Part shown: positions 1 to 64,000 of the stretch, piece after piece
Position numbering within the stretch: position 1 is the stretch's first letter
How the letters are laid out: the number at the start of each line of letters is the position of its first letter
DNA from: an uncultured Pelagibacteraceae bacterium
GTDB taxonomy: Bacteria; Pseudomonadota; Alphaproteobacteria; Pelagibacterales; Pelagibacteraceae
Assembly (NCBI GenBank): GCA_902617895.1
Contig: CACMYJ010000001.1
Location: forward strand, 40,001-104,000
Reading direction: 5' to 3'
Length of the DNA: 64,000 nt
Made by a program: the position numbers and the translations under genes
The notes under the pieces: model-generated
Databases searched by the model: none
What the model was told of the DNA's origin: nothing
What the model saw: only the letters and a program-made list of their open reading frames with translations

Positions 1-1080
<1,080 letters not shown>

Positions 1081-1233
1081 TATGCACAGAAAAAAATTCT
1101 GTGTTGAATCAAATTTTTTTAAAAAATATTCATCTATTCGAATATTAGTTGATTGTTCAGATTTTAGAACAATCGGATATAGATATTGATAATAATTATA
1201 AAATATTCACAGTTAAAATAACTAAGTGTTTCT
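1081..1233 (-). other. tRNA-Ala to 23S spacer with local hairpins
   Basis: This 153-base internal transcribed spacer holds no gene. It contains a 7-bp hairpin directly before 23S (CACAGAA at 1085-1091 with TTCTGTG at 1097-1103), a perfect 8-bp hairpin (GATTGTTC 1151-1158 with GAACAATC 1167-1174), and a weaker AATATTC/GAATATT pair near 1128-1147. They probably guide rRNA processing; this is inferred from position only. Confidence 0.6.
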
Positions 1234-1309
1234 TGGTGGAGGATAGCGGGATCGAACCGCTGACCTCCTGAATGCAAATCAGGCGCTCTCCCAGCTGAGC
1301 TAATCCCCC
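1234..1309 (-). tRNA. tRNA-Ala (anticodon UGC)
   Basis: The 76-nt cloverleaf reads on the minus strand from GGGGGATTAGCTCAG to an encoded CCA. The acceptor GGGGGAT pairs with ATCCTCC, the D arm carries AGCTCAG, and the anticodon loop TTTGCAT gives TGC. It sits in the 16S-23S spacer after tRNA-Ile, the usual bacterial arrangement, and is released from the rRNA precursor. Confidence 0.98.
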
Positions 1310-1316
1310 AAAATAT

Positions 1317-1393
1317 TGGTGGGCCGAGAAAGACTCGAACTTTCGACCCCACCCTTATCAAGGGTGTGCTCTAACCAACTGAGCTACCGGCCC
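1317..1393 (-). tRNA. tRNA-Ile (anticodon GAU)
   Basis: The 77-nt cloverleaf on the minus strand starts GGGCCGGTAGCTCAG and ends with encoded CCA. Acceptor GGGCCGG pairs with the 3' strand and the anticodon loop gives GAT. It is the first tRNA of the 16S-23S spacer, seven bases ahead of tRNA-Ala. Confidence 0.98.
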
Positions 1394-1424
1394 TTTTGTG
1401 CAAAAGGAGAAACACTATTTTAAA

Positions 1425-1452
1425 AAGAGAAATGAGGACGGTCAACATTACC
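1425..1452 (-). other. 3' arm of the 16S processing stem
   Basis: This 28-base segment lies between 16S and tRNA-Ile. In the transcript it can pair with the 16S leader segment at 3049-3076: 23 of 28 positions are Watson-Crick and three more are G-U. Such long flanking stems are the known substrate of RNase III in rRNA precursors. The pairing is seen in the sequence; the cleavage is inferred. Confidence 0.8.
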
Positions 1453-1466
1453 TGTTATATTATTTA

Positions 1467-1487
1467 GATTAGGAAAAATCCCTAATC
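1467..1487 (-). other. Hairpin just after the 16S 3' end
   Basis: GATTAGG at 1467-1473 and CCTAATC at 1481-1487 form a perfect 7-bp stem with a 7-base loop, lying inside the long 16S-flanking stem. It may mark the 3' maturation site. No U-tract follows it in the direction of transcription, so it is not an obvious terminator. Confidence 0.55.
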
Positions 1488-1493
1488 ATCCTT

Positions 1494-2970
<1,477 letters not shown>

Positions 2971-3048
2971 AAAAACGGCGCACACTAGCTTCTATACAAA
3001 TACTAAGAATAATATTTGTATAATGTTGAAGTGTGTACGACAAATTTT

Positions 3049-3076
3049 GGTAACCTTAACCGTCCACACTTCTCTT
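3049..3076 (-). other. 5' arm of the 16S processing stem
   Basis: This rRNA leader segment is complementary to 1425-1452 across 26 of 28 positions including G-U pairs, so the 16S precursor can be looped out by one long helix. The same segment also shows a competing local pairing: GAAGTGTG in the leader with CACACTTC at about 3026-3034, closer to 16S. Confidence 0.8.
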
Positions 3077-3155
3077 CTTAAAATATTAACAATTTAAATA
3101 GCTAATTAGGCATTTAAGCCCAATAAATAACATTTTTTACATGTTGAGTGTGACG

Positions 3156-3183
3156 CTTATATTAGAAATAATTTATAAATCAA
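3156..3183 (-). promoter_or_regulatory. Candidate rRNA operon promoter
   Basis: On the minus strand a TTGATT -35 box (3183-3178) and a TATAAG -10 box (3161-3156) are separated by 16 bases, and the discriminator GCGTC that follows is GC-rich in an otherwise AT-rich region. Transcription would start near 3149, about 180 bases before 16S and upstream of the processing stem. GC-rich discriminators are known at stringently controlled rRNA promoters. Prediction by eye only. Confidence 0.45.
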
Positions 3184-3253
3184 GTTTTTAGATAAACAAA
3201 TATTGTGTTAAAAAGTCATATATATCAACATTTTTTTACTAATTAATATTGAA

Positions 3254-4549
3254 GTGATTAAAAAATTTAGAGAAAAAATAAAACCAATTTCACATTTCTT
3301 GTGGTTAATTTTACTAATTGCTGTATCAATATTTGTCACATTTGCCCTCGAAAATAATAAGAATTCTCAATACAAAAACATAAAGAAAACTATTAACAAC
3401 GTCTACATTCAAAAATCATTTAAAAAATTAACATCTAACTTAGAGGATAGATTTATAGAATATAATTACATCGTAAAAGATGGTGACAATTATGAAATTA
3501 TAATTAACAGCATTATGATTCCAAAAAAAGAGAGAAAATTATTTCTTGAAACAGTCAAAAAAAATAAAGAATTAAAAATATTAAGACCAAATCAAAAAAT
3601 TTTTTTTAAAATCGATAAAAAAAATGGCCCTAAAGTAATAGAGTTTATAATTGAAATTAATAAAAAAAAAGAAATTCATTATATTAGAGATATTGAAAAT
3701 AGTTATTTTAGATCAAAAGTTTTAGAAAAAGAACTAACAAAAATTATTGCTTATAAAGAAAGTAAAATTACTAATAGTTTATATCAAACAGCACTGAGTT
3801 TAGAAGTAAAACCAGATATTATTATAGAATTTGCAAGGCTTTATGGTTTTCAAGTAGATTTCCAAAGGGATATTTGGAAAAATGATAGTTTCCAAATAAT
3901 ATATGAAGAATTCATTAATAAAGATGGAAAGATAGTTGAAACTGGAAATATAATTTTTGCAAACCTGAGCTTGCAAAATCAAGATCTTAAACTTTATAGA
4001 TATGAATATCAAAAAAATAAAATTGATTACTTTGATGAGAATGGAAAAAGTATGAGAAAAACTTTAATGAAAACTCCCATTAATGGTGCAAGATTGTCAT
4101 CATCATTTGGAAAAAGGAAACATCCTATTTTGGGTTTCACAAAAATGCATACAGGAACAGATTTTGCAGCTCCAACAGGCACCCCTATTTTAGCATCAGG
4201 AGATGGACTAGTTGTAAGAGCACAATGGTGTGGTGGTGGTGGAAATTGTGTAAAAATAAAACATAATAGAGTTTATCAAACTGTATATGCACATATGTCT
4301 AAGTTTGGCAGAGGTATTAAGAAAGGCACAAGAGTAAAACAAGGTCAAATAATTGGATATGTGGGATCAACAGGTCTTTCTACTGGTCCTCATTTGCATT
4401 ATGAGGTAATCGAAAATGGAAAAAAAATAAATTCACAAAAACTTAAGCTTCCCTCAGGAAAAATATTAAAAGGTGATCAACGTAAAGATTTTGAAGTAAA
4501 TAAGATTAAAATTGATGTCATGAAATCAAATCTTATATCTAAAATGTAA
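3254..4549 (+). CDS. Membrane-anchored M23 family peptidoglycan endopeptidase
   Basis: This 431-residue protein starts with GTG. Residues about 13-32 form one hydrophobic segment (signal anchor), placing the rest in the periplasm. Residues 55-270 are a Lys-rich region resembling the LysM/OapA-like spacer of M23 proteins. The C-terminal third is an M23 LytM domain with the zinc set H299 and D303 (HTGTD), H347 (AHMS) and H382 (HLH at 380-382). The family cuts peptide cross-links in peptidoglycan or activates amidases at division; as all metal ligands are present, an active enzyme is expected. It stands alone on this strand, divergent from the rRNA operon and converging on the DUF4167 gene with one base between stop codons. 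No ATG fits the N-terminus better than the GTG. Confidence 0.9.
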   Translation: MIKKFREKIKPISHFLWLILLIAVSIFVTFALENNKNSQYKNIKKTINNVYIQKSFKKLTSNLEDRFIEYNYIVKDGDNYEIIINSIMIPKKERKLFLETVKKNKELKILRPNQKIFFKIDKKNGPKVIEFIIEINKKKEIHYIRDIENSYFRSKVLEKELTKIIAYKESKITNSLYQTALSLEVKPDIIIEFARLYGFQVDFQRDIWKNDSFQIIYEEFINKDGKIVETGNIIFANLSLQNQDLKLYRYEYQKNKIDYFDENGKSMRKTLMKTPINGARLSSSFGKRKHPILGFTKMHTGTDFAAPTGTPILASGDGLVVRAQWCGGGGNCVKIKHNRVYQTVYAHMSKFGRGIKKGTRVKQGQIIGYVGSTGLSTGPHLHYEVIENGKKINSQKLKLPSGKILKGDQRKDFEVNKIKIDVMKSNLISKM

Positions 4550-4550
4550 A

Positions 4551-4931
4551 TTATTTTGTTGTAGACTTTTCTACTTCTTTTTTATCTATTTGATCTTTTA
4601 ATTTTTCATCATCAGAAATTTCTATATGATTTTCTCTCTGATTTCTTAAATTTTCTTGAGATATAAGAATTCTAGAAAAGTGCTCAGAGTGCTGTAAGTA
4701 ATTTTCAGATAAAATTTTATCTCCATTTGTGAGCGCCTCCCTAGCGAGATCATTGTATTTTTCGACTAAGCTTGCTGCATTTTGGTTATTTTTTCCTGGA
4801 TGTCTTCTTTTGAATGAAGAACCATTGTTAAAATCTCCATTTGGTTTATGTCCATTACCATTTCTTCTAAAGCTTCTATCTCCATTAGGTTTAAATCGAC
4901 TTCTTCTATTATTATTTTTAAAATTATTCAT
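4551..4931 (-). CDS. DUF4167 domain protein
   Basis: The protein has 126 residues. The first 45 are rich in Asn, Arg, Gly and Lys (NNFKNNNRRSRFKPNG), suggesting an RNA-binding or disordered tail. Residues about 48-92 (NAASLVEKYNDLAREA to ENYLQHSEHFSRIL) match the short helical core of the DUF4167 family, which is found across Alphaproteobacteria and often sits beside prmC and prfA. It follows prmC by one base, in the order prfA-prmC-DUF4167, so a role tied to translation is plausible but unproven. The acidic and Lys-rich C-terminus is not conserved as far as I can tell. Confidence 0.8.
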   Translation of the reverse strand: MNNFKNNNRRSRFKPNGDRSFRRNGNGHKPNGDFNNGSSFKRRHPGKNNQNAASLVEKYNDLAREALTNGDKILSENYLQHSEHFSRILISQENLRNQRENHIEISDDEKLKDQIDKKEVEKSTTK

Positions 4932-4932
4932 C

Positions 4933-5775
4933 TTATAATTTGGTACTTACAATGCATCTATCTTTACCAGATAAATCTTTTGATATTTTATTGATATAGA
5001 ATTTGTTTTCATTAAGTATCTTAAAACATTGATTTTTTTGTTTATGTCCAATTTCAAGTATCAATTTTCCATTTATTTTTAACAATTTTTTACTTTTAAT
5101 AATTACTTTTTTTAAATCCCTAAAACCATTAGAACCTCCTGAAAGTGCTAATTTGGGTTCATGAAGTTTTATATCATCATCCAATCTATTTAATTCAATA
5201 TTATTTATGTAAGGAGGATTTGATATTATTAAATCATAATTATAAGATTTATATTTGTCAATATCGATATTGATAAATTTAATTTTATTTTCTAATTGAT
5301 GCAATTTTGCATTAGTTTTTGCAACATTTAAGGCTTTTAAAGATATATCTATAGCTGTTGCTTTACATTTTGGCCTTTCTTTTATCAAAGAAACCACAAT
5401 GCAACCTGATCCTGTTCCAACATCTAAAATTTTTTTTGACTTATAATTTGGTAAATATTTCAAAGTTTCCTCAACAACTAGTTCAGTGTCTGGTCTTGGA
5501 ATTAAAACAGATTTATTTGTCAAAAACTTATATTTCCAAAAATGTTTATAACCAAGAATATATGCCATTGGTTCATTTTGACATCTTCTTGATAAATAAT
5601 CGTTAAATCTGAATATTTCTTCATTTTTTAACTTGTTATTTGTATTTAATAATATTTCTTCTCTTTTCCTATTAACTACTTTTGATAAAATTAATTCAAC
5701 ATCAAGATATGGATTTTGAATTTTGTTTTTTTTTAAAAAATTCTCACCTTTTTTTAAAATTTGGTTATAATTCAT
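4933..5775 (-). CDS. prmC: Release factor glutamine methyltransferase
   Basis: This 280-residue enzyme methylates the Gln of the GGQ motif in peptide release factors, using S-adenosylmethionine. Residues 1-85 are the helical N-terminal substrate-binding domain. The Rossmann methyltransferase fold follows, with motif I ILDVGTGSGC at 116-125 and the catalytic NPPY at 186-189. The length is normal. It begins two bases after prfA, its substrate's gene, and is followed by DUF4167, so the three are very likely one transcript. The assignment rests on NPPY, the SAM motif and the neighbour, and is secure. Confidence 0.95.
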   Translation of the reverse strand: MNYNQILKKGENFLKKNKIQNPYLDVELILSKVVNRKREEILLNTNNKLKNEEIFRFNDYLSRRCQNEPMAYILGYKHFWKYKFLTNKSVLIPRPDTELVVEETLKYLPNYKSKKILDVGTGSGCIVVSLIKERPKCKATAIDISLKALNVAKTNAKLHQLENKIKFINIDIDKYKSYNYDLIISNPPYINNIELNRLDDDIKLHEPKLALSGGSNGFRDLKKVIIKSKKLLKINGKLILEIGHKQKNQCFKILNENKFYINKISKDLSGKDRCIVSTKL

Positions 5776-5777
5776 AT

Positions 5778-6848
5778 TTATATATTTCTAAGTTCATTTT
5801 CTTGAGCCTGGATCACTAAGTTTTCAATCATCTCATCAAAAATTTCACCTTCCATAAATTCGGACAATTTATGTAATGTTAAATTTATTCTATGATCTGT
5901 TACTCTTCCTTGTGGAAAATTGTATGTCCTAATTCTTTCGGATCTGTCTCCTGAACCAATTTTACTTTTTCTATCTTTTGACCTTTCTTCATCTCTTTTT
6001 TGTCGTTCTAATTCATAAATTCTTGATCTAAGGATTTTTAATCCTTTTTCTTTATTTCTTATTTGTGATTTTTCATCTTGTTGACTAACAACTATTCCAG
6101 TTGGAATATGAGTAATTCTAACTGCTGAGTCTGTTGTATTTACACTTTGACCACCTGGACCACTACTTCTAAATACATCAATTCTTAAATCCTTTTCTTC
6201 TATTTTAACATCAACTTCCTCAGCCTCCGGCATTACTGCAACTGTAGCAGCAGATGTATGAACTCTTCCTTGAGTTTCAGTATCAGGAACTCTTTGAACT
6301 CTATGAACGCCACTTTCATATTTAAGTGAGGAATAAATGTTTTTACCTTTTATTGATGCAATAACTTCTTTTAATCCCCCTGCATCACTTTTAGAGATGG
6401 ATATTACTTCCAATAGCCACTTTTTTTTGTGACTTACTTTTTCATACATTTTAAACAAATCAGATGCAAATAAACTTGCCTCTAATCCTCCCGTACCGGC
6501 TCTTATTTCTATCATTGCATTTTTTGTGTCTGCCTCATCTTTTGGCAACAAAAATAATTTTATTTTTTTTTCATTACTTTTATTATTTTTTTCAAGCTCA
6601 TTTAATTCAATTACAGCTAAATCCTTCATCTCTTTGTCTGAGTCATTATCATTAATTAAATTTTCCAACTCATCTTTGTTTTTCTGAAAATTAAAGTAAG
6701 AAACCGCCTCTTTAATAATCTCACTTAAGTCAGAGTATTCTTTTGACTTTTCTGCAAAAGATTTTTTATCAATTTCTTGTGAGGATAGCTCTTTTTCTAA
6801 TTTGGAATGTTTTGATATTAAATCTTGAACTTTTGATAAAGGTACCAT
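5778..6848 (-). CDS. prfA: Peptide chain release factor 1
   Basis: The protein has 356 residues and ends translation at UAA and UAG. It has the coiled N-terminal domain, the central domain with the stop-codon tripeptide region ([13 protein letters not shown], with PDT at the place of the RF1 PxT element), and the universal GGQ at 232-234 inside [15 protein letters not shown], which triggers hydrolysis in the ribosomal peptidyl-transferase centre. Its start codon overlaps the ispG stop by one base (TAATG), suggesting coupled translation, and prmC, which methylates the GGQ glutamine, follows. The PxT form rather than SPF separates it from RF2. Confidence 0.96.
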
Positions 6849-7948
6849 TATTTGTTTTTTTCGATTTCTTCTGCTTTTTCTTCAACCAATCGTACAATCT
6901 TGGAAATCATCTCATCACTAGATATTTTTTCACTTTCAACTCCATTTAAATAAAGCATATTATTACCTTTTCCTCCTCCAGTAACACCTATATCTGTTTG
7001 TGCTGCTTCGCCCGGTCCATTAACTACACATCCAATTATTGATAAAGAAATAGGAGTTTTTATATGAGTTAATCTGTCTTCTAACTTTTTAACAGTTTGA
7101 ATCACATTAAAAGCTTGTCTTGCGCAAGAAGGACAAGAAATAATTTTAACCCCTCTATTTCTTAAATTTAATGATTTCAGTATTTCATTTCCAACTTTTA
7201 TCTCCTCAACTGGATTATCAGATAAAGAGACTCTTATAGTGTCTCCAATACCACTCATAAGAAGTGATCCAAAACCTATAGATGATTTTATACTTCCTGG
7301 TAAAAAAGATCCTGCCTCGGTGATACCTAGATGAAGTGGATAGTCAGTAACCTTAGAAAGTTGTCTGTAAGCCTCAATGGATAAAAATACATCTGAGGAT
7401 TTAACGCTTACTTTAAATTTATTAAAATCAAAGTCTTCTACAATACTAATATTTCTTAATGCGCTCTCTACTAAAGCTTCTGGACAAGGCTCTTTATACT
7501 TTTCTAATAAATCTTTTTCTAGAGATCCAGCATTAACACCAATTCTAATAGAACAATTGTTATTTTTTGCAGCTGAAATTACCTCTTTAATTTTTTTTTT
7601 ATCTCCAATATTTCCTGGGTTTATTCTAAGACAATCAGCTCCACTCTCTGCTGCCTCTATTGCTCTTTTGTAGTGAAAATGTATGTCAGCAACTATTGGA
7701 ATAGAAGTATTTTTAATAATTTCTTTAAGTGCTTTCGTTGAGTCTTCATCTGGACATGATACCCTTACGATATCGGCTCCCGCTTCCTCAATTTGTTCGA
7801 TTTGTTTTACAGTTTCTTTAACATCTTTAGTTAACGTATTAGTCATTGATTGAACAGAAATTGGATTATCTCCTCCAACTTTTATATGCCCAACATTAAT
7901 TTCTTTTGTTTTTCTTCTTTTAATTTCCCTAAATGGTCTAATGTTCAT
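6848..7948 (-). CDS. ispG: 4-hydroxy-3-methylbut-2-enyl diphosphate synthase (IspG)
   Basis: This 366-residue iron-sulfur enzyme catalyses the next-to-last step of the non-mevalonate isoprenoid pathway, making HMBPP from the cyclic MEcPP with reducing electrons. The N-terminal TIM barrel holds [15 protein letters not shown] and the C-terminal domain carries the 4Fe-4S ligands C272, C275 (SCPSC), C307 and E314 (CVVNGPGEA), numbered almost as in E. coli. This is the short two-domain bacterial form. It starts an ispG-prfA-prmC-DUF4167 run, with lysC ending three bases upstream of its start codon. Confidence 0.96.
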
Positions 7949-7951
7949 AAA

Positions 7952-9163
7952 TTATTTATTTAATTTAAATTCTTTGTGTAGAGAAGATATAGCTTTTCTT
8001 ACATTCTTTTTATCTATCAACACAGAGATTTTAATTTCTGAAGTAGATATTACTTGAATATTTATTTTTTGCTTAGCAAGTGACTGGAACATCCTGTAAG
8101 TTACTCCAGGAGTAGTTACCATTCCAACTCCAATTATTGATACTTTTGAAACATTCTTATCAAAAATCAAATCTCTAAAATTTATTTTTTTGTTTTGCAA
8201 AATTATTTTTTTTGTTTTGCTAAGATCATCTGATTTTATCGTGAAAGTTAAATCAGTTTCTTTTCCATTAGCAGAAATATTTTGTACCACCATATCTACG
8301 TTTATAGAATTTTCAGATAGAGGTTTAAAAATTGATGCTGCAATACCAGGCTTGTCTTTTACACCTAAAAGAGTCACTTTGGCATCATTAGTTGTATTTG
8401 AAATACCAGTTATAATCTTATTATTTATTATATTTTTTCTTTTTGTTATAAGAGTACCTTCATTATCTGTAAAAGAAGATCTAACCTCTATATCTACCCT
8501 ATTCAACCTAGCATCTTGTATTGAATGAGGTTGCATAACCTTAGCTCCCAGAGAGGCCATTTCTAGCATCTCTTCATAAGATATAACTTTTATTTTTTTA
8601 GCTGACTTAAGTTTATTTGGATCTGTAGAATAAACACCATCCACATCTGTATATATTATACATTTTTCAGCATTGAAAAACTTAGCAAACATGATTGCAC
8701 TTGCATCTGTTCCACCCCTACCAATCGTGGTTATTCTGTTTTTGTTATTAATACCCTGAAATCCTGTGATTATAGGAATACCTCCTTTTTTTAGATAATT
8801 CACGATTTGACTTTTGTTAATTTTATTAATTCTTGAGAATTTATATTTTCCCTCAGTATTGATTGGGATTTGCCATGACATCCAAGATCTTGAATTAAAA
8901 CCTTTATTAATTAATTCTCCAGAAATTAATGCACAGGACACTTGTTCTCCTGATGAAACTAAAACATCATATTCAGAGTCTGAAAAATTTTTGCTAATTT
9001 TCTTGGACAAATTGATTAAATTATTTGTCACACCACTCATTGCAGATGAAAGTACAATTACATTGTATTTTTTTTTATATTTAGCAATAATCTTTGCAAT
9101 CTTTTTAATTCTATCAGTTGTACCAACTGAAGTACCTCCAAATTTTAATACAATTATTTTCAT
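7952..9163 (-). CDS. lysC: Aspartate kinase with two ACT domains
   Basis: This 403-residue protein makes aspartyl phosphate, the entry step to lysine, threonine, methionine and diaminopimelate. Residues 1-235 are the amino-acid kinase fold, with KFGGTSVG at 7-14 and the nucleotide/substrate loop GRGGTDASA. The C-terminal part (about 260-400) holds two ACT domains (VTLLGVKDKPGIAASIFKPL and VSIIGVGMVTTPGVTYRMF), the usual site of feedback inhibition by end-product amino acids. It is monofunctional, with no homoserine dehydrogenase domain. It is the first gene of a minus-strand run, divergent from ubiG over 69 bases. dapD and dapE of the same pathway lie at 56.5-58.5 kb. Confidence 0.94.
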   Translation of the reverse strand: MKIIVLKFGGTSVGTTDRIKKIAKIIAKYKKKYNVIVLSSAMSGVTNNLINLSKKISKNFSDSEYDVLVSSGEQVSCALISGELINKGFNSRSWMSWQIPINTEGKYKFSRINKINKSQIVNYLKKGGIPIITGFQGINNKNRITTIGRGGTDASAIMFAKFFNAEKCIIYTDVDGVYSTDPNKLKSAKKIKVISYEEMLEMASLGAKVMQPHSIQDARLNRVDIEVRSSFTDNEGTLITKRKNIINNKIITGISNTTNDAKVTLLGVKDKPGIAASIFKPLSENSINVDMVVQNISANGKETDLTFTIKSDDLSKTKKIILQNKKINFRDLIFDKNVSKVSIIGVGMVTTPGVTYRMFQSLAKQKINIQVISTSEIKISVLIDKKNVRKAISSLHKEFKLNK

Positions 9164-9232
9164 TGATAATTTTTTTTAATATAAATTAAAATATATTGAT
9201 AAAATACATCTTGATTGTAATGTCAATAAACA

Positions 9233-9961
9233 ATGAAAAATAACACAATAAATAAAAAAGAAATAGAAAAATTTTCAAAAATAGCTGAGGAATGGTGGGA
9301 TCCTAATGGAAAATTTAAGCCATTACATAAATTTAACCCTATTAGAATTAAATACATAAGAGATACAATTGTGGAAGATTTTAAGATAAAAAAAAATCAA
9401 CAGCCATTTAAAGGTTTGAGTATTCTTGATATAGGATGTGGTGGTGGATTACTTTCAGAACCTATGGCAAAACTTGGAGGGGATGTTGTTGGTATCGATG
9501 CTTCTAAAAAAAATATACAAGTAGCTAAGTATCATTTAGAAAAAAGCAAACTAAAAATCAAGTATTATAATTCTTCTCCTGAAAATTTAAAAATTAAAAA
9601 AAAATTCGATATAATTCTAAATATGGAAATTGTTGAACACGTTGAAGATGTTAATTTTTTTATTAAAGAGAGCTCGAAATTTTTAAAGAAATCAGGTGTG
9701 ATGTTCATTGCAACCTTGAACAAAACCCTTAAATCTTACTTATTTGCAATTGTGGGAGCTGAGTATGTCTTAAAATGGTTGCCAATAGGTACACACGATT
9801 GGGAAAAATTTGTTAAACCCGAGTATTTAACAGATATTTGTAAAAAAAATTCTTTAAAGTTAAAAAAAATTAATGGAATGACTTTTAATCCTATCTTAAA
9901 TAAATGGTCTGTAACATCAGATAAGTCTGTAAATTATATTTCAGAATTTAAAAAAGTTTAA
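9233..9961 (+). CDS. ubiG: Ubiquinone biosynthesis O-methyltransferase
   Basis: The protein has 242 residues and is a class I SAM methyltransferase. It performs the two O-methylation steps of ubiquinone synthesis on the membrane-bound intermediate. The UbiG N-terminus is clear (EKFSKIAEEWWDPNGKFKPLHKFNPIRIKYI), followed by SAM motif I LDIGCGGGLLSEPMAKLG and the catalytic-region motif NMEIVEHVED. The length is normal for the family. It is transcribed alone and converges with the DUF1178 gene, the last four bases overlapping on opposite strands. Presence of UbiG fits aerobic respiration, together with the cytochrome c at 22 kb. Confidence 0.94.
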   Translation: MKNNTINKKEIEKFSKIAEEWWDPNGKFKPLHKFNPIRIKYIRDTIVEDFKIKKNQQPFKGLSILDIGCGGGLLSEPMAKLGGDVVGIDASKKNIQVAKYHLEKSKLKIKYYNSSPENLKIKKKFDIILNMEIVEHVEDVNFFIKESSKFLKKSGVMFIATLNKTLKSYLFAIVGAEYVLKWLPIGTHDWEKFVKPEYLTDICKKNSLKLKKINGMTFNPILNKWSVTSDKSVNYISEFKKV

Positions 9962-10383
9962 TTTTTATCTTCTTGTATCCATGGGATAATATCAGTCTCT
10001 ATCCCTTCTTCTCTCAATTCTTTAACATCTTTAAGAGAAGCGGTACCATAAATACCTTTTTTTGGTTTCTTTTTATCATAATGAATTGATCTTGCTTTAT
10101 AAGTAAAATTTTCCCCTACATACTCAAAATTATCTTTTACAAATTTTTTGTAGTCAGAAAGTTTTTTTCGAACATCCTTAAATTTTTTAATTTCTTTTAA
10201 ATTTTCTTTTTTCTTGGTGTTCAATAAATTAGGAGACATCAATGACTTTTCAATATTTATTGACTCGCAGGATTGGCAATTTAAAAGTTTTAATTTGAGC
10301 AACCTATCGTATTCATTAGAGGCACTAAACCAGCTTTCAAATTCATGCTTACAATCTTTGCATTTTAACAAATACTTAATCAT
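9958..10383 (-). CDS. DUF1178 family protein with zinc-ribbon-like N-terminus
   Basis: This 141-residue protein begins MIKYLLKCKDCKHEFESWF, the hallmark of DUF1178, a small family widespread in Alphaproteobacteria. Cys8/Cys11 and Cys36/Cys39 form two CxxC pairs that could bind one metal ion. The central region is Lys-rich and the C-terminus (YGTASLKDVKELREEGIETDIIPW) matches the conserved end of the family. The function is unknown. It lies 40 bases after argJ on the same strand and is probably cotranscribed with it. Confidence 0.85.
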   Translation of the reverse strand: MIKYLLKCKDCKHEFESWFSASNEYDRLLKLKLLNCQSCESINIEKSLMSPNLLNTKKKENLKEIKKFKDVRKKLSDYKKFVKDNFEYVGENFTYKARSIHYDKKKPKKGIYGTASLKDVKELREEGIETDIIPWIQEDKN

Positions 10384-10423
10384 GTTTATTACTTAAATAT
10401 TAATATATGAAATTTCAATACAG

Positions 10424-11725
10424 TTAAGTCCTATAATCAGCATTAATTTCAATATATTTTTTTGTTAAATCCATAGTGTACGATTTAAATTTTTTAATCC
10501 CTTGACCAATATCAACTTCTATTTCAATTGACCTACCTTTCATGTATCCCATAACTTTTTCCTCGTCGTAGGATTTATATAAGGATCCCTTGTGATAAAT
10601 TTTATATGGTCCAAAAGAAATAGATAATTTTTGTTCATTAATTTTAGAGTCACTGTTTCCAATTGCCATAGCTACTCTCCCCCAGTTTGGATCTTCTCCA
10701 GCAATTGCTGTCTTAACTAATAATGAGTTTGCAATTTTAAAAGATATATTTTTTGCATCTTTTTCAGTTCTGCAATTAATACAATTAATAGAAATAAATT
10801 TAGAAGCTCCCTCTCCATCAGAAACAACTTGCTTTGCTAAATTCAACAAAACGTCATGAACTGCCTTGTTAAAATTTTTAAGTTTACTATCACTATATTT
10901 TTTAATTTCTGAATGATTAACTTTGCTTGTTGAAAATATTGAAACCATATCATTTGTACTTGTGTCACCATCACATGAAATTGCATTGAATGTTGTCTTT
11001 ATATTATTTTTTAAGACATCATTTAAAACTGATGAGGATAAAGTTGCATCAGTAAATATATAACCCAATGTAGTTGCCATATTTGGATAAATCATACCTG
11101 AGCCTTTTGCAATTCCATAAATTTTTATTGTTGACGAACCAATTTTTGTTTCAGCCATTGACACTTTAGGTTTTAAATCTGTTGTGATTATACCCATTGC
11201 AGCTTTCATCCAGATTAGTTTATTTTGTGTATATTTTATTTTCTTAACTAATTCTGGTAATGAAGTTTTAATTTTTTCTAATGGAAATCTCTCTCCTATA
11301 GTACCTGTGCAACCAAAAAGTATTTCTTTTGAGGAAATTTGTTTCGGAGCATCTTCATCTCTCTTCTGTATCTCAGTTAATTTTGAAGATAAGTCTAAAG
11401 AAATTTTCTTCAATGCGTCATGGCCTTCTGGACCTGTTAATGCATTGGCATTTCTAGTGTTAACTAATAATGCAAATATTTTTTTTGCTTTGATTTTTTT
11501 ATTCCATTTTAGATTTTCTGATATTAACTTTGATTGGGTATATACAGAGGCATAATTTGCACCATCTCTAAAATAAAATAAAACTAATTCATCTCTCTTA
11601 AATTTGTATAAGCCAGCGCTTACTGCAGAAATTGAAACTCCATCAATATGATCTAAATCCTGAAAATCAACAATTTTAGAGCTTTGACTGCTAGTATTTA
11701 TAAAATTGTTTATGTTAAATTTCAT
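10424..11725 (-). CDS. argJ: Bifunctional glutamate N-acetyltransferase / amino-acid acetyltransferase
   Basis: The protein has 433 residues. ArgJ moves the acetyl group from N-acetylornithine to glutamate, and in bifunctional forms also uses acetyl-CoA, closing the acetyl cycle of arginine synthesis. It is made as a precursor that cleaves itself before a Thr that becomes the nucleophile: here T218 in PNMATTLGYIFTDA (the usual motif is MATML). Other conserved blocks are GSGMIYPNMA, SCDGDTSTND, DGEGASKF and EDPNWGRV. argB, argD and argF of the same pathway are elsewhere in the window, so the pathway is scattered. It is divergent from secA across 58 bases. Confidence 0.94.
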   Translation of the reverse strand: MKFNINNFINTSSQSSKIVDFQDLDHIDGVSISAVSAGLYKFKRDELVLFYFRDGANYASVYTQSKLISENLKWNKKIKAKKIFALLVNTRNANALTGPEGHDALKKISLDLSSKLTEIQKRDEDAPKQISSKEILFGCTGTIGERFPLEKIKTSLPELVKKIKYTQNKLIWMKAAMGIITTDLKPKVSMAETKIGSSTIKIYGIAKGSGMIYPNMATTLGYIFTDATLSSSVLNDVLKNNIKTTFNAISCDGDTSTNDMVSIFSTSKVNHSEIKKYSDSKLKNFNKAVHDVLLNLAKQVVSDGEGASKFISINCINCRTEKDAKNISFKIANSLLVKTAIAGEDPNWGRVAMAIGNSDSKINEQKLSISFGPYKIYHKGSLYKSYDEEKVMGYMKGRSIEIEVDIGQGIKKFKSYTMDLTKKYIEINADYRT

Positions 11726-11783
11726 GATATTTAAAATAATTAATTAATTACTATATATTTCAAATATTTAATTTTATATCAAA

Positions 11784-14330
11784 ATGTTCAACCCACTTAA
11801 TATATTTTCAAAGCTTATTAAAAGCGGAAATGAAAAGGAACTAGGCCGAATTCAGCAAATAGTCAATAAAGTTAATCTTTTAGAAAAAGATTTAGAAAAT
11901 TTATCTGATGAAATGTTCCCAAAAAAAACTGAGAAACTAATTGAAGATATTAAAAATGGAAAAAGTTTAAACGAAGTATTACCTGAAGCTTTCTCAATGG
12001 TTAGGGAAGCCTCTAAAAGAATTAGAAATGAAAGACACTTTGATGTTCAACTAATTGGTGGTGTTGTAATCCATGAGAATAAAATTGCAGAAATGAAAAC
12101 TGGAGAAGGTAAAACATTAACCATTGCTCTTGCAGCTTTCCTTAATGCTTTAGAAAAAAAAGGTGTCCATATAGTAACTGTGAATGATTATTTGGCTAAG
12201 AGAGATAGTGAGAATATGGGTAAGATTTATGAGTTTTTAGGTTTAACCTGTGGATATATTAACACTGGGCAAGATGATTTGGAGAGAAAAGAAAATTATT
12301 CAAAAGATATAACTTATTCTACTAATAGTGAATTGGGTTTTGATTATTTAAGAGATAATATGAAATTTTCTAAAGAGACTATGGTTCAAAGAGAACATAA
12401 TTATGCGATTGTTGATGAAATTGACTCTTGTTTAATTGATGAGGCTAGAACACCTCTAATAATCTCAGGAGCAACAGAAGATAAAACTAATCAATATATG
12501 GCTGTTGATAAACTTGTAAAAAATTTAAAAGAAGAGGATTTTGAAATAGATGAAAAGGATAGAAATATTTTATTAACTAATAAAGGTGTGGATAATGTGG
12601 AAAGTATATTTTCAAATGCTGGAATACTTAAAAATAAAAATTTTTACGATCCAGAAAACCTTCATATTGTACACTTAGTAAATCAATCATTACGTGCTAT
12701 CCATCTTTTTCAGAGTGGTAGAGATTATATTGTAAAGGATAGGCAAATAATAATAATTGATGAGCAAACTGGTAGACAGTTGCCAGGAAGAAGGTTTGGT
12801 GATGGCCTTCATCAAAGTCTAGAGGCAAAAGAAAATTTAACAATTAATGCTGAAAATCAAACTTTAGCATCAATAACCTACCAAAATTTCTTTAAGCTCT
12901 ACAAAAAAATAGCTGGTTGCACTGGTACGGCATTAACAGAGTCAGAAGAGTTTTTTGAAATTTATAATCTACCAGTAGTGTCAATACCTACTAATAAGAA
13001 GATGATAAGAAAAGATTCGAATGATCAAATATTTAGAACTAGTAATGAAAAAGACGAGGCAATAATTAGTAAGATTATTGAATGTAACACAAAAGGTCAG
13101 CCATTATTAGTTTTCACTTCAAGTATAAATAAGTCTGAACACTTCTCAAACCTATTAGATAAAAAAAATATAAAACACACAGTTTTAAATGCGAAAAATC
13201 ACCAAAGAGAGGCTGAAATTATTGCAGACGCTGGAAAGAGAAACTCAATAATTATTACTACAAGTATTTCAGGAAGAGGTGTTGATATCAAATTGGGAGG
13301 TCAGGATGAAAGTGATAAAGCTGAGATAAAAAAATTAGGAGGTTTGTTTGTAATTGGTACAGAAAGAATGGAAAGTAGGAGAGTAGATAATCAAGCTAGA
13401 GGAAGATCTGGCAGACAAGGCGATGAAGGTAGCTCTATATTCTATGTAAGTTTAGAGGATGATTTGATGAGAATATTTGGATCTGAGTCTATGAATAATA
13501 TACTTGAAAAACTTGGACTTAAAGATGGAGAAAGTATAGATCATCCTTGGATAAATAAAGCATTAGAAAGAGCGCAACAAAAAGTTGAGGCAAGAAATTT
13601 TGATATTAGAAAAACTCTTTTAAAGTTTGACAATGTTTTAAACGATCAAAGGCAAGTGATATTTTCACAAAGAAATGAAGTAATAGAAAATAAAGACTCA
13701 AAGCAATATTCTGAAAATTTTCTAGATGAAATTATTGATGATTTGAAGCTAAAAAAAACAAAAAAGTTAGCTAATGCAGGATCAAATGAAATCAATATGC
13801 AATTAAAATCTTTATTCGGAAAATCATTTGAAGAAAGTGAAATTAATGAATTAGTTAATCTTGAAAATAAAGCTTTTGAAGAAAAAATAAAAAATAAATT
13901 TAAAAGTTCAAGAGAAGAAAGAATAAAAATGTTAAATGAAGAACAATATAACGAAATAGAAAAAAGAATTTTTTTACAACTAATTGATCAAAATTGGAAA
14001 TTACATATTCAATATTTAGAACAATTAAGACAGGTTATTGGTTTAAGATCTTATGGACAAAGAGATCCTTTAGTAGAATATAAGAAAGAAGCTTTTACAC
14101 TTTTTGAAAATTTATTAAGTAAACTTAAGTACGATTTAATTACAATTTTATTTAATTTAAAACTTATAGAAAAAAATGACGATCAAAATGACGTTCAAAA
14201 TGAAAAAAGTATAAATACAAATAGTAATCCAAAATGTTTACTTGCAACAAATAGAGAAGGAAAAATTTCTAGAAACGAAAGATGTGAGGCAACAGGGAAA
14301 AAGTTCAAGCATTGTTGTGGTGCTTTATAA
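11784..14330 (+). CDS. secA: Preprotein translocase ATPase SecA
   Basis: This 848-residue motor drives unfolded preproteins through SecYEG. The order of domains is normal: NBD1 with Walker A (TGEGKT, near residue 103-108) and the DEAD-like box IVDEIDS, the preprotein-binding insertion, NBD2 with ISGRGVDIKLGG and ARGRSGRQGDEG, the helical scaffold and wing, and a linker. The last 17 residues resemble the zinc motif that binds SecB, but the usual CxCx8C(H/C) is altered: C834 is followed by EATGKKFKHCC, one residue shorter and without the second Cys. The nearest spare Cys is C818. The gene converges on accA with a six-base overlap. Confidence 0.97.
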   Translation: MFNPLNIFSKLIKSGNEKELGRIQQIVNKVNLLEKDLENLSDEMFPKKTEKLIEDIKNGKSLNEVLPEAFSMVREASKRIRNERHFDVQLIGGVVIHENKIAEMKTGEGKTLTIALAAFLNALEKKGVHIVTVNDYLAKRDSENMGKIYEFLGLTCGYINTGQDDLERKENYSKDITYSTNSELGFDYLRDNMKFSKETMVQREHNYAIVDEIDSCLIDEARTPLIISGATEDKTNQYMAVDKLVKNLKEEDFEIDEKDRNILLTNKGVDNVESIFSNAGILKNKNFYDPENLHIVHLVNQSLRAIHLFQSGRDYIVKDRQIIIIDEQTGRQLPGRRFGDGLHQSLEAKENLTINAENQTLASITYQNFFKLYKKIAGCTGTALTESEEFFEIYNLPVVSIPTNKKMIRKDSNDQIFRTSNEKDEAIISKIIECNTKGQPLLVFTSSINKSEHFSNLLDKKNIKHTVLNAKNHQREAEIIADAGKRNSIIITTSISGRGVDIKLGGQDESDKAEIKKLGGLFVIGTERMESRRVDNQARGRSGRQGDEGSSIFYVSLEDDLMRIFGSESMNNILEKLGLKDGESIDHPWINKALERAQQKVEARNFDIRKTLLKFDNVLNDQRQVIFSQRNEVIENKDSKQYSENFLDEIIDDLKLKKTKKLANAGSNEINMQLKSLFGKSFEESEINELVNLENKAFEEKIKNKFKSSREERIKMLNEEQYNEIEKRIFLQLIDQNWKLHIQYLEQLRQVIGLRSYGQRDPLVEYKKEAFTLFENLLSKLKYDLITILFNLKLIEKNDDQNDVQNEKSINTNSNPKCLLATNREGKISRNERCEATGKKFKHCCGAL

Positions 14331-15431
14331 AAGAATGCTTAAAAATAATATTAATAAAACTGCAGCAGATACACCATAATAAATTTTAGAATTCTTTTTA
14401 AAGTTTTGATAAATATTTTCTAATGCACTTGCTTTCATGGATAAATCATTTCTATCATCTGATTGTGTTGTAAATCCTTTATTTCTTCCAATTGACAAAA
14501 ATTTATTTTTTCTATGATTAAGAATTTCATCTTTATCCATTGTCTGAAAAAAATCTAAATTTTTCTTTAATGAAACTCTTACGTTATCCAAAATCAGGTC
14601 TTTGTCTCTGTGAGCACCACCGACTGGTTCTGGAATTATTTCATCAATTATATTCAATTTTAAAAGGTCGCTAGATGACATTTTCATTGCAGTTGCAGCC
14701 TCTAAAGTTTTTTTTGGGTCTCTCCATAAAATGGTAGCACATCCTTCTGGAGAAATGACTGAGTATATTGCGTTTTGAAGCATAATCACTTTATTAGATG
14801 ATGCTAAAGCTATCGCTCCTCCAGATCCGCCCTCTCCAATTATTATCGCAATTGTAGGGACTGTTAACTTCATAGAGCATTCAATAGATTTTGCTATTGC
14901 TTCAGCTTGACCTCTTTCCTCTGCGCCAACTCCTGGATATGCTCCTGGAGTATCTACAATAGAAATAATTGGAATCTTAAACTTGTTAGCTAACTCCATA
15001 AGTCTAATTGTTTTTCTGTAACCCTCAGGTCTCATCATTCCAAAATTATGATCTATTCTTTTATTAAGATCTGAACCCTTTTCTTGACCAATTACTAAAA
15101 CAGATTTGCCATCGAATTTTGCAAAACCAGCTATGACGGCTTTGTCCTCACCATAATACCTATCCCCAGAAAGTTGGATAAAATCATCAAAAAGATTTTC
15201 AACAAAAAATTTTGCTTTAGGTCTATCTTCATGACGAGCAACTAATGCTGTCTGCCATGGATCTAAGTTAGAATAAATTTTCTCTAACTTTTCATTTATT
15301 TCTTCTTCAACTTTACTTATTCTTGAAGTATCGACTTCAGATAAACCCTCCTGATTATAAGGGTCTTTTAGTTTATCTAATTCCTGCTCAAGATTTTTAA
15401 TATCTGTTTCAAAATTTAGGTAATTTTTCAT
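14325..15431 (-). CDS. accA: Acetyl-CoA carboxylase carboxyltransferase subunit alpha with an added hydrophobic C-terminal tail
   Basis: AccA pairs with AccD to move the carboxyl group from carboxybiotin to acetyl-CoA, making malonyl-CoA for fatty acids. The first ~320 of 368 residues are very typical, with SGDR, the DTPGAYPGVGAEERGQ loop, the IGEGGSGGA oxyanion region, YSVISPEGCA and IPEPVGGAHR. The canonical protein ends about where KNKFLSIGRNKGF ends here. About 48 more residues follow: a polar linker and then a 20-residue hydrophobic stretch at the very end (349-368), which looks like a C-terminal membrane anchor. Membrane attachment is inference. accD is 22 kb away. Confidence 0.95.
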   Translation of the reverse strand: MKNYLNFETDIKNLEQELDKLKDPYNQEGLSEVDTSRISKVEEEINEKLEKIYSNLDPWQTALVARHEDRPKAKFFVENLFDDFIQLSGDRYYGEDKAVIAGFAKFDGKSVLVIGQEKGSDLNKRIDHNFGMMRPEGYRKTIRLMELANKFKIPIISIVDTPGAYPGVGAEERGQAEAIAKSIECSMKLTVPTIAIIIGEGGSGGAIALASSNKVIMLQNAIYSVISPEGCATILWRDPKKTLEAATAMKMSSSDLLKLNIIDEIIPEPVGGAHRDKDLILDNVRVSLKKNLDFFQTMDKDEILNHRKNKFLSIGRNKGFTTQSDDRNDLSMKASALENIYQNFKKNSKIYYGVSAAVLLILFLSILL

Positions 15432-15527
15432 TTAAAGTATCTATTATAAACAAAAAAGGCAATAAATTGTTAAAATAAGTAATTTTGATTGCGCAAAAAG
15501 GACAATTTATTATAAGATTTTCAATTT

Positions 15528-17678
15528 ATGAGAGAGCAATACATCAAAATCAACAACTTATCTGTAGCAAAAGATCTGGCTGATTTTGTCAAAAATGAGC
15601 TTTTATTGGATACTAATGTTGGCTCTGATGAGTTCTGGAAAGGCTTTGACAAAGTGGTGCATGAATTAGCACCTAAAAATAAAAAATTACTCGAAATCAG
15701 AGAAACATTACAGCAAGAAATAGATCTGTGGCATAAAAAAAATAGAGATCACGAGATTGACTATAATAAATATAAAAATTTTTTGGAAGAAATAGGTTAT
15801 TTAAAAAAAGAAGGTGAAGATTTTAAAATAGCAACTAAAAATTTAGATGAAGAAATATCTAATATAGCAGGACCACAATTAGTTGTTCCAGTAATGAACT
15901 CTAGATATACCTTGAATGCTGCGAATGCAAGATGGGTAAGCTTATATGACAGTCTTTATGGATCAAATATAATAGAGTCTGAAGAAAGTGGAAGTGAAAA
16001 ATATGATCCTTTAAGAGGACAAGAAGTAATTAAATACACTAGAAACTTTTTGAATAAATATTTTCCAATAAATGATCTTGACTGGAAAGATATTACTGGT
16101 TTAGCAGTAAATAATAAAAGACTCACAATATATAAGGAAAATAAAGAACATAATTTATCAGACTTAGAGAAGTTTATTGGTCATAGAGGGGATGCAGCCA
16201 AACCAAATGCTATAATCTTAAAAAATAATAATCTTCATCTTGAAATAATTATTAATCCTAGAGCATTTAGTGCTGCAAGAGATGCTGCTGGTATAAGTGA
16301 TATTATAATTGAGTCTGCTGTATCAACAATTTGTGATCATGAAGATAGTGTAGCCGCAGTAGATGCTGAAGATAAAGTAACTTGTTATAGAAATTGGCTA
16401 GGATTGATGAAAGGAAATTTAAAATCAATATTTGAAAAAAATGGTAAAGAATTAGAGAGAAAACTTAATCCAGATAGGAGTTACACTGCATTGAATGGTG
16501 AAAAGTTAAAACTTCACGGAAGAAGTCTTTTGCTTGTGAGAAACGTTGGACACTTAATGACAAATCCTGCAATCACTTTAAATGATGGATCAGAAGTTCC
16601 AGAGGGAATAATGGATGCTTTCATAACCTCAGCAGCTTGTATTCATGATTTAAAAAGAAAAGGTAATTCTAGAGAAGGGTCAATTTATATTGTTAAACCA
16701 AAAATGCATGGTCCAGAGGAAACAGAATTTACTAATTTAATTTTTACAAAAGTTGAAGAAGTTTTAAAATTAGAAAAAAATACAATTAAGTGTGGAATTA
16801 TGGATGAAGAAAGAAGAACATCAGCAAACCTTAAGGAATGTATTAGAACACTTAAGGATAGAGTATTTTTTATCAACACTGGATTTTTGGATAGAACTGG
16901 TGATGAGATGCATACTTCAATGGAAGCTGGACCTATGATCAAAAAAGGAGATATGAAAGCATCTAAATGGATTAAAACTTATGAGGATAATAATGTAGAT
17001 ATCGGCCTAAAATGCGGATTTTCAGGAGTTGCTCAAATAGGTAAAGGAATGTGGGCCATGCCTGATAAAATGAACGAAATGATGGAACAAAAGATTGGAC
17101 ATGTCAATGCAGGTGCAAATTGTGCATGGGTTCCTTCCCCAACTGCCGCTGCATTGCATGTTATGCATTATCATGAAGTAAATGTATTTGAAAAACAAAA
17201 AGAAATATTAAAAAGAGAGCCATCAAAATTATCTGATCTTCTTACTATTCCTATAGCAAATCGTCCTAATTGGTCTGTTGATGAAATTAATACTGAAATT
17301 TCAAATTCTGCTCAAACTATTTTGGGTTATGTGGTCAGATGGATTGATCAAGGTATAGGTTGTTCCAAAGTTCCTGATATAAATGATATTGGGTTAATGG
17401 AAGATAGAGCAACTTTGAGAATTTCATCTCAACATATCGCGAATTGGCTTCATCATGGCTTATGTTCGAATAGACAGGTTCTTGAAATTTTAAAAAAAAT
17501 GGCAAAAGTTGTTGATAAACAGAATGAAGATGACTCTAACTATGAAAGTATGTCACCAGAGTATGATAAATCTATTGCTTTTAAAGCGGCATGTGAATTA
17601 ATTTTTCATGGAAAGTCACAGCCTTCTGGCTATACAGAACCTCTCTTACATTTAAACAGATTAATTAAAAAAAGCTAA
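15528..17678 (+). CDS. glcB: Malate synthase G
   Basis: This 716-residue single-chain enzyme condenses glyoxylate with acetyl-CoA to malate, closing the glyoxylate route. It has the G-isoform architecture: N-terminal clasp, TIM barrel and C-terminal plug. Clear blocks are [24 protein letters not shown]-like text (here [13 protein letters not shown]), [23 protein letters not shown] (substrate Arg/Mg region follows with [17 protein letters not shown]), [11 protein letters not shown] and [21 protein letters not shown]. The length is normal. Its 96-base leader is short. SAR11 glcB genes are known to carry a glycine riboswitch there, but no convincing aptamer is visible. It converges directly on recR with no spacer. 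Confidence 0.96.
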
Positions 17679-18290
17679 TTAGGCCTCTATCTTTTTTCTA
17701 TTTTTAAATGCAGATATAAGAGTACCATCATCTAAATTTTCGATTTCTCCACCTACTGGTAAACCTTGAGCTAGTTTTGAAACTTTGACGTCAGTTTTTT
17801 TAAGACTATCTTGAATATAAAATGCTGTAGTTTGACCTTCTACAGTTGCGCTTGTTGCTAAAATTACTTCTTCGATATCATCTTTATTTATTCTTTCTAT
17901 AAGAGAGTTAATAAGCAAGTCCTCTCTATTACTATTATTATTGTTTGAGAGAGTCCCTCCTAAAATATGGAAGTAACCTTGAAAAATTGAAGAACTTTCT
18001 ATTGCCCACTGATCTGAAATATTTTCTACAACACAAATTTTATTATATTTTTTTTCTACTATTTTGCAATTATTATAACTACACTCAATTGTATTAGGCT
18101 TCAATGTTCCACAAATTTTACATCTAACAATATTTTTAAAAACTTCACTCAAATTTTGAGCCAAAGGCTTTAGTAATTCTTGTCGGTTATTAATCATTTT
18201 CAAAATCATTCTTTTTGCAGACTTAGGTCCTAGCCCTGGTAATTTAGATATTAGCTTAATTAAATTTTCTATTTCAGGAATATTTTGCAT
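17679..18290 (-). CDS. recR: Recombination mediator RecR
   Basis: The protein has 203 residues. RecR works with RecO (and RecF) to load RecA at single-strand gaps. It starts with the helix-hairpin-helix region (LPGLGPKSAKRM), followed by a Cys4 zinc finger with C57, C60, C70 and C75; the last pair spacing (CSYNNC) is a little wider than the usual CxxC. A Toprim domain follows (ICVVENISDQWAIESS to EEVILATSATVEGQTTAFYI) and then the Walker-like ARGLPVGGELE-type end (AQGLPVGGEIENLDDGTL). It is third in the dnaX-ebfC-recR run, a classic bacterial gene order. Confidence 0.95.
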   Translation of the reverse strand: MQNIPEIENLIKLISKLPGLGPKSAKRMILKMINNRQELLKPLAQNLSEVFKNIVRCKICGTLKPNTIECSYNNCKIVEKKYNKICVVENISDQWAIESSSIFQGYFHILGGTLSNNNNSNREDLLINSLIERINKDDIEEVILATSATVEGQTTAFYIQDSLKKTDVKVSKLAQGLPVGGEIENLDDGTLISAFKNRKKIEA

Positions 18291-18295
18291 TTAAA

Positions 18296-18613
18296 CTATA
18301 AAGGCCACTTAAATCCAGGTATTCCAAAATTTCCTGAGGCCTTAGAAATTTCCTCTGCTGTTTTTGATTTAAGTTGCGATTTTGCGTTATTGTGAGCAGC
18401 AGTAATAAGATCTTCTAGTATTACTTTTTCTTCTTTTAAAACATTTTCACTAAGTTTAATTGAGATCATAGTTCCCTCTCCATTTAATGTAACCTTTACA
18501 TCATTAGCTCCAGAAACACCTTCAACCTCTATCTTTTTAATGTTTTCTTGGCTTTCTTTCATTTTACTCTCAATTTCTTTAGCTTTTTCCATTAATTTTG
18601 AAAAATCTGTCAT
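18296..18613 (-). CDS. ebfC: YbaB/EbfC family nucleoid-associated protein
   Basis: The protein has 105 residues and begins with a helix of the family (FSKLMEKAKEIESKMKESQENIKKIEVEGVSG), followed by the small central sheet (DVKVTLNGEGTMISIKLS) and a second helix with the conserved LEDLITAAHNNA. YbaB/EbfC proteins form tweezer-like dimers that bind DNA. The gene sits between dnaX and recR, one base after the dnaX stop and five bases before the recR start, which is the standard position of this family. Its length is normal. Confidence 0.93.
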   Translation of the reverse strand: MTDFSKLMEKAKEIESKMKESQENIKKIEVEGVSGANDVKVTLNGEGTMISIKLSENVLKEEKVILEDLITAAHNNAKSQLKSKTAEEISKASGNFGIPGFKWPL

Positions 18614-18614
18614 T

Positions 18615-20246
18615 CTAATCCTCTTTTAACTCAACATTTATTAATTCTGCATCAGGAAATGCTTCGATCACTTTTTTATAGGCTTCAGACTTTTTAACAT
18701 CATCAAATATTTTTTTCTCGTCAATTTTATTTTTTTCTTTTTTTGAAATTTGTCCTTGGTTTTTTGATAGAGAGATAATCCATCTCTTGGATGTCCATTC
18801 GTACAATTTGTTAGATAGATTTTTAATAAAGTCTTTGTCTAAGTTTTCATTAAAAGATATTTCTATTAAACCCTCAGAGAATGAAACTAAATTTATATTA
18901 GTTTCAAGCTCATATTTAAGCTTAGCTTCTTTTCTCTCCGTACATAAATTTATCAAATTTTCAAATGAATCTATTTTAAGTTCATTAATTACTTCATCTT
19001 TATTTAAATTTGGTTCAATTTTTTCTTGTTGTGAAACATTTTTGATTTGATCTATTGTTTTACTTATAATTTTTTTTTCAGGTTCTTTAATTAAAGTATC
19101 AGGATTTTTCCCAGTAAAGCTTTCCTCAATATCTTTATCCTTAAAACCTTTTATTCTCATTAATCTGAAAAGGAACATTTCAACTGATAAATTTGGATTT
19201 GAAACTATGTTAATTTCCTCAATTGTATCAAGTGTAAATTGCCAAAAAAGGATTATGTCCTTTGAATCTAAATTTTCAGATATTGTGGAAAGATTACTAA
19301 AATCTTGATCATTTAAAGAAAAATTATTTCCGTCTAATTTTATAAAATTAATATTTTTTAGGTAATATAAAACCTCAAGAAAATCATTCAAAAAAATTTT
19401 GGGATCTACACCAGAATCATAAATTTTTCTATACAACTCAAATACTTTCTTTTCATCACCACTAAACAGATTTTGTATTAATTCTATCAGAGAACTTTTA
19501 TCAAAATATCCATAAATACTTTGTGCTTTGTCTAGATTTAATTCCTCATCATTTTGATTGGCTACAAGTCCACGGTCTAACAAAGATAATGCATCTCTAA
19601 CAGATCCTTCTGAAATTTTAACAATTAATTTTAAAGCTTCATCAGAAACTTTACCGCCTTCTTTGTCTTTAATCATTTTTATATAATTAAAAAGCTCTTC
19701 AGATTTCACTCTGGAGAGATCAAAACGTTGACATCTCGATATTACTGTTACAGGAATTTTTTTGATTTCGGTTGTTGCAAAAATAAATTTTAAATATTTT
19801 GGTGGTTCCTCGAGAGTTTTTAAAAGTGCGTTAAATGCTTGTTTGCTTAACATATGAACTTCATCAATAATAAAAATTTTATATTTAGCAGTTGTTGGTC
19901 CATATCTTGAAAATTCAATAAGCTCTCTTACATCATCAACACCAGTCTTGCTTGCAGCATCCATCTCTAAAACATCAATATGATTTGAGTTTGTAATTGC
20001 ATCACAGTTGCTACATTTTTTCTTACACATGTTTTCAATTCCATGCTCACAATTTAATGACTTTGCAACTATTCTTGCAAAAGTTGTTTTTCCTACTCCC
20101 CTAATACCTGTAAACAAGAATGCATTAGGTGACTTGTCTGAAATTATTGAATTTTTAATTGTTTCAGCAATAATCTCTTGGCCAATTAAATCCTCAAATA
20201 CTTGAGGTCTGTATTTTAAAGCTAGTACTTTCGAATTTTCTGTCAT
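18615..20246 (-). CDS. dnaX: DNA polymerase III subunit gamma/tau
   Basis: I place the start at ATG 20246, giving 543 residues beginning MTENSKVLALKYRPQVF, the usual DnaX N-terminus. A longer frame from TTG 20261 would run into the SRP RNA. DnaX is the AAA+ clamp-loader motor. Walker A is TGIRGVGKTT at 46-55, zinc ligands are C66, C74, C78 and C81, and Walker B IFIIDEVHML and the SRC motif (VISRCQRF) follow. Residues after about 370 are the tau-like part that binds polymerase, poorly conserved and Lys/Glu-rich. No frameshift signal that would make a separate gamma form was evident. It leads the dnaX-ebfC-recR operon and starts a few bases from the SRP RNA end. Confidence 0.95.
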   Translation of the reverse strand: MTENSKVLALKYRPQVFEDLIGQEIIAETIKNSIISDKSPNAFLFTGIRGVGKTTFARIVAKSLNCEHGIENMCKKKCSNCDAITNSNHIDVLEMDAASKTGVDDVRELIEFSRYGPTTAKYKIFIIDEVHMLSKQAFNALLKTLEEPPKYLKFIFATTEIKKIPVTVISRCQRFDLSRVKSEELFNYIKMIKDKEGGKVSDEALKLIVKISEGSVRDALSLLDRGLVANQNDEELNLDKAQSIYGYFDKSSLIELIQNLFSGDEKKVFELYRKIYDSGVDPKIFLNDFLEVLYYLKNINFIKLDGNNFSLNDQDFSNLSTISENLDSKDIILFWQFTLDTIEEINIVSNPNLSVEMFLFRLMRIKGFKDKDIEESFTGKNPDTLIKEPEKKIISKTIDQIKNVSQQEKIEPNLNKDEVINELKIDSFENLINLCTERKEAKLKYELETNINLVSFSEGLIEISFNENLDKDFIKNLSNKLYEWTSKRWIISLSKNQGQISKKEKNKIDEKKIFDDVKKSEAYKKVIEAFPDAELINVELKED

Positions 20247-20249
20247 TTT

Positions 20250-20341
20250 TAAGGAGACCAACCAACCTGGAAAATACTCACTACCCTTGCTATCTTTCGA
20301 TCCTGGGGGATTTGTGGTAACACCACCTGATTGGCCTCCAA
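20250..20341 (-). ncRNA. ffs: Small signal recognition particle RNA (4.5S type)
   Basis: On the minus strand the conserved apical domain is recognisable: CCCAGGATCGAAAGATAGC followed by AAGGGTA. It has a GAAA tetraloop closed by C-G and the asymmetric loop on its 3' side that binds Ffh. The ends pair into the long helix: GGAGGCCAATC-AGGTGG near 20340-20323 with the strand at 20270-20253. At about 92 nt it is the short bacterial form without an Alu domain. It lies immediately upstream of dnaX, a common position in Proteobacteria. End positions are accurate to a few bases. Confidence 0.88.
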
Positions 20342-20388
20342 CTTTATTATATCAATAAAAATTTCTATTCTACAAGAAAGTTATAAAT

Positions 20389-21216
20389 TTATTTTTGTCT
20401 AAATTTATCAGATTTATAAACACCTAGAACGTGCATATCTTGACAATGGAGACCCAATTCCTCAAGTGAATTTTTAATTTTAGGATCCTCTATATGCCCA
20501 TCAATATCACATAGAAAAAAATATGAGGAAAATGAGTTCTTTTCAGGAAAACTTTGTAGTTTACTCATATTAACTCCATTTATTGCAAATCCTGACAGTG
20601 CAGAGTAAAGAGCAGCGGGTTTACTTTTCAACTTAAATAATATTGATGTAATATGATTATCATCAGAAAAATCTGGCTGAAAAATATCTTTACCAAGTAA
20701 TAAAAATCTAGTCACATTATCTTTATCATCTTGGACATTTTCTTGTAGAATTTTAAGACCATATATATCTGCACTTAGACTAGAAGCTATAGCAGCTTTA
20801 GATTTGTCTTTAGTTTCTGAAACAAATTTTGCTGAACCAGCTGTATCTGCTCTAACATTTTCTGTGAATTTTTTTTTCTTAATAAACCTTGAAGATTGGC
20901 TTAATGCTTGTGCGTGTGAATAAACATCTTTTATGTCTTCTATTTTAGAATCTTTTAATCCTAATAGATTATGATTAATTGGAAAAAAATGCTCTGCATA
21001 AATATTTAGTCTGTATTTAAAGATTAAATACTCAACACCAATATTTCCAGTTGTTTTATTTGATTCTGGAATTAAAGATTTTATTGAATTATCTTCACTA
21101 GACCTTTCAAAGCATTCATCAAATGTTTTACAGGGTATTGTTTCACTCTCTGGATACATTTTTTTAGCACAACTTTCGCTGTAACTTCCTGCAACACCTT
21201 GATATGCAATTTTCAT
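20389..21216 (-). CDS. pheA: Prephenate dehydratase
   Basis: This 275-residue protein would turn prephenate into phenylpyruvate for phenylalanine. It has the periplasmic-binding-like catalytic fold (AYQGVAGSYSE, SHAQALSQS, DTAGSAK and the catalytic TRF in DNVTRFLLLG), then an ACT domain (NGVNMSKLQSFPEKNSF) of the alphaproteobacterial type. There is no chorismate mutase domain. The otherwise near-invariant IPIENS block reads IPESNKTTG here, so the E-N-S signature is changed to S-N-K, which could affect the active site. It follows kdsB by three bases and leads towards the SRP RNA. The family call is firm; full activity is less sure. Confidence 0.88.
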   Translation of the reverse strand: MKIAYQGVAGSYSESCAKKMYPESETIPCKTFDECFERSSEDNSIKSLIPESNKTTGNIGVEYLIFKYRLNIYAEHFFPINHNLLGLKDSKIEDIKDVYSHAQALSQSSRFIKKKKFTENVRADTAGSAKFVSETKDKSKAAIASSLSADIYGLKILQENVQDDKDNVTRFLLLGKDIFQPDFSDDNHITSILFKLKSKPAALYSALSGFAINGVNMSKLQSFPEKNSFSSYFFLCDIDGHIEDPKIKNSLEELGLHCQDMHVLGVYKSDKFRQK

Positions 21217-21219
21217 AAT

Positions 21220-21957
21220 TTAATTTTTATATTCCATAATTTTTTTTATTTCTAGGTAATCTTCATCTGTATCTACGCCAATTGGTTTAGTTTTTGCCAA
21301 TCCTACGTCTATTTCAATATTGTTATCCATTAATCTTAATTGTTCTAGTTTTTGGGATTTTTCATTCTGAGTTTGCTCTAATTGAACAAACCTCTCTAAA
21401 TATGAAACATTATAAATATATATCCCAATATGGTGATAAATATTTTTTTGAGTATTTTTAATTTCTCTTGTAAATGATGTTGCTGTTGATAAATTATTTT
21501 GATGAAGTTCCTCTTTTGTGATTACTTTTACAACATTTTCGTTTAGTAAAAATTTTTCGTCTTCAATTTGACATGCTAATGTTGAAATTTTAGATTTTTT
21601 TTTAATGGTTTTTTTGAGTAGATTAGTAACATCCTCAATATCAAGCATTGGTTCATCTCCTTGAAGATTTATTACATATTCAATATTGTCATCTTTTAAC
21701 TGTTGATAAGCCTCAAAAATTCTGTCAGTTCCAGTTTTATGATCTTTTTTGGTTAAAATACATTTTCCTCCGAGCTTAGTGACCTCTACAAATATTTCTT
21801 TATCACCGGTGGCAACATAACTTTCTCCAATAAGAGATGATTTTGCAATTTTATAAACATGATTGATAATTGAAATATTATTGATTTTTAATAAAGGTTT
21901 ATTTGGTAACCTTGTTGCAGCTAATCTTGAAGGGATTAAAATTACTGTATTGCTCAT
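21220..21957 (-). CDS. kdsB: 3-deoxy-manno-octulosonate cytidylyltransferase (CMP-Kdo synthetase)
   Basis: The protein has 245 residues. It activates Kdo with CTP so that it can be joined to lipid A in LPS synthesis. The sugar-nucleotide transferase N-terminus is clear (VILIPSRLAATRLPNKPLLKI), followed by YVATGDKEI, the LTKKDHKTGTDRIFEA block and the metal-binding NLQGDEPM. The C-terminal GVDTDEDYLEIKKIM is also typical. kdsD, the first Kdo-specific enzyme, is at 28 kb. The start is divergent from cytochrome c, with a GC-rich hairpin 13 bases upstream of the start codon. Confidence 0.95.
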   Translation of the reverse strand: MSNTVILIPSRLAATRLPNKPLLKINNISIINHVYKIAKSSLIGESYVATGDKEIFVEVTKLGGKCILTKKDHKTGTDRIFEAYQQLKDDNIEYVINLQGDEPMLDIEDVTNLLKKTIKKKSKISTLACQIEDEKFLLNENVVKVITKEELHQNNLSTATSFTREIKNTQKNIYHHIGIYIYNVSYLERFVQLEQTQNEKSQKLEQLRLMDNNIEIDVGLAKTKPIGVDTDEDYLEIKKIMEYKN

Positions 21958-21970
21958 AAACTAAGTATTA

Positions 21971-21987
21971 TGCGTCTTTCAGACGCA
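21971..21987. repeat. GC-rich inverted repeat in the kdsB-cytochrome c divergent region
   Basis: TGCGTC (21971-21976) and GACGCA (21982-21987) form a perfect 6-bp stem with a five-base loop. It can be extended by A/T pairs on both sides with one bulge. In a region that is otherwise almost pure A and T this stands out. It could be an operator, a hairpin in the kdsB 5' leader, or a transcription block between the two genes. No U-tract follows immediately on either strand. Confidence 0.55.
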
Positions 21988-22053
21988 ATAATTAAATTTA
22001 AATTTAGTTTTTTTTTTGTTTAACATGTTATACGAGGATAATAATTAAAAATC

Positions 22054-22584
22054 ATGGACTCATTTGAAATTAATAAAATTATAGCAGCTATAGTTGTTAT
22101 TTTTGTTGTTATATTTGGAATAACTAAAATTTCAGACATTATCTATTACGTAGAGAAGCCGAGTCAATCAGCTTATAAAGTTGAATTTGCTGAAACAGAT
22201 GGCACGAAAGCTTCTGCAGCTGTTGAAGCAGTTGATATTTCTGCTCTATTAGCGATGGGCAGTGTTGATCATGGAAAGAAAGTATTTAAGAAATGTAGTG
22301 CATGTCATTCAATTAAAAAAGGTGGAAGAAACAATATTGGCCCGGCGCTTTATAATGTTCTAGGTAGAAATATGGGCGCTCTGGAAGATTACAAATATTC
22401 TAAAGCCTTGATAGCCTTTGGAAAGGATTGGACATTCCAAGAAATGAATAGTTTTTTAATAAAACCTGCTTCATATATAAAGGGTACCAAAATGGCTTTC
22501 GCAGGATTAAAAAAAGAGAAAGATAGAGCTTCTGTAATTCTATATATGAATGCTAATGCTGACAGTCCTTTAAAACTACCTTAG
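22054..22584 (+). CDS. Membrane-anchored class I cytochrome c (CycM/c552 type)
   Basis: This 176-residue protein has an N-terminal hydrophobic segment at about 9-27 that acts as an uncleaved membrane anchor, then an Ala-rich linker (45-65). A class I cytochrome c domain follows, with the haem-binding CSACH (C81, C84, H85) and distal ligand M148 in TKMAFAG. In Alphaproteobacteria such proteins carry electrons from the bc1 complex to the terminal oxidase and replace a soluble cytochrome c. It stands alone, divergent from kdsB, and converges on argF with a nine-base overlap. Confidence 0.92.
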   Translation: MDSFEINKIIAAIVVIFVVIFGITKISDIIYYVEKPSQSAYKVEFAETDGTKASAAVEAVDISALLAMGSVDHGKKVFKKCSACHSIKKGGRNNIGPALYNVLGRNMGALEDYKYSKALIAFGKDWTFQEMNSFLIKPASYIKGTKMAFAGLKKEKDRASVILYMNANADSPLKLP

Positions 22585-23508
22585 TTTACCAAAACAATAT
22601 AATAAAATACTTTTTTGAACATAAACTCTGTTTAGAGCTTGTTGCCATACTTTTGATTGTTTCCCAAGAAATACTTCTTCTGTAACTTCATTTCCTCTTG
22701 GTAGACAATGTAAAAATATTGCATCTTTCTTGGCTAAATTCATTGTTTCTGCATCAACTTTAAAATTTTTAAATGATTTAAGTTTCTTTTTCTTATTCAC
22801 TTTATCGTTTAATGAAATGACTTTGTCTGTCATTACAACATCAGAATTTTTAATAGCTATTTCTTTTTTATTAAAAATTTTTATTTTTCCTTTTCGTTTT
22901 TTTATCAAAGAAATTAGCTTTTTATTTGGCTGATAGCCTTTAGGGCATGCAATATTTAGGTAAACAGAGAATTTTATACAAGCTTCTACTAAGCTATTCA
23001 GCATATTGTTGTTAGCATCTCCTATCCAACATAATTTTAATTTTGAAATACTTTTCTTTTTAATTTCTTGAATAGTAAAAATATCTGACAAAACCTGAGT
23101 GGGATGTGAGGACGGACTTAATCCATTAATTATTGGTATACTTGAAAATTTTTTGAATTGATCTAATTTTTTATCCGAATCTGTTCTCAACATAAAAGCA
23201 TTTCCATAAGTTGATAAAATTTTAGATGTATCTGCTATACTTTCACTACCAACACCTAGGTGTAACTCCTCTGGTCTTAATGTTAAAGATCCTCCACCTA
23301 ATTGTTTAATAGCTAAATAAAAACTTAATCTAGTTCTAAGACTATATTTTTCAAACATCTGTAAAAGAATTTTACCCTTTAAAGGTGAATCTTTGTCAGG
23401 ATCAAGGGTATTTAATTTTTTTCTTTTTGATTTTCTATTTTTTGCATCAGAAATAATTTTTTTTAAATCTTTTAGGGGAATATCTCTTATATGAAGAAAG
23501 TTTTTCAT
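22576..23508 (-). CDS. argF: Ornithine carbamoyltransferase
   Basis: The protein has 310 residues and makes citrulline from ornithine and carbamoyl phosphate. Conserved parts are the carbamoyl-phosphate loop SLRTRLSF (the family standard is STRTR, so Thr is Leu here), HPTQVLSDIFTI, the ornithine-side region TDKVISLN at the place of DxxxSMG, and the catalytic LHCLP with Cys. The order carbamoyl-phosphate domain then ornithine domain is normal. The start overlaps the argD stop by four bases, indicating translational coupling in the permease-argD-argF run. Identity as OTCase rather than aspartate transcarbamylase is supported by HPTQ/HCLP and the neighbour argD. Confidence 0.92.
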   Translation of the reverse strand: MKNFLHIRDIPLKDLKKIISDAKNRKSKRKKLNTLDPDKDSPLKGKILLQMFEKYSLRTRLSFYLAIKQLGGGSLTLRPEELHLGVGSESIADTSKILSTYGNAFMLRTDSDKKLDQFKKFSSIPIINGLSPSSHPTQVLSDIFTIQEIKKKSISKLKLCWIGDANNNMLNSLVEACIKFSVYLNIACPKGYQPNKKLISLIKKRKGKIKIFNKKEIAIKNSDVVMTDKVISLNDKVNKKKKLKSFKNFKVDAETMNLAKKDAIFLHCLPRGNEVTEEVFLGKQSKVWQQALNRVYVQKSILLYCFGKLR

Positions 23509-24677
23509 TGTTTTTTGTATCCTTCACAAACTTTATTGATAATTTTTATAGCTATATTTATTTCATTTTTATTAACATTTAATGGAGGCAAAATTCTTAT
23601 AACATTTTCAGCTGCTCTAATTGTTAATAATTTATTTTTCATTAAACTTTGTATAAATTTTGTCTGATCATGATGTAACTGTATTCCTAAAATTAATCCT
23701 GTTCCTCTTATTTCTTTAATAATGTTTGGGAACTTATTTTTAATTTTATTTAATTCTGAAATAAAATATTTTGAATTACTTTTTACTTTTGAAAGAAAGC
23801 CTTTTTTAAAAATTTCATCCATTACAGCGTTTCCAACAGACATTGCTAAAGGGTTTCCACCAAAAGTAGATCCATGTGTACCTGGAACCATAGCCTTAGA
23901 AACTTTTTTCGTCATTAACACTGCACCTATCGGGAACCCTCCTCCAATTCCTTTTGCAATTGGAACTATATCTGGCTTTATGTTTGCATATTCATATGAA
24001 AAAAACTTACCTGATCTACCAATTCCACACTGAACTTCGTCTAAAATAAGAAGAATTTTTTTTTGATTGCAAATCTTTCTCAATTCTTTTAGGCACCATG
24101 AAGGTATTACTTTAATACCTCCTTCACCCATTACTGGTTCAATCATTATAGCCGCTGTTTTACTTGTAATTTTTCTTTTTAGTTCTTTGTGGTTCCCAAA
24201 TTTAAAATGATCAAATCCGCCCACTTTTGGTCCAAATCCTTCGAGCATTTTTTTAGATCCACTGGCATTTATTGCTGCAATAGTTCTTCCGTGAAAAGAA
24301 TTTTTTATACATAAAATTCTATTTTTTTTTTTTTGACCTATTGAATAAAAATATCTTCTAGCAACTTTTATAGCAGCCTCTGTAGCTTCTGCTCCACTAT
24401 TTTGAAAAATAACTGCATCAGCAAAAGTTCTCTTTGTTAATTTTTTAGCTAATTCCTCTCCCTCTGGAATTATAAAGGAGTTAGAAACATGCCAAAGTTT
24501 TTTTGATTGTTTGTTTATTGCTTTTATTAAATTTGGATTCGCATGACCTAAAGAATTAACAGCAATTCCTTGAACAAAATCTAAAAACTTTATTCCTTGT
24601 TTTGTATACAAATAAGATCCTTTGCCTTTTTTGAAAGATAAGTTCCTTCTTTTATAATTTTTTGCTAAAGAACTCAT
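23505..24677 (-). CDS. argD: Acetylornithine aminotransferase
   Basis: This 390-residue class III PLP aminotransferase converts N-acetylglutamate semialdehyde to N-acetylornithine; many also serve as succinyldiaminopimelate aminotransferase in lysine synthesis, which would suit dapD and dapE in this window. Seen motifs are FQNSGAEATEAAIKVARRY, FHGRTIAAINASGS, the cofactor Asp region LILDEVQCGIGRSG, the PLP lysine in VPIAKGIGGGFPIGA, and HGSTFGGNPLA. The length is normal. It is coupled to argF and follows the ABC-2 permease by seven bases. Confidence 0.94.
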   Translation of the reverse strand: MSSLAKNYKRRNLSFKKGKGSYLYTKQGIKFLDFVQGIAVNSLGHANPNLIKAINKQSKKLWHVSNSFIIPEGEELAKKLTKRTFADAVIFQNSGAEATEAAIKVARRYFYSIGQKKKNRILCIKNSFHGRTIAAINASGSKKMLEGFGPKVGGFDHFKFGNHKELKRKITSKTAAIMIEPVMGEGGIKVIPSWCLKELRKICNQKKILLILDEVQCGIGRSGKFFSYEYANIKPDIVPIAKGIGGGFPIGAVLMTKKVSKAMVPGTHGSTFGGNPLAMSVGNAVMDEIFKKGFLSKVKSNSKYFISELNKIKNKFPNIIKEIRGTGLILGIQLHHDQTKFIQSLMKNKLLTIRAAENVIRILPPLNVNKNEINIAIKIINKVCEGYKKQ

Positions 24678-24684
24678 ATTTATA

Positions 24685-25497
24685 TTATGATTTAATTTTA
24701 TAACCTTTGTGCACTAGAAAGTACGCGAAATAAGTAATAATCAAACTTAAAAAAGTTAACAACGCAATACCAAATGTTACCGACCCATCTAATTGACCAA
24801 TAAATGAAAATCTAAATCCATCTATCATATGAAAAAAAGGGTTATAATTACTTAAAACTTTTAAAAATTCAGGCAATCTATCTATACTATAAAAAGTTCC
24901 ACTTAAAAAACTCAAAGGTACAATTATAAAATTGGTAACTGTACTCATTTGATCAAATTTATCCGCGTATAATCCAACAATTATCCCTAATGACCCCATA
25001 AATAATCCACCTAAAAATAAGTAAATAAACCATAAAAGAATATTTTGTATGGATAGATCTATAAAAAATATAAATATTATAGTTGAAGCTGAGGCAATGA
25101 GCAAACCTCTAGCAGCTGATGCAAATGTAATTGCAAATACTACCTCTGATGCAGATAAAGGACTGTGAACTATATCAGTTATTGTGCCCATCATCTTTCC
25201 CATCATTAAAGAAGAGCTTGAATGAGCAAAACTTTGTTGAATTACTTGCATCATTATCAAACCACTGGCTAAAAATTTTATATATGGAACACCTAAAACA
25301 TCAGCTCTTTGATCTCCAATTGCTAATGAGATAACTGTTAAAAATAATATACTTGTTAATATTGGTCCAAATAAAGTTTGTCCAGACACCGTTAAAAATC
25401 TCAGAACTTCTTTTTTGAACAAAGAATAAGTTCCAACCCAATTAATAATTCCAAATCTTCTATTACCGATTTGATATTTTTTCTGTAATTCAACCAT
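24685..25497 (-). CDS. ABC-2 type transporter permease
   Basis: The protein has 270 residues and about six hydrophobic segments: near 40-60, 75-100, 125-145, 150-175, 185-205 and 240-260. The ABC-2 family signature is around PLSFLSGTFYSIDRLPEFLKVLSNYNPFFHMIDGFRF, as in export permeases such as DrrB/YadH-like proteins. A matching ATPase is expected, but none lies beside it; the only ABC ATPase in the window, at 29.8 kb, is LptB. Its substrate cannot be told. It is the first gene of the run with argD and argF, although no link to arginine is evident. Confidence 0.85.
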   Translation of the reverse strand: MVELQKKYQIGNRRFGIINWVGTYSLFKKEVLRFLTVSGQTLFGPILTSILFLTVISLAIGDQRADVLGVPYIKFLASGLIMMQVIQQSFAHSSSSLMMGKMMGTITDIVHSPLSASEVVFAITFASAARGLLIASASTIIFIFFIDLSIQNILLWFIYLFLGGLFMGSLGIIVGLYADKFDQMSTVTNFIIVPLSFLSGTFYSIDRLPEFLKVLSNYNPFFHMIDGFRFSFIGQLDGSVTFGIALLTFLSLIITYFAYFLVHKGYKIKS

Positions 25498-25621
25498 TAG
25501 TTTATTAATAAACTTTTTTTTTAATAATTGTTAAAAAAGGAAAAAAAAAGCTTGTTATAAGCTTCTAATTATGACCAAGATAGTGTTGTAAATATATTCT
25601 AATACACTAAATATAGTAATT

Positions 25622-26119
25622 ATGAGTTGGACAGATGAAAAAGTCAATAAACTTAAAGATCTTTGGGGCAAAGGGCAAACTGCTAGCCAAATAGCAGGAA
25701 TTATCGGAGGTGTAAGTAGAAATGCAGTAATTGGTAAAGCTCATAGACTAAACTTGTCAGCGAAAATAAAAACTAGAACAACAATATCTAGTAATAACCT
25801 TACAGCTTCATCATCTACTAATAATGTTTTAAAAAAAGGAAGTAGAAAGCAAAAATTTAGATCATTACTCTTAGATAAAAACTTTGAGCCAGCAAGGAAT
25901 CTTCAATTAGAAGAATTAAACGAACACACTTGTAAATATATGGAGGGACACCCAGACGATAGTGATTCATCATTTTGTGGAAGAAAAACAGTAGAAAAAT
26001 TTTCTTATTGTCCTCTACACTTGATGATGGTCTTTCAACCAAAGGGTAAAAAAGATGAAATCATAGACAAGGATGATGAAGTTTCCAAGTTTGTAGAAAA
26101 AAATGTAAAGTCTGCGTAG
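25622..26119 (+). CDS. gcrA: GcrA cell-cycle regulator
   Basis: This 165-residue protein begins MSWTDEKVNKLKDLWGKGQTASQIAGIIGGVSRNAVIGKAHRLNL, the conserved DNA-binding and sigma-factor-binding region of GcrA. In Caulobacter GcrA binds RNA polymerase sigma-70 and activates promoters methylated at GANTC by CcrM, with roles in replication and division timing. The Cys/His-rich end (CKYMEGHPDDSDSSFCGRKTVEKFSYCPLH) is the other conserved part and may bind a metal. It is strong evidence for an alphaproteobacterium. The middle is variable and Ser/Thr/Asn-rich. A short AAGCTT inverted repeat at 25548-25564 lies in its upstream region. Confidence 0.93.
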   Translation: MSWTDEKVNKLKDLWGKGQTASQIAGIIGGVSRNAVIGKAHRLNLSAKIKTRTTISSNNLTASSSTNNVLKKGSRKQKFRSLLLDKNFEPARNLQLEELNEHTCKYMEGHPDDSDSSFCGRKTVEKFSYCPLHLMMVFQPKGKKDEIIDKDDEVSKFVEKNVKSA

Positions 26120-26120
26120 A

Positions 26121-26375
26121 TTATTTTAATAATTTATCCTTAGCTTTTTTAAACTCCTCATCATTCAATACACCCTTATCATGTAAATTTTTTAGCTCTT
26201 TAATTTGATCTATAATTTCTAAACTTTGAATTTCACTTTCATTGTTCAATTCTAAATTTTTTTCTTCTTTAATAACTTGTTTGGCTTCTACTCCTCTTGT
26301 AATTGCCTTAACAGCAATTGATAGAACAAAGGCTAAAATTACAAAGACGGTTAAATATATAATATTTGCTAACAT
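26121..26375 (-). CDS. Small single-pass membrane protein with SHOCT domain
   Basis: The protein has 84 residues. Residues 3-24 are one hydrophobic segment. After a polar linker, the last ~32 residues (IIDQIKELKNLHDKGVLNDEEFKKAKDKLL) match the SHOCT (short C-terminal) domain, a helical hairpin found at the ends of many bacterial membrane proteins and thought to help oligomerisation. Its start codon overlaps the stop of the NDUFA9-like gene (TAATG), so the two are coupled. The function is unknown. Confidence 0.8.
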   Translation of the reverse strand: MLANIIYLTVFVILAFVLSIAVKAITRGVEAKQVIKEEKNLELNNESEIQSLEIIDQIKELKNLHDKGVLNDEEFKKAKDKLLK

Positions 26376-27340
26376 TACTTAACTTTTAAAATTCTTTTTT
26401 TCGAAAATTGACCACCACTAGTCCAATTGAAACTATAACGGTTTATTTCATCTTCAAATTTTCTGTCTGCGTTCATTTTAAAATCGAAATTTGTTTTATA
26501 TTTTTTTGAAACGACATTATCATATTTCAATAATTTCAATTGGTCTATTGTTAATAATGGTTTTGGCATTAATTCAAATAATTTAGCATTTAATTTGGCA
26601 AATGATAAAGGTACAGGTATCAGAAATCTTTTTTTATTTATTGAATTTAATATTTTTAAAAGTATTTCTTTAAAAGTTAAGACTTCAGGTCCAATACATT
26701 CGATAGTTTCACCTGTAATTTTTTTTTGAACTATTTCAAAAATAATGTTTGTAAGATCTGATACATGAATAGGGGTGAACTTGGTTTGACCACCATAGTA
26801 TAGGGGCATAAATGGGAGCAAGTTTAACAAACGCATAAAATTTGTTGTAAAATTATCATCAACTGAGTAAACTATTGATGGTTTTAAAATAACTGAATTA
26901 TTAAAATTTTGTTTTACATATTTCTCACCATTTAATTTACTCATCGCATATTTGCTATCTTTTGCTAACTCGATTCCTAATGCAGATATATGAATAAATT
27001 GTTTAAGTGAATTTTTAAATGCTAGTTTTGATAGTAAGGAAGGTAGATCGGAGTGCAATAAATTAAAGTGATTATTTTTTTTTTCAAATAGAATACCGAT
27101 TAAATTTATACATACAGATGATCTTTCCATTAGTTTTGATATGTTCGTCTCATTAAATGATTTAATCTCTTCAAGTTCTAAATATCCATAATTAGACTGT
27201 GTTTTAATTTGATAACCTCTTTGGTGAATACTCCTAGTTACTGCAATTACTTTATAGTTATTTTTTGTAAATTTTCTTATTAGGGATTTTCCAATCTGCC
27301 CTGACGAACCAAATATTAAAATTGAATCCTGATTTTTCAT
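26375..27340 (-). CDS. NDUFA9-like NAD(P)-binding protein (complex I-associated SDR family)
   Basis: This 321-residue protein is an atypical short-chain dehydrogenase. The Rossmann loop is GSSGQIG (residues 11-17), and ISALGIELAKDSKYAMSKLNGEKYV holds the Tyr and Lys of the YxxxK motif. The middle (FTPIHVSDLTNIIFEIV) and end resemble the NDUFA9/39-kDa group, which in mitochondria is an accessory subunit of respiratory complex I and which Alphaproteobacteria share. A link to complex I is family knowledge; no nuo genes are in the window. Only 18 bases separate its start from that of rnd on the other strand, mostly an AT repeat. Confidence 0.85.
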   Translation of the reverse strand: MKNQDSILIFGSSGQIGKSLIRKFTKNNYKVIAVTRSIHQRGYQIKTQSNYGYLELEEIKSFNETNISKLMERSSVCINLIGILFEKKNNHFNLLHSDLPSLLSKLAFKNSLKQFIHISALGIELAKDSKYAMSKLNGEKYVKQNFNNSVILKPSIVYSVDDNFTTNFMRLLNLLPFMPLYYGGQTKFTPIHVSDLTNIIFEIVQKKITGETIECIGPEVLTFKEILLKILNSINKKRFLIPVPLSFAKLNAKLFELMPKPLLTIDQLKLLKYDNVVSKKYKTNFDFKMNADRKFEDEINRYSFNWTSGGQFSKKRILKVK

Positions 27341-27358
27341 ATATATATATATCTATTA

Positions 27359-27970
27359 ATGAATATAGATATTAAATTACATAAAAAAGATTTACCAGAT
27401 GAAATAGTGTTCAGTGACAAGATTGCAATAGATTGTGAATTTACAGGACTTAATATTGAGAGAGATAGACTGTGTTTGCTACAAATATCTTCAGGAAAAA
27501 ATGATGCACATATAATCCAATTTGATAAAGAAAACTTTAATGCACCGAATCTAAAAAAAATTTTAGAAAATAAAAAAATTGTCAAATTATTCCATTTCGC
27601 TAGAGCAGACCTTTTATTTATAAAAAAATACCTAGGTGTTGATATTGAAAATGTAAATTGTACTAAAATTATGAGCAAAATTGCTAGAAGTTATTCTGAT
27701 AAACATGGACTTAAAGATTTAATTAAAGAATTCGTAGGTATTGATGTGAGTAAGCAATTGCAATCTTCTGATTTTGGAGGTGAATTGTCAGAGAAACAAT
27801 TAAAATATTGTGCACAAGACGTAATTTACTTACATAAAATATTTGATTCATTGAAAAAAATTCTAGAAAGAGAAAATAGAATTGAAATTTATGAGAAGAC
27901 CATTAAATTTATAAATACCAGAGTGGATTTAGATTTTGCATCTTTTAAGGATGATATTTGGTCCCATTAA
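27359..27970 (+). CDS. rnd: Ribonuclease D-like 3'-5' exonuclease (short form)
   Basis: The protein has 203 residues, only the DEDDy exonuclease domain. The acidic set is visible: IDCEFTG near residue 23-29, the second Asp in FHFARADLLF, and the YCAQDVIYL motif with its Tyr and Asp. Full-length RNase D has one or two HRDC domains after this; here they are missing, as in many alphaproteobacterial homologues. A role in tRNA 3' trimming fits the family, and all tRNAs here encode CCA, so trimming is relevant. kdsD follows one base after the stop. Confidence 0.88.
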   Translation: MNIDIKLHKKDLPDEIVFSDKIAIDCEFTGLNIERDRLCLLQISSGKNDAHIIQFDKENFNAPNLKKILENKKIVKLFHFARADLLFIKKYLGVDIENVNCTKIMSKIARSYSDKHGLKDLIKEFVGIDVSKQLQSSDFGGELSEKQLKYCAQDVIYLHKIFDSLKKILERENRIEIYEKTIKFINTRVDLDFASFKDDIWSH

Positions 27971-27971
27971 A

Positions 27972-28952
27972 ATGAAAAATTTGAATTATATTAAAATTGC
28001 CAAAGAAGTTATAAAAATTGAATATAACTCCTTAAAAAAGCTTCAGTCAAGTATAGGAAATTCTTTCGAAAAACTTATCAATACGATACTTAATTGTAAA
28101 AATGGCAAAATAATTGTTTCTGGTGTTGGAAAAAGTGGAATAATAGGAAAAAAATGGGCTGCAACCTTTTCATCAACAGGTACACCATCTTTTTTCTTAG
28201 AAGCCTCAAACGCAAGTCATGGCGATATGGGACAAATTACATCTAATGATGTTGTTATTTTAATTAGTTTGAGTGGCAAAAGTGCAGAACTAAAAAATAT
28301 AATTCAATATACATCTAGAAATAAAAATATTAAATTAATAGGGGTAACATCTAATAAAGAGTCAATTCTGTATAAAAATTCTGACATAAAGTTTTTGCTA
28401 CCCACTGTTAAGGAAGCAGGACCAGATAATTTTATTCCTACATCATCGACCACAGTTCAAATTGCACTTGGAGATGCTATTGCTATTGCATGTATGAGGT
28501 ATAAAAAATTTGGTAAGTTAGATTTTAAGAAATTTCATCCAAGTGGTTCACTTTCAGTTCAATTGAAAACTGTTGGAGATTTAATGTCAACTGGAAAGAA
28601 AATCCCTTTTGTGTCAAATAAAACAAATATGAAAATAGCTTTAACAAAAATCTCAGAAAAAGGTCTTGGTGTTTTAGTTATAAGAAATAGTCTAAATAAA
28701 ACAATAGGAATTTTGACTGATGGAGATATAAAAAGATTATCTAATAGTAAATCAAATTTCCATGATTTAAAAATCATGGAGGTTATGACTAAAAATCCGA
28801 TGAGTGTGGATAAAAATATGCTTGCTGCTCATGCACTCTCATTGATGAATACAAAAAAAATTACCAGCTTATGTGTTCACAACAATAAGTCGAAAAATAA
28901 CACTATTGGATTTATTCATATTCATGACATTTTAAATGCAAATATAACATAA
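27972..28952 (+). CDS. kdsD: Arabinose-5-phosphate isomerase with SIS and two CBS domains
   Basis: I choose ATG 27972 (326 residues, MKNLNYIKIAKEVIKIEYNSL); a longer frame from 27936 would overlap rnd by 35 bases and adds residues not typical of the family. The enzyme turns ribulose 5-phosphate into arabinose 5-phosphate, the first step to Kdo for LPS. The SIS domain (about 30-170) has the sugar-phosphate loop VSGVGKSGIIGKKWAATFSSTG and SLSGKSAELKNI, plus PTSSTTVQIALGDAIA. Two CBS domains follow (VGDLMSTGKKIPFV and IMEVMTKNPMSVD). lptC begins at the next base, placing it in an LPS operon. Confidence 0.94.
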   Translation: MKNLNYIKIAKEVIKIEYNSLKKLQSSIGNSFEKLINTILNCKNGKIIVSGVGKSGIIGKKWAATFSSTGTPSFFLEASNASHGDMGQITSNDVVILISLSGKSAELKNIIQYTSRNKNIKLIGVTSNKESILYKNSDIKFLLPTVKEAGPDNFIPTSSTTVQIALGDAIAIACMRYKKFGKLDFKKFHPSGSLSVQLKTVGDLMSTGKKIPFVSNKTNMKIALTKISEKGLGVLVIRNSLNKTIGILTDGDIKRLSNSKSNFHDLKIMEVMTKNPMSVDKNMLAAHALSLMNTKKITSLCVHNNKSKNNTIGFIHIHDILNANIT

Positions 28953-29822
28953 ATGTCAATTAAGTCTTTATTTCAGATTATAATTATATGTTTTATAATT
29001 TTAATTATCGGAAGTGTTTATGTTAAATATTTCAGTGCTAAGCAGGATATTATTCAGGAAAAAGTCACATCAGAAAATAATAATCTTGAGCAAATTAAAA
29101 AGCTTGAAAAAAAATTATTAGATTTAGAAATTAAAAATCAGGAACTAAATAATAAGATTGGAAATAGTAATAGCAAGAACGTATTGACAGATAATAAGAA
29201 AAAAGTTGAAGATAAAAAGGTAGTAAAGAGGAAAATTGAAACCGATGAAAATGCCATAAAAAATGAAAAGAAAAAAGTGGATTCTAAAAATGATGAAAGT
29301 GCCATGAAAAATGAAAAGAAAAAAGTGGATTCTAAAAATGATGAAAGTGCCATGAAAAATGAAAAGAAAAAAGTGGATACAAAAACTATTAAAAATCTTG
29401 TAAAAGATGTCGAATACACTTCTGTAGATGAAAAAGGAAACAAATTTTATCTTTTAGCAAATTCTGCAAAATCAAATCCAAATAATAAAGATATTTTGGA
29501 TTTAGATAATGTGAGGGGTAAAATTACTTCAGAAATAAGAGATACTATTTATATCGTATCTGATTATGCACAATACGATACTATAAATTTAAATTCAAAG
29601 TTTTATGAAAATGTAATAATAAACTATCAAGACAAAGAAATTAATTGTTTAAATTTTGATATAAATATGGATACAAATAAAGCTGTGGCTTACAACGATG
29701 TAGTAATAACTGATCCAAAATCTATAATGAAGGCTGGAATAGTTGAATTTGATTTAAAAACCAAAGATATAGTTATAAATCCTGAAAATACTAATTCAGA
29801 TATTCAAGTTATTACAAATTAA
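28953..29822 (+). CDS. lptC: LptC-like LPS export protein with an expanded repetitive linker
   Basis: The protein has 289 residues against roughly 190 for typical LptC. Residues about 7-25 are the single membrane segment. The next ~120 residues are highly charged and contain 2.6 copies of a 16-residue repeat (KNEKKKVDSKNDESAM). Residues about 150-289 are the beta-rich LptC/OstA-like domain (VEYTSVDEKGNKFYLLANSAKSN to DVVITDPKSIMKAGIVEFDLKTKDIVI). LptC passes LPS from the LptBFG extractor to the periplasmic bridge LptA. Here lptB follows after six bases, and no lptA is present between them, unlike the usual lptC-lptA-lptB order. Identity is supported by the neighbours and the C-terminal fold pattern. 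Confidence 0.85.
   Translation: MSIKSLFQIIIICFIILIIGSVYVKYFSAKQDIIQEKVTSENNNLEQIKKLEKKLLDLEIKNQELNNKIGNSNSKNVLTDNKKKVEDKKVVKRKIETDENAIKNEKKKVDSKNDESAMKNEKKKVDSKNDESAMKNEKKKVDTKTIKNLVKDVEYTSVDEKGNKFYLLANSAKSNPNNKDILDLDNVRGKITSEIRDTIYIVSDYAQYDTINLNSKFYENVIINYQDKEINCLNFDINMDTNKAVAYNDVVITDPKSIMKAGIVEFDLKTKDIVINPENTNSDIQVITN
29253..29378 (+). repeat. 48-bp in-frame tandem repeat inside lptC (2.6 copies)
   Basis: Copies lie at 29253-29300, 29301-29348 and 29349-29378 (partial). They start GCCATGAAAAATGAAAAG (the first copy has one change, ATA for ATG) and are otherwise identical, so the expansion is recent or kept uniform. The unit is a multiple of three and lengthens the charged linker by 16 residues each time. 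There are no spacers between copies, so it is not a CRISPR. Confidence 0.95.
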
Positions 29823-29828
29823 ATAATA

Positions 29829-30605
29829 ATGGCACTAATAAAGAAATTCAGAATTAAAAGTTTTAAAAAACAAGAACAAATACTTGAGCTTAATAAGATA
29901 TCGATGTTTTACAACAAACGACAAATTTTGAACAACCTAAATTTAGAAATAAATAAACAAGAAATTCTTGGTATGCTTGGACCTAATGGTGTAGGAAAGT
30001 CTACAATTTTTCATATTATCACAGGATTGAAAGATCCAAGCTTTGGAAAAGTATTAATAAATGGCGTTGATTGTACAAATATTCCAATTTATGAGAGAGC
30101 TACAAAATTTAAAATAGGATATGTTCCTCAATATGGAGGGTTTATACAAGACCTAACATTAATAGAGAATTTAACTTTAGTAGGTGAAATTCATATAAAA
30201 GACAAACAATTAAGAAATGAAAAAATTGAGAAGGTAATTTCACAATTTAATTTCGATCCTTTACTGAAAATCAAAGCCAAATATTTATCAGGAGGTCAAA
30301 AAAAAAAATTAGTTATTGCAATGACTTTAATTAATGATCCTAGTATCCTTCTTTTAGACGAACCATTTGCTGCATTGGATATATTGACAATTAAAATGCT
30401 TCAAGAAATAATTGTCAATTTACAATCTTTAGAAAAAATTACAGTAGTGGTATGTGATCATCAAGCAAGAGATTTACTAAGTTGCGTAGATAGAGCAATA
30501 GTGCTCTCAGATGGTAAAATCATTGCAAGTGGGAGTCCAGACGAAATCATTAAAGATAATAATGCAAGAACAGCATATTTTGGTGATGAGTTTAAGATAA
30601 ACTAG
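29829..30605 (+). CDS. lptB: LPS export ABC transporter ATPase LptB
   Basis: This 258-residue ABC ATPase powers extraction of LPS from the inner membrane by LptFG. It has Walker A GPNGVGKST (51-59), the Q-loop YVPQYGG, the signature LSGGQKKK (where many LptB proteins read LSGGERRR), Walker B ILLLDEPFAALD and the switch His in VVCDHQ. The phrase NLTLVGEI and the end ARTAYFGDEFKI match the LptB group. It directly follows lptC, supporting the assignment over a branched-chain amino-acid transporter ATPase, which is similar. lptF and lptG are not in the window. Confidence 0.92.
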   Translation: MALIKKFRIKSFKKQEQILELNKISMFYNKRQILNNLNLEINKQEILGMLGPNGVGKSTIFHIITGLKDPSFGKVLINGVDCTNIPIYERATKFKIGYVPQYGGFIQDLTLIENLTLVGEIHIKDKQLRNEKIEKVISQFNFDPLLKIKAKYLSGGQKKKLVIAMTLINDPSILLLDEPFAALDILTIKMLQEIIVNLQSLEKITVVVCDHQARDLLSCVDRAIVLSDGKIIASGSPDEIIKDNNARTAYFGDEFKIN

Positions 30606-30612
30606 TTCCTAA

Positions 30613-31938
30613 ATGTCAAATCACATTTTAATAAAAGAAAAAATTAACAATTTTAAAAAAAAAATAAACGTTGCATCAGACAAAAGTATATCCATAAGGT
30701 CAATACTTCTTGCCTCCCAGGCAGTTGGTGTATCTAAAATATCGAATTTACTAGAATCAGAGGATGTCTTAAACACTTTAAAAGCTATAAAAAAACTAGG
30801 AATAAATTACAAAAAAAAAAGTGGTGATTACTTTATAGAAGGTTTTGGCTTAAACAATTTTAACATTAAAAAGAAAATAACAATAAACGCAGGAAATTCT
30901 GGAACATTGGCACGTTTAATATTAGGACTACTTGTCAAATCTAAATTTAAGATCAGATTGATCGGAGATAAAAGTTTATCTAAACGGGACTTTTCAAGAG
31001 TTATAAAGCCATTAAGACTTTTTGGTGTAAATATTCATAGTAGAAAAAATTCTTTACCTATCGAAATTTTGGGAACAGATTATTTGAGACCAATATCTTA
31101 CAATGAAAAAATTGGAAGCGCACAAGTTAAGTCATGTATTATTTTTTGTGCATTAAATACTCCAGGCACAACTCAGATCAAAGCAAAAAAATCACGAAAC
31201 CATACTGAACAATTATTAAAATCTTTAAATTATCCAATTAAGGTAAATAAAGTAAATAATATTGATAAAATATCCATAAATGGACTTAGTCAATTTAAAT
31301 CTTTTAAACATATTATTCCTGGAGATATTAGCTCCGCTGCTTTTTTTATAGTTCTTACAATTTTATCAAGTAATTCAGAAATGATAATTAAAAATGTAAA
31401 TATAAATGAAAGTAGAATAGGAATCATTACAATTCTAAGAAGAATGGGTGCTACTATTAAACTTAAGAATAAAAAAATCTATAAAGGAGAAAATATTGCA
31501 AATATATTTATTAAAAGTTCCAGAAAATTAAAAGGGATTAATTGTCCTTCATATTTGAATAGTTCAGCAATCGATGAATTTTTAATAATTTTTTTAGTAG
31601 CCGCAAAAGCAAAAGGAATCTCGACATTTAAAAACTTAGGTGAATTAAATAAAAAAGAAAGCCCAAGATTAGATATAGCGTTAAAGTCTCTGAAAATGAT
31701 GGGAATAAAAGTAGAAAGAAAAAAAGATAATATTAAAATATTTGGAAATCCAAATTTAGAGATTACAAAAAACATTAATATAGAAAAATATCTTAAGGAT
31801 CATAGAGTTTTTATGATGGCATGTATTGCGGCATTATCTTTTGGAGGAAAATGGAAAATAGCTGATAAAGATTCAATTAATACATCATTCCCCCTTTTTC
31901 TTGATATATTGAAATCCTTGGGAGCTAAAATAAATTGA
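30613..31938 (+). CDS. aroA: 3-phosphoshikimate 1-carboxyvinyltransferase (EPSP synthase)
   Basis: This 441-residue enzyme joins phosphoenolpyruvate to shikimate 3-phosphate, the sixth step of the shikimate route to aromatic amino acids. Conserved sites are the N-terminal VASDKSISIRSILLAS, NAGNSGTLARLI, SKRDFSRVIKPL, GSAQVKSC, PGDISSAAFFIV, the catalytic Asp in AIDEF, the Glu/Arg of KKESPRL and the late DHRVFMMA. These keep the known catalytic residues. It heads a long plus-strand run, and cmk overlaps its stop by four bases. Unlike the downstream trp genes, its active-site motifs look intact. Confidence 0.95.
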   Translation: MSNHILIKEKINNFKKKINVASDKSISIRSILLASQAVGVSKISNLLESEDVLNTLKAIKKLGINYKKKSGDYFIEGFGLNNFNIKKKITINAGNSGTLARLILGLLVKSKFKIRLIGDKSLSKRDFSRVIKPLRLFGVNIHSRKNSLPIEILGTDYLRPISYNEKIGSAQVKSCIIFCALNTPGTTQIKAKKSRNHTEQLLKSLNYPIKVNKVNNIDKISINGLSQFKSFKHIIPGDISSAAFFIVLTILSSNSEMIIKNVNINESRIGIITILRRMGATIKLKNKKIYKGENIANIFIKSSRKLKGINCPSYLNSSAIDEFLIIFLVAAKAKGISTFKNLGELNKKESPRLDIALKSLKMMGIKVERKKDNIKIFGNPNLEITKNINIEKYLKDHRVFMMACIAALSFGGKWKIADKDSINTSFPLFLDILKSLGAKIN

Positions 31939-32600
31939 AAAAATTGAATAAAAAAATTAAATTTAAAATTGCTTCTGACGGAAGTAGCGCTTCTGGAAAA
32001 ACGACTGGAGGTAAATTAATTTCAAGAAAATTTAATATGAAATTTCTATCTAGTGGTAGTCTATATAGATTTTGTGCATTAAGGATTATAGAAAATAATA
32101 ACGATTATAATAATAGATTTATTAATAAAATTGTTAAGTCAATTACATTAAAAAAATTGCAAAATAAAAAACTTTATAGCCCAGAAGTAGCTAAATTGTC
32201 TTCAATAATAGCAAAAAAAAAATTTGTAAGAAATGCTCTTAAGAGTTTTCAAGTAAACTTTATAAAAAAATCTAGATTAGTTATTGTCGAAGGTAGAGAC
32301 ATAGGTTCAGTAATTATGCCAAATGCAGATTTAAAACTTTTTTTTACTTGCTCCACTAAAGAAAAGGCGAGAAGAAGACTAAAGGAATTTAAAAATAAAT
32401 ATAGGAAAATAACCTTAAAACAAGTCGAAAAATCACTGATTCAAAGGGATAAAGAGGATACTAAAAGAAAAATTAGTCCCTTGATTATGACTAAAAATGC
32501 TGTATTAGTCGACACCACTAAATTGAGTATTAAACAAATGGAGATAAAACTTTCTAATTTAGTAAAAAGTTCGATTAAAGAAAAATATGGAAATTTATAA
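31935..32600 (+). CDS. cmk: Cytidylate kinase
   Basis: The protein has 221 residues and phosphorylates CMP and dCMP. It has the P-loop DGSSASGKTT (15-24; the usual form is GPSGSGKGT), the region FLSSGSLYR for the nucleotide, EGRDIGSVIMPNADLKLFF and a lid with QRDKEDTKRKISPL. The gene starts with TTG, overlapping the aroA TGA, and its 3' end overlaps rpsA by 14 bases. The order aroA-cmk-rpsA-ihfB is classic in Proteobacteria and supports the start codon choice. Confidence 0.94.
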   Translation: MKKLNKKIKFKIASDGSSASGKTTGGKLISRKFNMKFLSSGSLYRFCALRIIENNNDYNNRFINKIVKSITLKKLQNKKLYSPEVAKLSSIIAKKKFVRNALKSFQVNFIKKSRLVIVEGRDIGSVIMPNADLKLFFTCSTKEKARRRLKEFKNKYRKITLKQVEKSLIQRDKEDTKRKISPLIMTKNAVLVDTTKLSIKQMEIKLSNLVKSSIKEKYGNL

Positions 32601-34329
32601 AGATTTAAACTCACCTGCAACACAGCAATTTGAAAAATTATTAAACAGCCAGCTATCAAAAAATAAAATAGAAGAAGGTAAAATTATAGAGGGTAAAGTT
32701 ACTAAGATAACAAATAAATATGTATTTCTTTTTATACCTGGTCTAAAAAGTGAACCTGTAATTGATATTAATGAAATTAAAATGATTGGAATGTCAGATG
32801 GAATCAAAGAAGGTGATCTTATATCAGTTTTGCTAGAAAAAATTGAGGACAAAAATGGCGATGTTGTTGTTTCGGCACAAAAAGCTCAAAAAATAAAAGG
32901 ATGGAATCAGTTAGTCAAATGTTATGAAAATAACGAATTGATAAACGGTAAAATTACACAAAAGACTAAAGGTGGTGTTATAGTGGAACATGTTGAAACA
33001 GGCTCACTAATGTTTTGTCCCGGTTCTCAAATATCAGATAAACCGATAAAGAATATTGACCATCTAATTGGTGTTCAGCAAAAATTTGCACTAATTAAAT
33101 TAGATATGGTTAGAGGTAATAGTGTTGTTTCTAGAAGACAAGTTGTTTCATCTAGCAAGAAAGAGGATAAAGTAAAAATCATAGAAAAATTTAAAGTTGG
33201 AGATATCATAAAAGATGCTGTCGTTAAAGGATACTCATCATTTGGATGTTTTTTTGAAGTAACTACTCCAGATGGTACACTTGATACTCTCTGCCACCTT
33301 CAAGAAATTAGCTATAGTAGAGTAAATCACCCAGATGAAATTTTTAATATTGGTGAAAAACATGATTTAAAAGTAATTTCAATAGACATGGAAAAGCTTC
33401 AAGTAGGATGTTCCATCAAGCAACTTTCACCTGATCCTTTTGAACATATATCAAACTATCAAATAGGAAATCAATATAAAGTAAAAGTTGTAAAGATAAC
33501 AGACTATGGATGTTTTTGTGAATTAGAGGCTGGATTAAGTACTCTTCTTCACAGTAGCGAAATAAGTTGGACAAAAAAAAATATATCTCCAAAAAAAATG
33601 TTTAACGTAGGAGATCAGATTGATTGTGTAATTACAGAAATTGATAAAGAAAAAAGAAGAGTGGCAATCTCTCACAGATTAACTCAGGAAAATCCATATT
33701 CAAAACTTGAAAATGAATATCCAGTGGGCAGTGAAATTGAAGGGGTAATAAGTAGTTTTAATGAATACGCAATCTATTTAAAATTAGGAGATTTTGATAT
33801 AGATGGTTTTTTACACTCTAATGATCTTTCATACATAGGAAAACCCGAGGATGAACTTAAGAAATACAAAAAAGGCGAAACATTAAAAGTTAAAATTCTT
33901 GAAATAAAGAAAAGTGAACAGAAGGTTAGAATTGGATTAAAACAGTTACAAAAAGATCCATTTGATTGGTTTCAAGATAAAAAAGTTAACGATGCGATTA
34001 CAGTTAAGGTTATTTCATCCGATAATAAAGGTTTATTTGTTAAGCCTGAGGGTTGTGATGTTGAAATTTTGATTAAAAAATCCCAAATTGCGATGAGTGC
34101 TTCAGATGCTAGACCATCTCGTTTTGTGGGTGGAGAAAGAATAGATGCAGCTATCGCTGAGCTTAACTTTGAAAAAAGGAAAGTGAGTTTAAGTATTAAA
34201 TTATTAGAGGAAATAATGAATGCAAAAGCTATTAAAGAACATTCTAGCCCTCTAAGCGGAAAAAATCTTCCATTCTCCTCGCTTTCAGAACAATTGGATG
34301 ATAAGAAGAATAAAAAAGATAAAGATTAA
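32587..34329 (+). CDS. rpsA: 30S ribosomal protein S1
   Basis: This 580-residue protein is built of about six S1 RNA-binding folds (near 25-95, 110-175, 197-268, 284-355, 370-440 and 455-525), followed by a Lys/Asp-rich tail. S1 helps the ribosome bind mRNAs with weak Shine-Dalgarno signals, which suits this genome where many genes start right after the previous stop. Family blocks include LKSEPVIDINEI, PGSQISDKP, RGNSVVSRRQ and SRVNHPDEIFNIG. The third repeat deviates from the usual ITDYGAFVDLGG form (here YSSFGCFFEVTTPDG). It overlaps cmk by 14 bases. Confidence 0.95.
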   Translation: MEIYKDLNSPATQQFEKLLNSQLSKNKIEEGKIIEGKVTKITNKYVFLFIPGLKSEPVIDINEIKMIGMSDGIKEGDLISVLLEKIEDKNGDVVVSAQKAQKIKGWNQLVKCYENNELINGKITQKTKGGVIVEHVETGSLMFCPGSQISDKPIKNIDHLIGVQQKFALIKLDMVRGNSVVSRRQVVSSSKKEDKVKIIEKFKVGDIIKDAVVKGYSSFGCFFEVTTPDGTLDTLCHLQEISYSRVNHPDEIFNIGEKHDLKVISIDMEKLQVGCSIKQLSPDPFEHISNYQIGNQYKVKVVKITDYGCFCELEAGLSTLLHSSEISWTKKNISPKKMFNVGDQIDCVITEIDKEKRRVAISHRLTQENPYSKLENEYPVGSEIEGVISSFNEYAIYLKLGDFDIDGFLHSNDLSYIGKPEDELKKYKKGETLKVKILEIKKSEQKVRIGLKQLQKDPFDWFQDKKVNDAITVKVISSDNKGLFVKPEGCDVEILIKKSQIAMSASDARPSRFVGGERIDAAIAELNFEKRKVSLSIKLLEEIMNAKAIKEHSSPLSGKNLPFSSLSEQLDDKKNKKDKD

Positions 34330-34332
34330 AAA

Positions 34333-34617
34333 TTGTCAGTCGTAAAATCAGACTTAATTAAGGAACTTGCTAAAAATTATCCAAACTTTTTAAAAAAAGA
34401 TTTGATCAAACTATTTGATATTACCCTTTATGAAATGAAAGATGCTTTAAAAAGGGGAGAGAGAGTAGAACTTAGAGATCTATTTACAATAGAACCAAGA
34501 ATTCAAAAGGCAAGAATATCTAGAAATCCTAAAACAAATGAAAATGTAAATACACCAGAAAAAAAAACAATTCTTTTTAAAATGTCTAAAAAATGGACAA
34601 ACAAAGTAAATGAATAA
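34333..34617 (+). CDS. ihfB: Integration host factor beta-type DNA-bending protein
   Basis: The protein has 94 residues, starting with TTG three bases after rpsA. It belongs to the HU/IHF family: a helical N-terminus (KSDLIKELAKNYPNFLKKDLIKLFDITLYEMKDALKRGERVELRD) and the beta-arm with the Pro-containing tip (ARISRNPKTNENVNTPEKKTILFKMSK). IHF bends DNA sharply at specific sites. The position right after rpsA is the classic ihfB locus. The GFGxF motif usually found at the saddle reads DLFTI here. Confidence 0.9.
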   Translation: MSVVKSDLIKELAKNYPNFLKKDLIKLFDITLYEMKDALKRGERVELRDLFTIEPRIQKARISRNPKTNENVNTPEKKTILFKMSKKWTNKVNE

Positions 34618-35281
34618 AAAAAAAATTTTTGTTGCCTGCGATAGTATTAATATTAGTAAAATTAAAGAGATAATTAGAAAAACTGAAAATTCGAAGTTAG
34701 AAGTTGGTTATAAATTTGGATTAGAGTTTTTAAATTCAAAAGACGGAAGAAAATTTATATCAAAATTAAAAAATAAGATTATCTTTGGAGATTATAAATT
34801 TGCAGATATACCAAATACTTGTGCATCAGCGGTCAAAGCTGTGAAAGATTTAAACTTTAACTATTTAACGATTCATATAAGTTCAGGTTTAGAGGCGCTT
34901 AAAGCAGTTAAAAAAGTTTCAGGAAAAACAAAAATAATTGGTGTTACAATACTTACATCTCTCGACAATAAATCTCTAAAGCAAATTGGATATAGCAAAG
35001 AAGTAAAAAAAATAGTTCTTGAGCAAGCTAAGTTAGCTAATAAAGCAAATCTGGATGCAATTGTATGTAGTCCTAATGAAGTAAATCTTGTTAAGAAAGT
35101 ATTTAAAAAAGAAATTATAACCCCAGGAATTAGATTTAATTCTAAAGAGAATGACCAAAAAAGAATCCAAACACCAAAACAAGCTTACAAAAATGGAAGT
35201 GACTGGTTAGTAATTGGAAGACCAATTACAAAAGGGAATATTAATAATAATATAAAAAATTTAATTAATCATTTGAAATAA
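34610..35281 (+). CDS. pyrF: Orotidine 5'-phosphate decarboxylase
   Basis: This 223-residue TIM-barrel enzyme makes UMP, the last step of pyrimidine synthesis. The catalytic Asp-Lys-Asp array is present: VACDS near residue 10, then DYKFADIPNT (canonical DLKxHDIPNT). Other family blocks are LTIHISSG, VTILTSL, VCSPNEV, TPGIRF and the phosphate site VIGRPIT. The start overlaps ihfB by eight bases, and trpF begins at its stop codon (TAATG). Confidence 0.94.
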   Translation: MNKKKIFVACDSINISKIKEIIRKTENSKLEVGYKFGLEFLNSKDGRKFISKLKNKIIFGDYKFADIPNTCASAVKAVKDLNFNYLTIHISSGLEALKAVKKVSGKTKIIGVTILTSLDNKSLKQIGYSKEVKKIVLEQAKLANKANLDAIVCSPNEVNLVKKVFKKEIITPGIRFNSKENDQKRIQTPKQAYKNGSDWLVIGRPITKGNINNNIKNLINHLK

Positions 35282-35904
35282 TGGTCAAAGGAATAAAAAT
35301 TTGTGGGATCTCTGATCTTGAAACTTTAAGATATATTTTAAATCATCAATTTCCACCAAAATTTGTAGGTTTCATATGTAATTATAAAAAAAGTAAAAGG
35401 TATGTTGAATATGAGAAATTAAAAGATTTAATTAATATAAAAAAAAATGACACAAGTTTTGTATCTGTGCTTGTTAATCCTGATGACAAAATCTTAGAAA
35501 AAATTAAGGAATTAAATTTTGATTATTATCAATTGTATGATGTGAGTCCTGAAAGAACAAAAACAATAAAAGAAAAATATAATATTAAAATTATTACCGC
35601 ATTAACAATAAATGCGCAAAAAGATGTTGATATATATAGCAATTATAATGAAATTTCAGACTTAATTCTTTTTGATGGAAAAGGCTACGAAAAGTCAATC
35701 GGATTTAATCATGAATTATTAAATTTTGTACCTGATTCACTAAATAAAATGATTGCTGGAAATATAAAAATAGAAGATATTCCTAATTTCAAAAATAGAG
35801 ACTGCTTTATTGATCTAAGTGGTTCTTTAGAAAATGAAGAAGGAAAAAAAGATTTAAAAAAAATAAATAAATTATTAAATTTAGCAATTAAAAATGAAAC
35901 TTAA
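35281..35904 (+). CDS. trpF: TrpF-like phosphoribosylanthranilate isomerase, divergent
   Basis: The protein has 207 residues of the small TrpF barrel, which rearranges phosphoribosylanthranilate in tryptophan synthesis. It keeps the Cys base region (IKICGISD), the phosphate-linked KSKRYV, VLVNPD, and an Asp in LFDGKG that may serve as acid. Several signature elements are changed: QLHG reads QLYD, the GGTGxxFDW block after the acid Asp is replaced by GYEKSIGFNHEL, and the VDVSSGVE end is IDLSGSLENEEGKKD. Position between pyrF and trpB is canonical. Whether it still acts on phosphoribosylanthranilate is open. Confidence 0.82.
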   Translation: MVKGIKICGISDLETLRYILNHQFPPKFVGFICNYKKSKRYVEYEKLKDLINIKKNDTSFVSVLVNPDDKILEKIKELNFDYYQLYDVSPERTKTIKEKYNIKIITALTINAQKDVDIYSNYNEISDLILFDGKGYEKSIGFNHELLNFVPDSLNKMIAGNIKIEDIPNFKNRDCFIDLSGSLENEEGKKDLKKINKLLNLAIKNET

Positions 35905-37138
35905 AAAAGGAATACCTGTTATTGATCAAGGGGATAAACTTGGTTTCTGGGGTGGAAAATTTGGTGGTAATTTTGTGCCTGAAACACTTAAGAAACCTAT
36001 AGAAGATCTTGAAATACAATTTAATAGATTAAAAAACAACAAAAACTTTATAAAAGAAAGAGACAGATATTTTAGAAATTGGATTGGAACACCTACAAGA
36101 TTTATCAAATTAAATAATTTAACAAAACATGTTGGTGGAGCTCAGATTTGGTCTAAGGTTGTTTCTGATGCTAACGGAGGAGCTCACAAAATATATAATG
36201 CAACTGTTCATTGTTTATTGGCCAAAAGGTCTGGAAAAAAAGTTATTATCGGTGACACAGGAGCTGGATATGCTGGAAAAATGTTAAGTATGGCCGCTAA
36301 AAAATTTGGTTTGAAATGTAAAATTTTTATGGGTGCAAAGGATATTAAAAGACAACAGCCCAATGTCAAAGCAATGAAAAAAAATGGTGCAGATGTAATT
36401 CCTGTATATTCAGGAAGTCAAACATTAGTAGATGCTGTATCTGAATGTATGAGATATTGGGTTGCTAATTGTGATACTACCGCAATGTGTGTAGGTAGCA
36501 CTGTAGGACCTGCAATTTTTGTTCGTATATGCGGATGGAGCACTAGCCAAATCTCTAGAGAACTTAAAGCTCAATTAGTTAATGAATTTGGTGACATCCC
36601 TAAAAAACTTAAATTGTATAATTGTGTAGGAGGAGGTTCATCAAGTTTTGGTTTTTGGAATGAATTTATAGATTATGATAAAAAACAAGTTGAGTTTATT
36701 GGAGTAGAAGCGGGAGGACCAGCCAAAAGCAACAGACACGCTGCTCCCTTAACTTATGGTTCGAAAATCGGTATACTTCATGGTGCAGCTCAATACGTAA
36801 ATCAAAATAGTGATGGTCAAATTGAAGAAACTGAGTCAATATCTGCAGGTCTAGATTATCCTGGCATTTCACCACTACATTGCTTTTTAAAAGATACCAA
36901 GCGTGCAAGGTATACGGCGGCCAGTGATGAGGAAGCTTTAAAAGCTTACCAAATAGTAACAAAATATGAAAGTTTAAGACCATCACTCGAACCCAGTCAT
37001 GCATTCTCAGTGGCGATTAAAGAAGCAAAAAAATTGAGCAAAGATACAATAGTAATTATTAATAGTTGTGGAGATGCATACAAGGACCGTGGAATTTTAG
37101 AAAAAAAGTTGGGAAAGAAATATGTTAAATCCAATTAG
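35894..37138 (+). CDS. trpB: Tryptophan synthase beta-like protein with altered active-site motifs
   Basis: This 414-residue PLP enzyme of fold type II lies in the usual trpF-trpB-trpA order. It has the family start GKFGGNFVPETL, the PLP lysine K99 (GGAHKIYN), GLKCKIFMGAKD, the phosphate loop CVGGGSS, HGAAQYV and SISAGLDYPG. Compared with Salmonella TrpB, the catalytic Glu109 is Asp121 (GDTGAGYAG for AETGAGQHG), the KRED block is KVVS, GPHPYP is GPAIFV (205-210), Asn236 is Ser250, the interface Lys167 is Val179 and Ser377 is Cys392. The frame is intact. It could be a slow or specialised tryptophan synthase or another beta-replacement enzyme. It is not the TrpB2 type by its motifs. Confidence 0.85.
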   Translation: MKLKKGIPVIDQGDKLGFWGGKFGGNFVPETLKKPIEDLEIQFNRLKNNKNFIKERDRYFRNWIGTPTRFIKLNNLTKHVGGAQIWSKVVSDANGGAHKIYNATVHCLLAKRSGKKVIIGDTGAGYAGKMLSMAAKKFGLKCKIFMGAKDIKRQQPNVKAMKKNGADVIPVYSGSQTLVDAVSECMRYWVANCDTTAMCVGSTVGPAIFVRICGWSTSQISRELKAQLVNEFGDIPKKLKLYNCVGGGSSSFGFWNEFIDYDKKQVEFIGVEAGGPAKSNRHAAPLTYGSKIGILHGAAQYVNQNSDGQIEETESISAGLDYPGISPLHCFLKDTKRARYTAASDEEALKAYQIVTKYESLRPSLEPSHAFSVAIKEAKKLSKDTIVIINSCGDAYKDRGILEKKLGKKYVKSN

Positions 37139-37922
37139 CCTTGCATTTAAAAACGCAAAAAAAAAGAAGAGACCAGCCTTACTTACTTACACTGTTGCTG
37201 GCGATAGCTCAAAGAAGCAATCTTTAGAGATATTAAAAGCAATTTCAAATTATGCTGATATTTTAGAAGTAGGCGTACCTCATAACACTCCTGTTGCAGA
37301 TGGAGGCCAAATTCAAACTAGTGCATATAGAGCAATTAAAAATGGTATAAAGATGAATGATATTTTTAAAATTGTTAGCGATTTTAAAAAAACTAAAAAT
37401 TCAAAACCAGTAATATTGATGGGTTATTACAATATGATTTATCAATATGGTGAAAATAATTTTTTAAAAAAATGTAAAAAATCAGAAGTTAATGGTTTAA
37501 TAGTAGTTGATTTGCCATGGCCAGAAAATAAAATTTTTTCAAAGAAATGTAAAAAGAATGAAATTAATTTTATCCAACTATTGTCTCCTACAACTTCAAA
37601 TAAAAGACTTAAAAGTATTACAAAAGACTCTCATGATATGATTTATTATATAAGTATGTTATCTACTACGGGTGGAAAGCTAAAAGTTTCTCCCAAAAAA
37701 ATACTAGCTAATTATAATAAGATTAAAAAAATAAGTCCTAAAAAAAATTGTGTTATTGGTTTTGGGATTACTGAAAAAACTATTTCAAAGTTTAAAAATA
37801 CAGATGGACTTGTTGTTGGTAGTCAAATTTGCAAAGAAATTACTAGAAGTTTAAACAATAGACAAAATCCTGTCATAAATGTAAGTAAGATGGTTAATAA
37901 ACTTAGAAAAAAAATATCATGA
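37122..37922 (+). CDS. trpA: Tryptophan synthase alpha-like protein with altered loop
   Basis: The 266-residue TIM barrel would split indole-3-glycerol phosphate to indole. Both catalytic acids are kept (Glu49 and Asp60, same numbers as in Salmonella), as are GYYN, the phosphate-binding GFGI and VVGSQI. The strongly conserved loop PFSDPxADGPxIQ reads PHNTPVADGGQIQ (53-65), so Phe54, Ser55, Asp56 and Pro62 are all changed. The SVTGVTG loop is SMLSTTGGK. Asp56 normally bonds with Lys167 of TrpB, which is also lost here. It overlaps trpB by 17 bases and accD by four. Confidence 0.85.
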   Translation: MLNPISLAFKNAKKKKRPALLTYTVAGDSSKKQSLEILKAISNYADILEVGVPHNTPVADGGQIQTSAYRAIKNGIKMNDIFKIVSDFKKTKNSKPVILMGYYNMIYQYGENNFLKKCKKSEVNGLIVVDLPWPENKIFSKKCKKNEINFIQLLSPTTSNKRLKSITKDSHDMIYYISMLSTTGGKLKVSPKKILANYNKIKKISPKKNCVIGFGITEKTISKFKNTDGLVVGSQICKEITRSLNNRQNPVINVSKMVNKLRKKIS

Positions 37923-38848
37923 ATTGGTTAACAAAAGCTATAAATTTTGGAGAAAAAATAAAGAAGGTGCTTAGAAAAAGACCCTCGAAAGAAGATATAG
38001 CAAACTCAGATTGGACCAGTTGTTGTAAGGGTCCATTATTAAAAAAAGATTTAGAGAATAATTTATGGGTTTGCAATCTTTGTGGAAAGCATCATAGAAT
38101 TAGTTGTAGACAAAGGTTCGATATAGTCTTTGGAAAGAATGCATACCAAATTTTAGAATCTCCAATACCTACGGAAGATCCATTAAATTGGGTTGACACA
38201 AAATCTTACAGAGACAGGCTTAAGATTGCGAGGAAAAAGACAAACCAAAATTGTGCAGTTATGATTGCAAAAGGTAAAATAAATGGAATAGAAGTAACAG
38301 CAGGCGCAATAAATTTTGATTTTATTGGAGGTTCAGTTGGAGCAGCTGAGGGAGAAGCAATAATTTATGGAGTACAACATGCAATTGATAATCAAACACC
38401 TTACTTATTTTTTCCTTGTGGAGGTGGACAAAGAATGTTCGAGTCTACAATTGCTCTAGCAAATATGACTAGAACAACACTTGCCATAAACGAGCTTAAA
38501 AATAATAATTTACCTTACATAGTATGTTTTACGGATCCTACCGCTGGTGGAATAACTGCCTCTTTTGCAATGTTAGGGGATATTCATCTTGCAGAACCTG
38601 GATGTCTAATCGCCTTTGCGGGTAAAAGAGTAATTCAAGCGACTGTTAAAGAAGAATTAAGCTCTGATTTTCAAACAGCAGAATTTGTTGAGAAACATGG
38701 CTTTGTCGACAGAGTAGTACATAGAAAAGATATACAAAAAGAAGTTGGTAAACTTCTATCGATATTACTTAGAAAAAATTCTGATATACATTTAGAAAAT
38801 TTAAATGAAACTTCAGAAACTAATATCCAAACTAGAGAAGCATCATAA
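37919..38848 (+). CDS. accD: Acetyl-CoA carboxylase carboxyltransferase subunit beta
   Basis: This 309-residue protein partners AccA. It has the N-terminal zinc-finger region, then the crotonase-like fold with FIGGSVGAAEGEA, the region CGGGQRMFE (canonical SGGARMQE), TDPTAGGITASFAMLGD and the tail AEFVEKHGFVDRVVHRK. The zinc finger is unusual: the first CxxC pair (normally CPxC) appears as adjacent C35-C36, while C52 and C55 (CNLC) are normal. The gene overlaps trpA by four bases, and the next gene, folC, starts inside its last 44 bases; this order is standard in Proteobacteria. Confidence 0.93.
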   Translation: MNWLTKAINFGEKIKKVLRKRPSKEDIANSDWTSCCKGPLLKKDLENNLWVCNLCGKHHRISCRQRFDIVFGKNAYQILESPIPTEDPLNWVDTKSYRDRLKIARKKTNQNCAVMIAKGKINGIEVTAGAINFDFIGGSVGAAEGEAIIYGVQHAIDNQTPYLFFPCGGGQRMFESTIALANMTRTTLAINELKNNNLPYIVCFTDPTAGGITASFAMLGDIHLAEPGCLIAFAGKRVIQATVKEELSSDFQTAEFVEKHGFVDRVVHRKDIQKEVGKLLSILLRKNSDIHLENLNETSETNIQTREAS

Positions 38849-40070
38849 AAAAAAACTAGACTTATCTTTAGGAAGAACATTTAATCTACTAAAAAAACTG
38901 GGAAATCCACAAGATAAATTAAAAAATGTAGTCACCGTTGTTGGAACTAATGCAAAAGCAAGCATGTGCTATAGTCTTAAATCAATACTAAACCAATGTG
39001 GGTACAAAACTAATCTTTACACTTCTCCGCACCTTCTCTCTTATACAGAAAGATACGTTTTTGAAGATAAGGAGATCAATGAAGATAATTTAATAGAATT
39101 ACTGATTGATGTTGAAAAAACTTTAGGGGATGACAATGCAACATTATTTGAAATTTTAACATGTGCATTTATTAAAAATGCTGAAAATTTTAAAGATAAT
39201 ATTAATATTATAGAAGCAGGATTATTTCATCAATTTGATAGTACAAATGTATTTAAGGAAAATTTAATGACGCTTATTGGTGTCATTCACAATGATCACT
39301 TTCAATGGCTTGAAAATAAATCAATTGAAGGGGTAATATATGAAAAAACAGCTAAGCTTTTAAACTCAAATATATTTATTAATAAACAAGTAAATAATGA
39401 AATAAGAGATAAAATAGCAAATTCATTAGAAAAAAATACTTCTAACAAATATTTCTTTGGTAAAGATTTTAATATTGCAAGATCTGAAAATGGATTTATT
39501 CAATATCAAGATCAGTTAGGAGAATTAGTATTACCTGAACCAAGCATTCTTGGAGACCATCAGCTTTATAATATTAGTACCTCAATAGCTGCATCAAGAA
39601 AAATTTTTAATATTAAAGATGAACATATTAAAAATGGTGTAAAAAATATTTCATTAAAAGCAAGACTAGAAGAAATAAAATCTGGTAAATTAAAAGATAT
39701 TGCAGGTAATAATAAACTAATAATAGATGGTGGTCACAACATTAGCGCAAGTTTTTCTATCGCTAATTGGATTAAAAATCAAAGTGAAGAAGTAAATCTT
39801 ATCTTAGGTATGATGAAAGATAAAGAACATATAGAATTTGTAAAAGCTTTTGAAAATATAGTAAATTCAATTACCTTAATTGATATTCCTAATCAGAATG
39901 GTGCAATTTCAAAGGAAGATTTTAGAAAAAAGTTAAATAATTTAAAATTAAATTTGAAACTTTCTAACGGTATTGAAGAAAGTATAAAATCCTTATCAAA
40001 AAATAAAAATACTATTATACTCTGCTTAGGTTCACTATATCTTGCTGGAGAAATTTTAAGCTTAAATTAG
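38805..40070 (+). CDS. folC: FolC-like folylpolyglutamate/dihydrofolate synthase
   Basis: The 421-residue protein matches the Mur-ligase-like FolC family, which adds glutamate to dihydropteroate and to folates. The N-terminus (KKKLDLSLGRTFNLLKKLGNP) is characteristic and supports the start inside accD, since no other start codon is available before it. The ATP loop reads GTNAKAS instead of GTNGKGS, and the GLGGRLDATN block reads GLFHQFDSTN. LYTSPHLLSYTER, NDH and the C-terminal DGGHN are kept. These changes sit at nucleotide/metal-binding positions, so the activity may be modified, but no second folC is visible here. It converges on trxA with a four-base overlap. Confidence 0.88.
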   Translation: MKLQKLISKLEKHHKKKLDLSLGRTFNLLKKLGNPQDKLKNVVTVVGTNAKASMCYSLKSILNQCGYKTNLYTSPHLLSYTERYVFEDKEINEDNLIELLIDVEKTLGDDNATLFEILTCAFIKNAENFKDNINIIEAGLFHQFDSTNVFKENLMTLIGVIHNDHFQWLENKSIEGVIYEKTAKLLNSNIFINKQVNNEIRDKIANSLEKNTSNKYFFGKDFNIARSENGFIQYQDQLGELVLPEPSILGDHQLYNISTSIAASRKIFNIKDEHIKNGVKNISLKARLEEIKSGKLKDIAGNNKLIIDGGHNISASFSIANWIKNQSEEVNLILGMMKDKEHIEFVKAFENIVNSITLIDIPNQNGAISKEDFRKKLNNLKLNLKLSNGIEESIKSLSKNKNTIILCLGSLYLAGEILSLN

Positions 40071-40384
40071 ATATTTTCTTTTATCCAAGCAACAATTTCA
40101 CTTTTTGGAACCGCCCCAACCTTAGTTGAAACATGATTTCCGTCTTTCATCAAAATCATCGTAGGGATTCCTCGAACACCATATTTTGTTGGCGTATTTG
40201 GTTCTTCATCAATGTTATGTTTTGCTACAGATAATTGTTCAGACATTTCGTTTGAAATTTCCTCCAAGCTAGGAGCCACCATGTGGCATGGACCGCACCA
40301 TTCTGCCCAAAAATCACAAATTAATATCTTATTATCTTTAACTAATTGATCAAAACTCTCATCTGTAGATTTTACTGTTGCCAT
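40067..40384 (-). CDS. trxA: Thioredoxin
   Basis: This 105-residue protein is the general disulfide reductant of the cytoplasm. The active site WCGPC is at 29-33 within DFWAEWCGPCHMVAP, and the cis-proline is in RGIPTM. Length and fold pattern are those of a plain cytosolic thioredoxin with no signal peptide. It stands beside folC, as in many Alphaproteobacteria, but on the opposite strand. The 66-base stretch between the sbcB stop and its start holds its own promoter or a short spacer; nothing clear is visible. Confidence 0.96.
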   Translation of the reverse strand: MATVKSTDESFDQLVKDNKILICDFWAEWCGPCHMVAPSLEEISNEMSEQLSVAKHNIDEEPNTPTKYGVRGIPTMILMKDGNHVSTKVGAVPKSEIVAWIKENI

Positions 40385-40450
40385 ATAAGTTTTATATAAA
40401 TTAATTTTATTTATTCAATAGTTAAAAATGCGTAAATTGAATTTTATACA

Positions 40451-41884
40451 TCAAACATTCTCGTATTTTTTTTGAATAGACATTGCATAGGTATTAAATT
40501 CATCTAAGAGAGCTAATTTCTCGTTATCATTTTCATTAGTATATTTTTCTCTTAAAGTATCAATTTCATTATATAAAGTAGGTATTGTCCACCATTTCTC
40601 TTTTTTTTCGCTAAGTATTCTTTTAGCTATATCTCTTCTAATAGACTTGTACATAGAATTTGGAAGTATCTCCGGAGCTTCTTGAAATATAATTTTTTTA
40701 CCAAAACTAACTAATCTATCATCTTCAAACTTATCAAGTAAATTTAATTTCTCTTTCCATGGTGCTTCATGCCAACTTGGGAACAAGGCAGTATCTTTAT
40801 TTGATGTAAATTTTGAATAAATACTTTCCTCTGCATATATATCTTCTTGAGATTTTGATTGTTCTTTTTCTTCTGCAACTTCGCGAAGTGCAGTTAAAAT
40901 ATTTTGAGAAAACTGTTCGTTATTTTGAACAAACTCCGCTCTTTTTTTAATTACGTTCTTATCTAGTTTATTATATGGCTCAATATTCAAACCATATTTT
41001 GCATCAATTATTATTGGCGCTTTATTTGATCTAACTGTTCTTAAAAACTTAGGTGTTTTTTTCATCTCAGTTTTTAATTCATTTATAGATTTATTGATCA
41101 ATGGTTGAATTTCTGTTCTAAGATCTATTGTGTAGTACCATCCTTGATAAATAGGATGCATACAATGTTTTGCATGTAACGGTACAACTAAATGAAGTCT
41201 AGACTTTCCATAATAATATTCATTTAAAGTTATAATTTCTCCTTTTTTTATTATAGTTTCAGTGTTAGATTTATTTGCCGTGCTTAAAAAAGATTTCCAA
41301 GTATGTTCTTGTTTTTCTTTTACAATTTTCAAAACTTTTGCAGTAAGTTCTGCATCGGCTAATGCGGAGTGAGCATCACTTGCATCTATACCTTGCATTT
41401 GAGCTAAAGAGGCTAGTTTAAAAACAGGATTGTTTTTTTCATTAATTTCAGTTTCTAAAACTGTAGGATCTACTGCATATGCAGCTCTTGCAATATTTAT
41501 TCCATCATGTCTTGTATTGGGAGCAGAATTTGTCAAATAAGGATACCTAATACTTTTAAAGAACTCTTTTCTTATCATTTCTTCATCAAAATTTAAGCTA
41601 CTCCATCCCAAAAAAATAGCAGGGCTCCATTTCTTGAAAATTTTTTCGACCTGTCCTAACATTTGGTAATGGCTTAGATTTGTTTGAGTAAGTTGTTTAA
41701 TTGATGTCTTATTAACAATTAATGCTGCAGCTTGAAAAATCTCAGTTTCATGAAGTCTACATCTAAGATTAAATCTATCTTTTTCTTTAAAATTCTCATC
41801 AAATAGTATTCCCCCAATTTCTATAATGCTACCAAAGTCAGTGCTAGCACTCGATGATTCTATGTCCCAAATTGCTAAATTCAT
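40451..41884 (-). CDS. sbcB: Exodeoxyribonuclease I-like 3'-5' exonuclease
   Basis: The 477-residue protein aligns with ExoI across its length. The DEDDh exonuclease domain has D7 and E9 (AIWDIESSS), the second Asp in GWSSLNFDEE and the HSALADAE motif with catalytic His and Asp. The long C-terminal region shared with ExoI follows (PLHAKHCMHPIYQGWYYTIDL; KAPIIIDAKYGLN; IRRDIAKRILSE). ExoI degrades single-stranded DNA in repair and recombination. It is best known from Gammaproteobacteria. Two other DNA-processing genes lie just upstream on the same strand, 124 bases away. Confidence 0.87.
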   Translation of the reverse strand: MNLAIWDIESSSASTDFGSIIEIGGILFDENFKEKDRFNLRCRLHETEIFQAAALIVNKTSIKQLTQTNLSHYQMLGQVEKIFKKWSPAIFLGWSSLNFDEEMIRKEFFKSIRYPYLTNSAPNTRHDGINIARAAYAVDPTVLETEINEKNNPVFKLASLAQMQGIDASDAHSALADAELTAKVLKIVKEKQEHTWKSFLSTANKSNTETIIKKGEIITLNEYYYGKSRLHLVVPLHAKHCMHPIYQGWYYTIDLRTEIQPLINKSINELKTEMKKTPKFLRTVRSNKAPIIIDAKYGLNIEPYNKLDKNVIKKRAEFVQNNEQFSQNILTALREVAEEKEQSKSQEDIYAEESIYSKFTSNKDTALFPSWHEAPWKEKLNLLDKFEDDRLVSFGKKIIFQEAPEILPNSMYKSIRRDIAKRILSEKKEKWWTIPTLYNEIDTLREKYTNENDNEKLALLDEFNTYAMSIQKKYENV

Positions 41885-42008
41885 ATTATAAACATCAAAT
41901 TAGCTATGTTTTGACGAGTTTTTGGAAAGTTTTTTAAGACTAAACCTTTGCATCTAAACAAGTAGCTTCTAGTTAGTTTTCTTAGTTCTATGTATTGGTC
42001 GGTTAAAG

Positions 42009-42695
42009 TCAAGCTATATTATTCATCTCGTAAAATTTTTTAACTCTTCCCATAAATAAATTTTGATACATCTCTAATTCTGCACCTTCAATTTTAAATT
42101 CTTGAAATAGAATATCTTTTGTACAGAGTAAGATTATCCCTGATTTCATTTTTGTTCCATGTACGACATCGTGAGCCAAAGTATATGCTCCAAGTTGCAA
42201 GAAATAATCTTGAATATAATCTGTTTTTTTAGGTTTATTGCTCTGCTTAAAATCTATTATGACATCTTTGCCCTGATAAATTCCAATTAAATCTGCAGTT
42301 CCAGCATATTGCTCTGGATAATAAATAGTTTCTTCCATCCCATAAATTTCATCTAATTTATTATTTACCCCCTTTTCAATTATTTCTTTGGCCATATTTT
42401 TGTATTGTTCATTACTTTCAAAAAAGCTTTCATTTATCCTGCCTCTTAAGTAATCTTCAATATAAGAGTGCATTGACGTTCCTCTTGAAGATGCCTCAGT
42501 TTTAATTCTATTTGCTTCCTTAATACCTACCCTTTCTTGCCAATTTTTGATGGCTGCCTTTTCCTCTTCGGATTTAGTAGCACTTAAGATTGTAGTAACA
42601 CTTGGTAGTTTTTCCTCACCTAAGGAGTATTTTCTATATCCATCCTCAATTGACCTTGTAGATTTTGGATAAATAAATTTATTACTCCATTTCAT
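42009..42695 (-). CDS. PD-(D/E)XK exonuclease, MGME1/phage-type
   Basis: The 228-residue protein has the nuclease core: SSRGTSMHSYIEDYL with the His region, the metal site GTADLIGIYQG followed by VIIDFKQS (the D...DxK arrangement), and the downstream QLGAYTLA (QxxxY) typical of RecB-like nucleases. The best fit is the small group that includes the mitochondrial single-strand exonuclease MGME1 and phage exonucleases. It ends 124 bases before exonuclease I and starts 11 bases after rmuC, so the three may share a transcript. Phage ancestry is possible but not shown. Confidence 0.8.
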   Translation of the reverse strand: MKWSNKFIYPKSTRSIEDGYRKYSLGEEKLPSVTTILSATKSEEEKAAIKNWQERVGIKEANRIKTEASSRGTSMHSYIEDYLRGRINESFFESNEQYKNMAKEIIEKGVNNKLDEIYGMEETIYYPEQYAGTADLIGIYQGKDVIIDFKQSNKPKKTDYIQDYFLQLGAYTLAHDVVHGTKMKSGIILLCTKDILFQEFKIEGAELEMYQNLFMGRVKKFYEMNNIA

Positions 42696-42706
42696 TCATT
42701 TAGGCT

Positions 42707-43807
42707 TTAAGAAACTTTTCGTTTTTCATCCTGACCATAACCAGAAATTGGAGATGGAGAACTTGGATCTGGATCATCGTCATCATTAGGATTTTTTATT
42801 GAGTCGATACTTCTGTTTATTGCTCTAGCATCTTTACCAAAACTATCAACTACCGACATTGCTTCTTCTAATTTTTTTCTTAAAACTAAAACGTTGTTAA
42901 AATGCATGTTAAATCTGGTGCTTATTTTTTTTAAATGATCATATATTTCAGATGCATGCTTTTTAATTCGTAAGCTCTGAAATCCCATATGGAGTGATTG
43001 TAAGTAACCAGATAAATTATTAGGGCCCATGATAGTTACTTTATATTTCTTCATTAATTCTTGAGTTAATAATTCTTTTGTAGATGGATCTTGATAATTA
43101 GCTAATTCTAAAAATAAACTTTCAGTTGGCGCATAAACAATCGCAAAATCTGTCGTTTTTGGTGGGACGATATATTTTTCGTTCACGCTTTTAGCCTTTT
43201 CTTTAAAAGCTCTAGCGAGTTTAGTTCTTGCATCAGCCATAGCTTTTTTGTCATCTTCCTGATGAGCATCTTGGATGGCCTTAAATCTTTCAACTGGAAA
43301 GTGGCTATCAACTGGAACCAAAATCCCATCTTGAAGTTTAATTGCAAATTCAACATTTTCACCCGTGTCTTCTTTCATTTTTACATTTGATGAATATTGA
43401 GATGCTGGCAACAAATCCTTGATCAGGGAGCCCAAACTAAACTCGGCTAAGGTTCCATACTTTTTAACACCTGCCAATATTTGATTAATGCCCTTCTGAC
43501 TTTCATTCAAATTTTCAACTTGGGCATTAAAGGAAGCTACTTTTTGATCTACTTGAGTTAAAGCATTCGTCATATCTTTTGTTACACCTGATGAAAGATT
43601 ATTAAAAGAAGTAGCCATTGAGTTCATAGTGCTATTTATTGTTGTATTTAAAGACTCTTTTAAATTTATAATTTCTTGATTTAGCCTTTGAATCTCCTGA
43701 TTTTCCTTTTCATTATGAAATTCATTCTTTGATTTAAAATTCAAATATATAATTAATACTGAACTAATAAGTGAGAGTGAAAGTAAAACAAGAATTATAG
43801 TATTCAT
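42707..43807 (-). CDS. rmuC: DNA recombination protein RmuC
   Basis: The 366-residue protein begins with a membrane segment (3-23) and a coiled-coil region (about 30-110), then the RmuC domain with LAEFSLGSLIKDLLPASQY, the PVDSHFPVERF block, PPKTTDFAIVYAPTESLF and a region of GFQSLRIKKHASEIYDHL. RmuC limits DNA inversions and rearrangements in E. coli, and its core resembles nucleases. The end is acidic and Pro/Ser-rich. It is the first of the rmuC-nuclease-exonuclease I set, 44 bases after hisG. Confidence 0.9.
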   Translation of the reverse strand: MNTIILVLLSLSLISSVLIIYLNFKSKNEFHNEKENQEIQRLNQEIINLKESLNTTINSTMNSMATSFNNLSSGVTKDMTNALTQVDQKVASFNAQVENLNESQKGINQILAGVKKYGTLAEFSLGSLIKDLLPASQYSSNVKMKEDTGENVEFAIKLQDGILVPVDSHFPVERFKAIQDAHQEDDKKAMADARTKLARAFKEKAKSVNEKYIVPPKTTDFAIVYAPTESLFLELANYQDPSTKELLTQELMKKYKVTIMGPNNLSGYLQSLHMGFQSLRIKKHASEIYDHLKKISTRFNMHFNNVLVLRKKLEEAMSVVDSFGKDARAINRSIDSIKNPNDDDDPDPSSPSPISGYGQDEKRKVS

Positions 43808-43851
43808 GATTCGTAGGATATACGTGAAATTTTAAAATTCAATTAGAAAAG

Positions 43852-44529
43852 CTAAGAACTAAGTAAATTTAAAATTTTCTTTAAACCAATTTGGTTACTT
43901 GATTTTTTATTCGACATTAAGATTGCTGTACTTTTAAGAATATTTCCATCCTTTAAAATTCTTAAATTGTTAGCTTTTAAAGTCTCTCCTGTACTGGTTA
44001 TATCGGTTAAAATCTCAGATGAACCAGTAAATGGATATACCTCAGTTGCTCCAAGAGAAGGCACTAATTTAAATTGAGTTACTCCTTTTGAAAATAAAAA
44101 TTCTTTGGTCAAATTTGGATATTTTGTTGCAACTCTTAATCTACTTTTCTTATTATCTTTAAAATCAAAAGATATTTCCTCTAAATCAGCAAGTGTTTGG
44201 ACATCTATCCACTCGTCAGGAACAGCTACGACTAAAGTCGCATTTCCATAATCGAGTTTTTTATTAATGGTAACTTTATTTTGAACATTTAATTCAGACT
44301 CTTTTAATAAATCATAGCCTGAAAATCCTATATCTAAAGATTCGTCCCCTAATCTTTCTATAATTTCTCTTGCATGCAGATATACTATTTTAATTTTTTT
44401 ATTTCCTTTTATATATCCAAAAAGGTCTCTTTCTCCTCTTTCTGATAAGATTTTAAGATTTTTATTTTTAAAAATACTTAAAGTATCTTTTCTAAGTCTA
44501 CCTTTGCTAGGGATACCGATTTTAATCAT
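43852..44529 (-). CDS. hisG: ATP phosphoribosyltransferase, short catalytic form
   Basis: The 225-residue enzyme starts histidine synthesis from ATP and PRPP. It has the N-terminal IGIPSKGRLRKDTL and the PRPP loop near ITSTGETLKANNLRIL. It lacks the ~80-residue regulatory domain of long HisG, so it needs HisZ as a regulatory partner. hisZ directly precedes it and overlaps by eight bases, consistent with the hetero-octameric HisG-HisZ enzyme. It belongs to the tRNA-His-hisS-hisZ-hisG cluster. Confidence 0.95.
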   Translation of the reverse strand: MIKIGIPSKGRLRKDTLSIFKNKNLKILSERGERDLFGYIKGNKKIKIVYLHAREIIERLGDESLDIGFSGYDLLKESELNVQNKVTINKKLDYGNATLVVAVPDEWIDVQTLADLEEISFDFKDNKKSRLRVATKYPNLTKEFLFSKGVTQFKLVPSLGATEVYPFTGSSEILTDITSTGETLKANNLRILKDGNILKSTAILMSNKKSSNQIGLKKILNLLSS

Positions 44530-45571
44530 TTAAATTTATTGCACCTCCAACAGCTGGAACCTTTATTTTAGAACCTAAATCACTAATAAGATTGTCATAA
44601 CGGCCACCATTTACCTCAATTTTTTTTGATTTTATCTTTGTTTGAATTTTAAAAACCATTCCTGTGTAATATTCCAAATGTCTACCGAATGAAGATGAAA
44701 AATTTACATTTAACTTTGAAACTTTATCTGTAGTTATTGGAAAATAATTCTTTCCAACACTAAGATTTATTTTATTTTGTTTAAAAAAAGTATTTAGGGT
44801 AGTTGCTGCTCTACTCATAGTACAACTAATTTTTAAATAATCTCTAATAATTTTTACAACATTTTGGCCTTTTATTTGTCTTCTAGGATCTTTAATTTTA
44901 TTATCAAACCTTAATAAAATTTCGTTTAAAGTTCGACCTGCAATATTTCTATCTTGATTTTGTTTAACCATTTTTAAATATCTTTTTTTATCCAACTCAA
45001 CTACTGTTTCATCTACATCTGAGTTAGTCTCTAAACGCTTCAACAATTCATTAAAATAATTTTCTCTCCAAAAATGTCTTTGTAATCTAAGCCTCCATCT
45101 TTTTGGAATATCTAATTTATTTATTAGTAAGTGAAAAATTTCAACATTCCCAATTGTAATATTTCCAGTTTTGTATCTAAATTTATTTATAACTTTAATA
45201 CTTGTATCTATGATTTTTTTATCATCTCTTTTCTCATCTTTTGATCCTAAAATCTCAAAACCTATTTGATCTCTTATAATCTTATCAGTTTTTTTCTGAA
45301 CTTTTCTAAATGCTTGTCCGCTGTAAAAAACTTTTGAGGATTTCTTATTTTTTTGATTAATATATTTAATACATGACGCAACAGTTAAATCTGGTCTTAA
45401 ACAAATTTCTTTTCCATTCTGATCAGCAAATGAAAAAATTAAACTTCTAAATGACTCGCCAGATCTCTCAAGAATTAAATTGGTAGGTATGACTGTATCT
45501 AAATCGATGTAATCAAATCCACTCGATTTTAAAGATTTAAGAATATTTTCAGACAAGTTTTTTGACTTCAT
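44522..45571 (-). CDS. hisZ: ATP phosphoribosyltransferase regulatory subunit
   Basis: The 349-residue protein is a paralogue of histidyl-tRNA synthetase that has lost aminoacylation and regulates short HisG. The class II core is visible: FSFADQNGKEICLRPDLTVASCIKYI, FYSGQAFRKVQ, DQIGFEILGSKD and a late motif (NGGRYDNLISDLG, KVPAVGGAINLND). There is no anticodon-binding domain after it, as expected for HisZ. It overlaps the end of hisS by 23 bases and hisG by eight, so this looks like a coupled operon in which synthetase and paralogue are adjacent. Confidence 0.92.
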   Translation of the reverse strand: MKSKNLSENILKSLKSSGFDYIDLDTVIPTNLILERSGESFRSLIFSFADQNGKEICLRPDLTVASCIKYINQKNKKSSKVFYSGQAFRKVQKKTDKIIRDQIGFEILGSKDEKRDDKKIIDTSIKVINKFRYKTGNITIGNVEIFHLLINKLDIPKRWRLRLQRHFWRENYFNELLKRLETNSDVDETVVELDKKRYLKMVKQNQDRNIAGRTLNEILLRFDNKIKDPRRQIKGQNVVKIIRDYLKISCTMSRAATTLNTFFKQNKINLSVGKNYFPITTDKVSKLNVNFSSSFGRHLEYYTGMVFKIQTKIKSKKIEVNGGRYDNLISDLGSKIKVPAVGGAINLND

Positions 45572-46943
45572 TAATTAAATCTTTCTTTGAAAAAGTTTTA
45601 TTATTCTCTCCCTTAACACCTTTTAAATTCTTAATTGTCACCGTATTATCTTTAAACTCATTTTCTCCACAGATAATGGCAACTGGTAATTGGCGTTTAT
45701 TTGCAAAAGTAAGCTGTTTACCGAGATTTTTTTTAGAATCTAAAAATATTTCAGCGTTAATATTGTTTTGTCTTAAGAGATCTAAAATTTCGTAGTAATT
45801 TTTTAAATATTTTTGGTCCATTACACATACCAAAACTGGTTTTTGTTGATCTAATTGAATTTGATCTAATTGCATTAATGCAAATAAAAGTCTGTCTACT
45901 CCAAAACTTATGCCTGTCCCTGGAATATCTACACCTTTAAATCTTGATATAAGCTTTGCGTAAGCTCCTCCTGAGCAAACACTGCCAATATCTACCTCTT
46001 TACCTTTGTTATTTGTAATTTTGAAATTTAAATTTGTTTCTACAATAAAATCAGAGTAATAGGCTAAGCCTCTCACAATTGTGAAATTAGTTTTTACTTG
46101 ATCTAAATTAGATCCATATCCAAGGACATCAAATAATTCTTCCAACTCTTTTGTCCCTTCTTGTGACAATGGATTTTTTAAGATCTGTTTTAACTCTTTT
46201 AAATCCTTTATTTTTACATATTTTAATATTTGATCAACCTGCTCATCATTTAAATCTGCACCTTTTGTGATAGCTCCACTAGTATCTTTTCTCTCTTTTC
46301 TAAGGAGATCTTCTACACCTTTTAACCCAAAACCAGGTTTATCAAGTTTATCAATTGCTCTAATAACTTTTAATTGCTTTTCTTTGGATATTTTTAAATC
46401 ATCTAGCAATCCCTGAACTATTTTTCTGTTACTTACATTGATCGTAAACTGATCTTTCTTTAATCCACATTCTAAAAGTGTTGCTGAAATTAAATTACAA
46501 AGTTCAGCGTTAGCTTGTGATGAACTAACATTTCCAACAATATCAAAATCTGCTTGCAAAAATTCTCTATATCTTCCATTGCCTGCTTTTTCATTACGGA
46601 AAACATTTTGGATGGCATACCTTTTATAAATTGAGGGTAGCTCCTGATTATTTTGAGCAACAAATCTTGCTAGAGGGCTAGATAAGTCATATCGAAGGGT
46701 AATACTTTTATCTCCATCTTTAAATGAGAATACATCAGACATAGGATTAGCTTCATCTTCTGCCAGAAAAGATCCTATATTTTCACTTATTTCGAACGAT
46801 GGTGTTTCGAGTGGTTCAGCACCAAACTTAATAAAATTATTCTCAATTACTGATAACAGCTTTTTTTTGAGAAGCAGTTTCCTATTCCAACGATCTTCAA
46901 ATCCTGAGGGTAACCCAGGTATTAATTTATTTTCTTTATTCAT
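45549..46943 (-). CDS. hisS: Histidyl-tRNA synthetase
   Basis: I place the start at ATG 46943 (464 residues, MNKENKLIPGLPSGFEDRW). The longer frame from 46991 would lie inside tRNA-His and is rejected. The enzyme has class II motifs: motif 1 around LETPSFEI, motif 2 YKRYAIQNVFRNEKAGNGRYREFLQADFDIVG, the His-A region VRGLAYYSDFIVE and motif 3 GISFGVDRLLFAL, followed by an anticodon-binding domain. Only four A bases lie between the CCA end of tRNA-His and this ATG, so no Shine-Dalgarno site exists outside the tRNA. It heads hisS-hisZ-hisG. Confidence 0.95.
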   Translation of the reverse strand: MNKENKLIPGLPSGFEDRWNRKLLLKKKLLSVIENNFIKFGAEPLETPSFEISENIGSFLAEDEANPMSDVFSFKDGDKSITLRYDLSSPLARFVAQNNQELPSIYKRYAIQNVFRNEKAGNGRYREFLQADFDIVGNVSSSQANAELCNLISATLLECGLKKDQFTINVSNRKIVQGLLDDLKISKEKQLKVIRAIDKLDKPGFGLKGVEDLLRKERKDTSGAITKGADLNDEQVDQILKYVKIKDLKELKQILKNPLSQEGTKELEELFDVLGYGSNLDQVKTNFTIVRGLAYYSDFIVETNLNFKITNNKGKEVDIGSVCSGGAYAKLISRFKGVDIPGTGISFGVDRLLFALMQLDQIQLDQQKPVLVCVMDQKYLKNYYEILDLLRQNNINAEIFLDSKKNLGKQLTFANKRQLPVAIICGENEFKDNTVTIKNLKGVKGENNKTFSKKDLINEVKKLV

Positions 46944-46947
46944 TTTT

Positions 46948-47022
46948 TGGTACCCTGGCTTGGAATTGAACCAAAAACTAAAGTTCCACAAACTTTCGTG
47001 ATAACCATTTCACCACCAGGGC
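46948..47022 (-). tRNA. tRNA-His (anticodon GUG)
   Basis: The minus strand gives a full cloverleaf of 75 nt: acceptor GCCCTGG with CCAGGGT, D arm GTGAAATGGTTATCAC, anticodon stem AAAGT/ACTTT around loop TTGTGGA (anticodon GTG), T arm TTGGTTCAATTCCAA and encoded CCA. The first pair is G1-U72 and the discriminator is A73 instead of the usual C73, so there is no G-1:C73 pair; the base before G1 in the gene is G. A73 tRNA-His is a known trait of a group of Alphaproteobacteria. It lies directly before hisS. Confidence 0.93.
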
Positions 47023-47032
47023 CTGTTGTTGT

Positions 47033-47038
47033 TTTATA
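47033..47038 (-). promoter_or_regulatory. Candidate -10 box for tRNA-His-hisS-hisZ-hisG
   Basis: TATAAA lies on the minus strand with its end 10 bases before the first base of tRNA-His. Transcription would therefore start about 3-5 bases before the tRNA. A -35 box is not clear in the very AT-rich upstream DNA. Prediction by eye only. Confidence 0.4.
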
Positions 47039-47154
47039 CTAATTAGAGTTAAATTTAAATTTTAAAATAGTTAAATAGCTAGCTGCAAGCCAGCATGAAA
47101 ATGATGTCTTTTGTGAGATAAAATTTTACTATTTTTAATCATGATGGTTAGATA

Positions 47155-47174
47155 GCATTTTAGACTTAAAATGC
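47155..47174. repeat. Perfect 8-bp inverted repeat, between cspA and tRNA-His
   Basis: GCATTTTA (47155-47162) and TAAAATGC (47167-47174) flank a four-base loop GACT. It lies nine bases from a longer hairpin at 47184-47230. Together they may end cspA transcription or belong to an unknown structured RNA. Confidence 0.6.
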
Positions 47175-47183
47175 AAGTACGTA

Positions 47184-47230
47184 TTGTATAGGAATATTAA
47201 TAGGATTTACCTAATTTTATTCCTATACAA
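47184..47230 (-). terminator. Long hairpin after cspA, likely terminator or 3' end structure
   Basis: TTGTATAGGAATA (47184-47196) and TATTCCTATACAA (47218-47230) form a perfect 13-bp stem. The 21-base interior can pair further around TAGG/CCTA. It starts 20 bases after the cspA stop codon on the minus strand. There is no long U-tract after it, so a Rho-independent terminator is only one possible reading; a stabilising 3' end for an abundant mRNA is another. Confidence 0.6.
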
Positions 47231-47250
47231 AATTTTAAATGAAATAAATT

Positions 47251-47463
47251 TTAAGAAGTTTTCTTTAAATTCACTGCGCTTGGACCTTTGTCTCCATCCT
47301 GAATTTCAAATTCTACAGCGTCGTTCTCATTCAAAAAACGAAGTCCTGCTTCACGAACTGCGCTTGCATGAACGAAACAATCTTTTTCTCCGTCTTCTCT
47401 TTCTATAAACCCGTAGCCCTTTTTACCGTTGAACCACTTTACTTTTCCTTTTAATGTACTCAT
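47251..47463 (-). CDS. cspA: Cold-shock family RNA-binding protein
   Basis: The 70-residue protein is a single cold-shock domain with RNP1 KKGYGFIE and RNP2-like DCFVHAS (the usual form is DVFVH). These small OB-fold proteins bind single-stranded RNA and melt structures; in SAR11-like cells they may be constitutive. The gene has a 118-base stretch between tRNA-Phe and its start codon, long for this genome, in keeping with the structured leaders known for cold-shock mRNAs. A strong hairpin follows the stop. It is flanked by tRNA-Phe and tRNA-His, all on the same strand. Confidence 0.94.
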
Positions 47464-47581
47464 ACTTTTTTTTTACTCTTTCATTATTATATTAAACTTA
47501 GCTAAACTTCAGCTAGCGGGATAATTATTAGATTTTAAAATTGAATGCAAGCATTTTTGCTACAAGGTTTTATTTCTAAAA

Positions 47582-47657
47582 TGGTGGCTTCGGCGGGACT
47601 CGAACCAGCGACACAAGCCTTTTCAGGGCTCTGCTCTACCAACTGAGCTACGAAGCC
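47582..47657 (-). tRNA. tRNA-Phe (anticodon GAA)
   Basis: The minus strand has a 76-nt cloverleaf from GGCTTCGTAGCTCAG to an encoded CCA; acceptor GGCTTCG pairs with CGAAGCC, and the loop CTGAAAA between GAGCC and GGCTT gives anticodon GAA. It begins seven bases after the infA stop codon, so it is probably processed from the infA transcript. Confidence 0.97.
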
Positions 47658-47664
47658 ATTATAT

Positions 47665-47880
47665 CTAAAACCTAAAAATAATTCTTCCTTTTGTCAAATC
47701 ATAAGGTGTTACTTCAACTGTTACATTATCTCCTTGAAGGACTCTAATCCTATTCTTCCTTAACTTTCCAGCTGTGTGAGCTGTAACAATATGATTATTT
47801 TCAAGCTTTACTCGGAACATAGCGTTAGGCAATAAATCTATTACTTTACCCTTAAATTCCAATAAATCTTGTTTTGACAA
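47665..47880 (-). CDS. infA: Translation initiation factor IF-1
   Basis: The 71-residue OB-fold protein binds the A site of the 30S subunit during initiation. The sequence is typical throughout: [61 protein letters not shown]. It lies six bases after hisD and seven before tRNA-Phe, giving a hisD-infA-tRNA run. The infA-hisD neighbourhood is also common in other Alphaproteobacteria. Confidence 0.97.
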
Positions 47881-47886
47881 ATTTTG

Positions 47887-49152
47887 TTACTCCTTATTTA
47901 TTCTAGATTTTATACTCAAAGCATGACCTTTTAATTCTTCATACTCAGCGAGATGTGTAGCGTATTCTCCTATTTTCTCAACACCTTTTTTTGAGAGAGT
48001 TATAAGGCTAATTTTTTTATAAAATTCACTTAAACTTAAGCCTGACGAAAATTTAGCTGACGAATTAGTTGGTAATACATGATTTGTCCCAACAGCATAG
48101 TCGCTTAATGCCATAGGAGAATATTTTCCTATACAAATACTCCCTGCATTAAAAATTTTATCTTTATACTTTTTATAATTGGTAACATTTATTTCTAAAT
48201 GTTCTGGAGCTATCTCATTAATTGCATCAATAATTTGTCTATCATTATATACTTTTAAAATTAGTCCATTATTTTTTATGCTTTTAGATGCAATATTTTT
48301 TCTTGGTAAATCTTTTAATTTTAATTCTAAATCTTTCCTAAATTTGTTAATCAAATTAGAATTTTTAGTGATCAATATACATTGTGAATTTGAGTCGTGT
48401 TCTGCCTGCCCAATCATAGATGTAGTAACTTCATTTAAATTAGTTTTACTATCTGCTAATATTGTTATTTCAGATGGGCCGGCAATCATACCTTCAATAC
48501 CTACATCTCCAAAAACCTGCCTTTTAGCTCCAGCAACAAAAATATTGCCCGGTCCAACAATTTTATTTACTTTTTGAATATAAGCCAAGCTACCTATAGC
48601 TTGTGCGCCTCCCATTGAGTAAATTTCATTAATTCCTAATTTTTTTGCTGCATATAAAACTGCAGGATTTAATTTTCCATTATTTTTTGGATTTGCTAGT
48701 ACAATTCTTTTAACGCCTGCAATTTTTGCTGGTATAGCATTCATCAATAGTGTTGATGGTAAGTTTGCTGGGACATAAATACCTACCGATTGAATTGGTA
48801 AATATTTATACTCAATTTTATTATTTAGATTATCTTTATAAAAGATATCTGTAGTTTTTTGTAAAGAATGAAATTTGAGTATCCGTTTGTAAGCAAAATC
48901 TATTGCCCTTTTAATCTTAGGGTCTAAAGATTTAATTGCTTTATTAATTTGCTTAATACTTGGCTTAATTTGACTATTTTTACTAAATTTTTTCTCATAC
49001 TTTAAAAGACTTTTATTTTTATTGTTCTTAATATCTTTTAAAATTTTAGATATTTTTTTATTTTCATTTTTTTTTCCGGATCTTCTAAGATCTAAAAATT
49101 TTGTTAAATTATTTAAGTAATTTTTTTTATTACAATTAATTATTTTTATCAT
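47887..49152 (-). CDS. hisD: Histidinol dehydrogenase
   Basis: The 421-residue zinc enzyme carries out the last two oxidations to histidine with NAD. Conserved parts are the NAD region VGIYVPANLPSTLLMNAIPAKIAGV, GGAQAIGSLAYI, KIVGPGNIFVAGAKRQVFGDVGIEGMIAGPSEI, the zinc site GQAEHDSNSQ, the catalytic APEHLEI and the late SALSVxxF-like SGLSLSEFYKKISL. No key residue appears to be missing. It overlaps the DUF2948 gene by 17 bases and precedes infA. It is separate from the hisZ-hisG set 2.3 kb further along. Confidence 0.96.
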   Translation of the reverse strand: MIKIINCNKKNYLNNLTKFLDLRRSGKKNENKKISKILKDIKNNKNKSLLKYEKKFSKNSQIKPSIKQINKAIKSLDPKIKRAIDFAYKRILKFHSLQKTTDIFYKDNLNNKIEYKYLPIQSVGIYVPANLPSTLLMNAIPAKIAGVKRIVLANPKNNGKLNPAVLYAAKKLGINEIYSMGGAQAIGSLAYIQKVNKIVGPGNIFVAGAKRQVFGDVGIEGMIAGPSEITILADSKTNLNEVTTSMIGQAEHDSNSQCILITKNSNLINKFRKDLELKLKDLPRKNIASKSIKNNGLILKVYNDRQIIDAINEIAPEHLEINVTNYKKYKDKIFNAGSICIGKYSPMALSDYAVGTNHVLPTNSSAKFSSGLSLSEFYKKISLITLSKKGVEKIGEYATHLAEYEELKGHALSIKSRINKE

Positions 49153-49543
49153 TTACTATTTTTTGATCCTCTAGTGTCACTTCAATTACTTCAGCGGCAA
49201 GAGTTATAATTCTATTTTTCGAAAATAACATACTTATTTCAAAATTCTCCCCTTTCTTAAAAATATCAATTGTTAATAGTTCTAATGTTAGATTGGTGTC
49301 ATTTTGGTCTATATTCTTAGATTTTGACGAATTAATAAATTCAAATTTGATAATACTGTTTATTAATTTATTTTTATTTTCCTCTTCTTTACTAAATCTT
49401 GCTATTGAAATTAGGAAAATCTTGTTAGAAGCTAAATATTTAACATCGTCAATATTAACTTTACCCTCAGAACAACAGGCTGAAATGATATGAAGATCTT
49501 CAGGAGTTTGTGCAATTATCTTTTTTAAATACTGGTTTTCCAT
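49136..49543 (-). CDS. DUF2948 family protein
   Basis: I choose ATG 49543 (135 residues), which overlaps the murA TGA by one base (TGATG); an in-frame TTG lies three bases upstream. The start LKKIIAQTPEDLHIISACCSEGKVNIDDVKYLASNKIFLISIARF and the end RIITLAAEVIEVTLEDQ fit DUF2948, an alphaproteobacterial family of unknown function that is commonly found between murA and hisD, as here. No catalytic motif or membrane segment is visible. The conserved location suggests an old operon, but gives no function. Confidence 0.8.
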   Translation of the reverse strand: MENQYLKKIIAQTPEDLHIISACCSEGKVNIDDVKYLASNKIFLISIARFSKEEENKNKLINSIIKFEFINSSKSKNIDQNDTNLTLELLTIDIFKKGENFEISMLFSKNRIITLAAEVIEVTLEDQKIVNDKNN

Positions 49544-50805
49544 CAATTAACACGTCGAATGTTTACCCCAACTTTTCTTAGTTTATTCTCTATATTTTCA
49601 TATCCTCTATCAAGGTGATAAATTCTATTAATTGTGGACGATCCTGTGGCAACTATTGCAGCTAAAACTAATGCAACCGAAGCTCTTAAGTCACTAGACA
49701 TTAATTCAGCAGCTTGAAAATTAGTATCACCTGAGATAAATGCCTTATTTTTTTTAATTAAAATCTCAGCACCTAATCTTCTTAATTCAGCTACATGCAT
49801 AAATCTATTTTCGAAAATACTCTCAGTTATTGAACTTTTACCTTTAGCCTTACAAAGTAGAACCATAAACTGAGCTTGTAAATCTGTAGGAAAGTTTGGA
49901 TATTCTTTAGTAACTAAATTGGTTAAATTTTTGATTTTTTTTGGACCAGATATATGAATTTGTTTTTTGGCTACTTTAATTTTTGCTCCAACTTTTTTTA
50001 GTAATGATAATTCTGTTTTTATAATTTTTGGATCAAAATTATTTATTTTTAAATTACCTCCAGTTAAACATGCTGCTACACAAAAAGTTCCTGTTTCTAT
50101 TCTATCTGACATCACTGAATAACTCGTACTTTCTAAAGATTTAATACCTTCTATCTTCACAGTACGTTTGCCTATAAATTTTATTTTTGCACCACCTGAT
50201 TTTAAAAAATTTATTAAATCAATTATTTCTGGTTCAATTGCACAGTTTCTAAGAATAGTAATTCCATTTGCTAAACATGCAGCTATAATTGTATTTTCAG
50301 TTGCTCCAACACTAATTTTTGAAAATCTGATTTTTGCACCTTTGAGTTTTTTTTTCGTATGTGCGTGGATATACCCTTTCTTAATATCATATTTCATTCC
50401 AAGTTTTTTAAGCGCATTCAAATGATAATTTACAGGTCTTGCCCCTATTAGGCAGCCACCAGGCAAAGAAGTAATAGACTTTTGATGTTTGGCAACAAGC
50501 GCTCCTAAAACTAATATTCCAGCTCTCATCGTTCTAACAAGCGAATATGATGCAAAAAATTTTTGCTTTTTTTTCTTTGTTATTTTAACAATTTTTCTAT
50601 TTTTATTAAATTTTATTTCAGAGCCAAGAGATTTTAAAAGATTTATCATTGTATTTATGTCTTTAACACGAGGTAAATTTTTTATTATGACCTCTTTTTC
50701 GAATAAGATTGTCGATGCCAAAATTGGTAAGGCAGCGTTTTTTGAACCCGAAATTGAAATTTCGCCCTTTATTTTACAAGGACCTTTAACAATAAATTTG
50801 TCCAT
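49543..50805 (-). CDS. murA: UDP-N-acetylglucosamine 1-carboxyvinyltransferase
   Basis: The 420-residue enzyme begins peptidoglycan precursor synthesis by joining phosphoenolpyruvate to UDP-GlcNAc. It has GSKNAALPILAST near the N-terminus, the active-site Cys in LPGGCLIGARPVNYHL, TENTIIAACLANG, YPNFPTDLQAQFM and DLRASVALVLA. The Cys is the usual target of fosfomycin; some bacteria have Asp instead, but here it is Cys. The gene begins two bases after dcd ends and is followed by DUF2948 and hisD. Confidence 0.96.
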   Translation of the reverse strand: MDKFIVKGPCKIKGEISISGSKNAALPILASTILFEKEVIIKNLPRVKDINTMINLLKSLGSEIKFNKNRKIVKITKKKKQKFFASYSLVRTMRAGILVLGALVAKHQKSITSLPGGCLIGARPVNYHLNALKKLGMKYDIKKGYIHAHTKKKLKGAKIRFSKISVGATENTIIAACLANGITILRNCAIEPEIIDLINFLKSGGAKIKFIGKRTVKIEGIKSLESTSYSVMSDRIETGTFCVAACLTGGNLKINNFDPKIIKTELSLLKKVGAKIKVAKKQIHISGPKKIKNLTNLVTKEYPNFPTDLQAQFMVLLCKAKGKSSITESIFENRFMHVAELRRLGAEILIKKNKAFISGDTNFQAAELMSSDLRASVALVLAAIVATGSSTINRIYHLDRGYENIENKLRKVGVNIRRVN

Positions 50806-50807
50806 TA

Positions 50808-51362
50808 TTATATTTTTGGAAGTGTAACTCCCTTTTGTCCTTGGTATTTACCATTTCTATCTGCATATGAAACAGCTGGATCCTCGTTGCCCTTTATAAA
50901 AACAAATTGAGCAACTCCTTCATTGGCGTAAATTTTTGCTGGTAACGGTGTTGTATTAGAAAATTCTAATGTTACATGTCCCTCCCATCCTGGTTCGAGA
51001 GGTGTGACGTTGACAATTATTCCACATCTTGCATATGTAGATTTTCCTAAACATATTACCAAAACATTTTTGGGAATCTTAAAATATTCTACTGTTCTCG
51101 CTAATACGAATGAATTGGGTGGTATTATACATTCAGATGAGTTTTTTGTAATAAAATTTGAAGATTTAAAATTTTTTGGATCTACAATTTCGGAATTTAC
51201 GTTGGTAAAAATTTTAAATTCATCAGAAACTCTTGCATCATAACCATATGATGAAACACCAAATGATATTTTATCTCCTCTAACTTGTTTGTCCTCAAAA
51301 GGAGAGATCATATCATTATCTCTGGCCATTTGTATAATCCACCTATCAGATTGGACCGACAT
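50808..51362 (-). CDS. dcd: dCTP deaminase
   Basis: The 184-residue enzyme deaminates dCTP to dUTP as the first step to dTTP. Strong blocks include [80 protein letters not shown] with the catalytic Glu, and the end [12 protein letters not shown]. The C-terminal form without a dUTPase signature suggests the monofunctional enzyme. Its ATG overlaps the stop of a 34-residue basic ORF (TAATG), and murA follows. Confidence 0.95.
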
Positions 51363-51466
51363 TATTTATTTTTTTTCTTTGTTTTTTTTTGGAATTCTTT
51401 TCTTTTTTTTAAATTTTTTCTTAAGGCAAGTTCAAGTTTACTAAAATTATTCTTTTTTGAACTCAT
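51362..51466 (-). CDS. Small basic protein (34 residues) coupled to dcd
   Basis: A short frame from ATG 51466 encodes 34 residues starting [17 protein letters not shown]; 16 of the 34 are Lys or Arg. Its stop overlaps the dcd ATG by one base, and it begins three bases after the 65-residue ORF ends. This packing matches the coupled genes around it, which is the main evidence that it is real. I do not recognise a family with certainty. It has no membrane segment. It may bind RNA or ribosomes, as many very basic small proteins do, but that is a guess. Confidence 0.6.
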
Positions 51467-51469
51467 TAT

Positions 51470-51667
51470 TTATTTTTTGTCAGGATTTGTAAGGTGATCA
51501 AGTGTTATAACCTGGTCGAGAGGAATTGTTTTGTCTTCTTCAATTTTTACTGGGCCAGTTTTCACCTGTTTTTTTGCTCTTTTTTCTGCGAGCTTTTTCT
51601 CTCGTTTAGCTTTTTTTTCCATGAGCTTTGCATTTTTATTAGCTCCATAGGTGTAGTGAATTCCCAT
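51470..51667 (-). CDS. Small Lys-rich hypothetical protein (65 residues)
   Basis: The frame begins MGIHYTYGANKNAKLMEKKAKREKKLAEKRAKKQVK, a strongly basic helix, and ends in a less basic part (IPLDQVITLDHLTNPDKK). I do not recognise the family. It is the first gene of a tightly packed run (this ORF, the 34-residue ORF, dcd, murA, DUF2948, hisD, infA, tRNA-Phe), and the distinct N- and C-terminal composition suggests a real protein. There is no signal peptide or metal motif. Confidence 0.7.
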   Translation of the reverse strand: MGIHYTYGANKNAKLMEKKAKREKKLAEKRAKKQVKTGPVKIEEDKTIPLDQVITLDHLTNPDKK

Positions 51668-51721
51668 AACATTTTCCTTTAATAGATATAACTCATTTTT
51701 AAAAAAAAATAAGGCAATAAT

Positions 51722-51750
51722 TTGAAAAAATTAATTTTATACACTAATTT
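51722..51750 (+). promoter_or_regulatory. Candidate promoter of tRNA-Thr
   Basis: TTGAAA (51722-51727) and TAATTT (51745-51750) are 17 bases apart. They place a start near 51757, about five bases before the mature tRNA. It is a plausible sigma-70-type promoter, but the AT richness here makes chance matches likely. Confidence 0.4.
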
Positions 51751-51761
51751 AAGTAAATATA

Positions 51762-51835
51762 GCCCCTATAGTTAAATGGTATAACACATCCATGGTAAGG
51801 ATGAGTTTCCAGTTCAATTCTGGATGGGGGCACCA
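51762..51835 (+). tRNA. tRNA-Thr (anticodon GGU)
   Basis: A 74-nt cloverleaf with encoded CCA: acceptor GCCCCTA with TGGGGGC, D arm AGTTAAATGGTATAAC, anticodon stem CATCC/GGATG around loop ATGGTAA (anticodon GGT), and T arm TCCAGTTCAATTCTGGA. It is the only plus-strand tRNA here. It ends three bases before the stop codon of the convergent VTT gene. Confidence 0.95.
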
Positions 51836-51838
51836 CTA

Positions 51839-52558
51839 TTATTTTGTGTAAAAATTTTTTTTTAGCAAAAACCCAATTATAACTAAAAGTATAATTCCCA
51901 GAATTGGTAAATAAATATCAGGAGAAAAAATTAATTCTAAAATACTTGGTACCTCAGAATTTTCCTCCAATATCTTACTCAAACCAGCGCCAAGAGATGT
52001 TCCAACAAATAATTGTGGAGTCATGCCAATTATTGATCCCAGAAAGAAATTTCTAACCTTAACATTAAATATTGTAGGTAAAATATTTGAAATAAAAAAA
52101 GGAATGCCACCTATGAATCTATAAATTAGAAAAAAAACAAACTCATTTTTTTTAAACTTTTCAGTAAAATTGCTAAAACGAGATGAAAATTTTTGCTCAA
52201 CCAAATCTTTAAAAAAATAATTTGCAAACATATAAAGAAGTGTTGCACCAATAGATAACCCAAAAACTACTAGTAAAGTTCCTAACCACTTTCCAAAAAT
52301 AAAACCACCAACTAGAAATACTGGTGATCCAAATCCTAATAAGAGGACCCACACTATGGTACCTATTAAAAAAATAATACTTGATAAAAAAATATTACTA
52401 TTTTTAATATTCTCTAAAGCTTCTCTATTTTCTCTAATTAATTCATAACTTGAGAAATCCTGAAAGGAAAAGTTGTAAAAAAAAATCAATAAAAAAACAA
52501 ATACTATCAAAATGTAGGCAGAGCCTAAAAATAGTTTAATTTTTTTTTCTCTATTCAT
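51839..52558 (-). CDS. TVP38/VTT-domain membrane protein
   Basis: The 239-residue protein has about six hydrophobic segments (near 9-29, 58-79, 82-103, 140-160, 165-190, 215-235). The VTT (formerly SNARE-associated) domain lies around FGSPVFLVGGFIFGKWLGTLLVVFGLSIGATLLYMFANYFFKD and FLIYRFIGGIPFFISNILPTIFNVKVRNFFLGSIIGMTPQ, with the conserved R and GxxP-type sites. VTT/DedA proteins act in lipid scrambling and envelope balance. Its substrate is unknown. It is transcribed alone, divergent from rpmH. Confidence 0.87.
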   Translation of the reverse strand: MNREKKIKLFLGSAYILIVFVFLLIFFYNFSFQDFSSYELIRENREALENIKNSNIFLSSIIFLIGTIVWVLLLGFGSPVFLVGGFIFGKWLGTLLVVFGLSIGATLLYMFANYFFKDLVEQKFSSRFSNFTEKFKKNEFVFFLIYRFIGGIPFFISNILPTIFNVKVRNFFLGSIIGMTPQLFVGTSLGAGLSKILEENSEVPSILELIFSPDIYLPILGIILLVIIGFLLKKNFYTK

Positions 52559-52639
52559 TGATTTTTAACTTATTAAAATTACTGTACTTATATATATATA
52601 TTTGTATAACTACCGAAATTTAACATTAATTTAACAACA

Positions 52640-52777
52640 ATGAAACGTACATATCAACCAAGTAATAGAAAAAGAAAAAAGGCTATTGGCTTTAGAGCTA
52701 AAAAAAAGACAAAGGGTGGAAGAAAAGTATTAAAAAGAAGAAGAGCCAAAGGAAGAAAAAAATTAACAAACGCTTAA
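52640..52777 (+). CDS. rpmH: 50S ribosomal protein L34
   Basis: This 45-residue gene begins ATGAAACGTACATATCAACC and encodes [20 protein letters not shown], then a basic tail ending TNA. That is the universally conserved L34 pattern. L34 is at the surface of 23S in the 50S subunit. Its stop overlaps the rnpA start by one base (TAATG), and rpmH-rnpA-yidD-yidC is a very old operon. It is too short for many gene finders. Confidence 0.97.
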
Positions 52778-53118
52778 TGAAAAACAAGATTGTTAGCCTT
52801 TCTAAAAATGAGGATTTTAAGTCTATTCTGAGTGGAAAAAAAATTTCTAATAAATACTTAACAATTTTCTTTAAAAAACTTTCTGATAAAAATAATAATA
52901 GATTAAATATTAGTTTTGTAGCCAAAAAGAAAATTGGAAATGCAGTAACAAGGAACAAGATTAAAAGAAGACTAAGAAATATTATGAACGAAGCTGTCAA
53001 ATCAATTAACATTAATCTTAATTACTGTTATTTATTGATCGCAAGAATTTCTGTTAGCAAAGATTCTTATGAAGCAATAAAAAATGCAACGCTAGAAGAT
53101 TTTAAAAAAATTAAATGA
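52777..53118 (+). CDS. rnpA: Ribonuclease P protein component
   Basis: The 113-residue protein helps RNase P RNA cut the 5' leaders of tRNAs. It has LSKNEDFKSILSGKK, NRLNISFVAKKKIGNAVTRNKIKRRLRNIMNEA with the signature RNxxKRRLR, and a typical end. It is coupled to rpmH upstream and overlaps yidD by four bases. The RNase P RNA is not in the window. Confidence 0.95.
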   Translation: MKNKIVSLSKNEDFKSILSGKKISNKYLTIFFKKLSDKNNNRLNISFVAKKKIGNAVTRNKIKRRLRNIMNEAVKSININLNYCYLLIARISVSKDSYEAIKNATLEDFKKIK

Positions 53119-53357
53119 CCAATTTTATTAAATTTTTAATGATCAAGATTATAAGATTTTATCAAATACTTGTATCTCCATATCTAGGCAATAATTGTAG
53201 ATATCTTCCAACATGTTCTGATTATTTTATTGAAAACATAAAAGAGAATGGAATTGTAAAAGGAAGTATTAATGGATTTAAAAGAATACTTAGTTGCCAT
53301 CCGATAAAAATTTTGGGTGGTGGAGAGGGATTTGATCCAGTTAAAAAGAAAAAGTAA
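53115..53357 (+). CDS. yidD: YidD membrane-protein insertion efficiency factor
   Basis: The 80-residue protein has a short amphipathic N-terminus and the family signature NCRYLPTCSDYFIENIKENGIVKGSINGFKRILSCHPIKILGGGEGFDPVKKKK, with three Cys residues. YidD helps YidC-dependent insertion of inner-membrane proteins. It overlaps rnpA by four bases, and yidC starts three bases after its stop. Confidence 0.94.
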   Translation: MTNFIKFLMIKIIRFYQILVSPYLGNNCRYLPTCSDYFIENIKENGIVKGSINGFKRILSCHPIKILGGGEGFDPVKKKK

Positions 53358-53360
53358 TTT

Positions 53361-55043
53361 ATGGATACAAAAAATGTAATTGCCGCAATATCTTTAAGTG
53401 CAGCAGTAATAATTCTTTATAGTTTGTTCTTTGCTCCGGCAGTAGTAGAACAAAAAGACATTCAAAGTGATAAAAATATTGTTAGTGAAAATTCTTCAAC
53501 AGATGCACCGTCATTAGTTCAGGATGAAGAAACAATTAAAATATCAAGAAATGAGGCTTTAAAAGAAAATGATAGAATTCTTTTTGAAAATGACAAAATT
53601 AGAGGCTCAATTTCATTAATTGGATCATCAATAGACGACTTAACTTTTAAAAATTATACAAATACTTTAAATGGAAATGATAATGTAATTCTGCTAAATC
53701 CTAAACAGTCTGATAATGGATATTATGTAGAAACTGGATGGGCAACAACTAGTAAAAATATTGATTTACCAAACTCAAAATCTCTTTGGACCATAGAAGG
53801 AAGTAACAAACTTACACCTAATTCCCCAGTGATATTAAGTTGGACTAACAGTCAAAATATTAAATTCGTAAAAGAAATAAGTTTAGATAAACAATATCTT
53901 TTTAATATCAAACAAACGATAATTAATAGTTCGGATAAAGCTTATAACTTTTATCCATATGGACAAATCATAAGAAATATAGCCCCCGATGTAACTAATT
54001 TTTATATTTTGCATGAAGGCTTAATTGGAGTTTTTGATGATCAATTAGTTGAAGAAGATTATGATGATATTGAAGAAAAAAAATATTCCAAGAATGCACA
54101 ATCTGGATGGCTAGGTATAACTGATAAGTATTGGCTTACTAGTCTTATCCCTGAAAAAGATAAAAGTTTTAGATCTGATTTTGATTACAAAAATAAATTT
54201 AGAGCAAATTTTATTGAAACGAATGCAACAGAAGTTGGTGCAAACGAGACAAAAAGCAACTCAATTAGAGTAATAATTGCTGCAAAAGAAGTAAACGTTA
54301 TTGATGGATATGCTGAGAGTGAAAATATTAATAAGTTTGATTTAGCAATTGATTGGGGATGGTTTTACTTTATTGTAAAACCTTTATTCTTTGCAATTCA
54401 ATATTTCTTTAATCTAGCTGGCAATTTTGGAATAGCAATTATAATGATAACTGCTTGTATAAGATTAGCATTTTTTCCACTCGCAAATTACTCATTTAGG
54501 TCCATGGCTAAAATGAAAGTTCTTCAGCCAGAAATGACAAGACTAAAAGAGTTGCATAAAGAGGATAAAATGAAACTTCAACAAGAGATGATGGCATTAT
54601 ACAAAAGAGAAAAAGTTAATCCAATAAGCGGGTGTCTTCCAATTTTTATACAGATACCTTTTTTCTTTGCAATTTATAAAGTTTTATTTGTAACAATTGA
54701 GATGAGACATCAGCCATTTTTTGGTTGGATAAAAGATTTAAGTGAAAGAGATCCTACATCCATATTTAATTTATTTGGACTAATTCCATGGGATCCCCCA
54801 TCTTTTTTACTAATAGGTGTGTGGCCTTGCTTAATGGGTGTTTCAATGTGGATGCAGCAAAAACTAAATCCAACGCCTCCCGACCCTGTTCAAGCAAAAA
54901 TATTTATGTTCTTTCCATTATTTTTGACTGTAATACTAGCTCCTTTCCCAGCAGGACTAGTTATTTACTGGACTATAAATAACATATTAACAATGGCACA
55001 ACAGTACATAATAATCAAAAGAACGACTGTCAAAACTGTTTAA
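53361..55043 (+). CDS. yidC: Membrane protein insertase YidC
   Basis: The 560-residue protein has the Gram-negative form: a first membrane segment at about 5-25, a large periplasmic domain (about 30-330), and the conserved C-terminal insertase core with membrane segments near 340-365, 420-440, 475-500 and 515-540. The core is recognisable by NFGIAIIMITACIRLAFFPLANYSFRSMAKMKVLQPEM, NPISGCLPIFIQIPFFFAIYKVL with the hydrophilic-groove Arg, and AGLVIYWTINNILTMAQQYII. YidC inserts proteins alone or with SecYEG. argB follows after five bases. Confidence 0.95.
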   Translation: MDTKNVIAAISLSAAVIILYSLFFAPAVVEQKDIQSDKNIVSENSSTDAPSLVQDEETIKISRNEALKENDRILFENDKIRGSISLIGSSIDDLTFKNYTNTLNGNDNVILLNPKQSDNGYYVETGWATTSKNIDLPNSKSLWTIEGSNKLTPNSPVILSWTNSQNIKFVKEISLDKQYLFNIKQTIINSSDKAYNFYPYGQIIRNIAPDVTNFYILHEGLIGVFDDQLVEEDYDDIEEKKYSKNAQSGWLGITDKYWLTSLIPEKDKSFRSDFDYKNKFRANFIETNATEVGANETKSNSIRVIIAAKEVNVIDGYAESENINKFDLAIDWGWFYFIVKPLFFAIQYFFNLAGNFGIAIIMITACIRLAFFPLANYSFRSMAKMKVLQPEMTRLKELHKEDKMKLQQEMMALYKREKVNPISGCLPIFIQIPFFFAIYKVLFVTIEMRHQPFFGWIKDLSERDPTSIFNLFGLIPWDPPSFLLIGVWPCLMGVSMWMQQKLNPTPPDPVQAKIFMFFPLFLTVILAPFPAGLVIYWTINNILTMAQQYIIIKRTTVKTV

Positions 55044-55048
55044 TAGAA

Positions 55049-55897
55049 ATGGAAATAGAAAAAATAGTACCAAAAGATGGTCCTTCCATCGAAGAGGTTA
55101 AAAAATACATAGATAAATACAAAAATGAATTAATAGTTATTAAATATGGAGGAAACGTTTTTATTGATAGAAATATTTTTAACAATTTTATTGCAGATAT
55201 AAGTATTCTAAATAAGTTAGGATTATCAATAATAATAGTCCACGGAGGTGGCCCTAGAATTAAAAGAGAATTAGAAAAATCAAATATTCAATCAAAATTT
55301 ATTAGAGGTTTAAGGGTTACGAATGAAAAAATTATAAATATAGTTGAGGATGTTCTTGTTGATTTTAACGAGGACATTGTTAATTCTTTAATTGAAAAAG
55401 GATCAAATGCAGTCCCGATAAACACAAAAAAAAATAATGTTATTGAAGTTATTCCAGAAGCAGAGGAACTTGGATTTGTTGGAAAGCCAAATAAAATAAA
55501 TACAAATATTATAAAAGATATAATTAAATTAAATTCAGTTCCAATTATATCACCTTTAGGAAAAGGTAAGAATAATCAAACTTATAATATTAATGGAGAT
55601 ACAGCTGCTGGTGCTATAGCTAAATCTTTGAAATGTAGAAGATTATTATTAATGACCAATGTTGAAGGTGTACTTGATAAAGAAAAAAAGCTCATTGAGG
55701 AAATTACGTCATCTGAAATTTTAGAGATAATAAAGAATGAAGTTATAACAGAGGGCATGATACCTAAAATTAATACCTGCTTAGATGCAATAATGAATGG
55801 AGTTACTGGTGTCGGAATTATTGATGGAAGAAAAAAACATTCAATTCTTTTTGAATTATTCTCAGATAAAGGTGCTGGCACATTAATTAGAAAATGA
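55049..55897 (+). CDS. argB: Acetylglutamate kinase
   Basis: The 282-residue amino-acid kinase phosphorylates N-acetylglutamate in arginine synthesis. Motifs are VIKYGGNVFID, IIVHGGGPRIKREL, NINGDTAAGAIAKSLKC, LLLMTNVEGVL and the ATP/feedback region VITEGMIPKINTCLDAI. The N-terminal helix (PSIEEVKKYIDKY) suggests the arginine-sensitive hexameric type; this is inference. In many Alphaproteobacteria a GTPase gene (engB/yihA) lies between yidC and argB; it is absent here. The HAD gene overlaps its end by four bases. Confidence 0.95.
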   Translation: MEIEKIVPKDGPSIEEVKKYIDKYKNELIVIKYGGNVFIDRNIFNNFIADISILNKLGLSIIIVHGGGPRIKRELEKSNIQSKFIRGLRVTNEKIINIVEDVLVDFNEDIVNSLIEKGSNAVPINTKKNNVIEVIPEAEELGFVGKPNKINTNIIKDIIKLNSVPIISPLGKGKNNQTYNINGDTAAGAIAKSLKCRRLLLMTNVEGVLDKEKKLIEEITSSEILEIIKNEVITEGMIPKINTCLDAIMNGVTGVGIIDGRKKHSILFELFSDKGAGTLIRK

Positions 55898-56556
55898 AAA
55901 ATATAAAAAATATTTTATTTGATTGTGATGGTGTTCTCTATCAGGATTTAGAATCTGTATTTGGTCAAGTAAGTAAAAGAATGACGCAATACATTTCTGA
56001 AAAATTAAAAATTAACTTATTCGAGGCTAAAAAATTACAAACCAACTACTTTCATAAATATAATACAAGTCTAAATGGATTAATGATCAATCACGATATT
56101 CCTCCTAAAGAGTTTTTAAAATTCGTTCATGACATTGACTTATCTTTTATGGAAAAAGACGTTGTTTTAAGAAGTGAAATAGAGAAGTTAGATTTAAGAA
56201 AGTTTGTTTTTACCAATGGTTCTAGTGAGCATGTTAGCAATATAACTACACATTTAGGGATTGATGATCTATTTGAAGATGTATTTGATATAGTTGATGC
56301 GGAATATAGCCCAAAACCTGCAGCTAAAGCATTCGATCTGATGGTAAAAAAATTTGATATTGACCCAAAAGAAACAATTTATATTGAAGATATTGCAAAA
56401 AACTTATCAATTGGCAAAGAAAGAGGAGCAACGACAGTCTGGCTAATCAATAATGAATATTGGGGTAAAAAAGAATCTGATAAAGATTATATTGACTACA
56501 AAATAGAAAATCTCTCTTTATTTTTAAAAGAAATAAGGTTATTAAAAAACTCATAA
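55894..56556 (+). CDS. HAD-family hydrolase, pyrimidine 5'-nucleotidase type
   Basis: The 220-residue protein has HAD motif I (LFDCDGVLYQD), motif II Thr in FVFTNGSSEHV, motif III Lys in SPKPAAKAF and motif IV acidic residues in IYIEDIAKNL. The cap and the layout resemble the SDT1/PHM8-like pyrimidine 5'-nucleotidase group, which is the common neighbour of argB and dapD in Alphaproteobacteria. A different small phosphate ester as substrate cannot be excluded. It is coupled to argB by a four-base overlap, and dapD starts three bases after it. Confidence 0.85.
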   Translation: MKNIKNILFDCDGVLYQDLESVFGQVSKRMTQYISEKLKINLFEAKKLQTNYFHKYNTSLNGLMINHDIPPKEFLKFVHDIDLSFMEKDVVLRSEIEKLDLRKFVFTNGSSEHVSNITTHLGIDDLFEDVFDIVDAEYSPKPAAKAFDLMVKKFDIDPKETIYIEDIAKNLSIGKERGATTVWLINNEYWGKKESDKDYIDYKIENLSLFLKEIRLLKNS

Positions 56557-56559
56557 ATT

Positions 56560-57387
56560 ATGAGTATAGAAAATGTAATAAATGAAGCTTGGGAAAAAAG
56601 GGATCAAATAAACCCCTCTTCAGATCAGTCTTTAAAAGATACTATAAATCAAGTTATTGAAGATTTAGATAGTGGAAAGTCACGAGTTGCTGAAAAAATA
56701 AATGGTGAATGGATAACTCATCAGCATTTGAAAAAAGCAATCATGTTAAGTTTTAGATTATATCCAATGGAAAATTTGAATGGTCCATATAGTAGCTGGT
56801 ATGACAAAGCTCACTTACTAAAGGGCAAGACTGCAGGATGGACAAAAGAAGATCATGAGAAAGCAGGTTTTAGAATGGTGCCTAACTCACCAGTAAGAAA
56901 AGGAAGTTTTGTTGGCAAGAATGCAGTTTTAATGCCATGCTACGTTAACATTGGTGCTTACATAGACGAAGGAACAATGATTGATACATTTGCAAGAGCA
57001 GGAAGCTGTAGCCAAATCGGAAAAAATTGTCATATCTCAGCAGGTTCGGGTGTGGGTGGAGTTTTAGAACCTGCACAAGCTCTGCCAACTATTATCGAGG
57101 ATAATGTTTTTTTAGGTGCAATGTCTGAAGTTGTAGAAGGTGTAATTGTAGGTGAAGGATCCGTGCTGAGTATGGGAATGTATATAGGACAATCTACTAA
57201 AATTGTTAATAGGAAGACTGGAGAAATTACTTATGGAAAAATTCCTCCTTATTCAGTTGTAGTTCCAGGTTCACTTCCTGATAAAAATAGCTCAACTGCA
57301 CCCTCACTATATTGTGCAGTAATAATTAAACAAGTAGATGAGAAAACAAGATCTAAAACTTCTATTAACGATCTCTTGAGAGAATAG
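56560..57387 (+). CDS. dapD: Tetrahydrodipicolinate N-succinyltransferase
   Basis: The 275-residue enzyme adds succinyl to tetrahydrodipicolinate on the way to diaminopimelate and lysine. It has the helical N-terminal part (residues 1-100), [90 protein letters not shown], i.e. a left-handed beta-helix of hexapeptide repeats, and a [10 protein letters not shown] end. It keeps all the expected blocks. dapE follows after five bases and lysC is elsewhere in the window. Confidence 0.96.
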
Positions 57388-57392
57388 TTTCG

Positions 57393-58550
57393 ATGAAAAT
57401 TATAAATGAACTTCAATTAGCTAAAGAGCTAATTAGATTTCCAACTGTAACCCCTATAGATGCGGGAATAATGAAATTTTTGGAAAAAAAATTAAAAAAA
57501 CTTGGATTTAAAACTAAAATTCTGGAGTTTAAAGAAAAAGGAAATGCTCCAGTTAAAAATCTATATGCAAGATTAGGGGATAAAAGTCCCAATTTTTGTT
57601 ATGCGGGACATCTTGATGTTGTTCCTGCTGGAAATTTAAGAGATTGGACAGTAAATCCCTTTAAACCATCAATTAAAAAAGGACATTTAATCGGAAGGGG
57701 TGCAAATGATATGAAAAGCTCTATAGCTGCATTTGTGTCAGCTATCAGCGTTTTTGTTGAAAAAAATGGAGTATTTAATGGATCGATAAGTCTTTTAATC
57801 ACTGGAGATGAGGAAGGTGTTGCCATTAATGGAACCAAAAAAGTTGTAGACTATTTAAAAAAGAAACGAGAAAAAATAGATTTTTGCTTGGTTGGAGAGC
57901 CAACTAATCCTAATAAATTAGGTGAAATGATTAAAATTGGTCGAAGAGGGAGTATGAATGGTCGATTAATAGTTACAGGAATTCAAGGGCATGTAGCATA
58001 TCCTCATAGAGCAAATAACCCTTCGACTGCTCTAGTTAGAATACTTAAAGAACTAAAAGATATACGATTTGATAAAGGAACAAAGGATTTTCAACCAACA
58101 AATCTTGAAATTACAAAAATTAATATAAATAATACTGCAGATAATGTAATTCCAGGTCTTGCGAGTGCTTCGTTTAATATAAGATTTAATAATATGCATA
58201 CTTCAAATTCCATTAAAAAAAAAATTAATAAAATTTTAAAAAAAGTATGTAATAAAACTAAATCTAAATATAAAATTGATTACAGTGTTTCAGGTGAAGC
58301 TTTTCTTACAAAGCCTAATAGCACAACATTTATGATACAAAATGTTATTAAAAAAGTTACTAAGATAAAACCTAAACTTTCAACTACTGGAGGTACATCA
58401 GATGCAAGGTTCATTAGGAAAATTGCTCCTTGTTTAGAATTTGGCTTAGTAGGAAAAACTATGCATAAAGTTGATGAGGCTGTCTCACTAATTGATTTAA
58501 AAAAATTGAGTTTAATATATTCAAAAGTATTAGAAAATTATTTTAAGTGA
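57393..58550 (+). CDS. dapE: Succinyl-diaminopimelate desuccinylase
   Basis: The 385-residue metallopeptidase-like enzyme removes succinate from N-succinyl-L,L-diaminopimelate. It is an M20 family member with AGHLDVVPAG, GRGANDMKSSIAAFV (the bridging Asp), the ITGDEEGVAINGTKK block with catalytic Glu and metal-binding Glu, VGEPTNPNKLGEMIKIGRRGSMNG, the dimerisation domain GIQGHVAYPHRANNP and TTGGTSDARFI. It is typical in length and order. The next gene starts GTG within its stop (GTGA). Confidence 0.95.
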   Translation: MKIINELQLAKELIRFPTVTPIDAGIMKFLEKKLKKLGFKTKILEFKEKGNAPVKNLYARLGDKSPNFCYAGHLDVVPAGNLRDWTVNPFKPSIKKGHLIGRGANDMKSSIAAFVSAISVFVEKNGVFNGSISLLITGDEEGVAINGTKKVVDYLKKKREKIDFCLVGEPTNPNKLGEMIKIGRRGSMNGRLIVTGIQGHVAYPHRANNPSTALVRILKELKDIRFDKGTKDFQPTNLEITKININNTADNVIPGLASASFNIRFNNMHTSNSIKKKINKILKKVCNKTKSKYKIDYSVSGEAFLTKPNSTTFMIQNVIKKVTKIKPKLSTTGGTSDARFIRKIAPCLEFGLVGKTMHKVDEAVSLIDLKKLSLIYSKVLENYFK

Positions 58551-59476
58551 AGACTGGTCTAATCACTTCAGATTCTTATAAAAACCATAATACTGGAAAT
58601 GGTCATCCAGAAAAAATTGATAGAGTTACTGCTATAATTGATAACTTTAAAAAAGTAGATAACAAAAATCTTATATGGAAAAAATCAAATGAGTTTGATG
58701 AATTTTTTTTAAATAAAACCCATTCATTAGATTATATTAATCATGTTAAACAGTCTTTTCCAAAAAAAGGTTTAGTATTTTTAGATGGTGATACAATTAT
58801 TTCCCCTGGTAGCAAAGGTGCTACTAAAGATGCAGTCGGTTCAATTATTACAGCAATAGATGGGGTACAAAACAAAGAATTCAAAAACGCTTTTTGTGCT
58901 GTAAGACCTCCGGGCCATCATGCGGAAAAAAATAAAGCCATGGGATTTTGTATTTATAATAATGTAGCTGTTGGTGCTAATTATCTAATTGAAAAGTATA
59001 AATACAAAAAAATTGCAATAATTGATTTTGATGTTCACCATGGTAATGGAACTCAAGATATTTTTTATGATAATGAAAAGGTATTGTATGTTTCTACTCA
59101 CCAATACCCTTATTACCCCGGTTCAGGTTCACATAAAGAAAATGGAAAATTTAATAATGTATTGAATATTCCACTAGAAGCTGGAACAGCATCTGAAGTA
59201 TATTTAAATGCATATGAAAATGTTTTAAACAAGATAAAGCACTTTAAACCTGAATTTTTGCTATTTTCTGCGGGTTTTGATGCGCATATTGACGACCCGT
59301 TAGCACAAATGAGATTAAGTACAGAAGATTTTTACAAAATTACCAAAAGGACTTTAGAACATTCTAAATCTTTTTGTAATGGTAAAGTTGTTTCAATTCT
59401 TGAAGGTGGTTATGATCTTAAAGCATTACAAAGTAGTACCCAAAGACATGTTGATGCGTTGATAGAATTTAATTGA
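58547..59476 (+). CDS. Histone-deacetylase-superfamily amidohydrolase
   Basis: The 309-residue protein starts with GTG, overlapping the dapE stop. It belongs to the arginase/deacetylase fold of bacterial HDAC-like proteins (acetoin utilisation AcuC-like and acetylpolyamine amidohydrolases). The active-site His pair is H124-H125 (RPPGHHAE), zinc ligands are D162 and H164 (DFDVHHGNGTQDIFY) and D245 (SAGFDAHIDDP), and the catalytic Tyr is in LEGGYDL. It can therefore be active as a deacetylase. Substrates could be acetyl-lysine or acetylated polyamines; the sequence does not say. A SET gene follows after 31 bases. Confidence 0.9.
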   Translation: MKTGLITSDSYKNHNTGNGHPEKIDRVTAIIDNFKKVDNKNLIWKKSNEFDEFFLNKTHSLDYINHVKQSFPKKGLVFLDGDTIISPGSKGATKDAVGSIITAIDGVQNKEFKNAFCAVRPPGHHAEKNKAMGFCIYNNVAVGANYLIEKYKYKKIAIIDFDVHHGNGTQDIFYDNEKVLYVSTHQYPYYPGSGSHKENGKFNNVLNIPLEAGTASEVYLNAYENVLNKIKHFKPEFLLFSAGFDAHIDDPLAQMRLSTEDFYKITKRTLEHSKSFCNGKVVSILEGGYDLKALQSSTQRHVDALIEFN

Positions 59477-59507
59477 TAATATTTTTTTAATCAATACACA
59501 CAAATAT

Positions 59508-59981
59508 ATGAAACTATATAAGATTAAAAAGTCTGATATTGATAAAAAAGGTAAAGGACTTTACGCCACAAGAGATATAAAAGAAGGGGAAAAAATAATA
59601 GATTACATTGGAAAATTAATTACAAAAAAACAAACTGAAAATTCTGATAAATACGATAACAGTAAGCCAATATATTTGTTTACAATAAATAAAAGATATG
59701 ATCTCGATGGAGATTTCCCATGGAATACAGCTGGTCTAATAAATCACTCTTGTGAAAATAATTGTGACTACGATGGTAAGGGACTTAAAATTTGGGTTAA
59801 GGCTATAAAAAATATTAAAAAAGGTGAGGAATTAACTTGTGACTATGGATTTGGTTATGACAAAGATTACAAGCAATTTCCTTGTAAATGTAAGTCAAAA
59901 AATTGTTGTGGCTATATTGTAAGAGCAGAATCAAGGTGGAGAATTAATAAAAAATTCGCAATGGGCAATAGGAAAAATTAG
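59508..59981 (+). CDS. SET-domain protein lysine methyltransferase-like
   Basis: The 157-residue protein is almost only a SET domain. It starts with DKKGKGLYATRDIKEGEKIIDYIGK, has the pseudoknot motif INHSCENNC (NHSC at 79-82), ELTCDYGF (from 108) with the Tyr, and a post-SET cluster CKCKSKNCC (C126, C128, C133). Bacterial SET proteins can methylate histones, ribosomal or other proteins. It lies 31 bases after the HDAC-like gene and converges with truA with a four-base overlap. The target is unknown. Confidence 0.88.
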   Translation: MKLYKIKKSDIDKKGKGLYATRDIKEGEKIIDYIGKLITKKQTENSDKYDNSKPIYLFTINKRYDLDGDFPWNTAGLINHSCENNCDYDGKGLKIWVKAIKNIKKGEELTCDYGFGYDKDYKQFPCKCKSKNCCGYIVRAESRWRINKKFAMGNRKN

Positions 59982-60718
59982 TATAAGACTTTTTTCAAAA
60001 ATAATCCTTCTGGGGGTGCTGGCGGTGCGCATAAATTTCTATTTTTGGATTTAATAACACTTATAAATTTTTTTAATGTCCACTTTTTTTCACCAATATA
60101 TTTTAAACAACCAACCATTGATCTAACTTGTTGTTTTAAAAATGATTGAGATCTAAACTCTAACTCAATTTTGTTTTTTGTCTTTTTTATTTTAACTGAT
60201 TTAATAGACCTTATTGGGCTTTTTGAATTACATCCAGATGCTCTAAAAGTTGAAAAATCATGAGTTCCAATTAACTTTTTTGCTGCTTTTTTCATTATCT
60301 CTAATTCGAGATTTTTAATAACAAACCATCCTCGCTTATTTTGAAGGATTGGTTTACTTAATTGATTGAAAATAACATATTTATAAACTCTCTCTTTAGC
60401 AGAAAAACGTGCATGGAATCTAATATTTTTTCTTTTTATTTTTAAAATGGCTATTTCATATTTATTTAAAAAATAATTAATTGATTTTAAAAATTTATTT
60501 AAATTTTGGATTTTTTCAGCGACATCAAAATGTGCAGATTGCTCAATTGCATGAACACCAGTATCTGTTCTTCCCGAACCAATAAGTGTAATTTTTTCAT
60601 TTAAAAGATATGAGATTTTTTTTTGAATTAATCCTTGTATAGTTTTGCCTTTTGTTTGTATCTGCCAACCTATGAAAGAAGATCCAACATATTCAATTAG
60701 AATTTGATATCTGAACAT
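59978..60718 (-). CDS. truA: tRNA pseudouridine(38-40) synthase
   Basis: The 246-residue enzyme converts uridines in the tRNA anticodon arm to pseudouridine. It has ILIEYVGSSFIGWQIQ, the catalytic Asp52 in GSGRTDTGVHAIEQ, NFHARFSA-like FHARFSAKERVYKYVI, HDFSTFRASGC and the end FLKQQVRSMVG. Its length is normal. It is the last gene of def-fmt-truA and begins two bases after fmt. Confidence 0.96.
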   Translation of the reverse strand: MFRYQILIEYVGSSFIGWQIQTKGKTIQGLIQKKISYLLNEKITLIGSGRTDTGVHAIEQSAHFDVAEKIQNLNKFLKSINYFLNKYEIAILKIKRKNIRFHARFSAKERVYKYVIFNQLSKPILQNKRGWFVIKNLELEIMKKAAKKLIGTHDFSTFRASGCNSKSPIRSIKSVKIKKTKNKIELEFRSQSFLKQQVRSMVGCLKYIGEKKWTLKKFISVIKSKNRNLCAPPAPPEGLFLKKVLY

Positions 60719-60720
60719 CT

Positions 60721-61641
60721 TTAATTCAAATCAGTGCCTTTAGTAATTTGGCTACCCCGCAGAAATTCCTTAGTTTTTTGAACTGTTTTACCTTGTCTTT
60801 GTATCTCAATGATCTTTATTGAATTTTCGCCACAACCAATTTCAAAATTATCTGATAAGACATATCCTGATTTTCCACTCAAAATTGATTTTTCTGCTTT
60901 TAGTATCTTATATCTTTCACCTTTAAATTCAAACCAACCTCCTGGATTAGGATATAGACCATTAATTTTTCCTATGATTTTTAAATTACTATCCTCCCAA
61001 TTTATTTTTCCTTCTTCTTTTTTAATTTTTTTTGCATATGTAGATTTGCTATGATCTTGTTCTTTAAAATTTGCTTTGTTATCAAATATATCATCAATAT
61101 TTTGTAGTATTTTTTCAGATGCTAAATTACTTAATCTTTGAGAAAGATCCTCACTATTTTCATTTTCTAAAATATTTATAGAATATTGATTACAGACGGG
61201 ACCAGAATCTAAACCTTCATCAATTTTCATTATAGAAATACCTGTTGATTTCTCACTGTTCATAATAGCTCTTTGAATGGGAGCAGCACCTCTTAATTTA
61301 GGTAAAAGTGAATAATGAATATTTATCCATCCATATTTTGGAATTTCTAAAATATCTTTTTTAAGAATTTGACCGTAGGCAACAACAATACCCAAACTTA
61401 TATTTTGTTTCTTAAGAAAATTTTTTTCTTCAGTATTATCTAATACAATTGGAGTTCTAACAGGTATATTTAATATTTCAGCCATTATATGAACAGGTGA
61501 CTTATTTAATCTATGCCCTCTATTCGATGCTACAGGTGGTTGAGTATAAACAACCTCAATATCAAAACCATTTTGGTACAATGACTTGAGTATTTGCCCA
61601 GAAATAGTGGGTGTACCCATGAAAGCAATTTTTTTGCTCAT
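60721..61641 (-). CDS. fmt: Methionyl-tRNA formyltransferase
   Basis: The 306-residue enzyme formylates initiator Met-tRNA with 10-formyl-tetrahydrofolate. It has AFMGTPTISGQIL, the catalytic Asn and His in INIHYSLLPKLRGAAPIQRAI, and the Asp in DEGLDSGPV; the C-terminal OB-like domain (INWEDSNLKIIGKINGLYPNPGGWF) follows. Its start overlaps the def stop by one base. Formyl removal by Def and addition by Fmt are linked in this operon. Confidence 0.95.
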   Translation of the reverse strand: MSKKIAFMGTPTISGQILKSLYQNGFDIEVVYTQPPVASNRGHRLNKSPVHIMAEILNIPVRTPIVLDNTEEKNFLKKQNISLGIVVAYGQILKKDILEIPKYGWINIHYSLLPKLRGAAPIQRAIMNSEKSTGISIMKIDEGLDSGPVCNQYSINILENENSEDLSQRLSNLASEKILQNIDDIFDNKANFKEQDHSKSTYAKKIKKEEGKINWEDSNLKIIGKINGLYPNPGGWFEFKGERYKILKAEKSILSGKSGYVLSDNFEIGCGENSIKIIEIQRQGKTVQKTKEFLRGSQITKGTDLN

Positions 61642-62162
61642 TAAACAATAATTCTATCAGGAGGATTTTTTCTTTTTGATAATTTTTTAACAATCATTGT
61701 TTTTTTCAATTTTGACAAGTAATCTATAAATAAAATTCCTTCAAGATGATCCATTTCATGTTGTATACAAGTTGCAAGAAGGCCATCGGCTTCTAAAATT
61801 TTATTTTCTCCATTATAATCTAAATATTTAACCTCACAATATTTTGGTCTGTCAACTTCTGCAAAATAATCTGGGACAGACAAACATCCCTCTTCATATG
61901 TTGTTTTTTCTTTATCTTTGTTTTCAATTATAGGGTTTACAAAATACATTGGATTTTTCTTTCCATCCTTTGAAATATCCATCACTATAATCCTTTTAGG
62001 AATGCCAATTTGAATTGCTGCTAATCCAATACCATTAGCTGCATACATTGTTTCCAACATGTCATCCATTAACTTTCTTTCTTCATTACCCACTATTGAT
62101 ACGGGTTTTGAGATTTGTCTTAAAATCTTGTTAGGCTCAGTTATAATTTTTTTTATTGTCAT
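61641..62162 (-). CDS. def: Peptide deformylase
   Basis: The 173-residue metalloenzyme removes formyl from nascent proteins. It has all three motifs: GIGLAAIQIG (44-53), EEGCLSVP with metal ligand C93, and QHEMDHLEG with H135, E136 and H139. It is of the typical bacterial class I form. It is coupled to fmt (one-base overlap), and the preceding gene, an exported unknown protein, ends 16 bases upstream of its ATG. Confidence 0.96.
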   Translation of the reverse strand: MTIKKIITEPNKILRQISKPVSIVGNEERKLMDDMLETMYAANGIGLAAIQIGIPKRIIVMDISKDGKKNPMYFVNPIIENKDKEKTTYEEGCLSVPDYFAEVDRPKYCEVKYLDYNGENKILEADGLLATCIQHEMDHLEGILFIDYLSKLKKTMIVKKLSKRKNPPDRIIV

Positions 62163-62178
62163 GATTGATTGAAGTATT

Positions 62179-63915
62179 TTAAACTTTTAATGGAAGAATT
62201 TCCAACAATAGTTCGTTTCTCAGGCTAATTAATTTTGTTCTATTCATAATTTCAATTACAAAATTTAGTGACTCACTGTTTAATTCGTTCAATTCTTTTT
62301 CACCAATAATCTCAACTAATTTTAATAGTATCATTCCCGACTCCTTATTCTCTATCATTTTGTCAATTTCTGAATTTAATTCAGATTTATATTGAGAGAG
62401 CTCATCAATTTGATCTATTTGAATTCCATCTGATCTCAATGATTGTAGTAATAGAATATCTTTAAAGTCGAAGGAGTAATTTTTATCTTTTTTCATCTTT
62501 GACAACAAATTGTCAGTCAATTTTTGTGTTTTAGGTAAACTTTGCTTATTCAAAAAATAATTTAATACTTTTGATTGATGAAAAACTTCATTATTAAACT
62601 TAATTTTATTTTTTTTGTTTTCTTCAGTAATTAAATTAGTTTGGTAGAAGTCAGAAAACTTTGAAGGAATTTCTTTTTTATCCATTTTTTTTAATAACTT
62701 AGATAATTCGTCGTCAAATGATTTTTTAAAATTTGATTTTTCAAAGGAATTATTCAATTTTAATAACAATGAAAGTTTATTTTCAAGATTATCAGTTAGT
62801 AAAAACCTCTGATACATTAAAGCTCTTCCTTCATAATCTGTTAAATTTTTTAATGTATCCTCATAATTAAGAAGTTCATCAATCTCAAATTGGAATTTTT
62901 TATATAAATTCAATAGCTCTCTTTCATTAAAAATACCTTCACTGGTTGCTTTCTCTAAAAACTTTACCTGATCAATATCACTAAGATTAAAATCATTTAG
63001 ATTTTTGAGTAATTTAGAATTAGACAAATATTTCCAAATGAATTCCTCGGACTCTACTGATGGATAGTATAGAAAATTCTTATCTGTTTTGTGAGATAAG
63101 TGAAAATAAAGAACATTATCATCAGATAATATAAAATTATTATCCTCATATCCCATTAACACCTCAAACTTTTTAACAAAAAACTCATTAAAAGAATCTA
63201 GCTCAGAGTTAAGATCAAACAACAACTGAGCCTCATCTTTTTTATTCTGAGTTATTAAACAATAAATTTTAAAATATATTAAGTATTCATCGTTTATTAA
63301 ACTTAAACTATCAATAGCAGAGCATGAATTTTCTATTTCGTTTAATGACAAGTAATAATCAGCTACGTGTTTTATGAGTCTTTCTTTATCTTTTATTGAT
63401 GAATTTTTTTGAATAAACTCCTCGACTAAATCAAAATCTTTTTTTTTAATTAGATGGTCAAGTGTGAAATTTTCGAATTCGTGTAATGAAAAGTTTTGAT
63501 TTGGAATATAAGAGTTTGTTAATAATGCTACATCCATTAACCTCTCAGAGAAACTTGATAAATTTTTAGACTGTATTTTTTCAAGTAACTTTTTAATTTC
63601 AGCTCCATCTGTTTTTGACCACATATCAAGGTTGAGATCATTGTCATCAGGGTCAAATAATCCAGCCAACAAAATATTAGAATTGTCTAAATTTTTATCA
63701 ACTACAATATTCTCATCAGAAAGTTTTACTTTAACACCTTCAAGTTGTTCTGTATTAATAGATGCGCCTACATTATTTTTTGATTCAGTATTTTTAATCT
63801 CTTTTTTTTCTATTTCTGACCAAATCTCTTTAACTTCCTGAGCTTGGGCTGATAGAACAAACAAAAAAAAAGAAGCAGAAATTAAAATCTTACTTAATTG
63901 TTTTGAAATTTTCAT
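62179..63915 (-). CDS. Large exported protein of unknown function
   Basis: I choose ATG 63915 (578 residues); a longer frame starts with TTG 63933, but MKISKQLSKILISASFFLFVLSAQAQ is a classic signal peptide with AQA cleavage. No domain is recognised. The rest is hydrophilic, rich in Leu, Lys, Asn, Ser, Asp and Glu and apparently mostly helical, with few Gly or Pro; only one Cys pair is visible, near the middle (CSAID...YCLITQ). It may be a helical repeat protein of the periplasm. It lies upstream of def on the same strand and overlaps the end of another gene by 26 bases. Confidence 0.75.
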   Translation of the reverse strand: MKISKQLSKILISASFFLFVLSAQAQEVKEIWSEIEKKEIKNTESKNNVGASINTEQLEGVKVKLSDENIVVDKNLDNSNILLAGLFDPDDNDLNLDMWSKTDGAEIKKLLEKIQSKNLSSFSERLMDVALLTNSYIPNQNFSLHEFENFTLDHLIKKKDFDLVEEFIQKNSSIKDKERLIKHVADYYLSLNEIENSCSAIDSLSLINDEYLIYFKIYCLITQNKKDEAQLLFDLNSELDSFNEFFVKKFEVLMGYEDNNFILSDDNVLYFHLSHKTDKNFLYYPSVESEEFIWKYLSNSKLLKNLNDFNLSDIDQVKFLEKATSEGIFNERELLNLYKKFQFEIDELLNYEDTLKNLTDYEGRALMYQRFLLTDNLENKLSLLLKLNNSFEKSNFKKSFDDELSKLLKKMDKKEIPSKFSDFYQTNLITEENKKNKIKFNNEVFHQSKVLNYFLNKQSLPKTQKLTDNLLSKMKKDKNYSFDFKDILLLQSLRSDGIQIDQIDELSQYKSELNSEIDKMIENKESGMILLKLVEIIGEKELNELNSESLNFVIEIMNRTKLISLRNELLLEILPLKV

Positions 63916-64000
63916 TTGGTAAAATTTTTTCAATTTGTTTGTCTGGAGCGGGCAAATTAATCTGGTTAATCACAATAATGCCAAATACAATTATGAAAAT
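63890..64000 (-). CDS. C-terminal end of an unidentified protein (cut by the window edge)
   Basis: An open frame enters from the right edge and ends at TAA 63890-63892, giving 36 residues: a hydrophobic stretch (IFIIVFGIIVI) then NQINLPAPDKQIEKILPNE and a short end. The stop lies inside the signal-peptide region of the exported protein downstream, so the two genes overlap by 26 bases. The hydrophobic run suggests a membrane segment near the C-terminus. The family is not recognised. Confidence 0.6.
   Translation of the reverse strand: MFIIVFGIIVINQINLPAPDKQIEKILPNENFKTIK

Follow-up and report, generated by a model that had tools for sequence, protein, structure and literature searches.

Tryptophan synthase is a textbook model of catalysis, channelling, and allostery, and, to our knowledge, Glu109 of its β subunit and the α–β contact are usually regarded as near-universal. 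The trpB–trpA pair described here departs from this pattern. It lies in a window of 64,000 nucleotides, the whole stretch of DNA that was analysed, which comes from a SAR11 genome of 83.7% completeness. TrpB from this window resembles the TrpB1 enzymes of Salmonella, E. coli, and Pyrococcus furiosus in its fold, its PLP lysine, its glycine-rich phosphate loop (GGGS), its Arg141–Asp305 pair, and its adjacent trpA. An AlphaFold model of the protein (pLDDT 91.4) aligns with P. furiosus TrpB (PfTrpB, 5dw0) over 385 residues at 1.1 Å (VIA-align Z 61.7; Z 61.9 to an engineered Pyrococcus TrpB). The 50 structure matches listed are all TrpB or TrpB-derived (Z 57.5–61.9), which confirms the TrpB fold on the model. 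Identity to E. coli TrpB is 38%. TrpB2 is a more distant relative with the same PLP fold, and the window protein is not a member of this group (TIGR01415 98.6 bits, cut-off 518.85). A true TrpB2 (624.3 bits) does occur elsewhere in SAR11, in genome G024.

A distinct SAR11 trpB cluster has been known since 2008 (PMC2395257) and, judged by its description, is the cluster studied here. The portion of that paper (Kagan et al.) consulted here contains a distance tree only; residues, TrpA pairing, further types, and exchange are absent from it. The enzyme plTrpB from Pelodictyon luteolum is an extant TrpB1 with unusual α–β communication and high stand-alone activity (PMC11917138). According to the parts of this source that were seen, its key residues are distal from the active site, whereas the changes in the major SAR11 form (type I, see below) affect the active site itself and the α contact; this comparison is one of descriptions, not of residues. 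Our literature search returned nothing on SAR11 trpBA besides PMC2395257, and no report of type-I residues or of trpBA swapping in SAR11.

Six genes on the forward strand make up the locus. On the left, pyrF (34610–35281; TIGR01740 127.1 bits, cut-off 92.3) flanks the segment that we consider exchanged and is followed by trpF (35281–35904; PF00697 71.7 bits, cut-off 22.7), which encodes a divergent phosphoribosylanthranilate isomerase. Then come type-I trpB (35894–37138), identified by residue alignment, the AlphaFold model, and label-free residue counts, and type-I trpA (37122–37922; TIGR00262 204.9 bits, cut-off 102.35; model pLDDT 91.6). The right flank consists of accD (37919–38848; TIGR00515 272.5 bits, below the cut-off of 317.45) and, further out, folC (38805–40070; TIGR01499 210 bits, cut-off 162.65). 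All six reading frames are open and overlap, as expected from the intact, operon-like arrangement noted in an earlier sequence-only reading. In SAR11 loci long enough to include both genes, trpF is adjoined by pyrF, and folC is placed identically in the longer loci.

That reading had pointed to altered catalytic and contact residues in TrpB and TrpA, and alignment confirmed the substitutions it listed. In Salmonella numbering, the window TrpB carries Asp instead of Glu109 (Asp121), Tyr instead of Gln114, Ala instead of His115, Val instead of Lys167 (Val179), Ser instead of Asn236 (Ser250), and Asp instead of Arg379; KRED reads KVVS, and GPHPYP reads GPAIFV. Arg148 of the Salmonella enzyme, a partner of Gln114 there, is likewise replaced by Ala. 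Position 109 is still occupied by a carboxylate, and the lysine that forms the Schiff base with PLP (Lys87; Lys99 in the window) is retained, as it is in 156 of 156 type-I proteins. Functional roles are ascribed to TrpB residues 87, 167, 232–236, and 377 and to TrpA residue 56. Cys392, at the position of Ser377, had been singled out as well and turned out to be ordinary, since 45 of 56 comparison TrpB carry Cys377.

Counted without any type labels, 156 of 181 distinct SAR11 TrpB contain all three of Asp109, Ser236, and Val167, and the three are never found separately. The other 25 sequences, two of which are TrpB2-like, combine Glu109 with Asn236. Glu109, Asn236, and Lys167 are present in all 56 comparison TrpB, a non-random draw of the 55 top-scoring loci, all from the same phylum, plus E. 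coli. Our scripts labelled type I by Asp-Thr at positions 109–110, so Asp109 in 156 of 156 type-I proteins is true by definition. Two of the five "canonical" sequences in the residue table (L338 and L339) are TrpB2-like. An earlier canonical column also included TrpB2 records and the class-IV rows L278 and L249; the counts that followed it dropped the former and reassigned the two rows. Of 148 sites that never vary across 59 canonical TrpB, 34 carry a fixed, different residue in type I (at least 90% of the 154 sequences). The equivalog model TIGR00263 (cut-off 392.45) places the window TrpB slightly below its threshold (384.8); type-I TrpB from G844 (395.2) and type-IV TrpB from G012 (406.6) pass, and type-V TrpB from G017 (314.1) fails.

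TrpA changes in step with TrpB. Its loop 2 reads PHNTPVADGG, with Thr56 in place of Asp56, and the catalytic pair Glu49 and Asp60 is intact. The claim that only these two residues survive was too strong: Pro53, Pro57, Ala59, and Gly61 are kept as well, along with Tyr175, Thr183, Gly184, and Gly-Phe-Gly 211–213. The reported loss of both partners of the Asp56–Lys167 contact was borne out. Among 225 distinct pairs from loci with readable TrpA and TrpB, the two residues are kept or lost jointly in every case. The contact, which links TrpA loop 2 to the COMM domain of TrpB, is absent throughout type I, where Val167 meets Thr, Ala, or Cys at TrpA position 56 (156 of 156 pairs). On the tree, the paired loss arose only twice, on the stems of types I and V.

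As far as sequence can tell, the window trpB–trpA most likely encodes a functioning tryptophan synthase with a rebuilt β site and α–β contact. We consider it probable that type-I trpBA is a working synthase and that trpBA types are exchanged as a unit between SAR11 lineages at one locus. A working type-I synthase is suggested by residues common across SAR11, by purifying selection, by the sole TrpB1 in these genomes, and by the medium of strain HTCC1062, in which tryptophan is not listed. Each of the 11 single-contig SAR11 genomes tested contains one TrpB1-type gene, of type I in ten (G845, G846, G847, G849, G397, G307, G198, G475, G844, and G952) and of type IV in one (G012). A second trpB in G845 could be excluded, because its four PALP proteins are TrpB and three others that pass the cut-offs for different enzymes, namely cysteine synthase A (521.2), diaminopropionate ammonia-lyase (438.5), and threonine synthase (255); the other single-contig genomes have three to four PALP matches each, distinguished by length only. 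One of the single-contig genomes measures 1,308,759 bp, the genome length of HTCC1062; it carries type I, its key residues agree with those of the window, and its three PALP proteins besides TrpB are named over cut-off as a cysteine synthase, a diaminopropionate ammonia-lyase, and a threonine synthase. The additions listed for the defined medium of HTCC1062 are vitamins, glycine, glycine betaine, pyruvate, and DMSP, and the excerpt on growth of this strain that we consulted does not mention tryptophan (PMC5069961). The consulted part of the 2008 study states that P. ubique has a single trpB, which must be functional (PMC2395257). The source genome contains trpC, trpD, and trpG, with trpE truncated by a contig end, and a single trpB, which at 83.7% completeness is weak evidence by itself. 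Relatives with no other trpB carry the same residues, which is one half of what the sequence-only reading named as reducing its observation to drift; on the other half, an active synthase, our literature search found no published enzyme assay of SAR11 TrpBA.

In such a synthase, Asp109 may take over the indole-stabilising task of Glu109, and the subunits would signal through contacts other than Asp56–Lys167. Asp at position 109 alters substrate use in the Salmonella enzyme. This effect, the altered indole- and serine-site residues in 156 of 181 SAR11 TrpB, and the replacement of Gln114, His115, and Arg148 could also mean that the cluster no longer serves tryptophan synthesis but performs another PLP-dependent β-replacement or elimination. 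We regard this option, also raised from the sequence before, as very unlikely, given the single TrpB1-type gene in all 11 single-contig genomes, the pathway genes in the source genome, the intact catalytic pair of TrpA, the TrpB proteins among the top structural matches, and the HTCC1062 medium as far as it is described in the consulted text (PMC5069961). That the changes are ordinary drift peculiar to this lineage, or decay within a streamlined genome, is just as improbable. SAR11 trpF, pyrF, and folC evolve fast too, and trpB or trpA is broken across two frames in a few genomes, but dN/dS of trpB is 0.013–0.063 in nine pairs, compared with 0.028 for a canonical pair, and the 34 refixed sites also speak against decay. 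Selection, SAR11-wide residues, and joint loss at 167 and 56 thus favor co-evolution and an unusual tryptophan synthase, as had been proposed.

Multiple trpBA types were not part of the sequence-only reading; they lie outside the segment it covered, in other SAR11 genomes. At least four deeply different types (I, canonical, III/IV, and V) occupy one locus between pyrF–trpF and accD–folC. Types I, III+IV, and V form separate, fully supported branches in the tree of TrpB, and a provisional type "VI" (L153/L236, L154) nests within the type-I clade; the positions of types I and V are unsure because of long branches. The trpBA type is at odds with rpoB and with the flanking genes. On an rpoB tree of 28 of 30 genomes (LG+G4 without mixture), types are interleaved with at least nine label changes, and a clade of the six type-IV carriers is rejected (AU p 1.3e-43). 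Within family f1, identity correlates with that of rpoB at −0.09 for trpB and −0.02 for trpA, compared with 0.95 for trpD, 0.95 for trpC, and 0.94 for trpG (for the trpD control, 24 full loci from 30 genomes; pairs also require rpoB, leaving 18 f1 genomes and 153 pairs). Since the genomes were picked to include rare types, these values are contrasts between genes and not population estimates. The flanks are partly mosaic too (pyrF 0.46, folC 0.58, accD 0.69), and trpB and trpA identities correlate at 0.97.

Individual pairs of genomes make the conflict with the flanks visible. G017 (type V) and G1098 (type IV) share nucleotide identities of 81% in rpsA, 85% in pyrF, 68% in trpF, 54% in trpB, 57% in trpA, 91% in accD, and 86% in folC, and sliding identity jumps where accD begins. 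The reverse pattern is found between G059 and G017, both type V (rpsA 66%, pyrF 65%, trpF 57%, trpB 92%, trpA 77%, accD 60%, folC 58%). We infer that types move between SAR11 lineages by homologous recombination in the flanks, probably as a unit because α and β have to match.

Alternatively, the types could descend from ancient paralogues or alleles already present in the SAR11 ancestor and owe their distribution to differential loss, without exchange between lineages. Type I and the III/IV clade are each found in both families f1 and f2, as this scenario would predict, and at least 22 draft genomes in an order-wide search, including type-IV G1010, have two or more TrpB-like matches; the second matches examined, from a subset of these genomes, are TrpB2-like or pieces of split genes, and others of these drafts may hold two TrpB1 types in one cell. 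None of the 11 single-contig genomes holds two TrpB1 types, all types examined share one chromosomal position, and between G059 and G017 the type-V TrpB proteins share 96% identity, next to pyrF, trpF, accD, and folC products at 35–58%, which makes sorting without exchange quite unlikely. Most of the genomes are draft single-cell or metagenome assemblies, so that the mix of types might reflect assembly or binning; yet single-contig genomes hold type I (ten) and type IV (G012) between SAR11 flanks, and an artefact is extremely improbable. A source outside SAR11 was rejected, as no donor appeared in the sampled class, phylum, viral, or phage sets. Among 385 genomes of the class, a type-I profile scored at least 800 bits in five, all from the family of the window and including the source genome, with the next at no more than 405 bits and no match at 1e-20 in 98 genomes. 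In a search of 398 genomes of the phylum, type-IV scores outside the order did not exceed 397 bits (51% identity); 34 pattern matches on viral contigs included no relatives, and 20 phage records with a match were all below 60% identity (38.7–43.3% for the ten listed).

A very abundant marine group thus appears to use a different residue set for tryptophan synthase. Types I, III/IV, and V represent several natural solutions with matched α loops, which are directly testable, as is the question why one matched pair is swapped in place while trpD, trpC, and trpG track rpoB. It is conceivable, though rather doubtful, that diversifying or frequency-dependent selection maintains mutually incompatible co-adapted TrpA–TrpB types at one SAR11 locus, and that lineages exchange the pair as a whole. 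Tryptophan synthase would then be a target to vary, for instance to evade a natural inhibitor that acts on the α–β contact, and a core biosynthetic enzyme would act as a cassette.

TrpF had been listed with TrpB and TrpA as altered. It is indeed divergent, falling below the cut-off of every NCBIfam TrpF model, but its identity tracks that of rpoB (r 0.81), which rules it out as part of the trpBA change. Together with the PF00697 match, this places TrpF outside that change, as does the K-x-C-G motif, which is present in the window protein and in 243 of 247 TrpF from the examined loci, outgroups included.

The window belongs to a SAR11 genome. On its + strand, open-frame reading gives a run of overlapping genes: pyrF, trpF, trpB, trpA, accD and folC. 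The closest named record to the encoded TrpB comes from an uncultured Pelagibacteraceae bacterium (98% identity), and the protein is the only TrpB match in its own genome, which is 83.7% complete. Since contig C15 of this genome carries trpC, trpD, trpG and a trpE cut by the contig end, each step of the tryptophan pathway has its gene.

The sequence-only reading had listed altered residues in TrpB and TrpA, and we found these changes in the window. Cys377, one of the changes on its list, is ordinary because 45 of 56 comparison TrpB (55 top-scoring loci from the same phylum plus E. coli) also carry it. All 56 have Glu109, Asn236 and Lys167 (Salmonella numbering). Among 181 distinct SAR11 TrpB read, 156 jointly have Asp109, Ser236 and Val167, the pattern that we call type I; the remaining 25 (two of them TrpB2-like, the distant class) have Glu109 and Asn236. 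Lys87, Arg141 and Asp305 are retained by all 156 of these type-I TrpB; 150 of the 156 have Ala at position 115, and 150 have Asp at 379. Of the 148 positions that do not vary across 59 canonical TrpB, type I keeps 82, and at 34 another residue is fixed in at least 90% of 154 type-I proteins. In the closed Salmonella enzyme, Gln114 is described as bonding Asn145 and Arg148 (PMC9512447); the window TrpB has Tyr for Gln114 and Ala for Arg148, with Asn145 unchanged. Its TrpA retains Glu49, Asp60, Tyr175, Thr183, Gly184 and Gly-Phe-Gly 211–213, and loop 2 is altered. Further altered loops occur in outlying type-I TrpBA (L004/L235 of G067, L320 of G860, L321 of G1099), such as GDTGAGMAGT with PHNCCIGEGD and VTDTGAGYNGK with MAFSTPIADGG; these are possible intermediates.

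By descent and fold the window protein is a TrpB1, the ordinary beta class, that lacks Glu109 and the Lys167-Asp56 contact and stays below the TIGR00263 cut-off. The AlphaFold model of type-I TrpB (pLDDT 91.4; TrpA, 91.6) finds TrpB structures as its best structural matches, with Foldseek TM-scores of about 0.9. VIA-align gives Z 61.9 with engineered and 61.7 with natural Pyrococcus TrpB (1.1 Å, 385 residues). Likeness of a predicted fold to TrpB is by itself no proof of function.

Evidence on function comes from a single-contig assembly of 1,308,759 bases (G845), presumably P. ubique HTCC1062, in which type I recurs with unchanged key residues at 75.7% identity to the window. Curated models assign its three further PALP proteins to cysteine synthase, diaminopropionate ammonia-lyase and threonine synthase. 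Kagan et al. describe HTCC1062 as having a single trpB, with separate trpEGDC and trpFBA operons, and state that this trpB has to be functional (PMC2395257). PMC5069961 describes growth of the strain in a defined medium that supplied vitamins, glycine, glycine betaine, pyruvate and DMSP. Taken jointly, the G845 gene content, the statement by Kagan et al. and the defined medium make it likely that type I carries out tryptophan synthesis. The trpB dN/dS is 0.013–0.063 over nine pairs from types I (four pairs), IV (two), III, V and canonical.

Other SAR11 genomes hold differing trpBA inside the same flanking genes: canonical (G063, G890, G896), type III (G074, G882, G886), type IV (e.g., the single-contig genome G012) and type V (e.g., G059, G017, G879, G1137). 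A type-IV query matched 362 of 397 genomes in an order-wide sample; by E-value band, these comprise 9 type-IV, 3 type-III and 3 canonical matches, and the other 347, part of which were read, divide among type-I, type-V, partial and TrpB2 matches. Four SAR11 genomes rated 94–96% complete (G875, G897, G960, G902) gave no match at TrpB1 level; tryptophan auxotrophy is one possible cause, failure of the variable locus to assemble another. On the TrpB tree, III+IV, I and V form separate, fully supported branches, with stems of 4.28 (V) and 1.46 (I) changes per site; the tree program gave a long-branch warning.

These types conflict with the rpoB phylogeny. A tree of this gene from 28 genomes shows them interleaved, demands at least nine changes of type label and rejects the six type-IV carriers as one clade (p 1.3e-43). 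Sister pairs with bootstrap 100 each join V to IV (G017/G1098), V to I (G059/G049) and I to IV (G845/G851), and a tree from pyrF, accD and folC scatters the types likewise. In sliding windows of 150 bases, G017 and G1098 share 80–88% identity in pyrF, 60–74% in most of trpF, 44–62% in trpBA and 84–98% from the accD start onward. The pattern is reversed for G059 and G017: 77–97% in trpB, 72–82% in most of trpA and 48–70% outside. Within one family (f1), pairwise identity correlates with that of rpoB at 0.95 for trpD and trpC and 0.94 for trpG (153 pairs), at 0.92 for rpsA, 0.81 for trpF, 0.69 for accD, 0.58 for folC and 0.46 for pyrF, and at −0.09 for trpB and −0.02 for trpA (210 pairs); because the genomes were chosen to hold rare types, these figures are contrasts between genes rather than population values. 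Where two genomes share 90% or more identity in rpoB, pairwise identity falls below 40% in 22 of 35 for trpB, 22 of 35 for trpA and 0 of 33 for trpD. Partial mosaicism also marks the flanking pyrF, accD and folC, which is what exchange tracts ending within these genes would produce. Since pyrF (0.41 to 0.95) and accD (0.40, a partial gene, to 0.95) vary strongly among genomes with close rpoB, recombination may be concentrated in the pyrF–folC stretch.

The identities of trpB and trpA correlate at 0.97, and residues at the subunit interface are matched. Among 225 distinct TrpB/TrpA pairs, all 63 with Lys or Arg at TrpB 167 have Asp or Glu at TrpA 56 (46 of them comparison pairs), and all 162 with Val or Leu have Thr, Ala or Cys. 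The TrpB tree shows this pair lost jointly in two independent events, once on the stem of I and once on that of V; coupling is therefore argued from these two events together with the pair's joint inheritance. The residue pattern and the conflict between trees are observations; we infer that catalysis in type I would still run through PLP on Lys87 in the usual way, that Asp109 would supply the carboxylate next to indole, and that the alpha-beta signal would pass via a contact now without the Asp56-Lys167 pair. Because this contact is type-specific, trpB and trpA would be replaced as a pair. Kagan et al. published a distinct SAR11 trpB cluster in 2008 (PMC2395257); in open-licence full texts we found no report of the catalytic and contact residues, further types or exchange of SAR11 trpBA, and no assay of the enzyme.

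More than one TrpB-like match in at least 22 draft genomes of the order-wide sample counts against exchange as the whole story. The second matches read in drafts are TrpB2-like or pieces of split genes, and L158 of G024 passes TIGR01415 and is thus a true TrpB2. All 11 single-contig genomes examined lack a second TrpB1. In G1010 and other two-match drafts the additional match may represent TrpB2, a gene fragment or another TrpB1 type. TrpB2-like genes with open frames of 454–475 codons lie at a different locus in G023, G024, G020, G038, G055, G058 and G069 (L158–L164), G1168 and G1087; some of these assemblies have TrpB1 and some do not.

A frame change splits trpB in two genomes of genus g459, G1103 (L330) and G1126 (L331), both near profile position 105; the L330 break falls within the GDT-GAG loop. 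The gene also lies in two frames in G1110 and G1035, and in all four either real damage or sequencing error may be responsible. In the single contig of 1,284,727 bases of G952, which we take to be isolate IMCC9063, trpA (L393) spans two overlapping frames of 96 and 177 codons, possibly because a run of A was misread in sequencing.
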